Below, piece by piece: positions 1-58,027 of a stretch of 58,027 nucleotides of DNA. Below the pieces are notes generated by a model. That model was not told the DNA's origin and ran no database searches. It saw only the letters and a list, made by a program, of their open reading frames with translations. The stretch spans positions 1 through 58,027 of the forward strand of contig CALWKC010000016.1 in assembly GCA_944381165.1 (NCBI GenBank), written 5' to 3'. The DNA comes from an uncultured Lachnospira sp. (lineage in GTDB: Bacteria > Bacillota > Clostridia > Lachnospirales > Lachnospiraceae). A program made the translations under genes and the position numbers. The first letter of the stretch is position 1. Every line of letters starts with the position of its first letter.

Positions 1-76
1 ATTTTACGCTGTCTGTATCGTAAACTCCGATGCCGTCTGTCACTGCGCTAAGCTCATTTTCTGTCGCAGTAATCTT
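1..76 (-). repeat. Second copy of the 204-nt (68-aa) in-gene repeat, cut by the window edge
   Basis: The 76 nt here are identical to 205-280, an offset of 204 nt or 68 codons in the giant gene. They encode ITATENELSAVTDGIGVYD and the following TDSVK. Exact DNA identity points to recent duplication or recombination, and more units may follow to the left. Confidence 0.85.
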
Positions 77-3000
77 CTCCAGCAGGTCTTTAGCCGTACC
101 CTTGACGGTTTCAAGGTTTTGCTTCTCATCATCGGTCAGATTTCCGCCGTTCAGCAGTGAGTCGATACGCTCCACCAGCTCCTCGATGGCTTCCTTATCC
201 AGCGATTTTACGCTGTCTGTATCGTAAACTCCGATGCCGTCTGTCACTGCGCTAAGCTCATTTTCTGTCGCAGTAATCTTCCCGAGCATGGCATCACAGC
301 TGTCTATGATACCCTGCAACGCAGCCTTTTCTTCTTCGGTCGCGTTTTCGGTATCGACATTGTCTGCGTAGGTTTTGACCTCGGTGATTGTTTTCTCGTC
401 GGCTGACTTCACATTTTCCGCTGTCAGCCCGTCGATATTCTCCGAAAGGCTTGCGATGGTCTTCATCGTGACCGTTACAGTCGTAACGTTGCCGCCTTTG
501 TCCGTAGCTGTGATGGTATATGTTGCATCCGTGTTGCCAAACAGCGCCAGAACACCGTTTTCGAGTGTCGCGGGCTCACTGCCCAGCGCAACTGAAGCGA
601 GATTTGTGTCCGTTACCGTGACCTTCTGCGTGGTGTAATAAATAAAGCCGTTTGTGACGCCCGTGACAGACGGAGCTGTCAGGTCGAAAGTCACTCCGTT
701 GGAGGCAAAGCAGGTGATATTGCCCGCCTTGTCCGTAACCTTGACATAGTAAATAAATTTCTCAGCATCCTCTGCTGTTTCATGGATGGTGCCAACATAA
801 TCCGTCCAGCCGGTCAGCGATGTCAGCTCATCATCAACGAGGATTTCCTCACTGCGATAATACTGAATGGACGATACGCCGCTGAAATCATCCTTACCCG
901 TGATGTCTACATCCACATCCTCATTGAAAAACAATCCGAATGTAATGGCGCTGAGGAGCTGACGGATACTGTTTTCTTTTATCGTGATATCGCCCTCCGG
1001 CGCGACGGTGTCCCGCTTTACGGTAATAGAGACCACATCGCTTTTCACGTCGCTGTCGCTTGTCGCCATGAATTCGTATACCACGCCATCTGCGTCCGTA
1101 TCAGTGCTTATGACAATTCCAGTAGTATAATCCTGCCACTCGCCGCCATCCACTCTGTACTGATAGGTCGTAGTGCCGAGATTTGAAGTTTCGTTTTCCG
1201 GCGTAAGCGTAATATCTTTATTTGTCCATACTCCGGACGTGTAAGCTGCGCCGCCGTGTGTCGCTACAATGGTCACAACAGGCTTTTGCGTGTCGATATT
1301 CCCATATTTGAGGCTCGCTGTTTTGTAGTTTCCGGCGTTGTCATACACTCTGAAAGTATATGTGCCGTTTTCCTCGACGGTATAGCCGTTCCCATATGTG
1401 CCCGTAATTTCTTCCCAATAGCCGCTATCCTTCTTTACTTCTACTTTTGCGACGCCGGAGATGCCGTCTGAGGCTGTGATTTTGACCGTATCTCTTTGCA
1501 TATAGCTGTTCGTATTGCCGGAAACGGTGATTGAAGGATCGACTTTGTCGATTTTGATATCACCGACCGATACGGTGTCGGTCATCTGCCCCTGCGCGTT
1601 TTTAAGATATATCTTAACATTCTCTGTGCTTGCGCTGATTGTCAGGCTGTCATAATATTCGCCGTTCAAAACACCCGAAACAGTATAGCCCTCGAGCGGC
1701 GTAATCGTAACATCACTCCTGTACCAGCCGTTGTTGCCCAATGTGCCGGAAAGGTCAAATGAATCAGCCGGCGTTGCCAGATATGTGATATCAAAATCCG
1801 CGGTGGCACTGGCTTTGGTATAATCACCGTCTTCCGCCACTGTCACGCGTACCGTATATTTGTCTACAGCTGACGGCTTTGTGGTAGTATAGGTGTTATC
1901 GTTGGCGCCGCGCACTTTATATTCCACCGTCACATCGCCGGTCGAGCGGCTGCTGTAGGTGACATCAGGCACGGGCTGTCCGTCATACGCCTTGGAAATG
2001 TTATTTGTGATCTCCACGCTGCCTGTCGCTTTCTGCACACTCAGAGTGATGGTCGTGGTTGCGGGATCATCGTTTCCGCCATTGCTGACATAATCCACAC
2101 CAAGTGGGTTATAGTGAACCGTCAGCGTATAATCCCCGGCTGTGAAAGTGTTGAGCCAGCTAGCCTTAAAAGTGATTGTACCGCCGTTTACCGTATAATG
2201 TGTTCCGGAGGTGAGCAGAGTATCGCCGCAGTAAATTTTGCCGATTGTGTTGCCTTTGAGGGTGACTTCAGCGGTAACGTCCGCTGTTCCCATCTTTTTA
2301 AAAGAAATAGATGCTGTTTTCTGCGCCGCATCGGTATAGAGGACAATGCCATTCGAGCTTGCATATCCCACATTGCCCACTTTGTCGGTAACCTTGACGT
2401 AAATGATATTTTTGCTGTTTGGCTCTATGTTGAAAGATTTGGAATAAACCGTCCAGTTATCTCCAACAGCAGTTTCCAGTGCCGTGTTCGTTTCATAGGA
2501 GGTGTCCGATACGAAATATTCCGTTTTTGCTACGCCGGATTCATTATCAACAGCATCTATCGTCACCGTCTGGGTGTCCTTGAAGAACAGACCGAAGGTG
2601 ATTTTATTGAGGAAGGTGGTCCACTTGTTTTCGCCAAGCTGGATTTCCGCCGTCGGCACTGTTTTGTCCAACGCCACGCCTTCGACCGTTACGGTCTGGT
2701 TTGAGGCAATATTTGATATGGTATATACGCCGTCTGCGTTCGGCGTAAGAATTGTGCCGTTTGCTTTCACTGCAAAATTGTTGGTTTCGTAGTACTTATT
2801 TGCCGAATCTACCGTCACGGTAAAGCTGTAGCTGCCGCCCTTCTTGACAGGACTTGTACTGCCTTGCGCCGGCGTCAGTGTATAGCCTGTTCCACCTTGC
2901 AGCGTGACCGTATAGGTGCGCTCATTCATCTGTATAGCGCCGTTCGTCTCATCATATGTCAGATAATAATCGGTAAGGCCTGCCAGGGAGAGTTTCTCTG

Positions 3001-6000
3001 CCATTCCGGAGTCTGTCACGCCCTGCGCAATATATCTTTTATCGCCCACATTTGTACTTATTGGACTTATCGAAAAACCGTTGCCCTCATATACGCTGTT
3101 CTCGTCATTCATTGCGTGGAACACCAAAACGGCGTCGTTACAAGCGGATGGCGTCTGAATTCTGACGTCTGCGCTGTCACCCGATATAACAGGACTGCCG
3201 GAAAGATATATCTTGGAAGAAATTGTCCCTATATCCAGCGCATAGCCCTTTTGCGCGGTGATAGTGCCACCGCTGATCTCAAGGTCTACAGACGTACTAT
3301 CACTTGAATAGATTGCTTTGCCGTCCGGCGAATCGATCTTTGCGCTTCCGGATATCCTGACGCTGTTTCTACCCGTATTCGAGCCGGTGTTTTTATAAAT
3401 TTTAAGCTGTCCGTTTATCGTGCCGCCGGTCATGGTCACATCGCTGTAGGTGGTAACTTCGTCGTTTACCGTACCGCCAGACATCTCCATCGGCACTTCC
3501 GTATAGATTTCCCCTGTTTCGCCGCCGATGATTGTCAACTTCCTGTCCACACCGTCCGTATCATAGACGGTGATAGCATCGCTATAACCGGACGTGATGA
3601 TGGCGCCGTCGTAGATGGAAACATTTCCGGCGTTTTTGTTATTTGCCGTCCAGATAGTCTTATCTTTCCCGCTTATCGTACCGCCGTAGATGGAAATATT
3701 GCCCGCCCTGCTATAGATCGTCGTCGCGTCCTCAGCCGTTGTCTCGATTTTGCCGGTTTTCGTCGCGCTGCAGTCACAGACGGCAAACTGCATATCGCGA
3801 TCACCGTAGGACTGACTTGCGTACGTCACCCCAAGCTGAAAACCGTATTCATCATCTGTGAAGGTCAATGTGTGACCGTTCAGGCAGATATTGACTGATG
3901 ATGTTATGACGAGCGGCTGGCTCAGCTCTAAATCAGCCGTCAGGTAGTAATTGCCATTTTTTAAGACATTACGATAAGAAGCGACAGAGGTGGTCACGCC
4001 TGCCGCAAGGCTGCCTTTGCCGTCGTCAAGCGCGGTATATATGACGTTTTCGTGGCCGTCATGGGCGCAGTCTGTCCCGCCGCATATCGCGTGGAGGTGG
4101 AACGACGATGCGGGCTCGATTTCGACATAGTGCGCAGCAGTGGATGTATTCGATGACAGGAAAAAGGCATAGTAATTATTGTTTAACTTCATTGTGACAT
4201 CCGAAAGTGTATCGGACTCCGCATTCTCTCTGCCCCTGGCGAGCAGCGTTTCGCTTAAGCCGATAGGCGATTCTGACATTATGGGGTACGTAGTGCCTGA
4301 CGCTTTCACGGTACTTTCGCCGGTGATAGATACGGATTTTCCCTTGATTCCGACATTTCCGCCCGTCGCAGTCACAGTCGAATTTTTGATCGCAACGGAC
4401 GATTCGCCCATGACGCCAGACATTAAAGCTCCGCTTTTGCTTTTTATCGTCATACCTATGACAGCACCACCGTCTACGGTGACGTTGTTTCCTGCAATTC
4501 CGGTCGCGGAATCGCCTCCGTCAATATCGATATTAAGACTGCCGCCGCCGCAAACAGTAATATCCTTATCGCAGTAGTCCGCCCCCTCGCTCATCGCGGC
4601 GATACCCTCAAGCCCGACGCTTGTAGAATCATAGCTCAGCTTGATATTGTTTTCACTGCCATCAGCAAGGACGATCTTCAAATCGTCATACGAAATTATG
4701 GCGGAAAATTTCTCATTATCGGTGATGCCAGACGTGATATTTGCGCCGTTCAGCGTCAGGGTCTTCGTTTCGGCGTTGTAGTACACCGTCGCTCCGCTCC
4801 CGTCAGCGTCGCCGAACACGTCGGATGCGTTTTGCTCAGTCACCTGCATGCCTCCGACCCAGACATTGTAGGCCCTATAGCCCCTGACAACCTTCCAGTA
4901 AACGGTAATGCGGTTATTTGTCCCCGTTTCCGTAACCACAACATGATAATCGCCGGTATAATCCCCTGTGCCGTTGACGGTGCAGGTGGAGCCGCTGGCG
5001 TTATCCATTTTCATACTGTCCTTGTACCATTCGTAGGTCAGTTCGCCGCCCGCGCCGCCGAGCACATGAGGTTCGAGCGTGACGCTGTCACCTGCGGCGA
5101 GCTCTATCGTTGCGGGATTACTCGCATTGTCCGTGCCGTTTTCCGGCTCGTTGTAAACCGACGAGAGGAAAAGATTACTGCCTATGGTAACATTTGTATA
5201 GTTGAATGTCCCAACAATATAGTTGTCGTCACTCAAAAAATACTCTTTCAGGCTCTCTTCGCTCCGAATATTTTCGCCCAGCCAGAATGCCGCGCTCCCG
5301 TCAGCGCCGCCGACAAACGTGCCGTTACGGATGGACAGGCTTGTTTCCGGCTTGTCAGAACTGGAAAGTCCGCAGCCGCCGCCATCGCCTCCGGTAAAGG
5401 TTCCGCCGTTTATAGTCAGCTCGCCTTTATGAAAATATACAGCGTCCCCGCCGCTGTTACCGGCGTTCCCTCCTTTAAAACTGCCGCTGTTGATGGTTAC
5501 CGAGCCGCCTTCTACAACAACGGCTTTGGGCAAATTTCCGCCACTCCCTAAATAGCCGTTAACATTGACGCCCTCCAGCGTCAGACTGCCGCCTTCGCTG
5601 TAAATGGTTCCATGTACACGGTTATTAAAGCTTGCTTGAAACGCCTGTTCTTTTGTACTTGAAATCGTTGCGATACCCTGACGGTCGCGGATAACCACGT
5701 TGCCCTCACTGATTTTAAAGCTGGTTTCCGTCAGATCATGCCCGTCCAGCTCGATAGTCAGGCTTTTGCTTATCGTGATTTCCTGTGACGTATCATCATT
5801 TTCTCTCAGTGTAATTATGTCGCCCGATGAGGCCTCCGACACGGCGGAGTCCAGAGAGTTATATCCCTTATCGCCGATATAGGCTACTGTTCCTGCTGCA
5901 GCATGCGCCGTGATACTGCCCATCGGCAGCATGGCAAACAGCATACAGACGCTGAGCAGTATCGCCAGAAAACGGTTTGGTTGCTTTCTCGTGTTCATAT

Positions 6001-6010
6001 AATCAATCAT
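1..6010 (-). CDS. Giant secreted multi-domain surface protein (partial, C-terminus off the left edge)
   Basis: Open frame of 2,003 codons with no stop before the window edge. The start at 6010 has GAAAGGAG 8 nt upstream. The N-terminus (MIDYMNTRKQPNRF, then a hydrophobic run ending in AHAAA) is a signal peptide. Residues about 40-260 are Gly/Ser/Thr-rich with recurring INGGTF-like turns, as in a right-handed beta-helix. Next come an Ig-like segment and a second beta-helix region rich in SGGT and NGAN motifs. Two related Ig-like modules follow at about 1114-1224 and 1666-1784, both containing ITFGLFF and ending in YVKVTDK.GN. The last visible part is charged, helical 68-residue repeats. Such proteins are usually wall-anchored adhesins or glycan-binding proteins of gut Clostridia; no catalytic motif was seen, so the function is open. 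It lies downstream of a GHKL/LytTR two-component system on the same strand, separated by a terminator. Confidence 0.85.
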   Translation of the reverse strand, partial: MIDYMNTRKQPNRFLAILLSVCMLFAMLPMGSITAHAAAGTVAYIGDKGYNSLDSAVSEASSGDIITLRENDDTSQEITISKSLTIELDGHDLTETSFKISEGNVVIRDRQGIATISSTKEQAFQASFNNRVHGTIYSEGGSLTLEGVNVNGYLGSGGNLPKAVVVEGGSVTINSGSFKGGNAGNSGGDAVYFHKGELTINGGTFTGGDGGGCGLSSSDKPETSLSIRNGTFVGGADGSAAFWLGENIRSEESLKEYFLSDDNYIVGTFNYTNVTIGSNLFLSSVYNEPENGTDNASNPATIELAAGDSVTLEPHVLGGAGGELTYEWYKDSMKMDNASGSTCTVNGTGDYTGDYHVVVTETGTNNRITVYWKVVRGYRAYNVWVGGMQVTEQNASDVFGDADGSGATVYYNAETKTLTLNGANITSGITDNEKFSAIISYDDLKIVLADGSENNIKLSYDSTSVGLEGIAAMSEGADYCDKDITVCGGGSLNIDIDGGDSATGIAGNNVTVDGGAVIGMTIKSKSGALMSGVMGESSVAIKNSTVTATGGNVGIKGKSVSITGESTVKASGTTYPIMSESPIGLSETLLARGRENAESDTLSDVTMKLNNNYYAFFLSSNTSTAAHYVEIEPASSFHLHAICGGTDCAHDGHENVIYTALDDGKGSLAAGVTTSVASYRNVLKNGNYYLTADLELSQPLVITSSVNICLNGHTLTFTDDEYGFQLGVTYASQSYGDRDMQFAVCDCSATKTGKIETTAEDATTIYSRAGNISIYGGTISGKDKTIWTANNKNAGNVSIYDGAIITSGYSDAITVYDTDGVDRKLTIIGGETGEIYTEVPMEMSGGTVNDEVTTYSDVTMTGGTINGQLKIYKNTGSNTGRNSVRISGSAKIDSPDGKAIYSSDSTSVDLEISGGTITAQKGYALDIGTISSKIYLSGSPVISGDSADVRIQTPSACNDAVLVFHAMNDENSVYEGNGFSISPISTNVGDKRYIAQGVTDSGMAEKLSLAGLTDYYLTYDETNGAIQMNERTYTVTLQGGTGYTLTPAQGSTSPVKKGGSYSFTVTVDSANKYYETNNFAVKANGTILTPNADGVYTISNIASNQTVTVEGVALDKTVPTAEIQLGENKWTTFLNKITFGLFFKDTQTVTIDAVDNESGVAKTEYFVSDTSYETNTALETAVGDNWTVYSKSFNIEPNSKNIIYVKVTDKVGNVGYASSNGIVLYTDAAQKTASISFKKMGTADVTAEVTLKGNTIGKIYCGDTLLTSGTHYTVNGGTITFKASWLNTFTAGDYTLTVHYNPLGVDYVSNGGNDDPATTTITLSVQKATGSVEITNNISKAYDGQPVPDVTYSSRSTGDVTVEYKVRGANDNTYTTTKPSAVDKYTVRVTVAEDGDYTKASATADFDITYLATPADSFDLSGTLGNNGWYRSDVTITPLEGYTVSGVLNGEYYDSLTISASTENVKIYLKNAQGQMTDTVSVGDIKIDKVDPSITVSGNTNSYMQRDTVKITASDGISGVAKVEVKKDSGYWEEITGTYGNGYTVEENGTYTFRVYDNAGNYKTASLKYGNIDTQKPVVTIVATHGGAAYTSGVWTNKDITLTPENETSNLGTTTYQYRVDGGEWQDYTTGIVISTDTDADGVVYEFMATSDSDVKSDVVSITVKRDTVAPEGDITIKENSIRQLLSAITFGLFFNEDVDVDITGKDDFSGVSSIQYYRSEEILVDDELTSLTGWTDYVGTIHETAEDAEKFIYYVKVTDKAGNITCFASNGVTFDLTAPSVTGVTNGFIYYTTQKVTVTDTNLASVALGSEPATLENGVLALFGNTDATYTITATDKGGNVTTVTVTMKTIASLSENIDGLTAENVKSADEKTITEVKTYADNVDTENATEEEKAALQGIIDSCDAMLGKITATENELSAVTDGIGVYDTDSVKSLDKEAIEELVERIDSLLNGGNLTDDEKQNLETVKGTAKDLLEKITATENELSAVTDGIGVYDTDSVK
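205..280 (-). repeat. First copy of the 204-nt in-gene repeat
   Basis: Identical over 76 nt to 1-76. The preceding linker in this copy (about residues 1863-1910) is also helical and charged but differs in sequence from the linker of the next unit. Only the ITATENELSAV segment is therefore strictly repeated in what can be seen. Confidence 0.85.
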
Positions 6011-6190
6011 ATAAAATTCTCCTTTCAGAAATCAAAGGCTTTATTCTTTTTAAGCAGTTTACCGCGTGATGGTTTTCTCCCGTTCCGCACGGCAAGCGCC
6101 GTACATACAATCACTGCCGCAATCAAAATCCGGAAGAGGACGGCAAAAACGGTGAAAACCTCAAGATACTCTTTTCTTGGAAAGCAGTAT

Positions 6191-6220
6191 AACAAAAAGC
6201 CACCCTTTCGGATGGCTTTG
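6191..6220 (-). terminator. Rho-independent terminator after the sensor kinase gene
   Basis: On the minus strand AAAGCCATCC-GAAA-GGGTGGCTTT is followed by TTTTGTTATA. The hairpin sits 32-60 nt after the kinase stop and separates it from the giant surface-protein gene. Confidence 0.75.
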
Positions 6221-6251
6221 TCGTAATTGGTCGTTTTTACGACATAATTGG

Positions 6252-7526
6252 TCATGCATTGAGGATAACGCACACGGTTAAACACTCGTCTTCCAGCTCA
6301 TAGCGGATGTCCCCGTTATATTTTCTGACAGCAAGAACAATGCTGTCGATCCCGGTGCCTCTTTTCTTAAGCATCCCGTTTTCAAGCGCCAGACCGGGCT
6401 TGCAGGGGTTGCTGCATACGATTACGGTCTTGTCCGCAACCGAACGGATATCCACCCGGATTTCCCCATCAGAGCCGCATTCTTTACAGCCGTTCAAAGC
6501 GTTTTCCAAGAGGTTGGAAAGAACAGCTACAAAATCCATGTCCGCAATGGGCGACTCTTCAGGTGTATCAGCAGACACCGAAACCGAGACGCCATCTTTT
6601 TGTGCTCTGATATAAAAACTGCTCAGTATGGCGTTAACTGTTGCATGTACACAGAATCTCTTCAGCTTTGCCGCGTCTAAGCTCTCATCGTACTGCTCAA
6701 TATAGTGCAAAGCCTCTTTAATATCACCCTTTTGAAGCAGTGCCGCAATATTTTGGTTATGATGCCGGAAATCGTGCCTGATAGTTCTGGCCGTCAACTC
6801 GTTTTCTTTTTCAAGCGCAAGCTGCGCTTGCAGATATTCTACATTTTTACCAATGAGTTCCGTTTTCATCTCATAATCCATATGCTGAATCGTTCCAAAT
6901 ATGACCCACAGCACCGAGCAATAAATCAGCACAACGGCTGCAAAGAGAAAGATTGCTTTGCCCTCGTGGTCGTAGCCCGCATAAAAAAATATGACAAATG
7001 ACGTAAAAACAGCTAAAAACAGCGTTGAAACCAAGGAAATTGAATACCATGCTCTTTTATTTGTCCCCGGCACCATGCGCACATATTGACGTAAAAACTT
7101 TAAATATACCAGCACAGCAGGCAGATATAACAGCGTTCTCACAATATTTCTCGCATACAGCGTTCCCGTCTCAGACAATTCGGCAAATAGCGCATTGCAC
7201 ACCAGGATAGCGATGCAAAAGAATATGCAAAACAGATTGGAATAGCTGATAAACAAAAACAGCTTCTTGCAGAAAGCATCAGACGCGGACAAAATAAAAA
7301 CAAAAAAGCCCACAAAGATGGTGCCGGTAAAACTGACAAACGCCGTATTTGCAGAACTGCTGCCAAACAGCGCGAAAACTGTCAGCGTCAGAGCGATAAA
7401 AAAAGCGCTGAACACCGCATAGATCAGTGCGGTTTTTCTGATGGAATATTTCCGCTCGGTCATGGCAACGAGGCAGAAAATGTGCGTCAGAACAAGAAGT
7501 GCCATTACTGCAGCCAAATGTATCAT
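6252..7526 (-). CDS. GHKL-domain sensor histidine kinase (AgrC-like)
   Basis: Membrane sensor of a two-component system, 424 residues. Residues 1-215 hold about six or seven hydrophobic segments. A short coiled linker leads to IRHDFRHHNQN (about residue 253), which carries the phospho-accepting His. The C-terminal ATPase domain has the N-box LLENALNGC and a G-box RGTGIDS, the variant layout of GHKL kinases such as AgrC. AGGAGG lies 10 nt before the ATG, and the start overlaps the regulator's stop by ATGA, so the two are translationally coupled. AgrC kinases typically sense peptides, but no AgrD-like peptide or AgrB-like protease gene is visible nearby, so the signal is unknown. A terminator follows. 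Confidence 0.88.
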   Translation of the reverse strand: MIHLAAVMALLVLTHIFCLVAMTERKYSIRKTALIYAVFSAFFIALTLTVFALFGSSSANTAFVSFTGTIFVGFFVFILSASDAFCKKLFLFISYSNLFCIFFCIAILVCNALFAELSETGTLYARNIVRTLLYLPAVLVYLKFLRQYVRMVPGTNKRAWYSISLVSTLFLAVFTSFVIFFYAGYDHEGKAIFLFAAVVLIYCSVLWVIFGTIQHMDYEMKTELIGKNVEYLQAQLALEKENELTARTIRHDFRHHNQNIAALLQKGDIKEALHYIEQYDESLDAAKLKRFCVHATVNAILSSFYIRAQKDGVSVSVSADTPEESPIADMDFVAVLSNLLENALNGCKECGSDGEIRVDIRSVADKTVIVCSNPCKPGLALENGMLKKRGTGIDSIVLAVRKYNGDIRYELEDECLTVCVILNA

Positions 7527-8251
7527 TGCCTGGTCGCCTCCTTTGTATAGAAATCGAAATACTGCTGTTTCACCTCGCTGCGCAGCCGCCTCGGAACAGG
7601 GATCGTCTCACCGTTTACCATTACCACTGTAGTTGAAAGCAGACTTTGCACACAGCGCAGGTTGACGATATATGAAGCGCCGACCGCCACAAAACCGCTT
7701 ATACTCTGAAACAGCTCTTTCAGTTCCGTCAGTGTCATGCGCGTTCTCAGGCAGTTCCCCGATTTCAGATGGATTTCCAAGCTGTGATTTCTGGCTTCCG
7801 CATATGCAATGGAGTACAAATCGACTCGATGAATTTCATTCCCACATTGAAAGGGGATATAAAGACGTTGCCGTCTTTTTTCAATTACCCTATCAAGTGT
7901 ATCAATCAGTCTCTTTTTCGTGTAGGGCTTTGTGAGATAGTCATTTACATGCAGAGCAAAGGCCTCCACCGCAAAATCGGAGCTGGTGGTCAAAAAAATA
8001 ATGTCAGTGACATCTTCGCTTTTACCCTGGATTTCCCGTGCAACCTCAGTACCAAGAATACCGGGCATACAGATATCCAGCAGCGCAATATCCGGAACGC
8101 CGTTTCTGTCCATTTCGTCCAGCATATCAAAAGGATTGGAAAAACATTGGATCGCAAGAAACAGATCCGGATGTTCTCCAGCGTAGTCCGAAACAATTTT
8201 TTGCATTGTTTCCAGCTCGTTTTTCTCATCATCGCATATCATGCAAAGCAT
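7523..8251 (-). CDS. LytTR-family response regulator
   Basis: DNA-binding partner of the GHKL kinase. Receiver domain at about residues 1-120: acidic pair in CDDE, phospho-acceptor Asp in IALLDICMPG, conserved Lys in YLTKPY. LytTR DNA-binding domain at about 140-235: HRVDLYSIAYAEARNHS, then a region ending in RCVQSLLSTTVVMVNGE. I chose the ATG at 8251 (MLCMICDDE) because GGCAGGTGA sits just upstream and receiver domains usually begin this way; in-frame GTG (8260) and ATG (8257) codons are alternatives. It is the first gene of a two-gene operon ending at the terminator near 6200. LytTR regulators often control surface proteins or peptide-signalling genes; control of the giant protein next door is inference. 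Confidence 0.88.
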   Translation of the reverse strand: MLCMICDDEKNELETMQKIVSDYAGEHPDLFLAIQCFSNPFDMLDEMDRNGVPDIALLDICMPGILGTEVAREIQGKSEDVTDIIFLTTSSDFAVEAFALHVNDYLTKPYTKKRLIDTLDRVIEKRRQRLYIPFQCGNEIHRVDLYSIAYAEARNHSLEIHLKSGNCLRTRMTLTELKELFQSISGFVAVGASYIVNLRCVQSLLSTTVVMVNGETIPVPRRLRSEVKQQYFDFYTKEATRQ

Positions 8252-8474
8252 ACTCATCACCTGCCAATCGATGGTTTAAGAAAGGCTGCAACCACCGTCT
8301 TTTGTATATTTGTAAATCAGTTGGATACCGCATTACGGTTTATTTAGAACAAGGTTACAATCGCAGGGAGCCCTTTGTTTCTAAAACAATATCAAATATA
8401 TTCAAAAGGAAAAGTCCCAGCCGGCTGTCAGTTGTTTTAATCCCTACAACTTATATATGCAGGAGTAAATGCTT

Positions 8475-8576
8475 ATGATTTTCGTTGGAATTGATGTTGC
8501 AAAAGATAAGCACGACCGCTTTATTACTAATCATCCAAGACTTCTCCCCATCAGTTTCTTCCCTTTGAAGTCATAA
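8475..8576 (+). pseudogene. IS110-family transposase stub (N-terminus only)
   Basis: An ATG with AGGAG 9 nt upstream opens MIFVGIDVAKDKHDRFI, the hallmark start of IS110 DEDD transposases; the first catalytic Asp is in GIDVAK. After about 20 codons the frame runs into unrelated sequence and stops at TAA (8574-8576), giving 33 codons against about 400 in an intact transposase. The rest of the element, including the serine-containing C-terminal domain, is missing here. It is a decayed insertion or rearrangement junction in the accessory tract. Confidence 0.7.
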
Positions 8577-8703
8577 AAAGCATCCCTTTGGGGCTTCTGC
8601 CCTTTGGTAAGCCGGATAAAGGCAATGTCCCTCTGGCACAGAGCCACGATATTGCCACCTCACCGGACCTTCATCGGGTAAACACAATTCGAAGAAACTA
8701 AAG
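8577..8703. other. Non-coding tract beyond the IS110 stub
   Basis: No convincing gene on either strand. The minus strand has short open stretches (one reads VAISWLCARGTLPLSG) that look like debris of another mobile element, but I cannot name it. With the stub it marks a rearranged junction. Confidence 0.3.
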
Positions 8704-8934
8704 TTAATTTTTGTTGCCCAATTTCAAAAAGTCGTTATAATGAACTTGTTTTATCATGATTCCATTATAACACGGAAAGGAGAAAAGAGGGTTGTCGTTA
8801 GCCATCTTTTTTAATGGATAAATTTCAGTGTCCTTTGCGTGAGACAGCCACGAGTTTGGAAGCCATTCCATATGACAACAGAGCTCCGTCTCCTGCAAAG
8901 CCTGTCCAAGCGAGCCAATTTCAATTTCAACCAT
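8704..8934 (-). CDS. Hypothetical protein, 76 aa (doubtful)
   Basis: Open frame of 76 codons with a weak AGGA about 11 nt upstream. No signal peptide, membrane segment or motif I recognise. The second half lies over an AT-rich stretch with the inverted repeat TTATAATG/CATTATAA (8734-8768), which looks more like regulatory or intergenic DNA. It lies just beyond the putative left att-like site, where the gene after the original rlmD end would be. Real-gene status is uncertain. Confidence 0.25.
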   Translation of the reverse strand: MVEIEIGSLGQALQETELCCHMEWLPNSWLSHAKDTEIYPLKKMANDNPLFSFPCYNGIMIKQVHYNDFLKLGNKN

Positions 8935-8952
8935 AAATTTGTTATCCTATTT

Positions 8953-9030
8953 CTAAACATGTGACAGTACTACTACCGTCTCCACTTGCTCTTCATTGTC
9001 CAAACTAATCTTTTCACTGTTCTTCCAAAA
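8953..9030 (-). pseudogene. Remnant of an rlmD-type 3' end (candidate att junction)
   Basis: The minus strand reads EEQVETVVVLSHV then a stop at 8953-8955. This matches the usual last residues of RlmD/TrmA-family methyltransferases and resembles VETVALLS in the intact rlmD of this window. The bases encoding QVETV (8973-8988) match rlmD 11282-11297 at 14 of 16 positions, in the same orientation. The simplest reading is the original rlmD tail, separated from its gene by an integrated element. The codons before EQVET do not look like RlmD, as expected at a junction. Confidence 0.45.
8973..8988 (-). repeat. att-like direct repeat, distal copy
   Basis: Minus strand CAAGTGGAGACGGTAG against CATGTGGAGACGGTGG in rlmD (11282-11297): 14 of 16 identical, same orientation, 2.3 kb apart. 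The rum/rlmD 3' end is a known integration site for conjugative elements in streptococci, which supports reading this as an old att pair. Confidence 0.45.
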
Positions 9031-9072
9031 ATCTCTTCAACTTTGATATTTGCATGGAAGCATCATGTTCTA

Positions 9073-10092
9073 TTAGTTATTATCTTTTTTCTTTACTATG
9101 CTTTGAATATTTTTAATGCTTTCCAAATATTCCTCTTCAACCGGTGACAAATTCTGTACCTGATATTTTCTATACTCTTCTGTTGCCTTCTCAATTGCCT
9201 GCGCATGACTGATTGTACCGGCACCCTGCAGCACCTTTTCCCCGGTAGTCTTCAAAACATTATCAAGATGCTCCACATAATCTGACATATACATAGGATG
9301 ATGGCGCATAGCCTGAATTTCTGCGAAATCAAAATATCCCGATACAATATTATTCAATATTTTTAATTCTTCATCATTAAGGTAATTCTTTGCAATGCCT
9401 ATATCCTTTAAAGTAGGAAAGTCACCAGAAAAACTCTTCAATCCCATAAAAGGCTGGCTCGCATCCGCACGCTCGTATATAACCTCCGCTGCTGTATGTC
9501 CATGTGCTGCATAATGCAATTTGTTCTGCACCATTTTAAAAAAGGCAATAGATTCACTGCTCTTAGGATCATAGTCAACGCTCGTTGCATAAAGGTCAAG
9601 AACCTGTCGGTACATAACCTTTTCAGACGAACGTATATCCCGTATGCGGTCTAACAGCTCTTTCCAGTAGTTACCGCCGCCCAGATTTTTCAGGCGCTCA
9701 TCATCCATTGTAAAGCCTTTTATCATGTACTCTTTTAATCGTTCGGTAGCCCACCGACGGAAATTTGTGGCAATTTTTGATTTCACTCTATACCCAAGAG
9801 AAATGATCATATCAAGATTATAATGTGTTGTATTATATTTTTTCCCGTCAGCAGCAGTTGTTCGGAATTTCCGAACAACTGAAGTTTCTTCCAGTTCGCC
9901 CTCTTCAAAAATGTGTTTAATATGCTCACTGATATTGGATTTACTGGTTTGGTAGAGTTCACATAATTGTGCTTGTGTAAGCCAAACGGTCTCATCTTCA
10001 AACTTAACGTCAATTTTTGTGTGCCCATCTTCCGTTTGATATATGAGAATTTCGCTCCCAACACTTTCAGAAATATCTCTTTTATTCTCCAC
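9073..10092 (-). CDS. RhuM-family protein
   Basis: 339 residues, recognised by the family layout. Residues about 10-120 read ILIYQTEDGHTKIDVKFEDE then VWLTQAQLCELYQTSKSNIS, a winged-helix-like DNA-binding region, followed by NTTHYNLDMIISLGYRVKS and FRRWATERLKEYM. The C-terminal half (AAHGHTAAEVIYERADA, LNDEELKILNNIVSGYFDFAE) is the RhuM-specific domain, which has Fic/Doc-like character. RhuM proteins were named from a Salmonella pathogenicity island and are common in mobile and defence islands; their biochemical role is not established. The start is GTG at 10092 with AGGAGG 8 nt upstream. It lies 39 nt after the DUF2971 gene on the same strand, so the two may be co-transcribed. Confidence 0.85.
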   Translation of the reverse strand: MENKRDISESVGSEILIYQTEDGHTKIDVKFEDETVWLTQAQLCELYQTSKSNISEHIKHIFEEGELEETSVVRKFRTTAADGKKYNTTHYNLDMIISLGYRVKSKIATNFRRWATERLKEYMIKGFTMDDERLKNLGGGNYWKELLDRIRDIRSSEKVMYRQVLDLYATSVDYDPKSSESIAFFKMVQNKLHYAAHGHTAAEVIYERADASQPFMGLKSFSGDFPTLKDIGIAKNYLNDEELKILNNIVSGYFDFAEIQAMRHHPMYMSDYVEHLDNVLKTTGEKVLQGAGTISHAQAIEKATEEYRKYQVQNLSPVEEEYLESIKNIQSIVKKKDNN

Positions 10093-10130
10093 CTTTCACC
10101 CCTCCTGGTAATCTGCTTAACTTTTTATTG

Positions 10131-11168
10131 TTAACTGTATTTTCTGATTGGAATATCAGAGGAAAAAATATGTACATCTTCCATTTTATTTTGCCACAGT
10201 AGCTCTCTTATTCCTAGTTCAAACATACTGTTTTCTTCTCTGATAAATGGATTGGTCACTATATGTTTTATACTGTCTCTCTTAAACTTATAATCAACAA
10301 AAGGAATTAATATATTACCTCGTTTGAATTGTCCCTTTTTAAAAATATCACCACTACATTCTTCCGCCAGTAACAATTCCTCTGGTATATTTAACACTAT
10401 ACGATATTCATTTTCACATGCAAAAGATTCATTTTTAAAAAAGCATCGCATATGATTTATGGATTCCTTAAATGCAAACAATATATGTCCTCGATATTTA
10501 TTAATTTCATTCTTTGCCTCGTTATATATTTGCTGTAATACATTAAGTAATTCCATTATGCATTTCTTCTTATCTTCTCTTTTATATACAATAAGCCCCC
10601 TATAAATCATAATATCGTTCTTCAATTTTTCACCTATATTAACTTCCGATTTATCACTTCCTTCAAACATATCCCATGAATGGTTGAATGCTATGCTTAC
10701 ACCTTCTCCAGATGATGCATAATAATTCCACATGCTAAGCGAATCATTCTCTGTTGAAAAAGAACACGTATATGTTCTATATATCTTCTGTTCATATTTA
10801 TGCGTAATCCTTGAGAACCCCGTATAAGATTGGTGATATTCTTTTAATTCTTCCATTTCAGCACTCTCAAGAATGAACTTTCTGAAATCTGAAGTATACT
10901 CCTTGCATGAAAGCACATTTTCAATTAAAGGAATAATCTCTATAAATTCTGTAGAATCATTTAAAAAGCGGACATCACTAAAACGTAAACATCCGTTGTT
11001 TAGAATCTCTTTAAGAGTAGCTACAGTACAATAATGACAAATTCCTGATGCCTTATTTGCAAATCCATCTGGAGCATACATTTCTGTGATAGTCTGCTCT
11101 TTATATGGAGTATTTAAAAAATGTGACATAGAAATCGCCATGCATCTCGCCAAAATATCATTCGACAT
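10131..11168 (-). CDS. DUF2971-family protein
   Basis: 345 residues, soluble. The region ICHYCTVATLKEILNNGCLRF and then SDVRFLNDSTEF is the DUF2971 signature (usually HYT..LKKIL...LRFT....NDP.E). Later FSTENDSLSMWNYYASSGEGVSI and ENEYRIVLNIP, spread through the protein, are also typical. The family is widespread in accessory islands and is often near phage-defence genes; its activity is not known. The start has TTGGAGG 8 nt upstream and lies only 33 nt after the rlmD stop. Codon use is markedly AT-rich compared with rlmD upstream, consistent with acquisition. Its partner appears to be the RhuM gene downstream. Confidence 0.8.
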   Translation of the reverse strand: MSNDILARCMAISMSHFLNTPYKEQTITEMYAPDGFANKASGICHYCTVATLKEILNNGCLRFSDVRFLNDSTEFIEIIPLIENVLSCKEYTSDFRKFILESAEMEELKEYHQSYTGFSRITHKYEQKIYRTYTCSFSTENDSLSMWNYYASSGEGVSIAFNHSWDMFEGSDKSEVNIGEKLKNDIMIYRGLIVYKREDKKKCIMELLNVLQQIYNEAKNEINKYRGHILFAFKESINHMRCFFKNESFACENEYRIVLNIPEELLLAEECSGDIFKKGQFKRGNILIPFVDYKFKRDSIKHIVTNPFIREENSMFELGIRELLWQNKMEDVHIFSSDIPIRKYS

Positions 11169-11201
11169 ACGATGCCTCCAATCAAAAATATTTTACAGTC
11201 C

Positions 11202-12779
11202 TTACTCTCCGCAACTACCAAGTTCATCCATATCCAATTCCACTTCAATATGTTTATCCGTTTTAAGTTTGGAAAGCAAAGCCACCGTCTCCACATGCAC
11301 CGTATGCCCAAACTGGTCAACAGGCTGCACCTTCTTAACCTCATATCCGTTCGCGGTTAAGTACTTCAAATCGCGTGCAAGGGTAGCCGAATCACAGCTC
11401 ACATAGACAATCCTCTCCGGGCTCATTTTAACAATAGTATCAAGAAGCGTTTCGTCACATCCCTTTCTTGGCGGGTCAACGACAACAACCTCCGGGTGCA
11501 GACGTCTCTCAGCTTCCGTTTGGGCGGCAGCATCAGCGCCATTCAGTTCCCTTTCATTGCTCGCATTCTGTATAGCGGCAGATATACGGCTGCTGCCATT
11601 ATTTCCGCTTACGGCAGTCAACTCTGCCGTTTTGCCGTCTCTGTCACGGCTTGCGGCAGTCTTGGCATCCTGCTCATACATTTTCGGGACTACCTCCTCT
11701 GCCCTGCCGACAAAAAATTTGGCATTGGTGATTGAGTTTAATGCGGCATTGTTTTTGGCGTCCTCTATTGCCTGCGGGACGATTTCGACGCCGTAGACAC
11801 GGCGTGCTTTAGTTGACATCAGAAGCGAAATTGTCCCGATGCCGCAGTAAAGGTCCCACACCGTCTCATTTCCGGTCAGCCCGGCATATTCAAGCGCCTT
11901 GAGATACAGCTTTTCAGTCTGTCTCGGATTAACCTGAAAAAAGGACAGCGGCGAAATTCTGAACATAATTTTGCATATGCTGTCCTCGATATATGATTTT
12001 CCCCACAGCGTGACACATTTGCTGCCGAGAATTACATTTGTCTTTTCCTTGTTTATGTTAAGCATTACCGACGTCATTCCCGGAAGCGCCGAGAGGCGTT
12101 TGACAAGCTTGTCCGCTGCCGGAATCGAATTTCCGTTAATTATAAGACACACCATAATCTGTCCCGTATGGTAGCCCGTTCTTATCAAAATATGTCGAAC
12201 AAGACCGCTGTGACTCGACTCATCATAAACACTTATATTATTTTCCTCAATAAACTCACGGATTTGCTCCAGAATAGCCTTGTTTTCCACGGCGCCTATG
12301 CAGCAGTCCGTATAATCAACAATGCTGTGCGTCCTGCCTGCATAAAATCCTATAATAACCCTGCCGTCCCTGCTTCGTCCGACAGGATACTGTGCCTTAT
12401 TGCGGTAGTGAAACGGCTCGTCCATGCCGATTACGGGAAGCACCTCGCAGTCAATACCGCCTATACGCAAAAGATTATCCTTAACGAGCCTGCGCTTATA
12501 CTTAAGCTGCGCCTCATACGACATCTGCTGTATCTGGCAGCCGCCGCACTGTCTCGCGACAGGACATCTCGGCTCGACGCGCTCCTTTGACGGAGTTATA
12601 ATTTCCATAAGGCGGGCGTAGCCGTAATTCTTTTTTGCCTTCATAATCTTTGCACGAATTATGTCGCCTATCACCGCATCCTTTACAAACAGCGTATATC
12701 CGTCAGCCTTGCCTATTCCTGCACCGTCCGTTCCTATATCTTCAATCGTCAAAGTGACGCAGTCATCCTTTTTAAACAT
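11202..12779 (-). CDS. rlmD: 23S rRNA (uracil-5-)-methyltransferase, RlmD/TrmA family, with altered C-terminus
   Basis: SAM-dependent C5 methylation of a uracil in 23S rRNA. An N-terminal TRAM domain (DCVTLTIEDIGTDGAGIGK) precedes an iron-sulfur cysteine cluster (CPVARQCGGC, plus a Cys in DYTDCC). The Rossmann part has VWDLYCGIGTISLLMS, VVVVDPPRKGC and the catalytic-loop Cys in YVSCDSATLARD. Two oddities. About 60 Ala/Ser/Asn/Glu-rich residues (about 364-427) are inserted before the VVVVDPP strand. The end, KLKTDKHIEVELDMDEL then GSCGE, looks like the start of the extended HTH-type tail seen in many Lachnospiraceae homologues, cut short; together with the att-like repeat it suggests a tail supplied by an integrated element. 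The SD (GGAG, 5 nt from ATG) lies inside the 11-bp duplication of the repeat element upstream. Confidence 0.92.
   Translation of the reverse strand: MFKKDDCVTLTIEDIGTDGAGIGKADGYTLFVKDAVIGDIIRAKIMKAKKNYGYARLMEIITPSKERVEPRCPVARQCGGCQIQQMSYEAQLKYKRRLVKDNLLRIGGIDCEVLPVIGMDEPFHYRNKAQYPVGRSRDGRVIIGFYAGRTHSIVDYTDCCIGAVENKAILEQIREFIEENNISVYDESSHSGLVRHILIRTGYHTGQIMVCLIINGNSIPAADKLVKRLSALPGMTSVMLNINKEKTNVILGSKCVTLWGKSYIEDSICKIMFRISPLSFFQVNPRQTEKLYLKALEYAGLTGNETVWDLYCGIGTISLLMSTKARRVYGVEIVPQAIEDAKNNAALNSITNAKFFVGRAEEVVPKMYEQDAKTAASRDRDGKTAELTAVSGNNGSSRISAAIQNASNERELNGADAAAQTEAERRLHPEVVVVDPPRKGCDETLLDTIVKMSPERIVYVSCDSATLARDLKYLTANGYEVKKVQPVDQFGHTVHVETVALLSKLKTDKHIEVELDMDELGSCGE
11282..11297 (-). repeat. 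att-like direct repeat, rlmD copy
   Basis: Encodes HVETV near the rlmD 3' end; matches 8973-8988 at 14 of 16 positions in direct orientation. It brackets the DUF2971 and RhuM genes with the other copy. Confidence 0.45.
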
Positions 12780-12782
12780 AAA

Positions 12783-12935
12783 ATCTCCATTCCGGAGCGT
12801 TTACGCGAAGGAACGCGAAGAAAAATTCGCGCAGGCGATTTTTCTTCTGCGATAAGCTCTGTTTGTGACGCTCCGGCACAAACAGTGGTGTAAACAATAA
12901 GCTATCAAGCTTATTGTTTACACTATCTCCATTCC
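12783..12935 (-). mobile_element. Structured repeat element, type A copy 1, with 11-bp flanking duplication
   Basis: Read on the minus strand, between yhaM and rlmD. Left flank GGAATGGAGAT (12925-12935); a 16-bp perfect hairpin (stems 12888-12903 and 12908-12923); GTTTGTG-CCGGAGCG-T-CACAAAC; a GAAGAAAAATCGC/GCGAATTTTTCTTC hairpin; then CGCTCC joined to the right flank GGAATGGAGAT (12783-12793), which is the rlmD SD. The central 95 nt are about 93% identical to copy 2 at 46532-46687. Removing the element and one flank leaves a 21-nt yhaM-rlmD gap with a normal SD. It is the size of a MITE and encodes no protein. Confidence 0.75.
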
Positions 12936-12942
12936 AGCCGCT

Positions 12943-13884
12943 TCACACAACCGTTCTCTTAATATTAGAATCTATCCAGCGATTGTAGCCGAGCCAGTCA
13001 TTTGTATCCTTGGCTTCAAGCGCCTCCCTCATGGTTTCCATTTTTGCGTCGCAGTCGTCCGCAAACGCGAGCGCAAGAGCCTCCGCAATCGCGGGCTTTT
13101 TAGGCGAGCCGTACTCAAGCTCACGGTGATGAGAAAGAATACAGTGTCCTATTTCAGCCTTCAGCAGCTCAGGGAAGCCGTCAATCTCATTAATCTTCTG
13201 CGTCACCATCTCATAGCCCATAACTATATGTCCAAGAAAATTTCCTTCATCCGTATAGTCATTCTTTGGAAATTCCGCGAGTTCGCGCACCTTGCCGCAG
13301 TCGTGCAGCATTCCGCAGGCAACAAGCAGATCGCGGTTTAAAAAGTCATAATTATCGGCTATCTTGTCACACATTCTGGTCACGCTTAAGCTGTGCTCCA
13401 AAAGCCCGCCCGAAAAGCCGTGGTGCACGGACTTGCCTGCTGCCACGGTCTTAAATTTCTTTATAAATTCCTTGTCGTCCACAAAAAACGCCTTGAGCAG
13501 CGCCGATATATATGTATTCTTAATACTCTTAACATACTGCATAAGCTGACTGTACATTTCTTCAATATCAAACCGGCTGCATGGTATGTAATCCTCCATA
13601 ACATACTCGCCCTCATCAGCCCTGCGTATTCTGTCTATCTTAAACTGAAGCGCCCCGTTAAAGCTTGTCACCTGCCCGGTAACCGCAACATAGTCAAGCG
13701 CATCAAAATCACCTATACCTCCTGAATTAGGGTCCCATATTTTAGAATCAATCTGACCTGTCTTATCCGTCAGAATTACATTTTCATACTCCTTGCCTGC
13801 CTTAGTCGTGGCACTCGATTTAGATTTGCACAGATAAACCTCGCTTATGCGCTCTCCGTCTCTGAAACTCTCAATATAATGCAT
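12943..13884 (-). CDS. 3'-5' exoribonuclease, YhaM family
   Basis: 313 residues. An N-terminal OB-fold (SATTKAGKEYENVILTDKTG, then QIDSKIW) binds nucleic acid. The HD phosphohydrolase domain from about residue 150 carries the metal ligands in LLEHSLSV, MLHDCGKV and ILSHHREL. This order and length match YhaM of B. subtilis, a cytosolic exonuclease involved in RNA decay. The start has AGAAGGAAAA directly before the ATG and lies 8 nt after the stop of the PDZ protein, so the two are in one transcript, probably continuing into rlmD across the type A element. Confidence 0.92.
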   Translation of the reverse strand: MHYIESFRDGERISEVYLCKSKSSATTKAGKEYENVILTDKTGQIDSKIWDPNSGGIGDFDALDYVAVTGQVTSFNGALQFKIDRIRRADEGEYVMEDYIPCSRFDIEEMYSQLMQYVKSIKNTYISALLKAFFVDDKEFIKKFKTVAAGKSVHHGFSGGLLEHSLSVTRMCDKIADNYDFLNRDLLVACGMLHDCGKVRELAEFPKNDYTDEGNFLGHIVMGYEMVTQKINEIDGFPELLKAEIGHCILSHHRELEYGSPKKPAIAEALALAFADDCDAKMETMREALEAKDTNDWLGYNRWIDSNIKRTVV

Positions 13885-13892
13885 TTTTCCTT

Positions 13893-15212
13893 CTACCTTT
13901 CTCCCGGTACAGAGCTCTGCCTTACCGCCAGAACAACCGAAAATGTCAGTTCCCGGTACTCATCGCGCCCTGCCCTCTTAACAGTTACAGTAATATTTTC
14001 TCCATTGCTGCACTGATATAGTTTCTCACTAAATTCCTGAATTGTCAAAACCGTATTTCCGTTGAGCTGCGTAATAACGTCTCCTGACTGAAGCCCCGCA
14101 TAAAATGCAGGCGAATCCATAATCACATCTGTAATATAAATTCCCATAGGCAGCTTATACCGCTCGGCGGTTGAAGTTGTGACATTTGTGCTCCTAATGC
14201 CGAGATAAACAATATCGGAACTGCTTGAGAGAATTTCAATCATAGGCTTTAAATCAGAAATTCCCACCGCCTGCATATGCTGCAAATCCTCTGATGGACG
14301 CCCGATGCCTATTACATTTCCGGCCATATTGAAAAAATAACAGTAATCGCCGGAAGAAGGAACAATTTCCGTCTCAAAGATTTCAAATGAATTGTCAACG
14401 CTGCTCTCAGTTGTTATCGCAGATACGTTTCCATACCTTATTTCATCCATACTTCCCGAAATTCTGCCGACCGCGACCACTTCATCCTGTTCCTCCACAA
14501 TATACGAGTTATCAAGAACAGCTATCGATACATCAAAATCTTCTGAAGACGAAATACTGCTTTTTTCTACTCTTAACAGTGACAGTCCGCTGTAACTGTC
14601 ACTTCCTATCAAATATGCCTGTCCTACCGCGGATTCGCCGAACTTTACGGCACAGCCGCCTCCTGTCATCCTCATCAGCTTTTCGTCTGTCAGAATAACA
14701 TAATAATCTTCAAGCTCACCGACAATAAGCCCTGCTACATCCTCCCGCTCACCTTCTTCATACGGCTGCTCCTCGTCAGCCATATATACTCCTTCAAGCA
14801 CAACCATACATTTTCTGGCATTCTCGACAATCTCAGTCAAAGACTTTACCTCAGCCGCAGCCTCCTCAGTCTGCGCCGGACGCTCCAAAATGTCCTCTGA
14901 AGAATCATAGTCTATAAGATACTCATCTTTTTTCATGACAAGAGAGCTCTGGGGCTGACTTTCTCCGTTTATCCTTCTGTCAAGGAACGGATATAATATA
15001 ACCATTACGCCGCATGCGACGGCTCCGAACAAAACCGCAGCCAGCATCAGCTTTAAAAGACTGAAGAGCTTTTTATACTTGACTCTCGGATTTACAACAA
15101 TCCTCTCTGTATACAAAGAAAAATCTTCACCGGTATATTCTGTTCTGCTGTTTTTATCCTTTAATTCCATGCCTGTATATTCAGCCTCGCTGCTTTTGTT
15201 CTCTAACTCCAT
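13893..15212 (-). CDS. Membrane-anchored HtrA-like PDZ protein with a lost catalytic triad
   Basis: 439 residues. A cytosolic N-terminus of about 50 residues with a duplicated 14-residue unit (MELENKSSEAEYTG, then MELKDKNSRTEYTG) precedes one membrane segment (LMLAAVLFGAVACGVMVILY). The extracytoplasmic trypsin-like region keeps HtrA landmarks (YVILTDEKLM, GVYMADEE, AVGRISG) but lacks the catalytic His (LTDEK where TNNHV is usual), the Asp context (SDSYSGLSLLRV) and the Ser (PSSGDYCYFFN where GNSGGPL is usual). The C-terminal PDZ domain is intact (YLGIRSTNVT, SPAFYAGLQSGDVITQLNG). It is therefore likely a scaffold or sensor rather than a protease. The ATG at 15212 is 10 nt from GAAGGG; a TTG at 15218 is the alternative. 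First gene before yhaM and rlmD. Confidence 0.85.
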   Translation of the reverse strand: MELENKSSEAEYTGMELKDKNSRTEYTGEDFSLYTERIVVNPRVKYKKLFSLLKLMLAAVLFGAVACGVMVILYPFLDRRINGESQPQSSLVMKKDEYLIDYDSSEDILERPAQTEEAAAEVKSLTEIVENARKCMVVLEGVYMADEEQPYEEGEREDVAGLIVGELEDYYVILTDEKLMRMTGGGCAVKFGESAVGQAYLIGSDSYSGLSLLRVEKSSISSSEDFDVSIAVLDNSYIVEEQDEVVAVGRISGSMDEIRYGNVSAITTESSVDNSFEIFETEIVPSSGDYCYFFNMAGNVIGIGRPSEDLQHMQAVGISDLKPMIEILSSSSDIVYLGIRSTNVTTSTAERYKLPMGIYITDVIMDSPAFYAGLQSGDVITQLNGNTVLTIQEFSEKLYQCSNGENITVTVKRAGRDEYRELTFSVVLAVRQSSVPGER

Positions 15213-15268
15213 ATTCAATGTTACCCTTCAGCAAAAAATCAAGAATTTAATTACCCACGACCTGTTAA

Positions 15269-15316
15269 AATGTAACAGTTCAGCCCGCGCCATTCGCATG
15301 GCTGACCTGTTACATT
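15269..15316. repeat. 17-bp inverted repeat in the divergent intergenic region
   Basis: AATGTAACAGTTCAGCC (15269-15285) and its complement (15300-15316) match at 16 of 17 positions around a 14-nt loop. It lies 57 nt before the PDZ-protein start, not at a gene end, and has no T-run, so it is not an ordinary terminator. The rest of 15213-15626 is AT-rich: a TATAAT on the minus strand (15357-15362) is a possible PDZ-gene promoter, and TTACAC-16 nt-GATAAT near 15460-15490 a possible mutS2 promoter. Both are weak calls. Confidence 0.6.
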
Positions 15317-15626
15317 AAAATTAATAGTTATATATGTATAATCCAAAATCGATAATATTATACTCAATAAATATGAACATTCTATGACATACATGTAAAA
15401 GAATTTTCACGAAAGAACTTACACAAACATCAATGCGGCAACTCGGCAATAAATTCATTACACTGGCTTTTTTACCGCAGATAATGTAAAATAAATACAG
15501 TTCGGAGAATTTGCGCGCGCGTCTGCTGCTGACAGGTAATAAGAGAATATCCTCCGGGCTTCCTGTCCGCCGAAAATCGCCGCTGACAGAATTTGAAGAA
15601 AATATTTTTATGAACGGAGAATTATA

Positions 15627-17996
15627 ATGAATTACAAGTCACTTTCGACTCTTGAATATAACAAAATCACGGAAAAACTTGCCTCCTACGCCGGATGTGA
15701 AGCCGCGAAGCAGGCAGCGCTCGGACTTAAGCCCATGACAGACATTGACGAAATCAACCTTGCGCTCACACAGACAAGCGACGCTCTGTCACGTATATAC
15801 GCAAAGGGAAGCGTGTCTTTCTCGGGCGTCTCGAACATTTCTGACAGTGTCAAACGCTTAGAGGTCGGGAGCACGCTCAGCATACTGGAGCTTCTGCGCA
15901 TAAGCGCGCTTCTTTCGACAGCCGCAGCGGCAAAATCGCATTACGAGGAGACTACCGACAGTCTGACAGAATATTTTAACTCGCTCTGCCCTCTGACGCC
16001 TCTGAACACACAGATTAAGCGCTGCATTATCTCAGAGGAGGAGATAAGCGATGACGCAAGCGCGGCGCTTCGGGACCTGAGGCGTCAGAAGCGCATTGCT
16101 TCCGACCGTATACACACTGAATTAAACAAGCTTCTCAACTCTCCCTCTACGAGGAGCTGCCTTCAGGATTATGTAATCACAATGCGGCAGGGACGCTACT
16201 GCCTTCCCGTAAAAGCAGAATATAAATCACAGGTTGCCGGTATGATACACGACCAGTCGGCAACAGGCTCAACTCTGTTTATCGAGCCGGCCGCAGTCGT
16301 AAAATTAAACAACGACATACGTGAGCTGGAGCTCAAGGAGCAGGCAGAAATCGAGCGCATACTTGCGGAGCTTAGCGCTGAGGCAGCAGGCTTTACGGAC
16401 GAGCTAACATCAAACTATACGGTGCTTGTAACACTTGACTTTATATTTGCAAAGGCGCAGCTCTCAAAGCACTATAACTGCTCCTGCCCTGTCATGAACA
16501 CTAATAAATATATAAATATTAAAAAAGGCCGCCATCCGCTTATTCCGGCAAAGTCGGTCGTCCCTATTGACATTTATCTGGGAAGAGAATTTAACCTGCT
16601 GATAGTCACAGGACCTAATACGGGAGGAAAAACCGTATCGTTAAAAACAGTGGGGCTCCTGACCTTAATGGCACAGTCGGGACTCCACATACCGGCTGTG
16701 GAGCATTCCGAGATAGCCGTGTTTGACAATATTTTTGCTGATATAGGCGATGAACAGAGCATTGAACAGAGTCTCAGCACATTCTCTTCACACATGACGA
16801 ATACAGTCAGCATCTTAAAAGAAGCTGACGAAAACAGCCTTATTCTATTTGACGAGATAGGCGCGGGAACTGACCCTGATGAGGGAGCCGCACTCGCTAT
16901 CGCAATTCTGAGCGATTTGCATAACAGAGGAATAACAACAATGGCTACAACACATTACAGTGAAATCAAGGTATTCGCGCTTACAACAGAGGGCGTCGAG
17001 AACGCCTGCTGTGAGTTTGATGTAGCTACGCTCTCGCCTACCTACAGACTGCTTATCGGAGTACCGGGAAAGAGCAACGCATTTGCAATCTCAAGAAAGC
17101 TCGGTCTTCCGTCATATATTATCGATGATGCGGCAAACCGCATGGACGCCAACGACATACATTTTGAGGACCTGCTCTCAGACCTTGAAAACAGCAGAAT
17201 TACGATTGAAAAAGAACAGGCGGAAATAAACGAGTATAAGGAAGAAATACGCAAACTGAAAGCGGAGCTGGCAGCTAAATCAAAGCGGCTTGACGAGCGC
17301 ACCGACAAAATTATCCGCAAGGCAAACGAGGAGGCTGCGGAAATTCTTCGGGAGGCAAAGGAATACGCCGACGAGACTATAAAGACAATGAACAAACACG
17401 GAATGAGCGTAAGAGAGCTTGAAAAACAGCGAAGCGCCGTCCGGGACAAGATGAATAAACGCCAGGAAAATCTCGCGGTAAAACAGAAAGCTCCAAAGGC
17501 TCGCAAAGCCTCATCTATTGAAGATTTCAAGCCGGGCGTGCACGTCCGCGTTCTCAGCATGAATTTGATAGGCACCGTGACCGGAACACCGAACTCTAAG
17601 GGTGAAGTAACCGTATCTGTCGGCAGCCTTAACACAAAGACAAAGATGAACAATCTTGAAATTCTCACTGACTACAAGGACCCTGAGGAGAGCAGATATT
17701 CAGCCTCTAAGGTCGGCGGCTCCGGCAAAATAAAAATGTCAAAGAGCGCTTCAATCTCTCCTGAGATAAATCTTCTCGGGCTGACGGTTGACGAGGCTGT
17801 TTCAAGACTGGACAAATATCTTGACGATGCTTATATCGCCAAAATAGGACAGGTTCGCATTGTACACGGAAAAGGCACCGGGGCATTAAGAAACGGCGTA
17901 GCGGCTTATCTTAAAGGCGTGCCTTATGTAAAATCCTTCCGGCTCGGTGAAGTCGGCGAGGGCGACGCGGGTGTAACCATTGTGGAGTTTAAGTAG
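15627..17996 (+). CDS. mutS2: Endonuclease MutS2
   Basis: 789 residues, the normal length. The N-terminal clamp/lever region is followed by the ATPase with Walker A GPNTGGKT (about residue 329), Walker B ILFDEIGAGTDPDEGAAL and MATTHYSEIK. A long coiled coil (about 515-620), a KOW-like patch (KPGVHVRVLSMN) and a C-terminal Smr nuclease domain (INLLGLTVDEAVSRLDKYLD, then VRIVHGKGTGALR) complete the protein. MutS2 acts on branched DNA and on collided or stalled ribosomes. SD GGAG lies 9 nt before the ATG. It heads a plus-strand group with the response regulator and kinase that follow. Confidence 0.97.
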   Translation: MNYKSLSTLEYNKITEKLASYAGCEAAKQAALGLKPMTDIDEINLALTQTSDALSRIYAKGSVSFSGVSNISDSVKRLEVGSTLSILELLRISALLSTAAAAKSHYEETTDSLTEYFNSLCPLTPLNTQIKRCIISEEEISDDASAALRDLRRQKRIASDRIHTELNKLLNSPSTRSCLQDYVITMRQGRYCLPVKAEYKSQVAGMIHDQSATGSTLFIEPAAVVKLNNDIRELELKEQAEIERILAELSAEAAGFTDELTSNYTVLVTLDFIFAKAQLSKHYNCSCPVMNTNKYINIKKGRHPLIPAKSVVPIDIYLGREFNLLIVTGPNTGGKTVSLKTVGLLTLMAQSGLHIPAVEHSEIAVFDNIFADIGDEQSIEQSLSTFSSHMTNTVSILKEADENSLILFDEIGAGTDPDEGAALAIAILSDLHNRGITTMATTHYSEIKVFALTTEGVENACCEFDVATLSPTYRLLIGVPGKSNAFAISRKLGLPSYIIDDAANRMDANDIHFEDLLSDLENSRITIEKEQAEINEYKEEIRKLKAELAAKSKRLDERTDKIIRKANEEAAEILREAKEYADETIKTMNKHGMSVRELEKQRSAVRDKMNKRQENLAVKQKAPKARKASSIEDFKPGVHVRVLSMNLIGTVTGTPNSKGEVTVSVGSLNTKTKMNNLEILTDYKDPEESRYSASKVGGSGKIKMSKSASISPEINLLGLTVDEAVSRLDKYLDDAYIAKIGQVRIVHGKGTGALRNGVAAYLKGVPYVKSFRLGEVGEGDAGVTIVEFK

Positions 17997-18034
17997 CAGA
18001 TATAAAACAAAAATGAACGATGACGGAGGTTTTT

Positions 18035-18736
18035 ATGGCAATTAAACAGCGAATACTTATAGTGGACGATGATGAAAACATCGCAGAATTGATTTCACTT
18101 TACCTGACAAAGGAATGTTTCGAGACGAAAATCGTGTATGACGGAGAGAGCGCTCTCGCGCAGCTTTCATCCTTCAAGCCGAATTTAATTTTACTTGATT
18201 TGATGCTTCCCGGAATAGACGGCTATCAGGTTTGCCGCGAAATCCGAAAGAACAACAATACGCCTATAATCATGCTCTCTGCAAAGGGCGAGACCTTTGA
18301 CAAGGTACTCGGACTTGAGCTCGGAGCCGACGACTATATGATTAAGCCGTTTGAGACTAAAGAGCTTGTTGCACGCGTAAAAGCAGTGCTGAGGCGCTAC
18401 CACCTGCCGCAGTCCCAGACAAACTCAGGCGATGCCTCCCAGATTGTCGAATATCCTGATCTGACAATCAACCTCGGAAACTACTCTGTTTTATATTACG
18501 GAAAAAATATAGAGATGCCGCCTAAAGAGCTCGAGCTTCTGTACTTTCTCGCCTCCTCTCCCAATCAGGTTTTCACAAGAGAACAGCTTCTCGACAACAT
18601 ATGGGGATATGAATATATCGGCGACACACGTACAGTTGACGTGCACATAAAGCGTATACGCGAAAAAATCAAAGACCATGCGCGCTGGTCAATCGATACC
18701 GTATGGGGAATAGGCTACAAATTTGCAACAAAATAA
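18035..18736 (+). CDS. OmpR/PhoB-family response regulator
   Basis: 233 residues. Receiver domain at 1-120: IVDDDENI, phospho-acceptor Asp in LILLDLMLPG, Lys in MIKPF. C-terminal winged helix: PPKELELLYFLASSPNQVFT, then GYEYIGDTRTVDVHIKRIREK. The ATG at 18035 is chosen because GACGGAGG lies 5 nt before it; an in-frame ATG at 18020 would put the SD inside the gene. It begins 38 nt after mutS2 and is followed by its kinase 24 nt later. Confidence 0.93.
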   Translation: MAIKQRILIVDDDENIAELISLYLTKECFETKIVYDGESALAQLSSFKPNLILLDLMLPGIDGYQVCREIRKNNNTPIIMLSAKGETFDKVLGLELGADDYMIKPFETKELVARVKAVLRRYHLPQSQTNSGDASQIVEYPDLTINLGNYSVLYYGKNIEMPPKELELLYFLASSPNQVFTREQLLDNIWGYEYIGDTRTVDVHIKRIREKIKDHARWSIDTVWGIGYKFATK

Positions 18737-18760
18737 AAACAAAAAAGGACGGCAAAGTAA

Positions 18761-20194
18761 ATGAAGCTCAATATCTTAAACAAATATATATGTGTTTATA
18801 TAGCTGTCGCGATTATAAGCTTTGTCGGTGTTACGCTTCTGGCATACAGAATTGACTACAACAGAGTATACAAAGAAAAATCCGATGACATGTACAAACA
18901 GGCAGTATCTATCGCGGCAAGATTTGCTCCCGACTATTTCAGCAACGACAAGCTGAGAATTATAGAGCTTGAGCTGAACACAATCGCAGAGCTTGACCAT
19001 ACGCGCATAATGTTTATAAACACTGACGGCAACGTAATCCTCGACACCAAATACATCAATGTAAATGAAGAGATTGATGACAGCGGAATTTTATACTCTA
19101 TAAGCGATTTTAACATCAACTCACTCGGCTCCGGACATTCCGTTACAGGCAACTTCTACGGAATATTCGATGAAGCCCAGATTTCCGTGTTCGCTCCGAT
19201 TACAAACGCGTTTGTGATGAAAGGCTACGTTGTGGTACATATGCCCGAATCTGTTATAACACAGCGCGTATACACAACCTTTAACACAAACTATTTTACG
19301 CTTCTGATGGTGCTTCTTTTAAATTTAAGCTTTATCGTGCTGTATATAATCCATGTCCACAATCCGCTCAAAGCCGTCTCAAAAGCTATTAAGGAATACG
19401 GCAGGGGCAATCTGTCCTACAAGGTGCACGCAGGGCATAACGACGAGATGAGTAATCTGTCCGCATCTCTCAACTACATGGCAAGCCAGATTAATGAGAT
19501 GGACCAGTTTCAGCAGAAGTTCCTATCCAACATCTCGCACGATTTCCGTTCGCCTCTGACCTCCATCAAGGGTTATCTTGAGGCGATAGAGGACGGCACA
19601 GTTCCACCTGAAATGATTAACAAATATATAAAAATCGTGCTGTTTGAGACAGACCGCCTTACTAAGCTGACCAGCAACATTCTGACGCTTAATGAGCTTG
19701 ACCCAAAGACTGTACGCCTTGAAATCACGAGCTTTGATATAAATGCGCTTATAAAGCACACTATCGAGACCTTTGAGGTCACCTGCAAAAAAAGAAAAAT
19801 ACAGTTCCAGCTCACCTTTTCCGGTGAAAAAGAGTGGATTTCGGCAGATAAAAGCAAAATCGGTCAGGTAATATACAACCTTATAGACAACGCAATAAAA
19901 TTCAGCCCCGAAAACTCAAATATTTTTATAGCAGTCAAGGAAAAAGGTGAAAAAGCATATATCTCGGTCAAGGATAACGGCTGCGGAATATCAAAAGAAA
20001 ATATTGACAGAATATGGGACCGTTTTTATAAATCAGATTCGTCAAGAGGGCGCGACAAGAAGGGCTCAGGTCTGGGGCTTTCTATCGTAAAGGAAATTAT
20101 TTCCGCCCACAATGAAAATATAGACGTGATAAGCACTGTAGGAGTCGGAACTGAATTTATCTTCACGCTTCCGCTCTCCAAAGCGCCTTCATAA
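18761..20194 (+). CDS. Sensor histidine kinase (PhoR type)
   Basis: 477 residues. Membrane segments at about 9-29 and 180-203 enclose an extracytoplasmic sensor of about 150 residues. A HAMP linker (NPLKAVSKAIKEYGRGNLSY) is followed by the dimerisation domain with the phospho-His in FLSNISHDFRSPLTSIKGYL and an ATPase with NLIDNAIKFS, DNGCGI and GSGLGLSIVKEI. All catalytic boxes are intact. It pairs with the PhoB-type regulator upstream. The stop is 1 nt from the convergent trmL stop, with no hairpin between them. The ligand cannot be inferred. Confidence 0.93.
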   Translation: MKLNILNKYICVYIAVAIISFVGVTLLAYRIDYNRVYKEKSDDMYKQAVSIAARFAPDYFSNDKLRIIELELNTIAELDHTRIMFINTDGNVILDTKYINVNEEIDDSGILYSISDFNINSLGSGHSVTGNFYGIFDEAQISVFAPITNAFVMKGYVVVHMPESVITQRVYTTFNTNYFTLLMVLLLNLSFIVLYIIHVHNPLKAVSKAIKEYGRGNLSYKVHAGHNDEMSNLSASLNYMASQINEMDQFQQKFLSNISHDFRSPLTSIKGYLEAIEDGTVPPEMINKYIKIVLFETDRLTKLTSNILTLNELDPKTVRLEITSFDINALIKHTIETFEVTCKKRKIQFQLTFSGEKEWISADKSKIGQVIYNLIDNAIKFSPENSNIFIAVKEKGEKAYISVKDNGCGISKENIDRIWDRFYKSDSSRGRDKKGSGLGLSIVKEIISAHNENIDVISTVGVGTEFIFTLPLSKAPS

Positions 20195-20195
20195 C

Positions 20196-20690
20196 TTACT
20201 TCCATGACAGCCGGTGGAGATGTCCCTCACAGTTCATTTCCCCGAAATTCTGCTGTCTTAACGCCTCATACAAAACAACGGCGACCGAATTGGAGAGATT
20301 AAGAGAGCGTATATCTCCAATCATTGGAATACGAACACAGTTTTCCTCATGTTCGACAAGAATTTCCTCAGGAATTCCGGCGCTCTCCTTGCCGAACATT
20401 ATATAGCAGTCCGGCTCATATTTGACATCTGTATATATCCTGTGCGCCTTAGTAGTAGCCATGTAAATCTTCGCACCCGGATTTTTCTCCAGAAAATCGT
20501 TAAAATCATCATAGACCGTGACATCCAGCTTATCCCAGTAATCCAGTCCGGCACGCTTTAACATTTTCTCGTTAAGCCTGAAGCCGAGCGGCTCTATAAG
20601 ATGAAGCCTCGCTCCCGCCGCAACGCAGGTTCTTCCTATATTTCCGGTATTTGCCGGCATCTCCGGCTCATGCAGTACAATATTAATCAT
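20196..20690 (-). CDS. trmL: tRNA (cytidine/uridine-34 2'-O)-methyltransferase TrmL
   Basis: 164 residues, SPOUT fold. MINIVLHEPEMPANTGNIGR is the family start; IMFGKESAGIPEEIL and VRIPMIGDIRSLNLSNSVAV form the knotted SAM site. TrmL methylates the wobble ribose of certain tRNA-Leu species. The ATG at 20690 has GAGGG 5 nt upstream and lies 1 nt after the aminotransferase stop, so it is translationally coupled. Confidence 0.93.
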   Translation of the reverse strand: MINIVLHEPEMPANTGNIGRTCVAAGARLHLIEPLGFRLNEKMLKRAGLDYWDKLDVTVYDDFNDFLEKNPGAKIYMATTKAHRIYTDVKYEPDCYIMFGKESAGIPEEILVEHEENCVRIPMIGDIRSLNLSNSVAVVLYEALRQQNFGEMNCEGHLHRLSWK

Positions 20691-20691
20691 C

Positions 20692-21861
20692 TTATCCCTC
20701 ATTTCTAAGGCTGCCTATAAATTTTTCTATTCTCTCAAGCCCGACCTTTAAGTTTTCAATCGAGTACGCGTATGAAATCCTCACAAATCCCTCGCCCGAT
20801 GCCCCAAACGCTGTTCCGGGCACAACCGCAAGCTTCTGTTCCGCCAGCAGCCTGTTTGCAAATTCGTCTGACGTCATTTTGAACTTTTTAATCGAAGGGA
20901 AAACATAAAATGCGCCATATGGCTCAAAACAATCTATTCCCATCTCCTTGAAGGCATTCAGCAGAAAACGTCTCCTCTGATTATACGCCTCCACCATTTT
21001 TCTGACCTCTTCATCACAGCTTCTGAGAGCTTCCACAGCCGCAAACTGGCTGTTTGTCGGAGCGCACATTATCGCGAACTGATGCAGCTTAATCATCTGC
21101 GACATAATCTGCTTAGGCGCACACGCATATCCAAGTCTCCAGCCCGTCATCGCAAACGCCTTTGAAAATCCGTTTATGACGACTGTTCGTTCCTTCATTC
21201 CCGGAAATGAGGCAATGGAGCAATGAGTATTGTCGTATGTAAGCTCAGCATATATCTCGTCAGAAATTACAAAAAGGTCCTTCTCTATAATCACAGGTAC
21301 AAGCTCCGCAAGCTCTTCCCTCGTCATAATTGCGCCTGTAGGATTATTCGGATATGCCAGAATAAGTATTTTAGTTTTATCGGTTATGCTCTCAAGCAGC
21401 TCCTCTTTTGTCAGCTTAAACTCATTTTCTTCCTTGAGTTCGATTATCACAGGCTTTGCGTCCGCCATAACGGCGCACGGCACATATGACACATAGCACG
21501 GCTGCGGAATTAAAACCTCATCTCCCGGGTCGACCATACAGCGAAGCGCCACATCGATAGCCTCGCTTCCGCCTACTGTTACCATTATTTCATTGTCGGC
21601 ATCATATTCAAGCTGGTATTTCTTTTCAATATATCTGCTGATTTCAACCCTTAAATCCTTGAGCCCGGCATTTGACGTATAAAAGGTCCGCCCCTTCTCA
21701 AGCGAATAAATTCCCGCCTCCCTTACGATATAAGGCGTGTCGAAATCAGGCTCACCCACGCCGAGAGATATTGCTCCCGGCATCTCATTTACAATATCAA
21801 AAAACTTCCTTATCCCTGAGGGCTCAATATCAACTATTTTTTTGGACAATGCGTTTCTCAT
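20692..21861 (-). CDS. PLP-dependent class I/II aminotransferase
   Basis: 389 residues. The Schiff-base Lys is in NGFSKAFAMTGWRLGY (about residue 236), with the cofactor and substrate contacts AYPNNPTGA, SDEIYAEL and FVRISYAYS. The sequence resembles PatA-type and aspartate-type aminotransferases of fold type I, but the amino-acid substrate cannot be told from motifs. Its start overlaps the Lrp-type regulator's stop by ATGA, so this regulator probably controls it in response to an amino acid. trmL follows. Confidence 0.92.
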   Translation of the reverse strand: MRNALSKKIVDIEPSGIRKFFDIVNEMPGAISLGVGEPDFDTPYIVREAGIYSLEKGRTFYTSNAGLKDLRVEISRYIEKKYQLEYDADNEIMVTVGGSEAIDVALRCMVDPGDEVLIPQPCYVSYVPCAVMADAKPVIIELKEENEFKLTKEELLESITDKTKILILAYPNNPTGAIMTREELAELVPVIIEKDLFVISDEIYAELTYDNTHCSIASFPGMKERTVVINGFSKAFAMTGWRLGYACAPKQIMSQMIKLHQFAIMCAPTNSQFAAVEALRSCDEEVRKMVEAYNQRRRFLLNAFKEMGIDCFEPYGAFYVFPSIKKFKMTSDEFANRLLAEQKLAVVPGTAFGASGEGFVRISYAYSIENLKVGLERIEKFIGSLRNEG

Positions 21862-22340
21862 GGCGTCACCAGAATCCTTTCGTCTTTTTGAGGCTCACCC
21901 AGCACCTTTCCGTAATCCTTATATTTCTTTAGGACAAAATGTGTCGACGTGCTAAGAACAGAATCGAGCGGCGCAAGCTTATCAGCGACAAACTGCGCAA
22001 CCGACTTCATTGTCTTTCCCTCTATAATAACCGTAAAATCAAATCCGCCTGACATAAGATAGACAGACGTAATCTCACTGTACTGATAAATTCTTTCCGC
22101 AATGCTGTCAAATCCAAGCCCGCGCTGAGGGGTAACCTTAACCTCTATAAGTGCCGTCACCTTCTCCTCGCTCGTCTTATCCCAGTCAATAATCGTATTG
22201 TAGCCGCAGATAATATGCTCCTTTTCCATATCGGCTATCTCGTTGGCGACCTCCGCCTCCGATGTCCCGAGCATAACCGCCATATCCTTTAAATCTATTC
22301 TTGAATTTTTTTCCAGCATGTTCAAAATCTTTTCTCTCAT
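21858..22340 (-). CDS. Lrp/AsnC-family transcriptional regulator
   Basis: 160 residues, normal for the family. An N-terminal helix-turn-helix (KNSRIDLKDMAVMLGTSEAEV) is joined to a C-terminal RAM ligand-binding domain (KVTALIEVKVTPQRG, VYLMSGGFDFTVIIEG). The ATG at 22340 is preceded by AAAGGA at usual spacing and gives the standard start MREKILNMLEKN. Lrp-type proteins bind amino acids and form octamers. It overlaps the aminotransferase gene, its likely target. Confidence 0.92.
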   Translation of the reverse strand: MREKILNMLEKNSRIDLKDMAVMLGTSEAEVANEIADMEKEHIICGYNTIIDWDKTSEEKVTALIEVKVTPQRGLGFDSIAERIYQYSEITSVYLMSGGFDFTVIIEGKTMKSVAQFVADKLAPLDSVLSTSTHFVLKKYKDYGKVLGEPQKDERILVTP

Positions 22341-22402
22341 CACTTCAAATCCTTTCAGACAAATATCGATAACGGATATATTTTTTAGAATAATCAAAAC
22401 AG

Positions 22403-23425
22403 TCAGGCCCCAAACCTGTACACCTCATCGGGTGCCGGCTTTTCGAGATAGCGCAGCTCTTCGAGATTGCGGAGCTCTCTGTCGTTTCCTCCTGTTGTCC
22501 TCCCTATTATACACGCCTCAACGCCCTCGCTTTTTAATGCAGCGACAACCTGCTCGCCGCTGCCTGAGGTCATTAGAAGGCTTCCGCATGAATTGAGCTG
22601 ATACGGATTTATATCAAACATTTCACAGATTTCAATAATCTCCTGACGAACAGCAATGGCTCTCAAATCAATATCCAGACCTAAACCCGACGACTCAGCC
22701 ATATCCCAAAGCGCAGCGTAGACGCCTCCCTGTGACATGTCATGCATTGCGCTCACGCCGCTCTTTAAAGCAATACGCGCTTCCTTCTCCACAGACAAAT
22801 CCGCCCTCGTTCCGTACGCCTTCTCGATAAGCTCTTTTGTATACTTTTCCAGAATTTCGTCCCTGCGGCTGTCAATAATATAACGAATGCCGCCAATTCC
22901 GATGCATTTCGTCATAATAATATCTTCTCCGGGCATTGCCTTATACGCTCCTGCCGGCTGCGCCCCTATAATATCCGCAGACGCTCCGTCACTGCCCGTG
23001 TCATCACAAAAGTTTTCCTCACCTGCATAACGCCAGCCCACTGCCGTAACCGTCACGAGCGACTTTCCCGTCCCCGGTACCACCTGCGTATGACCTCCGG
23101 AAATCTCAATTCCAAGCTGCGAACAGTCCTCCGACAGCTTTGACATAACCTCTTTCAGGCGTATCTCGCGGCAGCTTTCAGGCAAAATAATACAGAGCTG
23201 CGCCGCACACGGCTTTCCGCCCTTCGCAAATATATTGTTCACAGCCGTATAGACCGGCTCAATTCCGCAGTCCGTTGAAACCACAAGCTGTCCTTTTTGA
23301 GCCTTAAACACCGAAGCATCATTTCCCACGCCGGGATATGAGGCAAGAATACCTTCACGTCCCTTTTCAGTATATTTTAAAACAGAACGGTTAAGCACCG
23401 CATTTGACACTTTTCCAATCTTCAT
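22403..23425 (-). CDS. AIR-synthase-like (PurM/HypE/ThiL superfamily) protein
   Basis: 340 residues. It has the two-domain PurM fold landmarks: GNDASVFKAQKGQLVVSTD, NIFAKGGKPCAAQ, LGIEISGGHTQVVPG, then a C-terminal domain with MHDMSQGGVYAALWDMAESS and INPYQLNSCGSLLMT. HypE and ThiL bind ATP in this fold, but HypE's C-terminal Cys and neighbouring hyp genes are absent, so hydrogenase maturation is unlikely. It lies 62 nt upstream of the Lrp-type gene on the same strand and is probably co-transcribed. Function unknown. Confidence 0.8.
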   Translation of the reverse strand: MKIGKVSNAVLNRSVLKYTEKGREGILASYPGVGNDASVFKAQKGQLVVSTDCGIEPVYTAVNNIFAKGGKPCAAQLCIILPESCREIRLKEVMSKLSEDCSQLGIEISGGHTQVVPGTGKSLVTVTAVGWRYAGEENFCDDTGSDGASADIIGAQPAGAYKAMPGEDIIMTKCIGIGGIRYIIDSRRDEILEKYTKELIEKAYGTRADLSVEKEARIALKSGVSAMHDMSQGGVYAALWDMAESSGLGLDIDLRAIAVRQEIIEICEMFDINPYQLNSCGSLLMTSGSGEQVVAALKSEGVEACIIGRTTGGNDRELRNLEELRYLEKPAPDEVYRFGA

Positions 23426-23495
23426 TTTTGCTCTCCATTGAAAATTTTGATGCTTTAGTATATATTAACTATAAGCAGCTTACCTTTTTCATCAT

Positions 23496-23612
23496 TTAGT
23501 AAAAAGAAAGCAGCGCAGATACTATCATAGGCACAACCATTGCCACAACTAAAAATATAATAACAACAGCCGTGAGTATCTTTTTATTTTTTCTGTTATT
23601 AAAATTTATCAT
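23496..23612 (-). CDS. Small single-pass membrane protein, 38 aa
   Basis: MINFNNRKNKKI followed by a 22-residue hydrophobic stretch (LTAVVIIFLVVAMVVPMIVSAL) and LSFY. GAGG lies 6 nt before the ATG. A basic N-terminus followed by one helix suggests the N-terminus is in the cytosol. It is 70 nt upstream of the AIR-synthase-like gene and divergent from the 199-residue protein at 23667. Function unknown; the good SD and clean architecture argue that it is translated. Confidence 0.65.
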   Translation of the reverse strand: MINFNNRKNKKILTAVVIIFLVVAMVVPMIVSALLSFY

Positions 23613-23666
23613 AATAATCCTCATTTCTAATAATTTTGATGCGCCATCAGGCACGAAAGGAGAAAA

Positions 23667-24266
23667 ATGAAATTAATACTGCCTTATTTTATAATATTAC
23701 TCTTTCTGTTGCAATTCTATCTTAAAAAAAATTCAAAAAAGACGCGCTCAGACAACGAAAATTTTTTAAAGCGTGAAAGCCGTGCCAATATGAGCAGAAA
23801 AAAAGACATCTCCAATCTTAACTATATCACAATTCCCGATACCCTTCCTTTTGTGGATACTGATGTCGAAACAATTAAAAAAGCCCAGAACGACCTTGCT
23901 GACTTAAAAGAAAAAAAAATACTCAACCTGACAGGAATGAGCAACACCGATTTAAAAATAAAATACGGCGTTGCAAACCTCTCGGTGCTGAGTGAGTACG
24001 ACGAAAATTTTTCAAAACTGTGCCGTGCGATTGTGCGCCTATCGGCTGCGCTTAAGGAAAATGGATTTGACGAACAGGCGGAAGCCTTCCTAGAGTTCGG
24101 CATCAAATGCGGCTCTGACGTATCAGCAAATTATTTTATGCTAGCCGAATATTATCTTGAAAAAGGCAACACAAAAGGGCTTTCCCGCCTTAAAACAAGC
24201 GCGCAAGCCCTCAACTCACTGTCAAAAAATGTAATTTTAAAAAAGCTTGAGACACTGACGCCGTAA
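23667..24266 (+). CDS. Membrane-anchored helical (TPR-like) protein, function unknown
   Basis: 199 residues. An N-terminal hydrophobic segment (LILPYFIILLFLLQFYL) followed by lysines is a membrane anchor. The remainder is soluble and helical: residues about 110-195 contain CRAIVRLSAALKENGFDEQ, FLEFGIKCGSDVSANYFMLA and YYLEKGNTKGLSRLK, a pattern like two or three tetratricopeptide helical pairs. AAAGGAG lies 5 nt before the ATG. It stands alone on the plus strand between minus-strand genes. Confidence 0.7.
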   Translation: MKLILPYFIILLFLLQFYLKKNSKKTRSDNENFLKRESRANMSRKKDISNLNYITIPDTLPFVDTDVETIKKAQNDLADLKEKKILNLTGMSNTDLKIKYGVANLSVLSEYDENFSKLCRAIVRLSAALKENGFDEQAEAFLEFGIKCGSDVSANYFMLAEYYLEKGNTKGLSRLKTSAQALNSLSKNVILKKLETLTP

Positions 24267-24311
24267 GACGCAGGAATTGAACAAAAAGTTCGCAGGCGTA
24301 CACAGCTTATA

Positions 24312-25013
24312 TTATTTTCCGTACTGAAGAATTATTTTGTCAATCATTCTCGATGCCCTGCTCTTTGTGAGCATATCAACGTCAACGTCAAGCGCAAGAT
24401 TATGTTTTTGCACAAGTACTCCGAGATAACGCTTCTGAGCTGCAGTTACAGGCGAATCCTTTTTTGCGGAATAATTAAGCTGTATAAGCTCGTCAAAGCC
24501 CGCATCGTCAGGCTTTATCCCCCATAGCTTTTCATAAAGCCGCTTCGCGCTGAGAGCATCATCATACGCTCTGTGCGAATTGCCGGCGTCAATATTAAAA
24601 TATTCACAGAGATACTCAAGATTTTTGTGAGGTATCTCGGGCAGCAGTCTCCTTGCAAGCTTTAAAGTGTCAATTCCCTGCTTTTCAAACTTAAGCCCTG
24701 AATTAACCGCTGCTTTCTTTAAAAAGCTGTAATCGAATATTATATTATGGCCAAGTATAGGAGCCTCGCCTATAAAATCAATTACCTCGCCTATAATGTC
24801 AGACATAACGGGCTGTCCCTCCAGCATTTCCGTAGTAATCCCCGTAAGCCGTGTTATGCGCTCATCAATGACAAGCCCCGGTGACACCAGCGTGGAAAAG
24901 CTCTCCTGAATACAGCCCTTATATACCTTTGCCATTCCTATCTCTATAATTTTGTCGTCTGCGGGATTAAGCCCTGTCGTCTCAACATCAACCGCAACAT
25001 ACGAATCAATCAT
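24312..25013 (-). CDS. 3'-5' exonuclease, DnaQ/PolC-epsilon type
   Basis: 233 residues. DEDDh exonuclease motifs are complete: YVAVDVETTGLNP (motif I), ILGHNIIFDYSFL (motif II), and NSHRAYDDALSAKRLY with the His and final Asp (motif III). It matches the stand-alone PolC-type exonucleases of Clostridia, likely used in DNA repair or proofreading. A C-terminal extension of about 60 residues (AAQKRYLGVLVQKHNL) is a small helical domain often attached to these exonucleases. The ATG at 25013 overlaps the stop of the GGDEF gene upstream (ATGATTGA), so it is translationally coupled. Confidence 0.88.
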   Translation of the reverse strand: MIDSYVAVDVETTGLNPADDKIIEIGMAKVYKGCIQESFSTLVSPGLVIDERITRLTGITTEMLEGQPVMSDIIGEVIDFIGEAPILGHNIIFDYSFLKKAAVNSGLKFEKQGIDTLKLARRLLPEIPHKNLEYLCEYFNIDAGNSHRAYDDALSAKRLYEKLWGIKPDDAGFDELIQLNYSAKKDSPVTAAQKRYLGVLVQKHNLALDVDVDMLTKSRASRMIDKIILQYGK

Positions 25014-26784
25014 CACAGTAACCCATTCCGAAAATATTTCCAAGTATCGCCAGATAAACTATATCCATTTCGCTCCACTTGCTCATCTGTTTATTCCTGT
25101 TAAAAGACACTATCAAATCATCATCTCCGTGCTCCCTTACAATAATCTGGACAGCCTGATTTATTCCCATTTTTAAGAATGCGTCAACTGTCTCCTTAGC
25201 ACGTCTCTCAAAAAAATGAATGTTGTCTATTACCTCTATTCCATCCTCCGTAAAATCGGCAATATATGCTTTATTATTGAGGTAACTGTTATCCTCGCAT
25301 ATATCCTCGTCGCCGATTATCACTCGTCTCTGCCAGTATCTCGAATGCTTCTGATAGACAAAAATACTGTCAAGGCTGAAGGCAAGCTGAACCTTCCTTG
25401 CTGCCTCCGAAAGACTTCCGCCGCCGTTTGCCCTGTACGAATTAATAATCTCATTAATCACGCCGATTTTTTTATATTTATAGAACATATACGCTTCCGC
25501 CTTAGGCATGCCATTTCCTCTGAGGTAATCACCATGAAGGTCTGGAAGAAATATAATATACCTGTTTTTGCCCTTCTCCTTTGCAAGGTAAAGCATCTTA
25601 TCGGCAATATTGAACAGTTCCTCGTAAGAGCTTCCGTCCGTCGGATATGTGGACGAGCCGATGGAACATGTCACATGCGGTTTATCGGGCTGATTTTTAT
25701 ACATAAACGAGACATTATTGCGTATTGTCCTCAATACCTGCCTGATTTCCTCGTTAGTCTCAAGCCCCTCGACAACGATAAACATCTCGTCGCCGCCTAT
25801 TCTTCCGGCAACTCCCTTGCCCTCAACAGAGGACTTTATAACATTCGCCACATTTCTTATAACCTCGTCACCAAACATGTGACCGAATTCATCGTTTATT
25901 GTCTTGAAATTGTCTATATCTATAACAGCTATCGTAACAGCTTTATCAGGCTTTGATGCTATAAGCTTTTTTGTGTATTCTGTAATCGCACGCTTATTTA
26001 AAATATCCGTCCCCGCATCAATCGCATCCAGGTTAAAGCATATCTGCGGCTCATCGTTGACAGGGTTTATCTTTGACATCGTTGCGATAACATGCTTTTT
26101 TCCGTTAAAGTCAACTATTGTCTTTCCCTTTACAAGACACCATTCCATCCCCTGAGAGTTCTCAAATATTTTCATCTTAAATTCACGCTCAAACACCTCG
26201 CTGCCGCCAGAGAAATCATCACAGAGATTGTCGAATATATTCCTTGTAACGTCGTCGACATTACCGTTTGCAAGCATGGTGCTTCTCCAGTCAGCAAGCG
26301 TACCGTTATAAAAATTGACCTGCTGGCTGCTCCCCATCATAAAAATGCGAAGTCTGTCAGTAAATACATCATACGAGAACATTAAATATTCCATAAGGCT
26401 GAAATATTCCATATACGAACTTATACCGTTAGACATATCCGACATCTTAAGCATTGAATCAATGTCATTAAGAGAAAGCTTTATAGTTCTTTTATGCTCA
26501 GCGCTGTCAGGGACATTCTCCATAACAGCGAGTATCCACCTGTATCGCCCTGTTTTATCGGCAATCCTGATAGCTGCGGCACTGTTCTGCTCGTTAGTTA
26601 TCGTCTTTACGGCATTCTCCATTATGCTCATATCCGCAGGATGTATAATACGCGCCAGCGCAAAGCCATTATTATTTCCTTCTTCCCCCATAAAAAAAAA
26701 ATTTTTTATTTCATCGTCAGCTTCAAGCATATTGAGCTGCTCATCTATTACCGCATTCCCCTTAAAATAAACTCTCTCATCCAT
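25006..26784 (-). CDS. Diguanylate cyclase (GGDEF) with N- and C-terminal sensor regions
   Basis: 592 residues, no membrane segment. An N-terminal PAS-like region (about 1-250) is followed by a GGDEF domain: IAVIDIDNFKTINDEFGHMFGDEV and the active site RIGGDEMF, with Met in place of the usual final Phe. No RxxD inhibitory site is visible five residues before it (KGVAG). About 180 residues follow that look like a GAF-type sensor. The ATG at 26784 has AGGGGA 6 nt upstream. The likely product is c-di-GMP. It is the first gene before the exonuclease. Its signal is unknown. Confidence 0.85.
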   Translation of the reverse strand: MDERVYFKGNAVIDEQLNMLEADDEIKNFFFMGEEGNNNGFALARIIHPADMSIMENAVKTITNEQNSAAAIRIADKTGRYRWILAVMENVPDSAEHKRTIKLSLNDIDSMLKMSDMSNGISSYMEYFSLMEYLMFSYDVFTDRLRIFMMGSSQQVNFYNGTLADWRSTMLANGNVDDVTRNIFDNLCDDFSGGSEVFEREFKMKIFENSQGMEWCLVKGKTIVDFNGKKHVIATMSKINPVNDEPQICFNLDAIDAGTDILNKRAITEYTKKLIASKPDKAVTIAVIDIDNFKTINDEFGHMFGDEVIRNVANVIKSSVEGKGVAGRIGGDEMFIVVEGLETNEEIRQVLRTIRNNVSFMYKNQPDKPHVTCSIGSSTYPTDGSSYEELFNIADKMLYLAKEKGKNRYIIFLPDLHGDYLRGNGMPKAEAYMFYKYKKIGVINEIINSYRANGGGSLSEAARKVQLAFSLDSIFVYQKHSRYWQRRVIIGDEDICEDNSYLNNKAYIADFTEDGIEVIDNIHFFERRAKETVDAFLKMGINQAVQIIVREHGDDDLIVSFNRNKQMSKWSEMDIVYLAILGNIFGMGYCDD

Positions 26785-26960
26785 CACAATTCCCCTATAT
26801 GCCATAAACACTGCATTTTTAATAAAATCACTATTTATAACAGTTACACTATTTTTTTATTGTAATACATATAAATTCCACACACAAGTACTACTTTTAT
26901 GAAATAATATTTCCTGTTTTAAGCATTTACATTAAAAAATTTAAAATATTTTATCTGCTA
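26785..26960. other. AT-rich intergenic tract
   Basis: Very AT-rich, no gene on either strand. It must contain the promoter of the GGDEF gene, but I see no clear -35/-10 pair. Confidence 0.5.
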
Positions 26961-27008
26961 AAAAACGGCATACAAATATATATCCTCACGAATATTTTTG
27001 TATGCCGC
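26961..27008 (-). terminator. Terminator downstream of tRNA-Phe
   Basis: On the minus strand CGGCATACAAA and TTTGTATGCCG form a stem around about 25 nt, followed by TTTTTT. It ends the tRNA-Phe transcript. Confidence 0.75.
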
Positions 27009-27096
27009 CTTATTCAATGTCATGTCAGTTTATTTTAAAAAATTCATTAATGCAGTATAAACGCAGTATTTCTGCACATCAACGATAAAAAAACAA

Positions 27097-27169
<73 letters not shown>

Positions 27170-27182
27170 AAAATTCTGTTAT

Positions 27183-27211
27183 ATTTTACCATTACAGAAC
27201 AGCGCCGTCAA
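27183..27211 (-). promoter_or_regulatory. Sigma-A type promoter of tRNA-Phe
   Basis: -35 TTGACG (27206-27211), 17-nt spacer, -10 TAAAAT (27183-27188), ending 14 nt before the tRNA 5' end. Confidence 0.75.
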
Positions 27212-27258
27212 GTACTACAAAATATATATTTTTCTTCGTCAAAGGCAACCGTATAAGA

Positions 27259-27966
27259 CTAAATCCCGATACCGTTCCTCTCACAATATGCCTGATATAA
27301 ATCCGGTCTGTATTTTTTTGTCCTCTCTATCGACTTTTCAAGGCGCCATTTCTCCACATTGGCGTGATGACCCGACAGCAGCACCTCAGGCACACGTTTG
27401 CCCTCAAATACCTCCGGTCTTGTGTACTGCGGATATTCCAGAAGTCCGTTTTCAAAGCTCTCTGTCTCGGCAGACTCCGAATTATGAAGAACGCCGGGAA
27501 CAAGTCTCGATACGGCGTCAATCACAACCATTGCCGGAAGTTCTCCTCCTGTAAGCACGTAATCGCCTATGGACACATAATCCGTAACAATTCTCTCCAG
27601 CGCACGCTCATCAATTCCCTCGTAATGCCCGCAGAGAATAACAAGCTCCTCTTCTTTTGCGAAATCCTGCGCCATCTTCTGATTAAACGTATAGCCCTGC
27701 GGCGTCATATATACAACTCTCGGCCTCTTCCCAAGACTTTCCGCCAGCGCATCGTATGCAGCACAGACAGGAGCCGCCTGCATTACCAGGCCGGCTCCTC
27801 CTCCGTACGGATAATCATCCACCTTCATATGCTTATTACCCGCATAATCTCTTATATTTACTGCGCTGACAGAGACAACACCGTTCTTTATGGCTCTCCC
27901 TGTTATACTTGTATTCACACCCTGAAGAATCATATCGGGAAACAATGTCAATACATGAAAGTTCAT
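27259..27966 (-). CDS. trmD: tRNA (guanine-37 N1)-methyltransferase TrmD
   Basis: 235 residues, SPOUT fold. MNFHVLTLFPDMI start, DDYPYGGGAGLVMQ, LILCGHYEGIDERALE and ISIGDYVLTGGELPAMVVID (knot region) are all present and unbroken. TrmD methylates G37 next to the anticodon and prevents frameshifting. SD CGGAG lies 6 nt before the ATG. It follows the SGNH-like gene by 27 nt. The usual partners rimM, rpsP and rplS are not adjacent. Confidence 0.97.
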   Translation of the reverse strand: MNFHVLTLFPDMILQGVNTSITGRAIKNGVVSVSAVNIRDYAGNKHMKVDDYPYGGGAGLVMQAAPVCAAYDALAESLGKRPRVVYMTPQGYTFNQKMAQDFAKEEELVILCGHYEGIDERALERIVTDYVSIGDYVLTGGELPAMVVIDAVSRLVPGVLHNSESAETESFENGLLEYPQYTRPEVFEGKRVPEVLLSGHHANVEKWRLEKSIERTKKYRPDLYQAYCERNGIGI

Positions 27967-27993
27967 CCTAAACTCCGTTCTGTGTGTGTTTTT

Positions 27994-28884
27994 TTAATTT
28001 CCAAGCGCCTTAGCGATACCGTTTAACAGGAACGGATAATATCCGTTATACAGATTGCTTCCGTTTCCGGTGCACTCTGACTTCAAATATCCGCTTCCGT
28101 CCTTATACGCGCTTGCAGCGTCAATATATGTCGCGTTCATCGCCTGCGCGTTCTCACTGAGGCCGCTGTTTATCTCGTCAATAAGACTCTGTCTTACATT
28201 TGACTTGCCCTCAAAATCCGAGGTTACAGGAAGTACTGAGATAACATAAACTTTAGTCTCAGAATTTTTCTCGTGAATTGCCGATACAATGCTGCCTATA
28301 TTTGAAACTATTGTTTCAGCGCCCATTGTTCCGTAATTGGCATCATTTAAACCAAGCATAATAAGCACATTCTTAGGATTTGACGCCATAACCGTATCTA
28401 CATAATCCCCGGCGTTGCGCGCGGTCATATTTCCATCGGAAACCACCTGTGCATCTGAGAGATACCCGTAATACGAGATACCGTCGGCAATAGAATCTCC
28501 AAGAAAAACACTGTCGGAAAACGCGCCCTCTGAGGTGAAATCCTGTGTCTCGGCAGAGCCCTCAATTCTGTAAGAGTTACCTGAAGATTCGGCCTGTGTA
28601 GTTTCAGTCTGCGTCTCCTGTGGCTGCGTTGTTGTCTGCTCCGGGGTGCTCTGCGTCTCTGGCGGAGCCGTAGTCTCAAGAACAGCCATTGACGACGGCT
28701 GATTTGTATCGCCCGGATTATTCTTTCCATTTGAACATCCCTTAAAAATCAATGCCAGTATAATCAAAAGCAGAATAACAGCTCCGCCGCCTATACAGTA
28801 GCTGCGATACTTATTCCACATACGCATCTTACGGTTGAGCTTTATTTCAACTTTAGGTTCATCACCTGTATTTCTTTTACTCAT
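27994..28884 (-). CDS. Membrane-anchored SGNH/GDSL-like protein with an altered catalytic dyad
   Basis: 296 residues. A basic cytosolic N-terminus of about 30 residues, one membrane helix (CIGGGAVILLLIILALIF) and a Thr/Gln/Glu-rich stalk (about 60-105) lead to an extracytoplasmic SGNH domain. Block I (DSVFLGDSIADG) with the Ser, and block III (VLIMLGLNDANYG) with the Asn, are present. The last block, usually DGxHL, reads NGSNLYNGYYP, so the catalytic Asp and His are both replaced by Asn. The protein may be inactive or may use another base; related O-acyl hydrolases act on wall polymers. It lies 54 nt downstream of the amylase and upstream of trmD. Confidence 0.8.
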   Translation of the reverse strand: MSKRNTGDEPKVEIKLNRKMRMWNKYRSYCIGGGAVILLLIILALIFKGCSNGKNNPGDTNQPSSMAVLETTAPPETQSTPEQTTTQPQETQTETTQAESSGNSYRIEGSAETQDFTSEGAFSDSVFLGDSIADGISYYGYLSDAQVVSDGNMTARNAGDYVDTVMASNPKNVLIMLGLNDANYGTMGAETIVSNIGSIVSAIHEKNSETKVYVISVLPVTSDFEGKSNVRQSLIDEINSGLSENAQAMNATYIDAASAYKDGSGYLKSECTGNGSNLYNGYYPFLLNGIAKALGN

Positions 28885-28937
28885 TTCTTATGTCCGCTCC
28901 TTTCAGTATTCATATGTTACTGTTCTGTCCAAGTCTG

Positions 28938-31058
28938 TCACATATTTTTTAATTTGCCAAGCACAACGGCAGATTTCTTTCTCAGACCTATATCAAGCCA
29001 CCCCTCCGCTATTGTGTAGCCGAGACGCTGCATACTGTAACCGTTCTCATAGGTCACAAAAATCTGCTCAATGTCCGTGTTGCGCGTAAGACCAATCTCC
29101 CACGCAGGAACACGAACTCTTCTCTCATCATTGGAGTTATTTACAATAACAATCACCGCATCCTCACGGTTAAAACGTCCGTATCCGATGAGATTATACT
29201 CCGAGACAAGCTGTTTATACGAGCCGTCCCTGAGCACACGGCACTCCTTATGCATTCTTATAATATCCCTGTGAAAATCCAAAAGCAGCTTATCCTCGCT
29301 GCCCCACGGATAAGTTCTTCTGTTGTCCGGGTCTGTCCAGCCGCACACACCGGCTTCATCACCATAGTATATAGTCGGCGCTCCAGGCCATGTCATCTGA
29401 ATAACCACAGCCTCCATAAACACCGTTTTATCAATATTCTGTCCTGCGGCCTCCGGCCCCACTGAGCCGGTACGCCCCACTCTGCGATTTGTCCTCGTAA
29501 GAAATCTTGAATGGTCATGATTAGACAGTTCATTCATCGAAATCTCCACCGCCTGGCTTCCCATTCTCGACATATTGTGATGCATGGCTCCGAAAAAGTT
29601 TGACGCGTTCCCAAGCATATCCTCGCGGTATTGGTCACTGTGCTTTTCCATCCCCGTGAGAAACCATGTCACAGGCTCCATAAACGCATCATAGTTCATA
29701 ACGGTATCCCACTCGCCGCCTGAAAGCCAGTCATGGGAATCCCCGTAATGCTCCGCCAGAATAAGAGCATCAGGATTAGCCTCCTTGACAGCTTTTCTGA
29801 ACTTTTTCCAGAATTGGTGATTATATTCGGGACTATAACCTAAATCAGCCGCCACGTCAAGTCTCCAGCCGTCAACATTATAAGGCTCTGAGACCCATTT
29901 TCTGCCTATATTAAGAATATACTCCTCAAGCTTCTTAGAGCCCTCATAATTGAGCTTCGGGAGCGTATCGTGCCCCCACCAGCCGTCATACGAGCCGTTA
30001 TCCGGCCACTGGTCGCTGTAAAATTTAAAAAAGCTGTGATAAGGGCTTTCATATCTCTCGTAAGCCCCCACCTCATACTGGTCTCTGCTTCGGCTGTAAA
30101 TATGCTCTCTGTCCAGCCATTTATTGAAGGAGCCACAATGATTGAAAACTCCATCTATAATAACCTTCATTCCGCGCCTGTGAATTTCCTCAACAAGCTT
30201 TGCAAAAAAATCATTGCTTGCCTCAAGGTTACGGCGGTTAGTCACTCTGTCAATATATCTTGTAGCATGAGTATTATCGTGGTCTCCCTCAGCCAGCACT
30301 TCCCCCTCGTCTGAGACAATCATAGCGATATGAGGGTCGATATAATCGTAATCCTGAATATCATATTTATGATTAGACGGAGATACAAAAAGCGGATTAA
30401 AATAAATCACATCAACGCCAAGCTGCTCAAGATAGTCAAGCTTATTCCATACGCCCTGCAAATCGCCTCCGTAAAATTCACGGACGCCCATTGCCTCCGG
30501 ATATTTGCTCCATTCCTTGACTTCTGCCACATGCTCTCCTATATAGTTGTATTCGTCATCCAACACATTATTCTCAGGCTTTCCGTTGCAGAATCTGTCT
30601 ACAAAAATCTGGTACATAACAGCACCCTTTGCCCATTTGGGAACCTTAAAGCCGGGTATAATCTGAAAATTATAATACGGGTTCAAATCTCTCGCGGCTC
30701 CGATCTGATTGTAATAGCAGCAGGCTCCGTGAGCCGCCTCGACCTTAAAATAATAAGACACCGGCTCACTGCCGACCTGCACAGACGCCTCATAATAGTC
30801 AAAAGCCTCATCTGAATCCACTCTGTTCATACGGTATTCTTTGTTGTCGGCATATAAAAACGCGCTGTCAACATTAAACTTTCCTGTTCTTAAACGTAAA
30901 CGTACTGTATCGCCGGGCTCACACTCGGAAGGTATACGGTAATCCTCTGTCCCATCAGAAAACAAAGCCCTCATCTTTAAAACCGGGCGTGTATTACACA
31001 TATACATCAGTTTTTTTTCATTTGTGTCTAATTCTTCCGTTGACTTAACAAGCCTCAT
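28938..31058 (-). CDS. GH13 alpha-amylase family enzyme (neopullulanase/cyclomaltodextrinase type)
   Basis: 706 residues, no signal peptide, so intracellular. An N-terminal CBM34-like domain (about 1-130) is followed by the barrel: AVMYQIFVDRFCNG, DGVFNHCG, DGWRLDVAADLG (nucleophile Asp, about 400), ALILAEHYGD (acid/base Glu, about 437) and NELSNHDHSRF (third Asp, about 515). This is the cyclomaltodextrinase/neopullulanase group that cuts maltodextrins and pullulan fragments in the cytosol. The ATG at 31058 is preferred (GGAG 9 nt upstream); a longer frame would run back through the ftsH terminator at 31124-31155. Confidence 0.93.
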   Translation of the reverse strand: MRLVKSTEELDTNEKKLMYMCNTRPVLKMRALFSDGTEDYRIPSECEPGDTVRLRLRTGKFNVDSAFLYADNKEYRMNRVDSDEAFDYYEASVQVGSEPVSYYFKVEAAHGACCYYNQIGAARDLNPYYNFQIIPGFKVPKWAKGAVMYQIFVDRFCNGKPENNVLDDEYNYIGEHVAEVKEWSKYPEAMGVREFYGGDLQGVWNKLDYLEQLGVDVIYFNPLFVSPSNHKYDIQDYDYIDPHIAMIVSDEGEVLAEGDHDNTHATRYIDRVTNRRNLEASNDFFAKLVEEIHRRGMKVIIDGVFNHCGSFNKWLDREHIYSRSRDQYEVGAYERYESPYHSFFKFYSDQWPDNGSYDGWWGHDTLPKLNYEGSKKLEEYILNIGRKWVSEPYNVDGWRLDVAADLGYSPEYNHQFWKKFRKAVKEANPDALILAEHYGDSHDWLSGGEWDTVMNYDAFMEPVTWFLTGMEKHSDQYREDMLGNASNFFGAMHHNMSRMGSQAVEISMNELSNHDHSRFLTRTNRRVGRTGSVGPEAAGQNIDKTVFMEAVVIQMTWPGAPTIYYGDEAGVCGWTDPDNRRTYPWGSEDKLLLDFHRDIIRMHKECRVLRDGSYKQLVSEYNLIGYGRFNREDAVIVIVNNSNDERRVRVPAWEIGLTRNTDIEQIFVTYENGYSMQRLGYTIAEGWLDIGLRKKSAVVLGKLKNM

Positions 31059-31123
31059 GTTTAAGTACTCCTTACTATTAACGGTTATCATAATTCTATA
31101 ACGAATTGAAATATAAAGCAAGT

Positions 31124-31155
31124 AAAAAGGACAGCCGGGGTAGGCTGTCCTTTTT
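31124..31155 (-). terminator. Terminator after ftsH
   Basis: AAAAAGGACAGCC-GGGGTA-GGCTGTCCTTTTT, a strong symmetric hairpin that can act in both directions. It lies 158 nt after the ftsH stop and 66 nt before the amylase start. Confidence 0.85.
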
Positions 31156-31312
31156 GGAGAAGGTATTTCACTTATTATGGGGTGTAGCAAAAAATATAAT
31201 GTATTGGGGGGTTTTTACATTAATTATAATAGCACGTCCCACCAGTTAAGTGTTCATAAAATTATCTAAAACAGCAAGATTTTTTTGTGCATTTTTCACA
31301 ATGAGTTTTTTC

Positions 31313-33157
31313 TTATCCTGATACAATCTGGTTTTCTTCCGCTGCAAAAAGAGCTTCAAATTCTTGCCTTGTAATTTTTTCCTTTTCAAGAAGGAGCTGT
31401 GCACAGCGCTCAAGAACACCCATGTTCTCTGAAATAATTTTCTTTGCTTTCGCGTAGCACTCGTCAATTATGTTCTTTACCTCTGCGTCAATCTGTCCTG
31501 CAATATTCTCACCGTACGGCCTTGTGTGCGCCAAATCTCTTCCGATAAACACCTCATCGTTATCGTTGTCATAGTTGATCAGACCAAGCTTTGAAGAGAA
31601 GCCGTACTTTGTCACCATATCTCTTGCCGTCTGTGTAGCCTGCTTTATATCCTGTGAAGCTCCGGTCGTAATATCGTCAAAAATCAACTCCTCAGCCACC
31701 CGTCCGCCAAGACTCACAATGATGTTCTGAAGCATCTTGCCTCTTGTGTTAAACATCTCATCGCGCCCAGGAAGCGGCATCGTATATCCTGCCGCCCCCA
31801 TTCCCGTAGGAATGATAGAAACTGTATGAACAGGCCCGACATCAGGAAGCACATGGAACAAAATAGCGTGTCCGGATTCGTGGTAAGCCGTAATTTTCTT
31901 TTCTTTTTCAGAAATAATCTTGCTTCGCTTTTCCACTCCAATTCCCACCTTGACAAACGCATAATTCACATCCTCATTTGTGATAAATCTGCGCATATGC
32001 TTTGCGGCATTAATCGCAGCCTCATTGAGAAGATTTTCAAGGTCCGCGCCTGTGAATCCTGCCGTTGTCCTTGAAAGGCTGTCCAGATCAACATCGTCAC
32101 CGAGCGGCTTCTTTGCGGCGTGTACATTCAAAATTGCCAGTCGTCCTGCCACATCAGGTCTTCCGACTACTACCTTTCTGTCAAAACGGCCAGGTCTTAA
32201 AATAGCAGGGTCAAGAATATCAATTCTGTTTGTGGCAGCCATCACAATGATACCCTCGTTTACGCCGAAACCGTCCATCTCGACAAGCATCTGGTTGAGC
32301 GTCTGCTCCCTCTCGTCATGTCCGCCGCCCATGCCGGTGCCTCTGCGTCTTGCAACAGCATCAATCTCATCTATAAATACAATACACGGAGCATTTTTCT
32401 TAGCCTCCTCAAACAGGTCACGGACTCTCGAAGCGCCTACTCCGACAAACATCTCAACGAAATCAGAGCCGGAAATGCTGAAAAACGGCACTCCCGCTTC
32501 CCCTGCAATCGCCTTCGCAAGAAGTGTTTTACCTGTTCCCGGAGGGCCTGTGAGAATAACACCCTTAGGAATCCTTGCCCCTAAATTCGTATATTTTACA
32601 GGACTCTTTAAGAAGTCAACTATCTCGGCAAGCTCTTCCTTCTCCTCATCAAGTCCCGCAACATCCTTAAATGTCACATTATTTTGGTCATTGGTCATAA
32701 GCTTTGCACGGCTTTTCCCGAAATTCATCATCTTGGCATTTCCGCCGCCGCCTGCCTGCCTTGTCGTCATAAACATTACCACTACTATGACAAGGATACA
32801 TATTCCAAACGGAATAATAGTTGTCACCCATATACTCTGCCGCGAAACATCGCGAAGCTCATAGGTAACCCCTTTGTCTCTCAAAAGGTCCTGAACTTCA
32901 TTAACGTCAGATACGTTGAGAGACTTCTGCTCTCTGTTGTCATCAAAAGAAACATACAGTATACCTGTCGGCACCTCTGAATTCTGCCTTATTACTACCT
33001 CCGAAACATTTCCCTCATTCACATCCCTGACAAACGTATCATACGAATAATTGCCGCTCTGTGAGCCGAGCTGCGACATAAGAAGATACAGTATTGCAAT
33101 AACGGCTATCACAACAACATATATACCAAAGCCGCCGGTCTTTCCCTTATTGTTCAT
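31313..33157 (-). CDS. ftsH: ATP-dependent zinc metalloprotease FtsH
   Basis: 614 residues. Two membrane helices (about 9-25 and 102-122) enclose a periplasm-facing segment. The AAA domain has Walker A GPPGTGKT (about 210), FIDEIDAV and the second region of homology [20 protein letters not shown]. The zinc site HESGH is at about 428. FtsH hexamers remove damaged membrane proteins and regulators. The ATG at 33157 follows GGAGG; the upstream ATG at 33169 would contain that SD. Last gene of the sporulation/division block, as in B. subtilis. Confidence 0.97.
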
Positions 33158-33183
33158 TTTTTCCTCCATTCTGTTTTACACAT

Positions 33184-33708
33184 TCAGATACTCAGCACTC
33201 CCACATACGGAAGATTTCTGTAATGCTGGTCGTAATCCAGCCCAAAGCCGACTACAAATTTATCCGGAATATTAAACCCGTTATAATCGACATTAACCTC
33301 TACCTCTCTTCTGTCCGGCTTGTCAAGAAGAGTGCAGACTTTAAGCGTCTTTGGATTTCTTGCTTTCAGCACGGGAATGAGCTTTGAAAGCGTATTGCCG
33401 GAATCTATAATATCCTCTACCAGAACAACATTCTGGCCCTCCAAAGGCTCATCCAGTTCCTTCTTTATGTTAATTGTGCCGCTCGACACAGTACCGCTGC
33501 CATAGCTTGAAACCTGCATAAAATCAAGCATCACGGGAACGGTTATTCTCTTTGCCAGCTCACATGTAAAAAATATACTTCCCTTAAGAATACAGATAAG
33601 CTTTACCGTCTCACCCTCGAAATCCGCACTAATCTGACCAGCCAGCTCGCGTATTCTTTTCATCAGTTCCTCTTCTGATATGAGAACACTGATTTCGTGC
33701 TTTGCCAT
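33184..33708 (-). CDS. hpt: Hypoxanthine phosphoribosyltransferase
   Basis: 174 residues. The PRPP-binding loop VVLVEDIIDSGNTLSKL, the substrate hood FVVGFGLDYDQHYRNLPYVG and the N-terminal LICILKGSIFFTCELAKRI match the Hpt family. It salvages hypoxanthine and guanine to IMP and GMP. The ATG follows the tilS stop directly and the SD (CAGGAGG) lies inside the last codons of tilS. The tilS-hpt-ftsH order is that of B. subtilis. Confidence 0.97.
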   Translation of the reverse strand: MAKHEISVLISEEELMKRIRELAGQISADFEGETVKLICILKGSIFFTCELAKRITVPVMLDFMQVSSYGSGTVSSGTINIKKELDEPLEGQNVVLVEDIIDSGNTLSKLIPVLKARNPKTLKVCTLLDKPDRREVEVNVDYNGFNIPDKFVVGFGLDYDQHYRNLPYVGVLSI

Positions 33709-35289
33709 TTAATCTTCCTCCTGAATATTTAAACGAACTCTGAGTACCCTCTCAGTAGATTTCTCTACCTGATATGACTGTCCTCTGCGCACGCCGATTG
33801 CCCACAATATCTTCTGCCCCTGAGCCAGCAGCAGCACCTGATTTCTCAAATCACGAGGAATTTTTTTGTCTATCAGTTCGTTTTTTAATTTCTTTCTGCA
33901 TCCCTTTAATTTTGTTTTTGCGCTTTCCGGTACATTTGCGGCTGAGAGTCCTTCCATGCCGTTATCCGGCATATTCCCGCCGCCCGCGCATGAAATTTCA
34001 AGATAATCTCCGGGCATTTTAAAACGCAGATGAATATTGCTTTTCATTTTATCATAATCGAAAAATTTAGTATAGTCATTACCTGTAAAATTACAGTAAA
34101 CATTGTTAAGTATTTCAAAAGTTATATCTTTTAACAAACATATTTTTCCGCCAAAGTATATATGGCGGTCAACCTTAACGCAGACGCAGTTCTCCGCCAG
34201 CTCTATCTGCATGTCAAAAAAGGTGATGTCCGAGTTCTTATTTATCATAAAAAAAAGCTCGTCATACACCTTCTGCACAGTTATATTCCACGGAAGCTGT
34301 ATACGCTTTCCCGTCTGTCCCAAAGCCAGCTCAAGCACCGCGTCAATATGACAACGATAAATGTTTTTATGCGTTCCGGCACATCTGAAAAGTATATTGC
34401 GTACAACGCGCTCCTTCAGAACATCCTCTTCCATGACAAACTCTGACAGATGTCTTATAACGCAGCTTTCAGGCTGATTTCTCATTCCATGCCCGCCCGT
34501 CATACATTCCGTATAATTCACATATCGCTGCGCCGCCCTTTCAGCTTCACTATCTATATACGCCGAAAGCTTTCTCATATCTTCCGCAGTACCGCATAAA
34601 ACCTCCGAAATGTTAGAATTAAATTCATTTCGCAAAAGAGGAATAAGCACATTTCTGACCCTGTTTCTCGTATAGCTGTCATCGGAATTAGTCGCGTCAA
34701 CCATAAAGGGCTGACCCCTGTCCGCCAGAAACGCCTCAATTTCACTCCTTGAAACACAAAGCAGCGGGCGGATAATATCGCCGCTCACAGGCTCCATTCC
34801 CGCAAGCCCCTGTACTCCGGCGCCTCTGATAAGATGCATAAGAAGCGTTTCCGCCTGGTCGTCCATATGATGTGCCACCGCGATGAAAACACCGCCGACA
34901 GCCGCCGCACCGTCATTAATCTCACCGGAAAGATACGATGCCGTTTCACGAAAAATCCTGTACCGCTCCTGCCTTCCCGCTTCCTCCTCGCTCATTCCGT
35001 TTTCCCTTGCAAGCGCAGGTATATCGATATGATGCGAGATAAATTCCACTCCAAGCTCCTCTGACAGCCGCCTCGAAAACTCCTCGTCGCGCGCCGCCTC
35101 CTCTCCTCTTATACCGTGGTTTACATGCACCGCCGCAAGACGAAGTTCTGGCTTAAATCTGCGTATTATATTTTTGAGCACCAAAATAAGACACACAGAA
35201 TCCGCTCCGCCGGACAAGCCGGCTACAATACCGCGCATGCCGTTAAACATTCCTGTTTTTTCCATATAATTATATACTTTATTAATCAT
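33709..35289 (-). CDS. tilS: tRNA(Ile)-lysidine synthase TilS
   Basis: 526 residues. The PP-loop IVAGLSGGADSVCL (SGGxDS at about residue 25) and AVAHHMDDQAETLLMHLIRGAGV identify the ATP-dependent lysidine synthase that modifies C34 of tRNA-Ile. The C-terminal substrate-binding region (DKKIPRDLRNQVLLLAQGQ, WAIGVRRGQSYQV) is complete. No good SD is seen at the ATG at 35289, which lies 15 nt after the spoIIE stop; translation may depend on coupling. Confidence 0.94.
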   Translation of the reverse strand: MINKVYNYMEKTGMFNGMRGIVAGLSGGADSVCLILVLKNIIRRFKPELRLAAVHVNHGIRGEEAARDEEFSRRLSEELGVEFISHHIDIPALARENGMSEEEAGRQERYRIFRETASYLSGEINDGAAAVGGVFIAVAHHMDDQAETLLMHLIRGAGVQGLAGMEPVSGDIIRPLLCVSRSEIEAFLADRGQPFMVDATNSDDSYTRNRVRNVLIPLLRNEFNSNISEVLCGTAEDMRKLSAYIDSEAERAAQRYVNYTECMTGGHGMRNQPESCVIRHLSEFVMEEDVLKERVVRNILFRCAGTHKNIYRCHIDAVLELALGQTGKRIQLPWNITVQKVYDELFFMINKNSDITFFDMQIELAENCVCVKVDRHIYFGGKICLLKDITFEILNNVYCNFTGNDYTKFFDYDKMKSNIHLRFKMPGDYLEISCAGGGNMPDNGMEGLSAANVPESAKTKLKGCRKKLKNELIDKKIPRDLRNQVLLLAQGQKILWAIGVRRGQSYQVEKSTERVLRVRLNIQEED

Positions 35290-35304
35290 ATTCTGATTAT
35301 ATTA

Positions 35305-36432
35305 TCATTTGTCATAAGTGTCAAACAGCCCCAAAACAAGCACTGTCATATCGTCAGACGGCTTGTCCCCGTTATACTTGAGAGACTTTCTCATTATCTC
35401 CTCCGCCATGGCATCCGGCTTTCTGACCGCAATTTGATTTATAATCTCCGCAAAAACTTCTTCCTTTTCCACGCCCGGAATATTGTCCAGCAGCCCGTCG
35501 CTGACCATAACCACATAATCGCCGTGATACAGCTTTTTTGTCACACAGTCGTAGTCAACCTTTTCCAGCACACCCAGCGGAAGAGTTGTCGACTTTATAA
35601 TCTCAACCATTGTATCGCGCTTTATAAATGTGGCGGCAGCCCCCATTTTAATACATGACAGCATCCCGGACTGACAGTCAATAACACTCATGTCCATTGT
35701 CACGGGATTGACCGTTCTCGCTCCGCCGGCAATATACGCAGCGTTAATCAAATCCAGCGCAGCATGCTCCTCAAAGCCCGCATCAATGCAGTTTTCCATG
35801 AGCTCTATAACCATTCTGCTCTCCACAAACGCTCTCTTGCCGCTTCCCATTCCGTCAGCTATCGCGGCAGTCGCCTTTCCACAGTCGAGCCTTGAAATAA
35901 GAAAATTATCCCCGTTAAAACGGCTGCAGCCCTTTCCTCGGCGCGCCACTCCCGTGAGCATCCTGAATCTGCTCTCCTGCACAAATATATACTGATGAAA
36001 ATCCTCATGTATGGTTGTCCTGTTTGAGCCCGGCACATAATAATCACAGCCAAGCACCTCTGAGAGAATAGGAAGTATTTTTTTAACCGAAACACAGCCA
36101 TGCCCAACCGTTCTTGCCTGGAGAGCCAACTCCGTCATGCCTCTCCTGCTTTTTATGGTTGAGACATTCTTAATCCTCACACCCGCAAGAAAGCATTTGC
36201 GGAACAGCTCCTTTGCCACATCCTTCTCCACCTCCTCAGAGTACAGATGCATCGTCACACACTCTTCCAGGACATCGGCAACCAAAAGAAGCTGTTTAGA
36301 TATTCCCGGCTCGGTCACAGTCAGCTCAGTCACAGTCTCGTACGCCTCTCCGAGACGCCTGAAAGTCTTCGCCGTTTCCTCCAGCTTATTAAACGAATAT
36401 GTAGTTACATAATCCCGAACATTCTCACTCAT
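35305..36432 (-). CDS. SpoIIE-family PP2C serine phosphatase without the membrane domain
   Basis: 375 residues. PP2C motifs in the C-terminal half: AIADGMGSGKRAFVES, MKMGAAATFIKRD-like core, VMVSDGLLDNIPG and DDMTVLVLGL. The first 140 residues resemble the regulatory linker of SpoIIE. B. subtilis SpoIIE has about 800 residues with ten membrane helices at the N-terminus; none are present here. The ATG at 36432 follows GGAGGT at normal spacing, and the upstream 350 nt have no frame that could supply helices. SpoIIE activates sigma-F by dephosphorylating SpoIIAA. Position in the block supports orthology; localisation must differ. Confidence 0.85.
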   Translation of the reverse strand: MSENVRDYVTTYSFNKLEETAKTFRRLGEAYETVTELTVTEPGISKQLLLVADVLEECVTMHLYSEEVEKDVAKELFRKCFLAGVRIKNVSTIKSRRGMTELALQARTVGHGCVSVKKILPILSEVLGCDYYVPGSNRTTIHEDFHQYIFVQESRFRMLTGVARRGKGCSRFNGDNFLISRLDCGKATAAIADGMGSGKRAFVESRMVIELMENCIDAGFEEHAALDLINAAYIAGGARTVNPVTMDMSVIDCQSGMLSCIKMGAAATFIKRDTMVEIIKSTTLPLGVLEKVDYDCVTKKLYHGDYVVMVSDGLLDNIPGVEKEEVFAEIINQIAVRKPDAMAEEIMRKSLKYNGDKPSDDMTVLVLGLFDTYDK

Positions 36433-36599
36433 ACAAACCTCCATTTCTGTGCTTTAAAAACGCACTTCCTGACGCTCACAGCCTTTTCAGACCGTTCACG
36501 CTTTTGCTGCTGCCGGCAACTGACAATTCAGCCAACTTCCGAACTAACTATTTATTATAATCACGAGGCTTGTCTTGTTTTGTCATATTGTGAAAAAAT

Positions 36600-36794
36600 A
36601 TAAAAAAGAGTTCGCAAGCGAACTCTTTCGCGAGGCGCGGATTCGTAAGAATAATTACCTTTCCGCGCCTCTGCGATCCTGCGGAGCATTTTTATTCTAT
36701 AGGAAGTTCAAAGAACTGTCCTATAGAATAAAAAAGAGTCCCCTTTTACGAAAATATTGCGACTCCGCAAAATATTTCCGCCAGGACTCTTCTG
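36600..36794 (-). repeat. Palindrome-rich intergenic element between divIC and spoIIE-like gene
   Basis: Four nested or adjacent hairpins: AGAGTTCGC-AA-GCGAACTCT (36607-36626); GAGGCGCGGA/TCCGCGCCTC (36632-36671); TATTCTATAGGA/TCCTATAGAATA with an inner AGTTC/GAACT (36693-36730); AAGAGTCC/GGACTCTT (36734-36791). The last is followed on the minus strand by TTTTTTA and probably terminates divIC transcription. Part of its sequence recurs near 56000. The rest of 36433-36599 shows no gene. Confidence 0.7.
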
Positions 36795-37121
36795 TCAATC
36801 CTCTGGCTTTATTAGAATTTCGTCCGGATAAAGCAGTCCGAACTTGTCCTTTGCCATTTCCTCTACAAATTTTTTTGTCTGTACGTACTTCTCATATTCC
36901 TCAAGCTCGCTTTTGCGCTCCTGCTGTTCTTTTATCTGCTGTTCAAGCTGTGTCTTCTGTGACTCATACTCATTGTTTTTTTTCACCAGCGTCTGTTTGC
37001 CGTTCCACATGGCAACACCCAACAAGACCACCAGAACAACCGCCGTTATAAGTCCTGCTATGCCTGAACGCTTCTGGCGTTTCAAACGCTGCTGTTTTTC
37101 CCATCTGGATTCAAACTGCAT
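36795..37121 (-). CDS. divIC: DivIC/FtsL-type septum formation initiator
   Basis: 108 residues. A basic cytosolic tail (RWEKQQRLKRQKRSG), one membrane helix (IAGLITAVVLVVLLGVAMW) and an extracytoplasmic coiled coil (YESQKTQLEQQIKEQQERK) ending in AKDKFGLLYPDEILI, the typical DivIC finish. It forms part of the FtsQLB-like division complex. AGAGG lies 7 nt before the ATG. It overlaps the end of yabQ by 40 nt, as in the B. subtilis order. Confidence 0.9.
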   Translation of the reverse strand: MQFESRWEKQQRLKRQKRSGIAGLITAVVLVVLLGVAMWNGKQTLVKKNNEYESQKTQLEQQIKEQQERKSELEEYEKYVQTKKFVEEMAKDKFGLLYPDEILIKPED

Positions 37122-37558
37122 TTTTTTCCTCTTTTCTTTGATCTTGCAAAAGCCGCAAGTCTGCTCCTGAGACGCCTCACAGCGCCCTGTGTCTTTATTT
37201 TAATAAACCGCCAGAGTTTTTTCAATGGCTTTAAAACAAATAAAAGAAATTTCGATATATACTTAACAAAGTATCTTCCGAACGCATAACGGTAAAGCAA
37301 TGCACCCAGCACCTGGGACACAACGATAAATCCCCTTACAATTCCGTTATTCATCTCATAAACAGAACAAAAAACAACTATGCTCACATGAAACCAGAAA
37401 ATAATATCCTCGACAGCCATTGTATACACATGGCGGTGCTTCACAATACGCCTGAAAATACGTATACAGTCATACTCCAGAGCAAGCATCATTCCCAGGA
37501 ATACAGATGACAGGAATGCGCTCCCCTCCCAAATTATGAGTGTACTAACCTTCGTCAC
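37082..37558 (-). CDS. yabQ: Spore cortex biosynthesis protein YabQ
   Basis: 158 residues. Three or four membrane helices: SSVFLGMMLALEYDCIRIFRR, IIFWFHVSIVVFCSVYEMN and GFIVVSQVLGALLYRYAFGR, then a basic tail. Length, topology and neighbours fit YabQ, a mother-cell membrane protein required for the cortex. The start is GTG at 37558 with a weak GGGG before it; no better start is visible. It follows yabP by 34 nt. Confidence 0.88.
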   Translation of the reverse strand: MTKVSTLIIWEGSAFLSSVFLGMMLALEYDCIRIFRRIVKHRHVYTMAVEDIIFWFHVSIVVFCSVYEMNNGIVRGFIVVSQVLGALLYRYAFGRYFVKYISKFLLFVLKPLKKLWRFIKIKTQGAVRRLRSRLAAFARSKKRGKKCSLNPDGKNSSV

Positions 37559-37592
37559 CCCGGCTTTTCGCCATCCCCGGACAAACGCAGCT

Positions 37593-37880
37593 CTATCTCA
37601 TAAGCCTGCCCAGGAACGACTCTCCCTTCTTGCCAAAGCTGGATACTTCCGAATACTCCAAAGACTGTATGCTTCCATCGATGTCAAGCTCTCCTTTATC
37701 AACAGAAAGCCTGTTTACATGAAGATTGCTGCCCTTAATCGTAATTACGCCGTAATCAGTCTCAAGCAGCACCTTGTTTAAGTCAAATGAAATTACATCG
37801 CTTATCCCGGTCATCTCAAGCCTTTTTCTGTCTTCCATATTAAGCCTGTGTGAACGCTTTTGTTTTATTTTTTCTTCCAT
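37593..37880 (-). CDS. yabP: Sporulation protein YabP
   Basis: 95 residues. RLEMTGISDVISFDLNKVLL and ETDYGVITIKGSNLHVNRLSV, then GELDIDGSIQSLEYSE, is the YabP/YqfC domain. In B. subtilis it is needed for cortex formation along with YabQ. The ATG at 37880 lies 7 nt after AGGAGG; the longer frame (MYRRRL) would include the SD. Confidence 0.92.
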   Translation of the reverse strand: MEEKIKQKRSHRLNMEDRKRLEMTGISDVISFDLNKVLLETDYGVITIKGSNLHVNRLSVDKGELDIDGSIQSLEYSEVSSFGKKGESFLGRLMR

Positions 37881-37950
37881 GAGCCGCCTCCTATACATTT
37901 TCAGTCCACGCTCACATGCATGGCCTTTTTAAAAATGTATGCCGCGGCTT

Positions 37951-38190
37951 TCAGATATATTCAAACATTTCCGACGCTTCCTCCTTGCGCACGGTCTCCT
38001 TTACATCTAGAACACGTACCTTTACGCTGCGGTTTCCGAACTCGATTTCGATTATATCTCCCGCCTTTACATCAACGGACGCTTTAGCCACTTTTCCGTT
38101 AACAGTAACTCTTCCGGCATCGCACGCCTCGTTCGCGACCGTTCGCCTCTTGATAAGTCTCGATACCTTTAAATACTTGTCTAACCTCAT
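37951..38190 (-). CDS. rqcP: S4-domain RNA-binding protein (RqcP/YabO type)
   Basis: 79 residues. MRLDKYLKVSRLIKRRTVAN and GRVTVNGKVAKASVDVKAGD form the S4 RNA-binding fold. In B. subtilis RqcP works with RqcH in ribosome-associated quality control. The ATG at 38190 follows GAGGAG at 5 nt; a longer frame would run back into the repeat element at 38191-38262. Order with yabP and yabQ is conserved. Confidence 0.9.
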   Translation of the reverse strand: MRLDKYLKVSRLIKRRTVANEACDAGRVTVNGKVAKASVDVKAGDIIEIEFGNRSVKVRVLDVKETVRKEEASEMFEYI

Positions 38191-38262
38191 AGCTCTCCTC
38201 ATTTCCGCGCCGCCTTTTGCACATCTTAAGTTTATGTCGGCAGCGCAGACACAAACATATGA
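38191..38262 (-). repeat. Structured element, type B copy 1, next to the rqcP SD
   Basis: Minus strand: GTTTGTG, loop tCTGCGCTGCCga, CATAAAC, about 20 nt, then GGCGGCGCGG followed by AAATGAGGAG, the rqcP SD. The loop is complementary to the GGC.GCGC before the SD. About 80% similar to copy 2 (52446-52515) in the hairpin and 3' end. Confidence 0.65.
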
Positions 38263-38310
38263 CAAAAACGGGAAGTCCACCGCTTTTATGCTTTAGTGAC
38301 CTTCCCGTCT
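38263..38310 (-). terminator. Terminator after the HU gene
   Basis: Minus strand ACGGGAAG / CTTCCCGT with about 25 nt between the arms, then TTTTG. It lies 34 nt after the HU stop and directly before the type B element. Confidence 0.7.
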
Positions 38311-38343
38311 GAATTTGCTTTATTATGCCTCAAATTCCGTGAA

Positions 38344-38619
38344 TTATGCGTTTACTGCATCCTTTAATGCCTTGCCTGCCTTAAACTTAGGTGCCTTGCA
38401 AGCAGGAATATTGATAGCCTTGCCTGTCTGTGGGTTCTTTCCTGTTCTGGCAGCTCTCTCAGATACCTCAAATGTACCGAAACCAACTAACTGAACCTTC
38501 TCACCCTTCTTTAACTCTTCTGTCACTACGTCGATAAGCGCCTTTAATGCCTTCTCGCTGTCCTTCTTTGTCAATTCTGTCTGCTCTGAAATTGCTGCTA
38601 CTAACTCAGTTTTATTCAT
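38344..38619 (-). CDS. hup: HU-family DNA-binding protein
   Basis: 91 residues, the normal length. [20 protein letters not shown], then [21 protein letters not shown] and [20 protein letters not shown] carry the beta-arm with the Pro that intercalates in DNA. A nucleoid protein, strongly expressed. GAGGAG lies 9 nt before the ATG. It has its own consensus promoter and a terminator, so it is a single-gene unit within the block. Confidence 0.97.
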
Positions 38620-38668
38620 TGTAAATCTCTCCTCAATAGGTATATTATTGGTTACCCCAACAAAATCA

Positions 38669-38697
38669 TTTATAAACTTTTTTATGGGATTTGTCAA
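38669..38697 (-). promoter_or_regulatory. Consensus sigma-A promoter of the HU gene
   Basis: -35 TTGACA (38692-38697), 17-nt spacer, -10 TATAAA (38669-38674). It ends 49 nt before the ATG. Confidence 0.85.
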
Positions 38698-38731
38698 TAT
38701 AAACCGCCATTTTTAGGCATTTTCACGGTTT

Positions 38732-39289
38732 TTAAAGCGTTTTGCCATTATTTTGCTCTGAAATCTTGTTGAAAATGCCTATCTTTCCCTCAAACTCCGT
38801 GATTTTACGGCGCTTATGCTCAACAAGAGCGGGCGTAATTCTGCCCTCCTCACAGTATTTTTCATACTCCTCCAAGCTCTCAATTTTCTCCTGGAGCTTT
38901 ATGGAATTCCAAGTACTCGCACCCAACTCAACGTATTTTAAATATGTCTTTTCACTGCCGTCATCAAATACGTTAGGATGACGCCGCACCATTTTTTTCG
39001 CCAGTCCGTCAATCACATCCTCCAGGGTAAACTCGCCTCGTTTCCGCGCTATCTCGGAATACATTACGACCTGAAGCAGCAAATCGCCAAGCTCCTCTCT
39101 CAAATTTATAAAATCCTTGTTGTCAACGGCCTCAGCCACCTCCGCCGCCTCATTCAACACACATTCCTTCATATTGTCGTAGTCTCTTGTGCTGTCCCAC
39201 GGACAGCCGTCCGGCTGCATCAAAACATGCACGACCCGCTGCAAATCTTCCCATGTATAATGTTCTTTTATGTATTCCTGATTTTTCAT
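38732..39289 (-). CDS. mazG: MazG-family nucleotide pyrophosphohydrolase
   Basis: 185 residues with one MazG domain: YTWEDLQRVVHVLMQPDGCPWDS, then ECVLNEAAEVAEAVDN and LREELGDLLLQVVMYSEIA carrying the EExxE/ExxD metal site. It hydrolyses NTPs to NMPs and pyrophosphate and is thought to remove aberrant nucleotides. Many bacterial MazG proteins have two domains; this is a single-domain form with a helical C-terminus. The B. subtilis equivalent is the C-terminal part of YabN. The ATG at 39289 follows GGAGG at the 3' end of a type A-like element. Confidence 0.9.
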   Translation of the reverse strand: MKNQEYIKEHYTWEDLQRVVHVLMQPDGCPWDSTRDYDNMKECVLNEAAEVAEAVDNKDFINLREELGDLLLQVVMYSEIARKRGEFTLEDVIDGLAKKMVRRHPNVFDDGSEKTYLKYVELGASTWNSIKLQEKIESLEEYEKYCEEGRITPALVEHKRRKITEFEGKIGIFNKISEQNNGKTL

Positions 39290-39360
39290 GATAACCTCCA
39301 TTCCGGAGCGATTTACGCCTGCGTCAGCTCTGCTGACGCTATTATACTCTACTTAAAAAG
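39290..39360 (-). repeat. Type A-related element, shortened, before mazG
   Basis: The minus strand ends with GCGTAAATCGCTCCGG-AATGGAGG, the same 3' end as type A copies 1 and 2, against the mazG SD. It lacks the GTTTGTG/CACAAAC hairpin; in its place is GCGTCAGC-AGA-GCTGACGC. No second flank copy is visible. Confidence 0.6.
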
Positions 39361-39385
39361 GTGCCGCAAGGGCACCTTTTTAAGT
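39347..39385 (-). terminator. 17-bp hairpin before mazG, terminator-like
   Basis: CTACTTAAAAAGGTGCC and GGCACCTTTTTAAGTAG pair perfectly around GCAAG. It corresponds in position to the variable 5' hairpin of the type A elements. It could also act as a terminator after the SpoVT gene. Confidence 0.5.
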
Positions 39386-39462
39386 AGATAAAGACTATAT
39401 GCATAATTCGGCATGACGCATAAAATACGTACTTCCTTTCTGATAAAGCTTAAACCTGAAAC

Positions 39463-40011
39463 CTATGATTCCATATGATGTCCGAGGAAATCTGCCGCCA
39501 CCATTGTAAGATTTTTCTCCGGCTCCGAAAACTTTACTTTTTCGTTTTTTGACAGCATTATAACTGCACCAAGCACATCTCCGTGACTAATAATAGGACT
39601 TATAACCTGCGACTGAAACTCATCGGAAAAGCTGTCCGATATTGTTACATACTGCCTCTGAGTACTGTCTGCAAGAACAGTCTCTCTGTCCTGCATAACC
39701 TGTTCAAGCTTCTGGCTTACAGGTTTTTCAACAAGCTCTCTCCTCGATGTTCCCGATGCGGCTATAATCTGCTCCCTGTCAGATATGCATACAATATTCC
39801 CCGTCGTGCGCGCAAGCGACTCTGCATAGGTTTTGGCGCATTCCGCAAGCCCGCCGAGCGGCGAATATTTTTTTAAAACTATTTCTCCCTCTTTATCTGT
39901 AAAAATCTCCATCGGGTCAGTCTCACGGATGCGAAGCGTCCGTCTGATTTCCTTTGGAATTACAATTCTTCCCAATTCATCAATTCTGCGAACAATTCCT
40001 GTTGCTTTCAT
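39463..40011 (-). CDS. spoVT: Stage V sporulation protein T (AbrB-type regulator)
   Basis: 182 residues. An N-terminal swapped-hairpin DNA-binding domain (MKATGIVRRIDELGRIVIPK) is joined to a C-terminal GAF domain (about 55-180). This is SpoVT, a forespore regulator in B. subtilis, where it likewise lies next to yabN/mazG. AGGAGG lies 12 nt before the ATG, with a closer AAGG. No clear sigma-G promoter was found upstream. Confidence 0.93.
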   Translation of the reverse strand: MKATGIVRRIDELGRIVIPKEIRRTLRIRETDPMEIFTDKEGEIVLKKYSPLGGLAECAKTYAESLARTTGNIVCISDREQIIAASGTSRRELVEKPVSQKLEQVMQDRETVLADSTQRQYVTISDSFSDEFQSQVISPIISHGDVLGAVIMLSKNEKVKFSEPEKNLTMVAADFLGHHMES

Positions 40012-40174
40012 GTCCTTTATTTTCCTCCTGTCGCTTTCCTTTTTTCCTTAACAACATGATGTTATTATGTGGAAATAATAGAAGGATTATGCATAACATA
40101 CCCGAAAGAATTTTTGAACATTGCACTGTTTTACTTTTTTTCTGTAAAGTGTCTTTATCAGCCGACTTTTTCTG

Positions 40175-40203
40175 TTGATAAAATATCTCTGTATACTTAT
40201 AAT
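40175..40203 (+). promoter_or_regulatory. Sigma-A promoter of the MATE gene
   Basis: -35 TTGATA (40175-40180), 17-nt spacer, -10 TATAAT (40198-40203), about 89 nt before the ATG. Confidence 0.75.
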
Positions 40204-40291
40204 TTTTCTGCCGCCGCAAAGTGCGGGAAAACATCAAAGCGTGTTTCTTATCGTTTTGTTATGATTTATGATAACATATGGAGAAAAAATT

Positions 40292-41653
40292 ATGCAAAAA
40301 TCAAAAAAAATTGACATGACCAACGGTCCCGTAATAAAACTTATTGTGCTGTTTGCGCTTCCAATCTGCCTCGGCAATGTGCTCCAGCAGCTTTACAGCA
40401 CTGTCGATACGCTTGTTGTCGGAAATTTCTGTTCCTCAGCCTCCCTCGCCGCAATAGGCACAAGCTCTCAGCCTGTAGAGATGCTTTTGTGCATATTTCT
40501 TGGAATAGGAACGGGTGTATCAATACTTATATCTCAGTACGTCGGAAGCAGCGACTCGCCAAATCTCAAAAATACCGTGGCAACATCAATATCTTTTTTA
40601 TATATCTGCGCAATCCCTATATCTGTGCTCGGACTTTTTATCGGCCCTCTTGTTCTCAAGTTCATGCAGGTACCCGATGACACAATGGGATATGCTTCGG
40701 CTTATATAAATATTGTCTTTCTGGGCACGCTGGGAAATATGGGCTACAATATGAATGCGGGAATTTTAAGAGGCATGGGAAACAGCTCTGCTTCGCTTTT
40801 ATTTCTTATCATTTCCTGCATAGTAAATATCGTGCTTGACCTGCTGTTCGTCGGAGTGTTCAAAATGAATGTTGCAGGCGCGGCGCTCGCGACAATTATA
40901 GCCATGTTCTGCTCGTGGCTTTTCAGTATCGCGTATATAAAAAAGAAATATCCCGAACTTGAGTTTACCGTTTTCCCTAAACGTATAGACAAAAAAATTC
41001 TGAAAAGTATTATACGTGTAGGTCTTCCGCTCGGATTAAACAACTCTCTTTATTCGCTGGGACACATTATGATGCAGTCGCTGATTAACGCACAGGGCTC
41101 TGTATTCATTGCCGCCTGCACGGTCGGAGGCAAGGTAAACGGTATCGCAAATGTCGCAATAACCTCATTTTCTTCTGCAGCCACAACCTTCTCCGGTCAG
41201 AATTTAGGCGCACGGAAATATAAAAGGCTTTCGCAGGGCGGTCTTAAAATCCCTCTGTTTTCAGGTCTTATAACCGCTGCCGCCGGAATAATTGTGACTG
41301 TTTTCTGCCGTCCGATTTTAGGCTTTTTTACAAGCGATACCGCCGTTCTTGATATGGCAGCAAGATATGTGCGCATCGTGCTCCCGTTTACATGGTGCTA
41401 TGCTGTATTCAACGGGATTATCTGCTTTGTCAACGGTCTCGGAGAGGTGCGCTTCCCTACGATTGTAAATATCCTTATGCTTTGGGCTGTTCGTATTCCA
41501 TGCGGCTACATCATATCGTACTTCTTTGACCCGACATACATTATGGCGTGCTTCCCTATCAGCTTCGCATTCGGAATGCTGTGTATGCTGACATATTTTC
41601 TCTCAAAACGCTGGAAGGAAATAAAGAGACTTGGAGCACTTGACAACACCTGA
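40292..41653 (+). CDS. MATE-family efflux transporter
   Basis: 453 residues with twelve predicted membrane helices. MTNGPVIKLIVLFALPICLGNVLQQLYSTVDTL is the family start, then FLGIGTGVSILISQYVGS and a second half with VGLPLGLNNSLYSLGHIMM. MATE proteins expel drugs or metabolites using Na+ or H+. GGAG lies 9 nt before the ATG at 40292; the frame could begin earlier at 40268 but without an SD. A single-gene unit with its own promoter and a shared terminator. The substrate cannot be predicted. Confidence 0.93.
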   Translation: MQKSKKIDMTNGPVIKLIVLFALPICLGNVLQQLYSTVDTLVVGNFCSSASLAAIGTSSQPVEMLLCIFLGIGTGVSILISQYVGSSDSPNLKNTVATSISFLYICAIPISVLGLFIGPLVLKFMQVPDDTMGYASAYINIVFLGTLGNMGYNMNAGILRGMGNSSASLLFLIISCIVNIVLDLLFVGVFKMNVAGAALATIIAMFCSWLFSIAYIKKKYPELEFTVFPKRIDKKILKSIIRVGLPLGLNNSLYSLGHIMMQSLINAQGSVFIAACTVGGKVNGIANVAITSFSSAATTFSGQNLGARKYKRLSQGGLKIPLFSGLITAAAGIIVTVFCRPILGFFTSDTAVLDMAARYVRIVLPFTWCYAVFNGIICFVNGLGEVRFPTIVNILMLWAVRIPCGYIISYFFDPTYIMACFPISFAFGMLCMLTYFLSKRWKEIKRLGALDNT

Positions 41654-41675
41654 AAAATTTAACGTCAGTATCCAT

Positions 41676-41731
41676 AAAAAAGCGGCGCGGTACAGATAAT
41701 TTTAAAAATATCTGTACCGCGCCGCTTTTTT
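41676..41731. terminator. Bidirectional terminator between the MATE and pectinesterase genes
   Basis: An 18-bp perfect stem (41681-41698 with 41709-41726) flanked by A5 on one side and T6 on the other. It serves both convergent genes. Confidence 0.9.
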
Positions 41732-41803
41732 ATTATTTTATCCCTTTAAGTGAAATACCCCTCGGCAGCCAATTATACGTTTGCACATTGACTCACCGTT
41801 AAA

Positions 41804-44800
41804 TTATCTTCTCTTTCTCGAATATGCCTGTGAAATCAGCACATATGCTGCACAAAGCACTGCAACTGCCATAACTGATACCAGCGGAATAATTACTCTC
41901 ATAGATGTATCACCTGTGCCAGGAGTATTATCTGCTATATCTGTAGTTCCGTCAGTATTATCACCGTCAGGTGTTGCCTGTGAAACATACATGTCAAAAG
42001 CGTTATCAATATACATACTGTTCTCTGTAACCATCTGAAGCATAGCCTCCGCCTCGGCAGAAGTCATGTTAAGTCTGTTATTGTCAACCGCAAAGCCCGG
42101 TCCGTATGTAAGATACTCTCTGAAACGAGCGTTTGTATATAAGTTTCCGCTCATATCACCGTACCCTGCATCTCCAACCGCATCGCAGAGATAACAGCTT
42201 ATAAATATTGTGGATGCATCTGCTCCCCACGGACGCGCAAGGCGGTATGAATCTGCCGCAACGCCTGCTTCCTTAAGGAAACGGCAGCCTACAAATACAA
42301 GGCCGTAAGGTATATTATCATATGTTCTGGCAGCCGTATAGCAGCCGTCTGCCTTCTTGTCTGTATATCTCGCAACAATATCACAATCATCAAAAACTGC
42401 TGAGCCTGAGCCGTAAATAAAATCTACATTACCTGTTATATAGCATTTGTAGAAATACTGCTTTGTCTGCTCATAATTTCCGCTCTCATCCTTAACTCTT
42501 GAATCTACAAGCAGTGTATCCTGGTAGCCGAGAAGCTTAAGATTTACACAGATAACCTCATCTGCCACGATAGCAAGAGCGTCAGCCTGCTCATCGCTGC
42601 CGTTAGTATAATTATAGCTGTTTTCTATTGTCAGATTCTCCATTGTGAAATAATCGGCTGTCGAATCTACATAGAATGCATTTCTGTCCCACATACCCGT
42701 AGCAGTTCCGTCTGCAACAGCCACTGACTTGTAAATTCTTGTGAGTTCCTTATCCTCACCGAGAATGCTGATATGAGGAGCAGTAACAGTAACTCTCTCA
42801 TTGTAATCGCCGTTCTTTACGAAAATTACAACCTGTTCAGCGTTGTCTGCAGCAACAGAATCAACTGCAGCCTGAACAGTCTTGTATACAGGAATTCCGT
42901 CAACCTCTGTTCCGTCTGTTCCCGTAAATGCCGCATCAACTGTAATATCCCAATCCTTTAAATAAACAAAATTCAATGTCATTCTTGTGGCATTTGCATC
43001 AGCACTCTCTCTGAACAAAAGCTCATACTCATTTCTTCCCTCGTCAAGAGGCATATCAAAGCTGAACTCTCCACCGGCAGCCACATTAACCGAAGCTACT
43101 GTCTGTTCGTCCAGAACAAGCTCCATTATTCCCGCGCGGTCAACAGTACCTTTAACAGATGCCTTATCTGTAAACACTGTGTCGTTAGATTTGTCGGTAA
43201 TTGTAATATTTGCCGCCTCATCCTCATACAGATAATTTGCATCTGCTCTGTCTGTATTCGTAAGCACCTGAACTGTAGTTGAAGGATTGCTGGTATTAGC
43301 TGTTGCAGTATTCTCTGCAACTAAATAATAGAAATATGTCTCAAACTCATCAAGTGTCTCTGTGTATGTTCCTACACCTGCTGCAAAGCTGCCTGCAAGA
43401 TCAAACTCGCCTGTGCTGACATTTTTTCTGTACAAATTATACTTATCAGCATTAGCCACATCTGTCCATGTAAGCGTTACGACATTCTCAGCGCTGCTTC
43501 CGGTAAGTACAGGCACTTCCAAAGGCGTAACATATGAAATTGACTGTGTCTCAAAAGCGCTTGCTTCGCTTGAGCTGTCGCCTGACTTTGCGTATATCTT
43601 AAATTTATATGCTCCATCCCCTTCAGGTGAATATGAAAACTCCTCCGTCTTTGATGTTCCGGCAATCTTATACTCGCCGCCATCCTTAGCTACCATTACA
43701 ATATACTGAACATTTCCGACACCACCCTCAGCCGTCCATGCCAGATCAATGGTCATTCTGTCATCTGAAACCTGAGACTTTGTGACAGATGTAACAACAG
43801 GTGCAACACCCTTCGCTATATAATAGTCATTCTGGTCATATAAAACCCAGCCCTCGCTGTCGATAAGCTTTAAATTAGTAATCTCCACACTGGCTGCCGA
43901 AACTGCAATGCCGTACTGAACCGGTTTGTCAGCTCCAAGTGCTTCATATGCATCCTGAAGTGTAAACGGCGCATCGGCATTTGTTGCGAGAACAGTTCCG
44001 TTTGCAGCCGTTGTCACCATAACTGCTGTTCCGTCCGCATTCTTTGTGTATGCCAGATTATATGTAGTGCCGTTTTCAATATCAATATCTGATGCCTTAG
44101 GGTTTCCTCCGTTAGTTGTTCCCCCTGCTGTTGTAAAATTATGCTGTGTCGCTTTGTTTTTATTTGCCTGAAGGAAAGATGCCGTCATCTTAGAGTTGCC
44201 GACCTTATCAGCCGCAGCAGCAAACTGACCCACCGCAATACCCTGCTTGTCTGTACCGCTGTTAATACCATACATAGCTACATCTGCCGATACTGTACAG
44301 TTCAAATTCGTTGCCGGAAACAGAAGATAGTCGACTGTCTTTCCCGAACGAATATCTCCCTTGTTTGCAGAGCCGTTTCTGTCGCTCACAAGCCTGAGTA
44401 CATTTCCCTCTGCGCTCTGGCTGAACGTAAATGCCGCGTCATAATCCGCGTCATAATCCGAGCTCTTTGAAAACTCAGGAATAAGCTCACCCGTTGCAGA
44501 ATCATATACAACCTTCTTTACGGCTTCGCCCAAATCATCGGTGTACTCTGTTGTAATCTTTAAATCCTCAACCGTAACCTTGTTGCCGTCTGTGGCGAAA
44601 ATTCCGACTGTGGTATGCAAAAGCCCCGTTGAGCCCATACCGCTTCTTCCCTTAATTATATTGGTAAACTCAGCGTCCGTCGCAACAGTATAGTAAACTG
44701 AATCCTTTGAAAATTCCAGCTTTACATATACAGACTGATAATCCGCAATGTTTCCGACTGTTGACGCACCGCCGTGTCTTCCGACTCTAATCTGTGCTTT

Positions 44801-45211
44801 TGAGTAATCCCAGTAAACACCCGCTGCAAAGTCCGTATCCTCTATGCCGTTCTTAGCGATAAGACCGACAGACCCCGAAGTATTTGCAGCATCAGGCGTA
44901 ACCTTAGCCACCACTGTAGTGTTTCCTTTGGCGCTGAAATACGTATAAAAGAAATCATCCTTTAACGTATCCTTGCCGAACACAGTTCCTGCTCCGTTTA
45001 CAGTGAACACTCCGTTCTCCTGCGTATAGCTGCCGCCTGTATTATTTCCTACATTGGCTGTTTTTACCACTGTAGTGAGCGGATTTTCTGATTCCGCTTC
45101 TTCAGCCTTGGCTACCATCGTCTGACCGGTATAAATCTGAATTCCGCTTATCGCCAGAACTGAGGCCAAAGCCACACTAACCACTCTTTTAAAAAGTGAT
45201 TTTTTAATCAT
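41804..45211 (-). CDS. Cell-wall-anchored pectin methylesterase (CE8) with adhesion-type modules
   Basis: 1,135 residues. Signal peptide (MIKKSLFKRVVSVALASVLA). Residues about 40-460 hold two or three beta-sandwich modules of laminin-G/CBM type. Fibronectin III-like domains at about 465-650 are followed by a linker and the CE8 beta-helix at about 745-1060, with GYQDTL (about 898), GNVDFIYGSGSAVFDDCDI (about 933) and LARPWG (about 993), so both catalytic Asp and the Arg are present. The C-terminus has TPGTGDTS, a hydrophobic helix and RKRR, an xPxTGD-type sortase signal. The enzyme removes methyl groups from pectin. SD GGAGGAG is 7 nt before the ATG. It is divergent from the AraC gene, its likely regulator. 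Confidence 0.93.
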   Translation of the reverse strand: MIKKSLFKRVVSVALASVLAISGIQIYTGQTMVAKAEEAESENPLTTVVKTANVGNNTGGSYTQENGVFTVNGAGTVFGKDTLKDDFFYTYFSAKGNTTVVAKVTPDAANTSGSVGLIAKNGIEDTDFAAGVYWDYSKAQIRVGRHGGASTVGNIADYQSVYVKLEFSKDSVYYTVATDAEFTNIIKGRSGMGSTGLLHTTVGIFATDGNKVTVEDLKITTEYTDDLGEAVKKVVYDSATGELIPEFSKSSDYDADYDAAFTFSQSAEGNVLRLVSDRNGSANKGDIRSGKTVDYLLFPATNLNCTVSADVAMYGINSGTDKQGIAVGQFAAAADKVGNSKMTASFLQANKNKATQHNFTTAGGTTNGGNPKASDIDIENGTTYNLAYTKNADGTAVMVTTAANGTVLATNADAPFTLQDAYEALGADKPVQYGIAVSAASVEITNLKLIDSEGWVLYDQNDYYIAKGVAPVVTSVTKSQVSDDRMTIDLAWTAEGGVGNVQYIVMVAKDGGEYKIAGTSKTEEFSYSPEGDGAYKFKIYAKSGDSSSEASAFETQSISYVTPLEVPVLTGSSAENVVTLTWTDVANADKYNLYRKNVSTGEFDLAGSFAAGVGTYTETLDEFETYFYYLVAENTATANTSNPSTTVQVLTNTDRADANYLYEDEAANITITDKSNDTVFTDKASVKGTVDRAGIMELVLDEQTVASVNVAAGGEFSFDMPLDEGRNEYELLFRESADANATRMTLNFVYLKDWDITVDAAFTGTDGTEVDGIPVYKTVQAAVDSVAADNAEQVVIFVKNGDYNERVTVTAPHISILGEDKELTRIYKSVAVADGTATGMWDRNAFYVDSTADYFTMENLTIENSYNYTNGSDEQADALAIVADEVICVNLKLLGYQDTLLVDSRVKDESGNYEQTKQYFYKCYITGNVDFIYGSGSAVFDDCDIVARYTDKKADGCYTAARTYDNIPYGLVFVGCRFLKEAGVAADSYRLARPWGADASTIFISCYLCDAVGDAGYGDMSGNLYTNARFREYLTYGPGFAVDNNRLNMTSAEAEAMLQMVTENSMYIDNAFDMYVSQATPDGDNTDGTTDIADNTPGTGDTSMRVIIPLVSVMAVAVLCAAYVLISQAYSRKRR

Positions 45212-45417
45212 TCCTGTTCTCCTCCTAACTTTTTTTAAAATGTAATAATGATTTTACTTTATTACAATCTCGCTTACACCGCTACCTCTTTTTCGGGCAA
45301 CTTGGACTTGATTACAGTTTTTTTTAGGTATATAATAAAAAATATTACAACTGTACAAAAAAAGCTGTTATTATTTTTGGTCAAAATAACTATTTAATTG
45401 TCGAAAGGGGCAAACAA

Positions 45418-46239
45418 ATGTCTGTATCTTCACGTTTTGAAATATCCGTCCAGACTCACAGCGCTAATTTTTCAATGTATAATTTTCACGCCCATTCCTG
45501 GTATGAAATTTTCTGGCTGAAAAAAGGACAATGCAATTTTTTTATGGACGACAAGGCTTATTTAATGAATGCCGGCGACATTGCTGTTATACCTCCTGAT
45601 TTAAAGCACAAAACATCATATATTGACGAGACAAACGAAAGACTGTGCATCGAATTTACCGAGGATTTTATACAGCCGTTATTAGCATCGCTCGGAAATC
45701 AGACTGTATCGGACAATCTGTTTACCGTACTCCGCCCGCAGTCTGAAAATACCGCAGTAATGGATGCTCTTATAAAAAATATGACAATAGAAAAGCAAAC
45801 TGACGACTATCTTTGCAGGTCATTTTTGTCAGTATATTTTCAGGAATTTCTTCTAAGAATTATGAGAACACATATCCCGGCAGAGGGACAGACCGTGGAG
45901 TCATTTAATTCCAACAACACAATCCAGCTTGCCGTTGCTTACATAGACAATAATTTTCAGAGTAAAATTACTCTGCACGACATCGCGGACAAATTTCACC
46001 TAAACGCTTCATATTTTTCAAAGCGCTTTAAAACGGTGCATGGTATAGGCTTTAAGGAATACCTTAACAATCTGCGCATAACACACTCGGAAAAGCTTCT
46101 CTTAGAAACAAAAAAGAGCATAACCGAGATAGCCTTTGAATGCGGCTTTGAGAACAGCAACTATTTCGGGGACGCCTTCCGCGGCAAAAACGGTATTTCC
46201 CCGACGGAATACAGGAAAGTCAAAGGAAATATACGCTGA
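45418..46239 (+). CDS. AraC-family transcriptional regulator with cupin sensor
   Basis: 273 residues. An N-terminal cupin (HAHSWYEIFWLKKGQCNFFM, then NAGDIAVIPPDLKHKT) binds a small sugar-like ligand in relatives. The C-terminal double helix-turn-helix reads ITLHDIADKFHLNASYFSKRF and ITEIAFECGFENSNYFGDAF. It begins 206 nt from the divergent pectin methylesterase gene, so control of this gene by a pectin breakdown product is likely, though inferred from position. AAAGGGG lies 8 nt before the ATG. Confidence 0.92.
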   Translation: MSVSSRFEISVQTHSANFSMYNFHAHSWYEIFWLKKGQCNFFMDDKAYLMNAGDIAVIPPDLKHKTSYIDETNERLCIEFTEDFIQPLLASLGNQTVSDNLFTVLRPQSENTAVMDALIKNMTIEKQTDDYLCRSFLSVYFQEFLLRIMRTHIPAEGQTVESFNSNNTIQLAVAYIDNNFQSKITLHDIADKFHLNASYFSKRFKTVHGIGFKEYLNNLRITHSEKLLLETKKSITEIAFECGFENSNYFGDAFRGKNGISPTEYRKVKGNIR

Positions 46240-46251
46240 TAAAAATTTTTC

Positions 46252-46281
46252 TTGACCTTGACGCATTCCGCATGATAATAT
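46252..46281 (+). promoter_or_regulatory. Promoter of the riboswitch-ATPase transcript
   Basis: -35 TTGACC (46252-46257) with -10 TAATAT (46276-46281, spacer 18) or GATAAT (spacer 16), just before the aptamer. Confidence 0.6.
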
Positions 46282-46286
46282 ACTCC

Positions 46287-46380
46287 AAAAGGGAGTAGTT
46301 CGCATCCGTTTACGGATGTTGTGTTGTTCGTCATCACGCTGCGCTGAGATGCAGCCGGACAGTACACGTAAGGCAACAAG
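46287..46380 (+). ncRNA. yybP-ykoY (manganese) riboswitch aptamer
   Basis: Family landmarks in order: AAAAGGGAGTAG at the 5' end, a GCATCC-GTTTAC-GGATGT stem, GTTCGTCATCACG (conserved GTCGTCA-type joint), a GCTGCGC...GCAGCCGG arm and a 3' GGCAACAAGAC that closes the base helix. In this family Mn2+ binding switches on Mn-exporting genes; the P-type ATPase downstream fits that role. Confidence 0.85.
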
Positions 46381-46418
46381 ACTTTTATTGCATATCGGTG
46401 CAGTAAAGGTCTTTTTTT
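46378..46418 (+). terminator. Riboswitch expression-platform terminator
   Basis: AAGACTTTTATTGCA / TGCAGTAAAGGTCTT with a six-base loop and T7. Its 5' arm shares the AAGAC that closes the aptamer base helix, so ligand binding and termination exclude one another. Confidence 0.85.
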
Positions 46419-46531
46419 ATTTATTCGGAATTATTATTTATGCGCAGCTTTCGTATAAAATTTTAAATATGGTTTCCGATAATAAATAAAATGCCTCAGC
46501 CCGAAGCATTCTATATTTTATACCACTTTAA

Positions 46532-46687
46532 GATTGGAGGATAACATGAAAAATCACGCTGACGCGCTGATTTTTCATACTGCTGTTTGTGCCGGAGCGT
46601 CACAAACATACGCTATCGCAGAAGAAAAATCGCCTCAGCGAATTTTTCTTCGCGTTCCTCCGCGCAAAACGCTCCGGATTGGAGGAT
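46532..46687 (+). mobile_element. Structured repeat element, type A copy 2, with 11-bp flanking duplication
   Basis: Flanks GATTGGAGGAT at 46532-46542 and 46677-46687, each holding an SD. Inside: hairpin ATGAAAAATCACGC/GCGCTGATTTTTCAT; GTTTGTG-CCGGAGCG-T-CACAAAC; GAAGAAAAATCGC/GCGAATTTTTCTTC; CGCTCCG at the end. About 93% identical to copy 1 over the central 95 nt. The first flank is followed by an ATG that would start an in-frame leader through the element; the second flank is the ATPase SD. Confidence 0.78.
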
Positions 46688-46692
46688 TTTTT

Positions 46693-49338
46693 ATGAAAGA
46701 TTTCTGGAATTGTTCCGCCGACGAAACACTGAAGCATTTCGGTACAACCGCAGCGGGCTTAAGCGATTCGGAAGTACTTCGCATCCGAGGGGAAAAGGGT
46801 GAAAATGCCCTTATGGAACAGCAGCCCCCAAGCATTGTAAAAGTATTTCTCAGCCAGTTCTGCGACCTGCTGATCGTGATTCTCATTATAGCCGCGATTA
46901 TCTCTATGTTTTCCGGCAACGCAGAGAGCACGATAGTTATTCTGCTGGTGCTCATCATGAACGCCATTCTCGGAACTGTACAGCACGTCAAGGCGCAGCG
47001 TTCTCTTGACAGTCTCAAGCAGCTCTCTTCGCCAAGCGCAAAGGTTATGAGAAACGGTCAGAAGGTGGAAGTGCCTTCAAAGGATATTGTTCCCGGAGAC
47101 CTCGTTCTTCTGGAAGCCGGAGATTTAATTGTAGCTGACGGCAGAATTCTTAACAGCTATTCTCTCCAGGTAAACGAGAGCGCCCTCACAGGCGAATCAA
47201 CAAACGTCGATAAATTTGACAAAATACTCGACAGCAAAACTCCTCTCGCTGACAGAATTAACATGGTTTATTCGGGAAGTCTTGTCACCTACGGCAGAGC
47301 CGAGGTGCTTGTTACAGCGACAGGTATGGAGACAGAGCTCGGAAAGATTGCAGGTCTTATGAATGCGGTTAAGGAGCGCAAAACTCCGCTTCAGGTCAGT
47401 CTCGACCAGTTCAGCCAGAAGCTCGCAATTATGATTATGATTATAAGCGCGGCTGTATTTGCGCTCTGTATCTACAGAAAAATGCCGCTCCTTGACTCAA
47501 TGATGTTTGCAGTCGCCCTCGCGGTTGCCGCAATTCCTGAAGCTTTAAGCTCAATCGTCACAATTGTGCAGGCTATGGGAACTCAGAAAATGGCAAAGGA
47601 AAATGCCATTATAAAGGAACTCAAAGCCGTAGAAAGTCTGGGCTGCGTATCTGTAATATGTTCCGACAAGACAGGTACACTCACACAGAATAAAATGACA
47701 GTCCAGAAGGTCTACATTGATTTTAAGGAGCTGCTTCCTACACAGCTTGAGCTCGACAATCCTCTGCACCGCTATCTTCTCTATGATGCAGTACTTACAA
47801 ACGACTCAAGTCTCGTTGACGGAAAGGGTATAGGCGACCCTACCGAATACGCTCTTCTTGAAATGTTCAGAAATATTCCTGTTCCAAACTCAGGCTCAAA
47901 AGAGAGCACACAGTTTACAGAGGACCATATAAGAAAATATATGACTCGGCTAGAGGAAGTGCCTTTCGACTCAAACAGGAAACTCATGAGTACAAAGTAC
48001 AACATACATCAGACTCCTACCGTGCTTACAAAGGGAGCTGTCGATGTTCTTCTTGACAGATGTACTCTTATTCAGACCTCAGACGGCATACGGCCTATAA
48101 CAGAAGATGACCGCGCGGCTGTCAGAAAACAGAACGAAGCCTTTTCAATGGAAGGACTCAGAGTTCTCGCATTTGCATACAAGGAATGCGATGAGCCGCT
48201 CACTCTCGAATGCGAGAACAACTTTATATTTACAGGTCTTGTTGCAATGATGGACCCGCCTCGTCCGGAAGCCATAAAGGCTGTAGCAGACGCAAAGCAT
48301 GCTGGAATTCTTCCTGTCATGATTACAGGCGACCACAAGATTACAGCTACTGCCATTGCTAAGACTATCGGTATTTTTAAGCCGGGCGACATTGCCGTAA
48401 CCGGAAGCGAGCTTGACGCAATGAGCGATGAGGAGCTTGACAGTAAATTGGAACACATTTCCGTATACGCGAGAGTATCTCCTGAAAACAAAATCAGAAT
48501 TGTAGAGGCATGGCAGCGAAAAGGAAAAATTGTCTCTATGACAGGCGATGGAGTAAACGACGCACCTGCCCTTAAAAAAGCGGACATCGGCGTTGCTATG
48601 GGCATAACAGGAACAGAGGTATCAAAAGACGCCTCTGCCATGATTCTGGCTGACGACAATTTTGCGACTATTATAAAGGCTGTAATAAACGGACGAAACG
48701 TGTACCGCAATATAAGAAATGCTATTTTATTCCTGCTGTCGGGAAATATGGCTGCAATACTCGCAGTTCTTTATACCTCCATCGCAGGACTCCCGGTTCC
48801 GTTTGCTCCCGTACACCTTTTGTTCATCAACCTGCTTACTGATTCTCTTCCGGCTATTGCAATCGGAATGGAGCCTACTGACGGATCGCTTCTGGACGAA
48901 AAGCCAAGAGATCCTTCAGCGGGCATACTGAGCCGTTCGTTCCTCGGACGCATTTTCGGTCAGGGTGCTTTGATTGCTGTTGTTGTAATGACGGCTTATT
49001 ATCTCGGCTATAATGACCCGATGAACAATTCGGCTCTTGCAGCTACAATGGCATTCGCTACGCTTACGCTTGCACGTCTGTTCCACGGCTTTAACTGCCG
49101 AACAAGCAAGCCTATCGCCAAAGCCGGATTATTTTCAAATATATACAGTGTAGGCGCATTTTTAGCCGGCGTCTGTCTGCTGACACTGGTACTGTGTGTT
49201 CCTTTCCTGGAAAAACTCTTTACCGTTACGCCTCTCACCGGCACTCATGTATTACAGATTATTGTTCTGGCATTTGTGCCTACTCTGACAATTCAGATTA
49301 TAAAGTCAATTATGTATATTGTTAAAAAGAAAAACTGA
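46693..49338 (+). CDS. P-type cation ATPase (Ca/Mn type, SERCA-like)
   Basis: 881 residues, type IIA. Actuator motif ALTGESTNVD, phosphorylation site CSDKTGTLTQNK, hinge TGDGVNDAPALKKADIG, and the metal-site helix AVAAIPEALSSIV (SERCA has PEGL). The yybP-ykoY riboswitch upstream indicates Mn2+ export, as for related riboswitch-controlled pumps; Ca2+ transport remains possible. The ATG at 46693 is chosen because GGAGG lies 7 nt upstream and MKDFWNCSADETLKHFG is a normal N-terminus. An in-frame ATG at 46546 would add about 49 residues encoded by the repeat element. Confidence 0.93.
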   Translation: MKDFWNCSADETLKHFGTTAAGLSDSEVLRIRGEKGENALMEQQPPSIVKVFLSQFCDLLIVILIIAAIISMFSGNAESTIVILLVLIMNAILGTVQHVKAQRSLDSLKQLSSPSAKVMRNGQKVEVPSKDIVPGDLVLLEAGDLIVADGRILNSYSLQVNESALTGESTNVDKFDKILDSKTPLADRINMVYSGSLVTYGRAEVLVTATGMETELGKIAGLMNAVKERKTPLQVSLDQFSQKLAIMIMIISAAVFALCIYRKMPLLDSMMFAVALAVAAIPEALSSIVTIVQAMGTQKMAKENAIIKELKAVESLGCVSVICSDKTGTLTQNKMTVQKVYIDFKELLPTQLELDNPLHRYLLYDAVLTNDSSLVDGKGIGDPTEYALLEMFRNIPVPNSGSKESTQFTEDHIRKYMTRLEEVPFDSNRKLMSTKYNIHQTPTVLTKGAVDVLLDRCTLIQTSDGIRPITEDDRAAVRKQNEAFSMEGLRVLAFAYKECDEPLTLECENNFIFTGLVAMMDPPRPEAIKAVADAKHAGILPVMITGDHKITATAIAKTIGIFKPGDIAVTGSELDAMSDEELDSKLEHISVYARVSPENKIRIVEAWQRKGKIVSMTGDGVNDAPALKKADIGVAMGITGTEVSKDASAMILADDNFATIIKAVINGRNVYRNIRNAILFLLSGNMAAILAVLYTSIAGLPVPFAPVHLLFINLLTDSLPAIAIGMEPTDGSLLDEKPRDPSAGILSRSFLGRIFGQGALIAVVVMTAYYLGYNDPMNNSALAATMAFATLTLARLFHGFNCRTSKPIAKAGLFSNIYSVGAFLAGVCLLTLVLCVPFLEKLFTVTPLTGTHVLQIIVLAFVPTLTIQIIKSIMYIVKKKN

Positions 49339-49350
49339 CATAACTAAAAT

Positions 49351-49390
49351 AAAGGGCGTACCGAGAGAAAATCGGTATGCCCTTTACTTT
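49351..49390. terminator. Terminator between the ATPase and CAP-protein genes
   Basis: AAAGGGCGTACCGA-gagaaaa-TCGGTATGCCCTTT with T-rich flanks; serves both convergent genes. Confidence 0.85.
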
Positions 49391-49418
49391 TATTCCGGCA
49401 GGTCCGGTGTTTTAATTA

Positions 49419-50330
49419 TTATCCAGCAAAAATCTGCGTCCAATACAGGGTGTTTCCGTTCCGGCAGCAGCCTACCCCAATATAAGAATATTCCGGTGTA
49501 AGAATATTCATTCTATGCCCCGGCGAATCCATCCATGCATTCATCACTGCCTCAGGTGTAGCATAACCATAGGCGATATTTTCTCCCGCTCTAAAATATC
49601 CCATATTTATAACATATGTAAGCGGATTGGAATTGTCCGGGCGCACATGCTCAAATCGAGACACCAATTCGCTGCTTCTGACTGCCGCATAGGAATGCAG
49701 CTGCGTCACGCCGGTGAGCGGCGAAAGCCCCTCTTTGCTCCGTTCCTGATTGACAAGATCTACTACTGCCTGCACAAAGTCATCAGTATTTTCCAAACGC
49801 GGAATGCTTTGCACCTCCGTGTAACCGCAGCGAAAACAGGTTTTCTCCTGCTGTCCCTCGTAAGAGACCGTAGGCTCCTTTACTGTAACCCACTCCCCAA
49901 AATCATGTCCCAAAGCATCTGTATAATTGTCAGTGTACTGTTCCCCGCAGGAGCAGATATAAACAGTATATCCTCCTGATATACAGTCCGGCTCAATCGT
50001 ATTTGCTGTATAAGCATGAACGTGTTGAGCGTGAGTCTGGATGTCGGATTGAGACTCACCTGTATCAGAAACGCTTTCCTGATTCTCTCCGGTTTCAGCA
50101 GAAGCTGTCTCATTGGAAGCTGTCTCATTTGTCCCGGGCTCCTTAGAGTCCTGCACAGAGTCTTGGGATGCCTGTGCGGTACCTTGTGATTTGCTCTCTT
50201 CAGAAGAGCTTTGTCCGACTGCTGCGCTTCCGATTGGTAAAACATCGTCAGATACTTTCTTGGTCCCACATGCCGCCAATGATAATACCAGAAATAAGAC
50301 AGTAAAAACAGTTGCAAATAGTCTTTTCAT
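49419..50330 (-). CDS. CAP-domain (SCP/YkwD-like) lipoprotein
   Basis: 303 residues. Lipoprotein signal ending in LSLAAC (Cys about 21), then a Ser/Glu/Gln-rich stalk to about 110. Residues about 110-180 contain paired Cys motifs (CISGGYTVYICSCGEQY, then CFRCGYTE), a zinc-ribbon-like or disulfide module often repeated in Lachnospiraceae surface proteins. The CAP domain at 184-303 has VDLVNQERSKEGLSPL, YAAVRSSELVSRFEHVRP, AGENIAYG and MDSPGHRMNILTPEYSYIGVG. CAP proteins are secreted and of mostly unknown role. AGAGG lies 6 nt before the ATG. Confidence 0.88.
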   Translation of the reverse strand: MKRLFATVFTVLFLVLSLAACGTKKVSDDVLPIGSAAVGQSSSEESKSQGTAQASQDSVQDSKEPGTNETASNETASAETGENQESVSDTGESQSDIQTHAQHVHAYTANTIEPDCISGGYTVYICSCGEQYTDNYTDALGHDFGEWVTVKEPTVSYEGQQEKTCFRCGYTEVQSIPRLENTDDFVQAVVDLVNQERSKEGLSPLTGVTQLHSYAAVRSSELVSRFEHVRPDNSNPLTYVINMGYFRAGENIAYGYATPEAVMNAWMDSPGHRMNILTPEYSYIGVGCCRNGNTLYWTQIFAG

Positions 50331-50426
50331 AAAACACCTCTTTTCTATGAAACTTATTGTAAAGCAGCTTGTATGCTGTTACAGTTTTACTCCTCAGTCA
50401 CGCATGTAGCAGCCTTGCCGGCGCTG

Positions 50427-52445
50427 TTACCACAGCTTCTCCCTGTAAGAATACTCGCCTCTGTAATTAGACGCGTTGTATTCCGGATACTTGTAAGGCT
50501 CATAGACGTTTTCCTTCGGATTGTCATCCTGCGTATAAATGTACATTGAATTGTAGTCCCATGTGACAATCTCATCGCGGCCGTCTCCGTAAAGATTTAC
50601 AGCCTCGGCACACAATGTCGGGTGTCCGTCGTCAGGAAATTTTACAACCTGAACTCCGTTTCCGTCAATCAGGCCTCCGCGCTCTGTATCGGCATTCAGA
50701 AGAATAAAATCCTGTCCGTCTCCAGTCCAGTTTACCGGAGTAAGCAGATTTCCGTTAAGTTCATTTTCCATTTCCCAGCGCTCATTTCCCTCGCTGTCAT
50801 AAAAATATACAATTCCCTGATGTCCCCAGAAGTTTACGACAACCATCTCGTAGCCCGGCTCATCAGGACAGTAATTTGCGATACTTACACGCTGAGCGTG
50901 TCCTATTCCGTCCTTCTTTAAAAGGTTGCCCTCAAAATCGCTGATTATAAAGCCCTCTTTTCCTGCAACGCACGCGAAATACTTCTTTCCCTTATTAGGT
51001 CCCGACATAAACTGCCCCGGAACTATCTCGTCAATATGGTCATCGTCTACCGGCATTGTCCAAAGCTTTTTGCCGTGGCAGTCGAGCATGTTATACCCCA
51101 CAAGCAGCTCATCGCAGCCGTCTCCGTTTATATCAATCGCAAACGGAAAATGCCCTGTATTCTTGTCGCTCTGAAAATGCCACATAACCTCAAGATTGTC
51201 GTTCAAAGCATACACTCTGCAATAGCGGTCCTTAATAAGAATATCACGCGGCTTGTCCAGCCCCCTGAAATTACATATTCTCATGCCGTCGGGATTTATA
51301 CGGTCAAATGCATAGGTCTTATCAGGCACTCCAATAATTGTTCCATCCTCCTCGCTTGTCGAGTACGGCGTCTTTGCGCGTTTTTTGACCTCTCCCGTTC
51401 TTCCGTCAAGTATAAGCACCTCAAAATTTTTCGCCGTGATTACCTCATCAAATCCGTCTCCGTCTATGTCATATATCTGCATCGGCATATCCGCTGAAAT
51501 TGTGCCAAGCTCTGTATTATCGGTAGGCTCGCCGTGCTGCCATAAAATATTTCCATCCAAATCAAACGCTGTAAGACAGCTTATTGTACCGTATGCGTCA
51601 CGGTTTACACGTTTTTGACACTGAGCCATAACCATTTGATACTCGCCGTTGCCGAGCAGATGCCCAAATCTTAACTGTCTGCCCGAGCCGAAATTTTTCA
51701 GATTAAGTTTCTTGACAAGCTTCATCTCAGGGTATTTCTTCTGCGCCTCGTCGCACTGCCTCCTGTAATCCTGCTCTGCCTCTTTTATCTTCTCAGCAGT
51801 CTTTTCATCTGCAAAAACCCTGACTGTGCCGAACTGTGCAGGAATTGTTGCCGTAATTGCAATCTTTCCTCCCTGCTTTGCATAATCAGTATCAAGCTCA
51901 AAATATTTTACGCCGTCAACCTCACACACTACATGGCTGCCTGACACTGCCGCTTTCATTGTATAAGTGTCGTCGCAGTTATATTCAAACGGCACGCTCG
52001 CAAGCACCTCTATCTCCTCTTTATGGCGGTATTCGAGCTTAAGCTGCTGCTCCTCAAATATAAGCACGAGAAGATTGGCTGAATTTTGGCAGCAGAAACC
52101 TATTCCGGCGTTCCCCCACTTTGTGGTAAACATGCGCAGACTCACCTCCAGCTCATAATCCCTCCAGAAACGGCTGCCGCTTGTCAGCATCGGAAATGTT
52201 CTGTGCGGTTTGTCGTTTCGTATACGCATCTGCTCCATAAAATGCTTTCCGTTATACTCGGTTATTATCCACGATGCCCCCTGACCGTTGTAGGTATGGT
52301 TGCACACCGGGTCATACCATTTGCCGTAATACCCGGAATAATGTATAAAGTGATACTCACCCATAGCAGAATGATTTCTGTCATATGGAAATTCCCCTAT
52401 CGGAAAATCCATAAAATCCTCATTAAGCAATAAAATATTTCCCAT
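50427..52445 (-). CDS. Cytosolic FG-GAP-type beta-propeller protein, possibly related to PL11 rhamnogalacturonan lyases
   Basis: 672 residues, no signal peptide. Residues about 1-210 form a beta-sandwich (GKWYDPVCNHTYNGQGASW, WGNAGIGFCCQN, VCEVDGVKYFELDTD) resembling LamG/CBM-type lectins. Residues about 240-650 hold repeated Asp-rich blade motifs: IYDIDGDGFDEVITAKN, FAIDINGDGCDELLVGYN, VNLYGDGRDEIVTWD and ILDGRTGEV. PL11 lyases are Ca-binding propellers with this look, and the pectin methylesterase is 5 kb away; the lyase idea is tentative, as I could not identify catalytic residues. The ATG at 52445 follows GAGG next to a type B element. Confidence 0.7.
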   Translation of the reverse strand: MGNILLLNEDFMDFPIGEFPYDRNHSAMGEYHFIHYSGYYGKWYDPVCNHTYNGQGASWIITEYNGKHFMEQMRIRNDKPHRTFPMLTSGSRFWRDYELEVSLRMFTTKWGNAGIGFCCQNSANLLVLIFEEQQLKLEYRHKEEIEVLASVPFEYNCDDTYTMKAAVSGSHVVCEVDGVKYFELDTDYAKQGGKIAITATIPAQFGTVRVFADEKTAEKIKEAEQDYRRQCDEAQKKYPEMKLVKKLNLKNFGSGRQLRFGHLLGNGEYQMVMAQCQKRVNRDAYGTISCLTAFDLDGNILWQHGEPTDNTELGTISADMPMQIYDIDGDGFDEVITAKNFEVLILDGRTGEVKKRAKTPYSTSEEDGTIIGVPDKTYAFDRINPDGMRICNFRGLDKPRDILIKDRYCRVYALNDNLEVMWHFQSDKNTGHFPFAIDINGDGCDELLVGYNMLDCHGKKLWTMPVDDDHIDEIVPGQFMSGPNKGKKYFACVAGKEGFIISDFEGNLLKKDGIGHAQRVSIANYCPDEPGYEMVVVNFWGHQGIVYFYDSEGNERWEMENELNGNLLTPVNWTGDGQDFILLNADTERGGLIDGNGVQVVKFPDDGHPTLCAEAVNLYGDGRDEIVTWDYNSMYIYTQDDNPKENVYEPYKYPEYNASNYRGEYSYREKLW

Positions 52446-52515
52446 AATTTTCCTCATTTCTGCGCCGCCTTTTGCCCATTGCAGGTTTGTGAAGGCAGCG
52501 CAGACACAAACTTGC
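52446..52515 (-). repeat. Structured element, type B copy 2, next to the FG-GAP gene SD
   Basis: Minus strand: TGCAA-GTTTGTG, loop tCTGCGCTGCCtt, CACAAAC-CTGCA, about 12 nt, GGCGGCGCAG, then AAATGAGG, the SD. The loop pairs with GGCGGCGCAG at nine of ten positions. The rest of 52516-52667 is AT-rich with no gene. Confidence 0.68.
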
Positions 52516-52667
52516 AGGTGAAAGAATTAACAAATTCTCTACGCATATTATCGTCCGACACAAAATAATTTTCCACTAATAATACTGTCAAAATTAAAAG
52601 GTATTACAGTTTTTTTATACAGTTATCGCCAGCCGCGCACACTGTATTCATATCATTTTTAATTGCC

Positions 52668-53567
52668 TCAATCGCTGTAAACTGATGTTATACCGAGATA
52701 TTCCTCAAGGCACAGCCCGCTGTTATAGACCTTTTCAGCCAGTTCTTTTCCCAAATAACGCAGATGCCATGGCTCATACTTGTACCCTGTTATGTTCTCT
52801 TTGCCCTTAGGATAACGTATAATAAATCCGTACTCCTGAGCATGCTGTTCAAGCCATGCGCTTTCCGGAGTATTTGCAAACGAATCGTCAATAGTGTTTA
52901 AATCAAAGCACAGACCTGTCTGATGCTCTGAATAACCCGCCCTGGCGGAATAAGTATCAGCCTCTTCCTTTCCGTCACGCTCAACATAACTGTTATAGAG
53001 CCAATACTGCGTATTATATGAGCGGAAGCCCGAAGATATATATAAATTAAGACCTTCCGCTGCCGCCGCACTCTGCATCTCATAAAACGCATCCATAACC
53101 GTATCGTCAATTTTTCCGGGATTATAGTCTGACGGAAGCGAATATGTCTTATTGGCGATAAGAATTCCGTTTACATAAGAAACTCCGTCAATAAGGCGTA
53201 TCTCATAGCCGCGCGCCGAAACACCAGTCACTTCTCCGTCCTGATTTGCTCCGCCGTCTGCTTCTGTTGCTGATTCTGAGGTTTCGCTTTCCGAGCTGCC
53301 ATCTCCGTTCTCGGCAGAATTTTCATCACCCGTGGAGCTGTTTTCGTTCTGCCCATTTTCATTATTTTGCTGTTCACTCTCTGTCTGAAGCTGACTTTCC
53401 TTTACATCAGGATTTTCAGACACACTTCTGCTTTTTCCTCCTCCGGCGACCGCCACAACTCCGATAATCCCGGCAGCCGCAACAATAAAAGCCACAACCG
53501 CCAGAACTGCATTGCGCTGTGCTTTCCTTCTCCCTCTCATTCGCGAGGATGATTTTCTTTTTTCCAT
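52668..53567 (-). CDS. VanY-type D-alanyl-D-alanine carboxypeptidase
   Basis: 299 residues. A basic N-terminus, one membrane helix (AVLAVVAFIVAAAGIIGVVAV) and a low-complexity Glu/Asn/Ser stalk (about 50-110) hold an extracytoplasmic peptidase domain. Zinc and substrate motifs: ISSGFRSYNTQYWLY, YSEHQTGLCFDL and YKYEPWHLRYLG (M15 family). It trims the last D-Ala of peptidoglycan stems. AAAGGA lies 10 nt before the ATG. No van resistance genes are nearby, so a general wall-maintenance role is likely. Confidence 0.92.
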   Translation of the reverse strand: MEKRKSSSRMRGRRKAQRNAVLAVVAFIVAAAGIIGVVAVAGGGKSRSVSENPDVKESQLQTESEQQNNENGQNENSSTGDENSAENGDGSSESETSESATEADGGANQDGEVTGVSARGYEIRLIDGVSYVNGILIANKTYSLPSDYNPGKIDDTVMDAFYEMQSAAAAEGLNLYISSGFRSYNTQYWLYNSYVERDGKEEADTYSARAGYSEHQTGLCFDLNTIDDSFANTPESAWLEQHAQEYGFIIRYPKGKENITGYKYEPWHLRYLGKELAEKVYNSGLCLEEYLGITSVYSD

Positions 53568-53601
53568 ATGCGTTTCATCCTTTCATTTTTCTATAATAAT
53601 T

Positions 53602-54366
53602 TTAATGTATATTCAAATGTGAAAGAAAAGCTTTTGTTCTCTCATTCTGAGGGTTGTCAATAACAGCTTCGGCGCTTCCCTGTTCAACTATGAGTCCGCC
53701 GTCCATGAATATCACTCTGTCTGCAACCTTTCTGGCAAAATCAATCTCATGCGTGACAATTACCATTGTCATCCTGTCCGCTGCCAAATCCTTTAAAACC
53801 TTCAGAATGCCTGCCGTTATCTCCGGGTCCAGCGCCGAAGTCGGCTCATCAAAGAACAACACCTGAGGGTTCATTGCGAGCGCTCTCGCAATCGCAACTC
53901 TCTGCTGCTGTCCTCCGGAAAGCTGGCTGGGATAGCTTTCCTCCCTGCTCTCCAACCCAACCTTTTTTAACAGCGCTCTTGCTGTAGCCACAGCCTCCTC
54001 ACGGCTTTTTCCCTGTACATGAACAGGCGCGTCCGTAATATTTTTAAGCACTGTATAATGAGGAAAAAGATTAAAATTCTGAAATACGAGCCCGAACTGA
54101 CTTTTCACCTCCGACAGTTCTCTCTTTCCCACATATGATGATTTTTCGTCCGGCTCGTTTGAAGTTGCATACTTCCCTCCGTAACAAAGAGTCCCCTTAT
54201 CCATTGTCTCAAGCAGCGTCGCGCAGCGAAGAAGTGTTGACTTGCCTGAGCCTGACGGACCTATCACAGCGACAACCTCGCCCTCGTTTACCTCAAGCGA
54301 AATGCCTTTAAGAACTTCAAGCCCGCCAAAACTTTTTTTTACGTTTTTCATTTCCAAAAGCTTCAT
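53602..54366 (-). CDS. Amino-acid ABC transporter ATP-binding protein (GlnQ type)
   Basis: 254 residues. Walker A GPSGSGKST, signature LSGGQQQRVAIARAL, Walker B VLFFDEPTSALDPE and switch His in VTHEIDF. It powers the polar amino-acid importer whose other component is the fused gene upstream. GGGGA lies 8 nt before the ATG. Upstream, within 42 nt, is AACGCTTCGG-AACGGGGA, close to the type A element end. Confidence 0.94.
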   Translation of the reverse strand: MKLLEMKNVKKSFGGLEVLKGISLEVNEGEVVAVIGPSGSGKSTLLRCATLLETMDKGTLCYGGKYATSNEPDEKSSYVGKRELSEVKSQFGLVFQNFNLFPHYTVLKNITDAPVHVQGKSREEAVATARALLKKVGLESREESYPSQLSGGQQQRVAIARALAMNPQVLFFDEPTSALDPEITAGILKVLKDLAADRMTMVIVTHEIDFARKVADRVIFMDGGLIVEQGSAEAVIDNPQNERTKAFLSHLNIH

Positions 54367-54367
54367 A

Positions 54368-54386
54368 ATATTTATTCCCCGTTCCG
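54368..54386 (-). repeat. Possible relic of the type A 3' end before the GlnQ-type gene
   Basis: Minus strand AACGCTTCGG-AACGGGGA against AACGCTCCGG-AATGGAGA in copy 1, three mismatches in 18. Could be chance; it occupies the same position relative to the SD. Confidence 0.3.
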
Positions 54387-54408
54387 AAGCGTTCTCAAAG
54401 TTCCGCCT

Positions 54409-55938
54409 CTAGTATTTCATTTTTTTCTCAAGAAGTTCCATCACATATGCCACTATAAAATTAAATATATAGTAGAACAGACCGGCTACAAAAAGCGGCA
54501 TAATACTTGTCTGCGCCGCAGCTATCTGTTTTGCCAGCGTAAACATTTCAGTGTATGCGAGCGCAAAGGCAAGAGATGTATCCTTTACAAGTGTAATCAC
54601 CTCATTCGTGACAGGCGGAAGCACTATTTTCACCATCTGCGGAAAAATAATCCGCCCGAACGTCTGCACCCTCGAATAGCCAAGCACTGAAGCCGCCTCA
54701 TACTGCCCCTTAGGAACAGCCTCAATGCCCGAACGGTAAATTTCAGCAAAATATGCCGCATAATTCAGAGAAAATCCTATAATCACAGCGTAAAAACGGT
54801 AACTGTTTGACAGCGACATTCCAAACAAATAGTACGGTCCGAAAAACACGACCAAAAGCTGAAGCATAAGAGGCGTTCCGCGCATAATCGAAATGTAAAT
54901 ACGCGCAAGCCAGTTGAGAACTCTGAATTTTGAACGCCTTACAAAGGTTATCAAAAGTCCCAACGGGAGCGAGAATATAAGAGTCAGCACAAATATCGCG
55001 AGTGACGCGAGCATTCCGGAGCCAAGCTGACTTAAAATATCCGCAAGCCTTACAAAAACGCTTTCCGTCTCCTCCTGTGTTTCCTCTGACTTCATAACCT
55101 CGTCTGTTCCCGGCTCACCGAGACATGCCGAATCCTCAAGTCCCCATTTTTGAACTATCGCATCAAATGTTCCGTCCGCGAGCATTTCATTTAGAGTCTC
55201 CTGCACCTGATTGCGAAGCTGCGTATTTCCTTTCTTAAAACCTATACCGTAAGCTTCGGTCGATACATGTTCATCCAAAATTATAAATTCACTGCCCCTG
55301 GATTCAACCTCATACTTTGCAACGCCTATATCCATACATATAGCGTCTGCCGAGCCCGCGTCGAGGTTAAGAAACGCGCTGTTATAATCTCCCACCTGCT
55401 GCAGCGACTTAAAGCTTGCCGCAAGCGCAATGTTTTCCTCTGTCGCGTCCTCTCCCGTCAGCGCCGCAAGCGCAGATGAATCCGACTGCACGATAACATT
55501 CTTTCCGGTTAGCTCCGAGAGCTTTGTTATGCCGGAGCTCTTCTTTACAACCACAACCTGTGAATTGTCAACGTATGCAGAACTCCATGTGTAGTCACTC
55601 TCACGCCCGTCCATCGTAAAACCGTTCCAGATACAGTCAATCATACCGGAGTTTAACTCCATATCCTTGCTCTGCCATTCAATGGGCTGTTTTACAAGCT
55701 CCCAGCCATTGCGCTCACAGACCTCAGCCGCCAAATCCAAATCAAATCCGACATATTCTCCGCTGTCGTCCTTATATCCATACGGCGGAAATTCAGCGTC
55801 AAATCCTACTGTAAATGTATCTCCGCTGTTCTTAGCCGAATTGTCCTGTGTTGTCTTTCCTGCGCAGCCTATAAGCGCTCCCGCTGCGGCTGCCGTCAAC
55901 GCTGCCGCAAGCATAAATTTTTTAAGTATCTTTCTCAA
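54409..55938 (-). CDS. Fused substrate-binding and permease protein of an amino-acid ABC transporter
   Basis: 509 residues. Lipoprotein signal ending in GALIGC. Residues about 40-270 form a periplasmic-binding domain (FTVGFDAEFPPYGYKDDSGE, then YGIGFKKGN and LADGTFDAIVQKWG). After a short acidic linker, residues about 295-509 are a GlnP/HisM permease with MASLAIFVLTLIFSLPLGLL, RGTPLMLQLLVVFFGPYYLFG and the EAA loop YEAASVLGYSRVQTFGRIIFPQ. Such fusions are common in Firmicutes glutamine/polar amino-acid importers; the ligand cannot be told. The start is TTG at 55938 with GGAGG 7 nt upstream. The ATPase gene follows 42 nt later. Confidence 0.92.
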   Translation of the reverse strand: MRKILKKFMLAAALTAAAAGALIGCAGKTTQDNSAKNSGDTFTVGFDAEFPPYGYKDDSGEYVGFDLDLAAEVCERNGWELVKQPIEWQSKDMELNSGMIDCIWNGFTMDGRESDYTWSSAYVDNSQVVVVKKSSGITKLSELTGKNVIVQSDSSALAALTGEDATEENIALAASFKSLQQVGDYNSAFLNLDAGSADAICMDIGVAKYEVESRGSEFIILDEHVSTEAYGIGFKKGNTQLRNQVQETLNEMLADGTFDAIVQKWGLEDSACLGEPGTDEVMKSEETQEETESVFVRLADILSQLGSGMLASLAIFVLTLIFSLPLGLLITFVRRSKFRVLNWLARIYISIMRGTPLMLQLLVVFFGPYYLFGMSLSNSYRFYAVIIGFSLNYAAYFAEIYRSGIEAVPKGQYEAASVLGYSRVQTFGRIIFPQMVKIVLPPVTNEVITLVKDTSLAFALAYTEMFTLAKQIAAAQTSIMPLFVAGLFYYIFNFIVAYVMELLEKKMKY

Positions 55939-55984
55939 CTCTGTTCCTCCCTTGCCCTACTTCCGGGCATCTTTCATTTGCGAT

Positions 55985-56149
55985 TTTAAGCAAAGAATTC
56001 GCTTGCGAACTCTTTCGACGGAAAAAATCTCGCAAACCGAGATTTTCCGCCTGCGGCGGGTCGCTTTAGCGGCATATTCTTCTCCGCCGCAGTGCGCTCC
56101 CCAGCGGAGTGTGTTTTTACTTTATAGGAAACGCAGTTTCCTATAAAGT
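55985..56149 (-). repeat. Palindrome-rich element upstream of the ABC transporter
   Basis: Hairpins: AGAATTCGC-TT-GCGAACTCT (55994-56013); CGGAAAA..TCTCG/CGAGA..TTTTCCG (56019-56049); ACTTTATAGGAAAC/GTTTCCTATAAAGT (56119-56149). The first and last match those in the element at 36600-36794, including GCGAACTCTTTCG. No frame on either strand. Confidence 0.65.
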
Positions 56150-56188
56150 AAAAAACGGCTGTGACAGCTTTTGTTCTGCCACAGCCTT
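56150..56188 (-). terminator. Terminator after the 76-aa gene
   Basis: Minus strand GGCTGTGGCAG / CTGTCACAGCC, one mismatch, then GTTTTTTAC. It lies 12 nt after the stop. Confidence 0.8.
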
Positions 56189-56199
56189 CCGCCTAACTC

Positions 56200-56430
56200 T
56201 CAAGTCCTGTCACCTAATGCCTTTTTAGCCTCTTCATACGAATCCATATGTATATATATGTCACATTTCGCATTCTTTGCACTGCCTAGAAACTTAAATA
56301 AGCCCGAATGCGTCTTCCACTTTTCACAATATGAAATATTATTCTTCCGTAAGACCTTTTCTATTTTCTTGCATTCCTCCGGTGATACATCAGAACGCAG
56401 AACTCGCTCATTCGTACCAAATTCTGCCAT
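56200..56430 (-). CDS. Small conserved-looking protein, 76 aa, function unknown
   Basis: MAEFGTNERVLRSDVSPEEC, then helix-strand alternation (KKIEKVLRKNNISYCEKW, CDIYIHMDSYEEAKKALGD) like a small alpha/beta domain resembling DUF2007-type proteins, not confirmed. AGAGG lies 9 nt before the ATG at 56430; the longer start at 56451 lacks an SD. It has its own strong terminator, which supports a real gene. Confidence 0.6.
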   Translation of the reverse strand: MAEFGTNERVLRSDVSPEECKKIEKVLRKNNISYCEKWKTHSGLFKFLGSAKNAKCDIYIHMDSYEEAKKALGDRT

Positions 56431-56614
56431 AATAAAACGCCTCTTTCTCATTTATTGTTTATAAATGATAACATATTTCCTTAAAAAAATCCATACAACA
56501 ATGATTAATTATGTAAGGCAATTTCAACTTTTACATTTATTTTATCCGAATCCGTTATTTTTATTATGTCTCCGCTGCCGCCCGAAGAAATCGTTTTCAA
56601 GCACCGCATGAATT

Positions 56615-57259
56615 TTATCTGCCGCCGACAGGACCGTCCCAGTCGGAAAAATCCGTCCTCTTTATGCATAAATAATATTGGTCATCTTTATTTTTATATA
56701 TTACAATGTAACAATATGGGGGGCGTCCTCCCAGGGTGTCCTGAAACAAAGTCACCCTTTCTATATATCTCGGATGGGTATAGTAATACGCTAAAAGCTC
56801 AGCATCCTCCTCAACCATCCATTCCTCGGGATATATTTTTTCCGGCTCAATGCCCTCCCTTTTCACAACCTTTTTGCCTTTCGTTTCAACAAGTAAATTT
56901 ACTACAGAACTTGCATTCAGCACCTCCTCTTTCAAAGCTTCATGAACTTGTCTTTTGAATGCGCGCATCATTGCATTCTGTGCCAACGATGCCCTGCTAT
57001 TAGCAGCATCAAGTTTATCCCAAAGCCTGTATGCATCCCTTTCGCTGATTTGAAATTTCCCCGTATAATTGCCGTTTTCCTTATTATACTTAAATTTAAT
57101 TTTCTGGCAGAAAAGCGGCAATGTAAAATCCTTTTCATACCACATAACTGTATTTTTTATTATATAGCGCGGGCTGTTGATATACATAAGCACCCCCGAT
57201 ACTATCAGCAGAAGCGCTGCCGCGGCAGTACATATTATCGTTTTTTTCTTTTTTTTCAT
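56615..57259 (-). CDS. Membrane-anchored protein of unknown family, tandem copy 1
   Basis: 214 residues. A lysine-rich start (MKKKKKTI) and one hydrophobic helix (ICTAAAALLLIVSGVLMYI) anchor an extracytoplasmic or secreted domain with YINSPRYIIKNTVMWYEKDF, KIKFKYNKENGNYTGKF and, near the end, CYIVIYKNKDDQYYLCIKRT then DFSDWDGPVGGR. No family recognised. About 80% identical to the next gene; the middle (about 75-110) and the Cys-less helix have diverged most. The ATG at 57259 follows GGAGGGG at normal spacing. Confidence 0.75.
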   Translation of the reverse strand: MKKKKKTIICTAAAALLLIVSGVLMYINSPRYIIKNTVMWYEKDFTLPLFCQKIKFKYNKENGNYTGKFQISERDAYRLWDKLDAANSRASLAQNAMMRAFKRQVHEALKEEVLNASSVVNLLVETKGKKVVKREGIEPEKIYPEEWMVEEDAELLAYYYTHPRYIERVTLFQDTLGGRPPYCYIVIYKNKDDQYYLCIKRTDFSDWDGPVGGR

Positions 57260-57337
57260 ATTCCCCTCCATGTTCTCAAAACATATCTGACAGATGATTA
57301 TTCTGTTTAGTTTTCTTCATCAGCGCCGCATGGACTT

Positions 57338-57988
57338 CTATCTGCCGCCGATAGGACCATCCCAGTCGGAAAAATCCGTCCTTTTTATGCATAAATAATA
57401 TTTGTCGTCTTTATTTTTATATATTACAATATAACAATACGGCTCTCGCCCTCCCAGGGCGTCCTGAAACAGAGTCACACCTTCTATATATCTCGGACAC
57501 GTAAAGTAATACGCTAAAAGCTCTGCATCCTCCTCAACCATCCAATCCTCAGGATATATTTTTTCCGGCTCAATGTCCTCCCTTTTCACAACCTTTTTGC
57601 CCTTCGTTTCCACAAGTAAGTTTACTAGCACTGTTGCATTCAACACCTCCTCTTCCATATCTTCAAGACGTTTTCGAGTGTAGCTAAAAAGGGCATTCTG
57701 CGACGATGCAAACCTGCTTTGAGCGGCATCAAGTTTTTCCAAAAGCCTGTCTTTATCCCTTTCGCTGATTTGGAACTTTCCCGTATAATTGCCGTTTTCC
57801 TTATTATACTTAAATTTAATTTTCTGGCAGAAAAGCGGCAATGTAAAATCCTTTTCATACCACATAACTGTGTTTTTTATTATGTAGCGCGGGCTGTTGA
57901 TATACATAAGCACTCCAAATATTATCAGCAGAAGCGCAGCTGCGGCAGTACATATTATTATTTTTTTCTTATTTTTCTTATTTTTCAT
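57338..57988 (-). CDS. Membrane-anchored protein of unknown family, tandem copy 2
   Basis: 216 residues, paralogue of the gene at 56615. It shares the anchor, the YINSPRYIIKNTVMWYEKDF block and the DFSDWDGPIGGR end, and differs in the middle (DRLLEKLDAAQSRFASSQNAL). GGAGG lies 6 nt before the ATG at 57988. The sequences after both stop codons and before both starts also match, and the 5' flank at 57989-58027 resembles the spacer at 57260-57310. This implies a unit of about 725 bp repeated in tandem and a likely third copy to the right. Confidence 0.75.
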   Translation of the reverse strand: MKNKKNKKKIIICTAAAALLLIIFGVLMYINSPRYIIKNTVMWYEKDFTLPLFCQKIKFKYNKENGNYTGKFQISERDKDRLLEKLDAAQSRFASSQNALFSYTRKRLEDMEEEVLNATVLVNLLVETKGKKVVKREDIEPEKIYPEDWMVEEDAELLAYYFTCPRYIEGVTLFQDALGGREPYCYIVIYKNKDDKYYLCIKRTDFSDWDGPIGGR

Positions 57989-58027
57989 AGCTTCCTCCAA
58001 ATCCTCAAAACATGTCTGACTGACGAT

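Follow-up and report, generated by a model that had tools for sequence, protein, structure and literature searches.

A candidate small mobile element that inserts at Shine-Dalgarno sites and duplicates them in Lachnospira

Introduction

Two similar segments of about 150 nt lie 34 kb apart in a 58,027-nt stretch of DNA from an uncultured Lachnospira sp. (hereafter the window), each immediately before a gene and each between 11-bp direct repeats. How could such a segment enter the Shine-Dalgarno (SD) site of a gene and leave the gene with an SD? A first-pass annotation made from the sequence proposed that they are copies of a mobile element that duplicates the SD on insertion. Here we compare the two copies with their relatives in the same genome, in a close relative and in more distant bacteria. 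These comparisons document filled and empty alleles, duplication of the SD, a position at start codons, a hairpin architecture and right ends that lack the left part. We put at roughly 80% the probability that the segments represent a small interspersed mobile element that carries no gene and the folded strand of which is copied into the SD of a gene, so that the SD then stands on both sides. That this is a mobile element inserting at the SD and duplicating it is well supported by the comparison of alleles. With an SD copy on each side, the gene keeps an SD at normal spacing.

Results

Two copies in the window

The 11-bp direct repeats at the two loci are present as the first-pass annotation described them and differ from each other (GGAATGGAGAT and GATTGGAGGAT; Table 1). 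It had also held that the duplicated bases contain the downstream SD, and in both copies the right repeat sits at the place expected for it. Removal of the body and one repeat of copy A leaves 21 nt from the upstream stop codon to the rlmD start, the normal gap that had been anticipated. The likeness between the two copies is a real match, but blastn puts it at 87% over 118 nt rather than at about 93% over 95 nt as first estimated. A third site in the window retains only the final portion of the element, and the nearest relative compared carries a full element there (L290).

Table 1. Features of the element copies in the 58,027-nt window.
Feature	Positions	Strand	Remarks
Copy A, element body before rlmD	12794..12924	minus	131 nt; H1, H2, H3, H4 and right end CGCTCCGG
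Copy A, left 11-bp repeat	12925..12935	minus	GGAATGGAGAT; upstream SD copy
Copy A, right 11-bp repeat	12783..12793	minus	GGAATGGAGAT; SD adjoining the rlmD start codon
Copy A, H2	12861..12883	minus	Loop complementary to right end
Gene downstream of copy A	11202..12779	minus	525 aa; name rlmD from the first-pass annotation, fits the protein by eye
Copy B, element body before ATPase gene	46543..46676	plus	134 nt
Copy B, left 11-bp repeat	46532..46542	plus	GATTGGAGGAT
Copy B, right 11-bp repeat	46677..46687	plus	GATTGGAGGAT; the sole copy in the empty site of G020 (L177)
Copy B, H2	46585..46607	plus	GTTTGTG, loop CCGGAGCGT, CACAAAC; loop complementary to CGCTCCGG at 46670-46677
ATPase gene downstream of copy B	46693..49338	plus	ATG 46693 as in the empty allele; name from the first-pass annotation
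Third site, remnant right end	39290..39318	minus	GCGTAAATCGCTCCGGAATGGAGGTTATC; before gene starting 39289; right-end motif 39296-39309

In copy B, an ATG after the left SD opens 49 codons through the element (46546-46693), in frame with the ATPase gene. Annotation of the ATPase may add an N-terminal extension through copy B that is absent from the empty allele.

A family of elements in Lachnospiraceae

In its own genome (GCA_944381165.1, listed as 100% complete; hereafter G000), copy A has 33 blastn matches, a total that includes the query and a self-complementary H1 segment, and the right-end pattern GCTYNGRAATGRRG has 62 matches, against none for the same pattern reversed. Together with the empty sites in a close relative described below, these counts show that the resemblance of the window pair is not due to chance. 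Thirty-eight of the 62 right-end sites were examined as extra loci: 36 of them immediately precede a start codon followed by an open frame, and two are internal to genes. At many sites the 3′ part is present alone, beginning at H2, beginning at H3 or comprising only the last 15-30 nt. The left part can also be lost after insertion, the copies at pyrE and L283 being shorter in G000 than in the nearest relative.

A blastn search of 61 genomes, G000 included, gave element matches in 14, one of which (G043) belongs to another family of the order. The exact H2 pattern occurs in 81 stretches of named GTDB contigs, labelled mostly Lachnospiraceae or Eubacterium; among 295 genomes of the order it is found in G000 only, an undercount that misses diverged copies such as those of G043. 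Relatives of the element are scattered, mostly among Lachnospiraceae. The plasmid and phage collections searched gave no element match. One IMG/VR contig with the H2 pattern (L334, 8719-8741) has an H2-like hairpin followed by CGCTTCGGAGG; given its G+C-rich context, it was taken as unrelated and probably a chance match.

Some copies depart from the common plan. Extra hairpins lie within H3 or H4, or between H1 and H2, in L035, L077, L047, L118 and L086, from which the element seems to grow in a modular way. Three Eisenbergiella contigs (L110, L111 and L113) carry a minimal form, H2 plus the right end, before what seems to be one and the same gene, which hints that some function preserves the loop pairing. 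L020 and L024 have different downstream genes and about 80 nt of upstream flank in common, which may have arisen through recombination between the two or where the assembly was joined at the end of a contig.

Position before start codons

Under a loose rule, which 1051 of 3260 random positions also satisfied, 160 of 164 copies (47 of the 164 from G000; five copies near a locus end left out) lie directly before the start of an ORF, in keeping with the expectation of the first-pass annotation that insertions would be found at SD sites. In three of the four exceptions (L104, L019 and L059), the next feature downstream is a further element. Elements in tandem or close succession are seen at L104, L019, L085 and L059; at L019 (xpt), the second copy sits at the SD left behind by the older one. 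The downstream proteins, named by eye, are of varied housekeeping kinds and apparently unrelated. The motif AATGRRG also precedes several window genes that carry no element; the target resembles an ordinary host SD, and AATGRRG is common as such.

The frame that starts at the RTG in H1 is open in 25 of the 50 aligned copies, compared with three copies for each of the other two frames; a looser count gives 31, 2 and 8 of 58 copies. In most copies, one of the other frames starts with a TGA; if counting begins after H1, 20 of the 50 have this frame open. The peptides differ between subfamilies. With this variation and the rival frame, we see no case for a selected peptide encoded by the element.

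Filled and empty sites in related genomes

The nearest relative compared (G020) is 96-98% identical to G000 over four loci and about 85% complete. Querying 54 genes in it yielded 40 usable site pairs: a first set gave 14 of 18 genes among the matches listed (17 counted), and a second gave 27 of 36, of which L276 was unusable. L275 was cut by a contig end, L287 and L288 were left out of the comparison, and L258, L264 and L280, which differ between the two genomes, were kept out of the insertion count as their alleles are ambiguous.

In 11 of the 40 pairs an insertion is present in one genome only. Nine are filled in G000 only (ATPase, larC, nth, manC, uvrA, the second copy at xpt, L256, L257 and L266) and two in G020 only (L284 and L286), so the two genomes do not carry the element at the same sites throughout; the first-pass annotation had named the opposite outcome, occupation of the same sites in every relative with no empty allele, as one that would count against mobility. 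Its proposed search for empty sites with one SD copy was borne out letter for letter before the ATPase gene, where G020 has AAGATTGGAGGATTTTTTATG, with one SD and no element; the duplication in G000 is therefore an exact 11 bp. It had looked for an empty allele before rlmD as well, but copy A is also present in G020 (L176). In eight more distant members of the genus the element model had no match before rlmD, and the spacers are too diverged for an exact empty allele.

The element model found two matches among the 89 site records of more distant genomes, both in G016 (pyrI, L222; nrdG, L246). Both genes carry elements in G000 too; these may be old shared insertions or repeated insertions at the same SD. 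A short form of the element stands at manC of the more distant G015, so the G020 manC allele could be a loss. L256 is the one short insertion with an empty partner, and its left repeat has decayed. At ftsW (L181 and L026), the 3′ half of the element is common to G000 and G020 and H1 and H2 are different, as if half of the element had been converted.

Duplication of the target

Flank anchors could be placed in 87 of the 113 full copies, and 84 copies remained after removal of duplicates; some left anchors lie inside the SD (for example in L007, L012 and L009). The end of the left flank shared a mean common end of 4.4 nt with the right flank of the same copy, compared with 2.6 nt when partners were shuffled within groups. 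None of 2000 shuffles scored as high for the 84 copies, and 40 of 2000 did for the 12 copies of G020 alone. A second repeat score (“matches”) gave no signal in G000 (4.74 vs. 4.77 shuffled) and a weak one overall (2/2000); we rely on the common-end score because the window of the “matches” score is set off the SD. Odd SDs are mirrored on both flanks, as with GGGG in L046 and AATGTGAGG in L106, and the left junction falls about 3 bases after GGAG.

A script that walks the overlap between filled and empty alleles, allowing only exact matches at the right edge and tolerating mismatches at the left, found an exact duplication of at least 9 bp in five of the 11 one-genome insertions: ATPase (11 bp), uvrA (12 bp), L266 (9 bp; 7 bp by eye), L284 (23 bp) and L286 (20 bp). 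In the last two, the target carried the right-end motif beforehand. The other six gave 5 bp (larC), 3 bp (L256), 1 bp (xpt) or none (nth, manC and L257). By eye, the duplication at manC is 15 bp (CAGGAATGGAGATTA), and at nth, larC, xpt, L256 and L257 a flank has decayed or its letters are unlike those of the empty allele; at L257, both flanks differ from the empty allele. The apparent duplication length ranges between about 7 and 20 bp, the greatest lengths being found at targets that were already similar to the right end.

The first-pass annotation had allowed that the 11-bp flanks could instead be a conserved end of the element. The repeats agree site by site, but GGAATG is almost constant at the right end and AATGRRG is frequent among host SDs, so that some of the repeat reflects the consensus of the family.

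The direct repeats at the ATPase, uvrA and L266 sites, about 7-12 bp long, and the site-by-site agreement of repeats across the 84 copies are what would be left by an ordinary MITE-like element moved by a DDE transposase with a preference for AATGGAG, the repeats then being normal target-site duplications. We nevertheless find this doubtful. No terminal inverted repeats were seen by eye in the two window copies or in the alignment, the ends AGTRTGAAAAAT and CGCTCCGG having no inverted match, and the apparent duplication ranges from about 7 to about 20 bp. Of the two DDE families covered, Transposase_mut had no match in G000, G020, G005 or G043, and DDE_Tnp_1 had none in G020, G005 (each about 85% complete) or G043.

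A conserved hairpin architecture

Covariation was assessed in 50 of the 84 dereplicated full copies, hand-picked and without most of the copies that hold long inserted hairpins. Hairpins H1, H2 and H3 together with a pairing between the H2 loop and the right end were paired in 95.1% of cells, compared with 78.5% after shuffling and 36-44% after sliding, and 27 of 41 pairs had changes on both sides (301 cells vs. 87 shuffled). The loop-to-right-end helix was 92.5% paired, with changes on both sides in four of its eight pairs. H4 offers these right-end letters an alternative partner, with poorer pairing (77.8%); as both pairings use the same letters, they are mutually exclusive.

Among the 1645 cells of the stems H1-H3, 15 are G·T and 23 are A·C (G·T 0.95%); the loop-to-right-end helix has 12 G·T and 6 A·C, and the three inner H4 pairs have no G·T and 4 A·C. 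In 34 tRNAs, 49 of 738 pairs were G·T (6.6%); ARAGORN tRNA brackets hold no mismatches, so the comparison with tRNAs applies to the G·T share only. Where pairing is selected in RNA, G·U should persist much more frequently than A·C. Set beside this expectation, the scarcity of G·T relative to tRNAs leads us to infer that pairing in H1-H3 is maintained at the DNA level, or through template-directed palindrome correction; template-switch correction could itself produce the low G·T. The loop-to-right-end pairing alone could be an RNA pairing, as its G·T outnumber its A·C.

The last point is also relevant to the proposal that the element is a cis-regulatory RNA that acts on the SD, was spread by recombination and is kept for regulation. 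Its sense orientation before start codons would suit such a role, as would a loop-to-right-end pairing that covaries, favors G·T over A·C and is kept by short forms, and a right end that can pair with H4 as an alternative. Yet the downstream genes look unrelated by eye, the occupied sites differ between genomes that are 96-98% identical, and G·T is scarce in H1-H3. A search of Rfam 15 at gathering and permissive thresholds gave no family match in the element, the matches being one tRNA in the window and two weak ones outside the element in six loci. Regulation as the reason for its spread is, on this evidence, quite improbable.

Candidate enzymes

None of the enzyme families RVT_1, Y1, DDE_Tnp_1 and Transposase_mut accompanies the element. 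The transposase with matching ends that the first-pass annotation suggested looking for was not found among these four families.

Mostly Watson-Crick stems, the lack of visible inverted repeats and a single Y1 gene in G000, IS200-like by eye, are features that would fit single-stranded hairpin DNA moved by a Y1 (HUH) transposase, with the right SD as the element’s own cleavage site rather than a duplication; element-like letters in the right flank at xpt, L266 and nth point the same way. At the ATPase site, however, the right flank is the target’s unusual GATTGGAGGAT. Moreover, G032 (99% complete) has 13 element matches and a Y1 fragment only, G003 has three Y1 matches and no element match, and the 3.1-kb locus of the G000 Y1 gene contains no element. 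Movement by Y1 is thus unlikely.

The right parts that stand alone at many sites also recall the 5′-truncated copies of a bacterial SINE-like element, for which the SD would prime reverse transcription on the 3′ end of an RNA. The variable duplication, the resemblance of the target to the 3′ end and the short insertion with an empty partner at L256 could be accommodated in this way. Retrotransposition is nonetheless very unlikely: RVT_1 has no match in G000, listed as complete, G·T does not outnumber A·C in H1-H3, and the left part can also be lost after insertion, as at pyrE and L283.

Discussion

The reading that we favor is copying of a folded DNA strand, guided by the likeness between SD and 3′ end, since duplications differ in length and the longest of them accompany the longest likeness. 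In the mechanism that we propose, a single DNA strand would fold into hairpins H1 to H4, and the target SD would join it by matching the element’s own right end, GGAATG plus SD. The left cut would fall about 3 bases after GGAG, and the folded strand would be copied in as DNA, in sense orientation at the SD, by some enzyme or by template switching at replication. The mover may possibly be a transposase of another family. More tentatively, this could be a selfish element whose insertion is directed by its own 3′ end matching host SDs, without a conventional transposase. Under such matching-directed insertion, the host could not easily lose the target, because the ribosome holds the SD constant, and insertion would be tolerated because the SD is duplicated. 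The family would then represent a novel mode of DNA movement, in which homology guides the copying of a folded strand into sites of translation initiation.

If the reading of SD insertion and duplication is right, the element lands at a position that is among the most tightly constrained in an operon and rebuilds it, so that operons for ordinary metabolism and RNA modification can be entered at little cost. The natural pairs of filled and empty sites offer material for studying how structured leaders affect translation, and the family is a test case for whether short sequence matching can direct transposition. Start-codon annotation may also be misled by the element, as at the ATPase gene of the window.

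Several kinds of small repeats invite comparison. Rickettsia palindromic elements are palindromic repeats able to add in-frame codons; in contrast, insertion here is at the SD, and the added coding stretch seems incidental. MITEs, of which RUP, NEMIS/Correia and ERIC are examples, share with the present element a short length, the lack of an own gene and flanking direct repeats, and target-site duplication is seen here. They are characterized, in the part of the source consulted, by terminal inverted repeats (PMC3049150), a defining feature, whereas none were seen in our element. In a 2024 MITE review (PMC10969869), the terms “Shine-Dalgarno”, “ribosome binding” and “start codon” do not occur. 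More generally, no SD-targeting element was found in the parts of the PMC literature consulted, a scope outside which most subscription papers and all preprints fall.

REP and REPIN sequences with their RAYT (TnpA-REP) proteins resemble the element, as far as the accounts consulted go, in high copy number, in being non-coding and hairpin-built, and in being thought to be moved in trans. REPs are described in the part consulted as 20-40 bp long and tagged by GTAG or CGTC (PMC3733652), whereas the element here is about 130 nt, lies at the SD and has SD copies on both flanks. Nor does it share the placement of repeats beside a Y1 gene that marks the REP/REPIN-RAYT system: the sole Y1 gene of G000 has no element nearby. 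The element thus lacks a defining feature of MITEs and, as far as tested, one of the Y1-REP system. BOX elements of Streptococcus pneumoniae are, in the sections consulted, small interspersed repeats with strong hairpins, proposed to be parasitic, found inside other repeats and transcribed as extensions of operons (PMC3049150). They too are small hairpin repeats, and SD targeting is not mentioned in that part of their description. The nearest known kinds are REP/REPIN and BOX elements.
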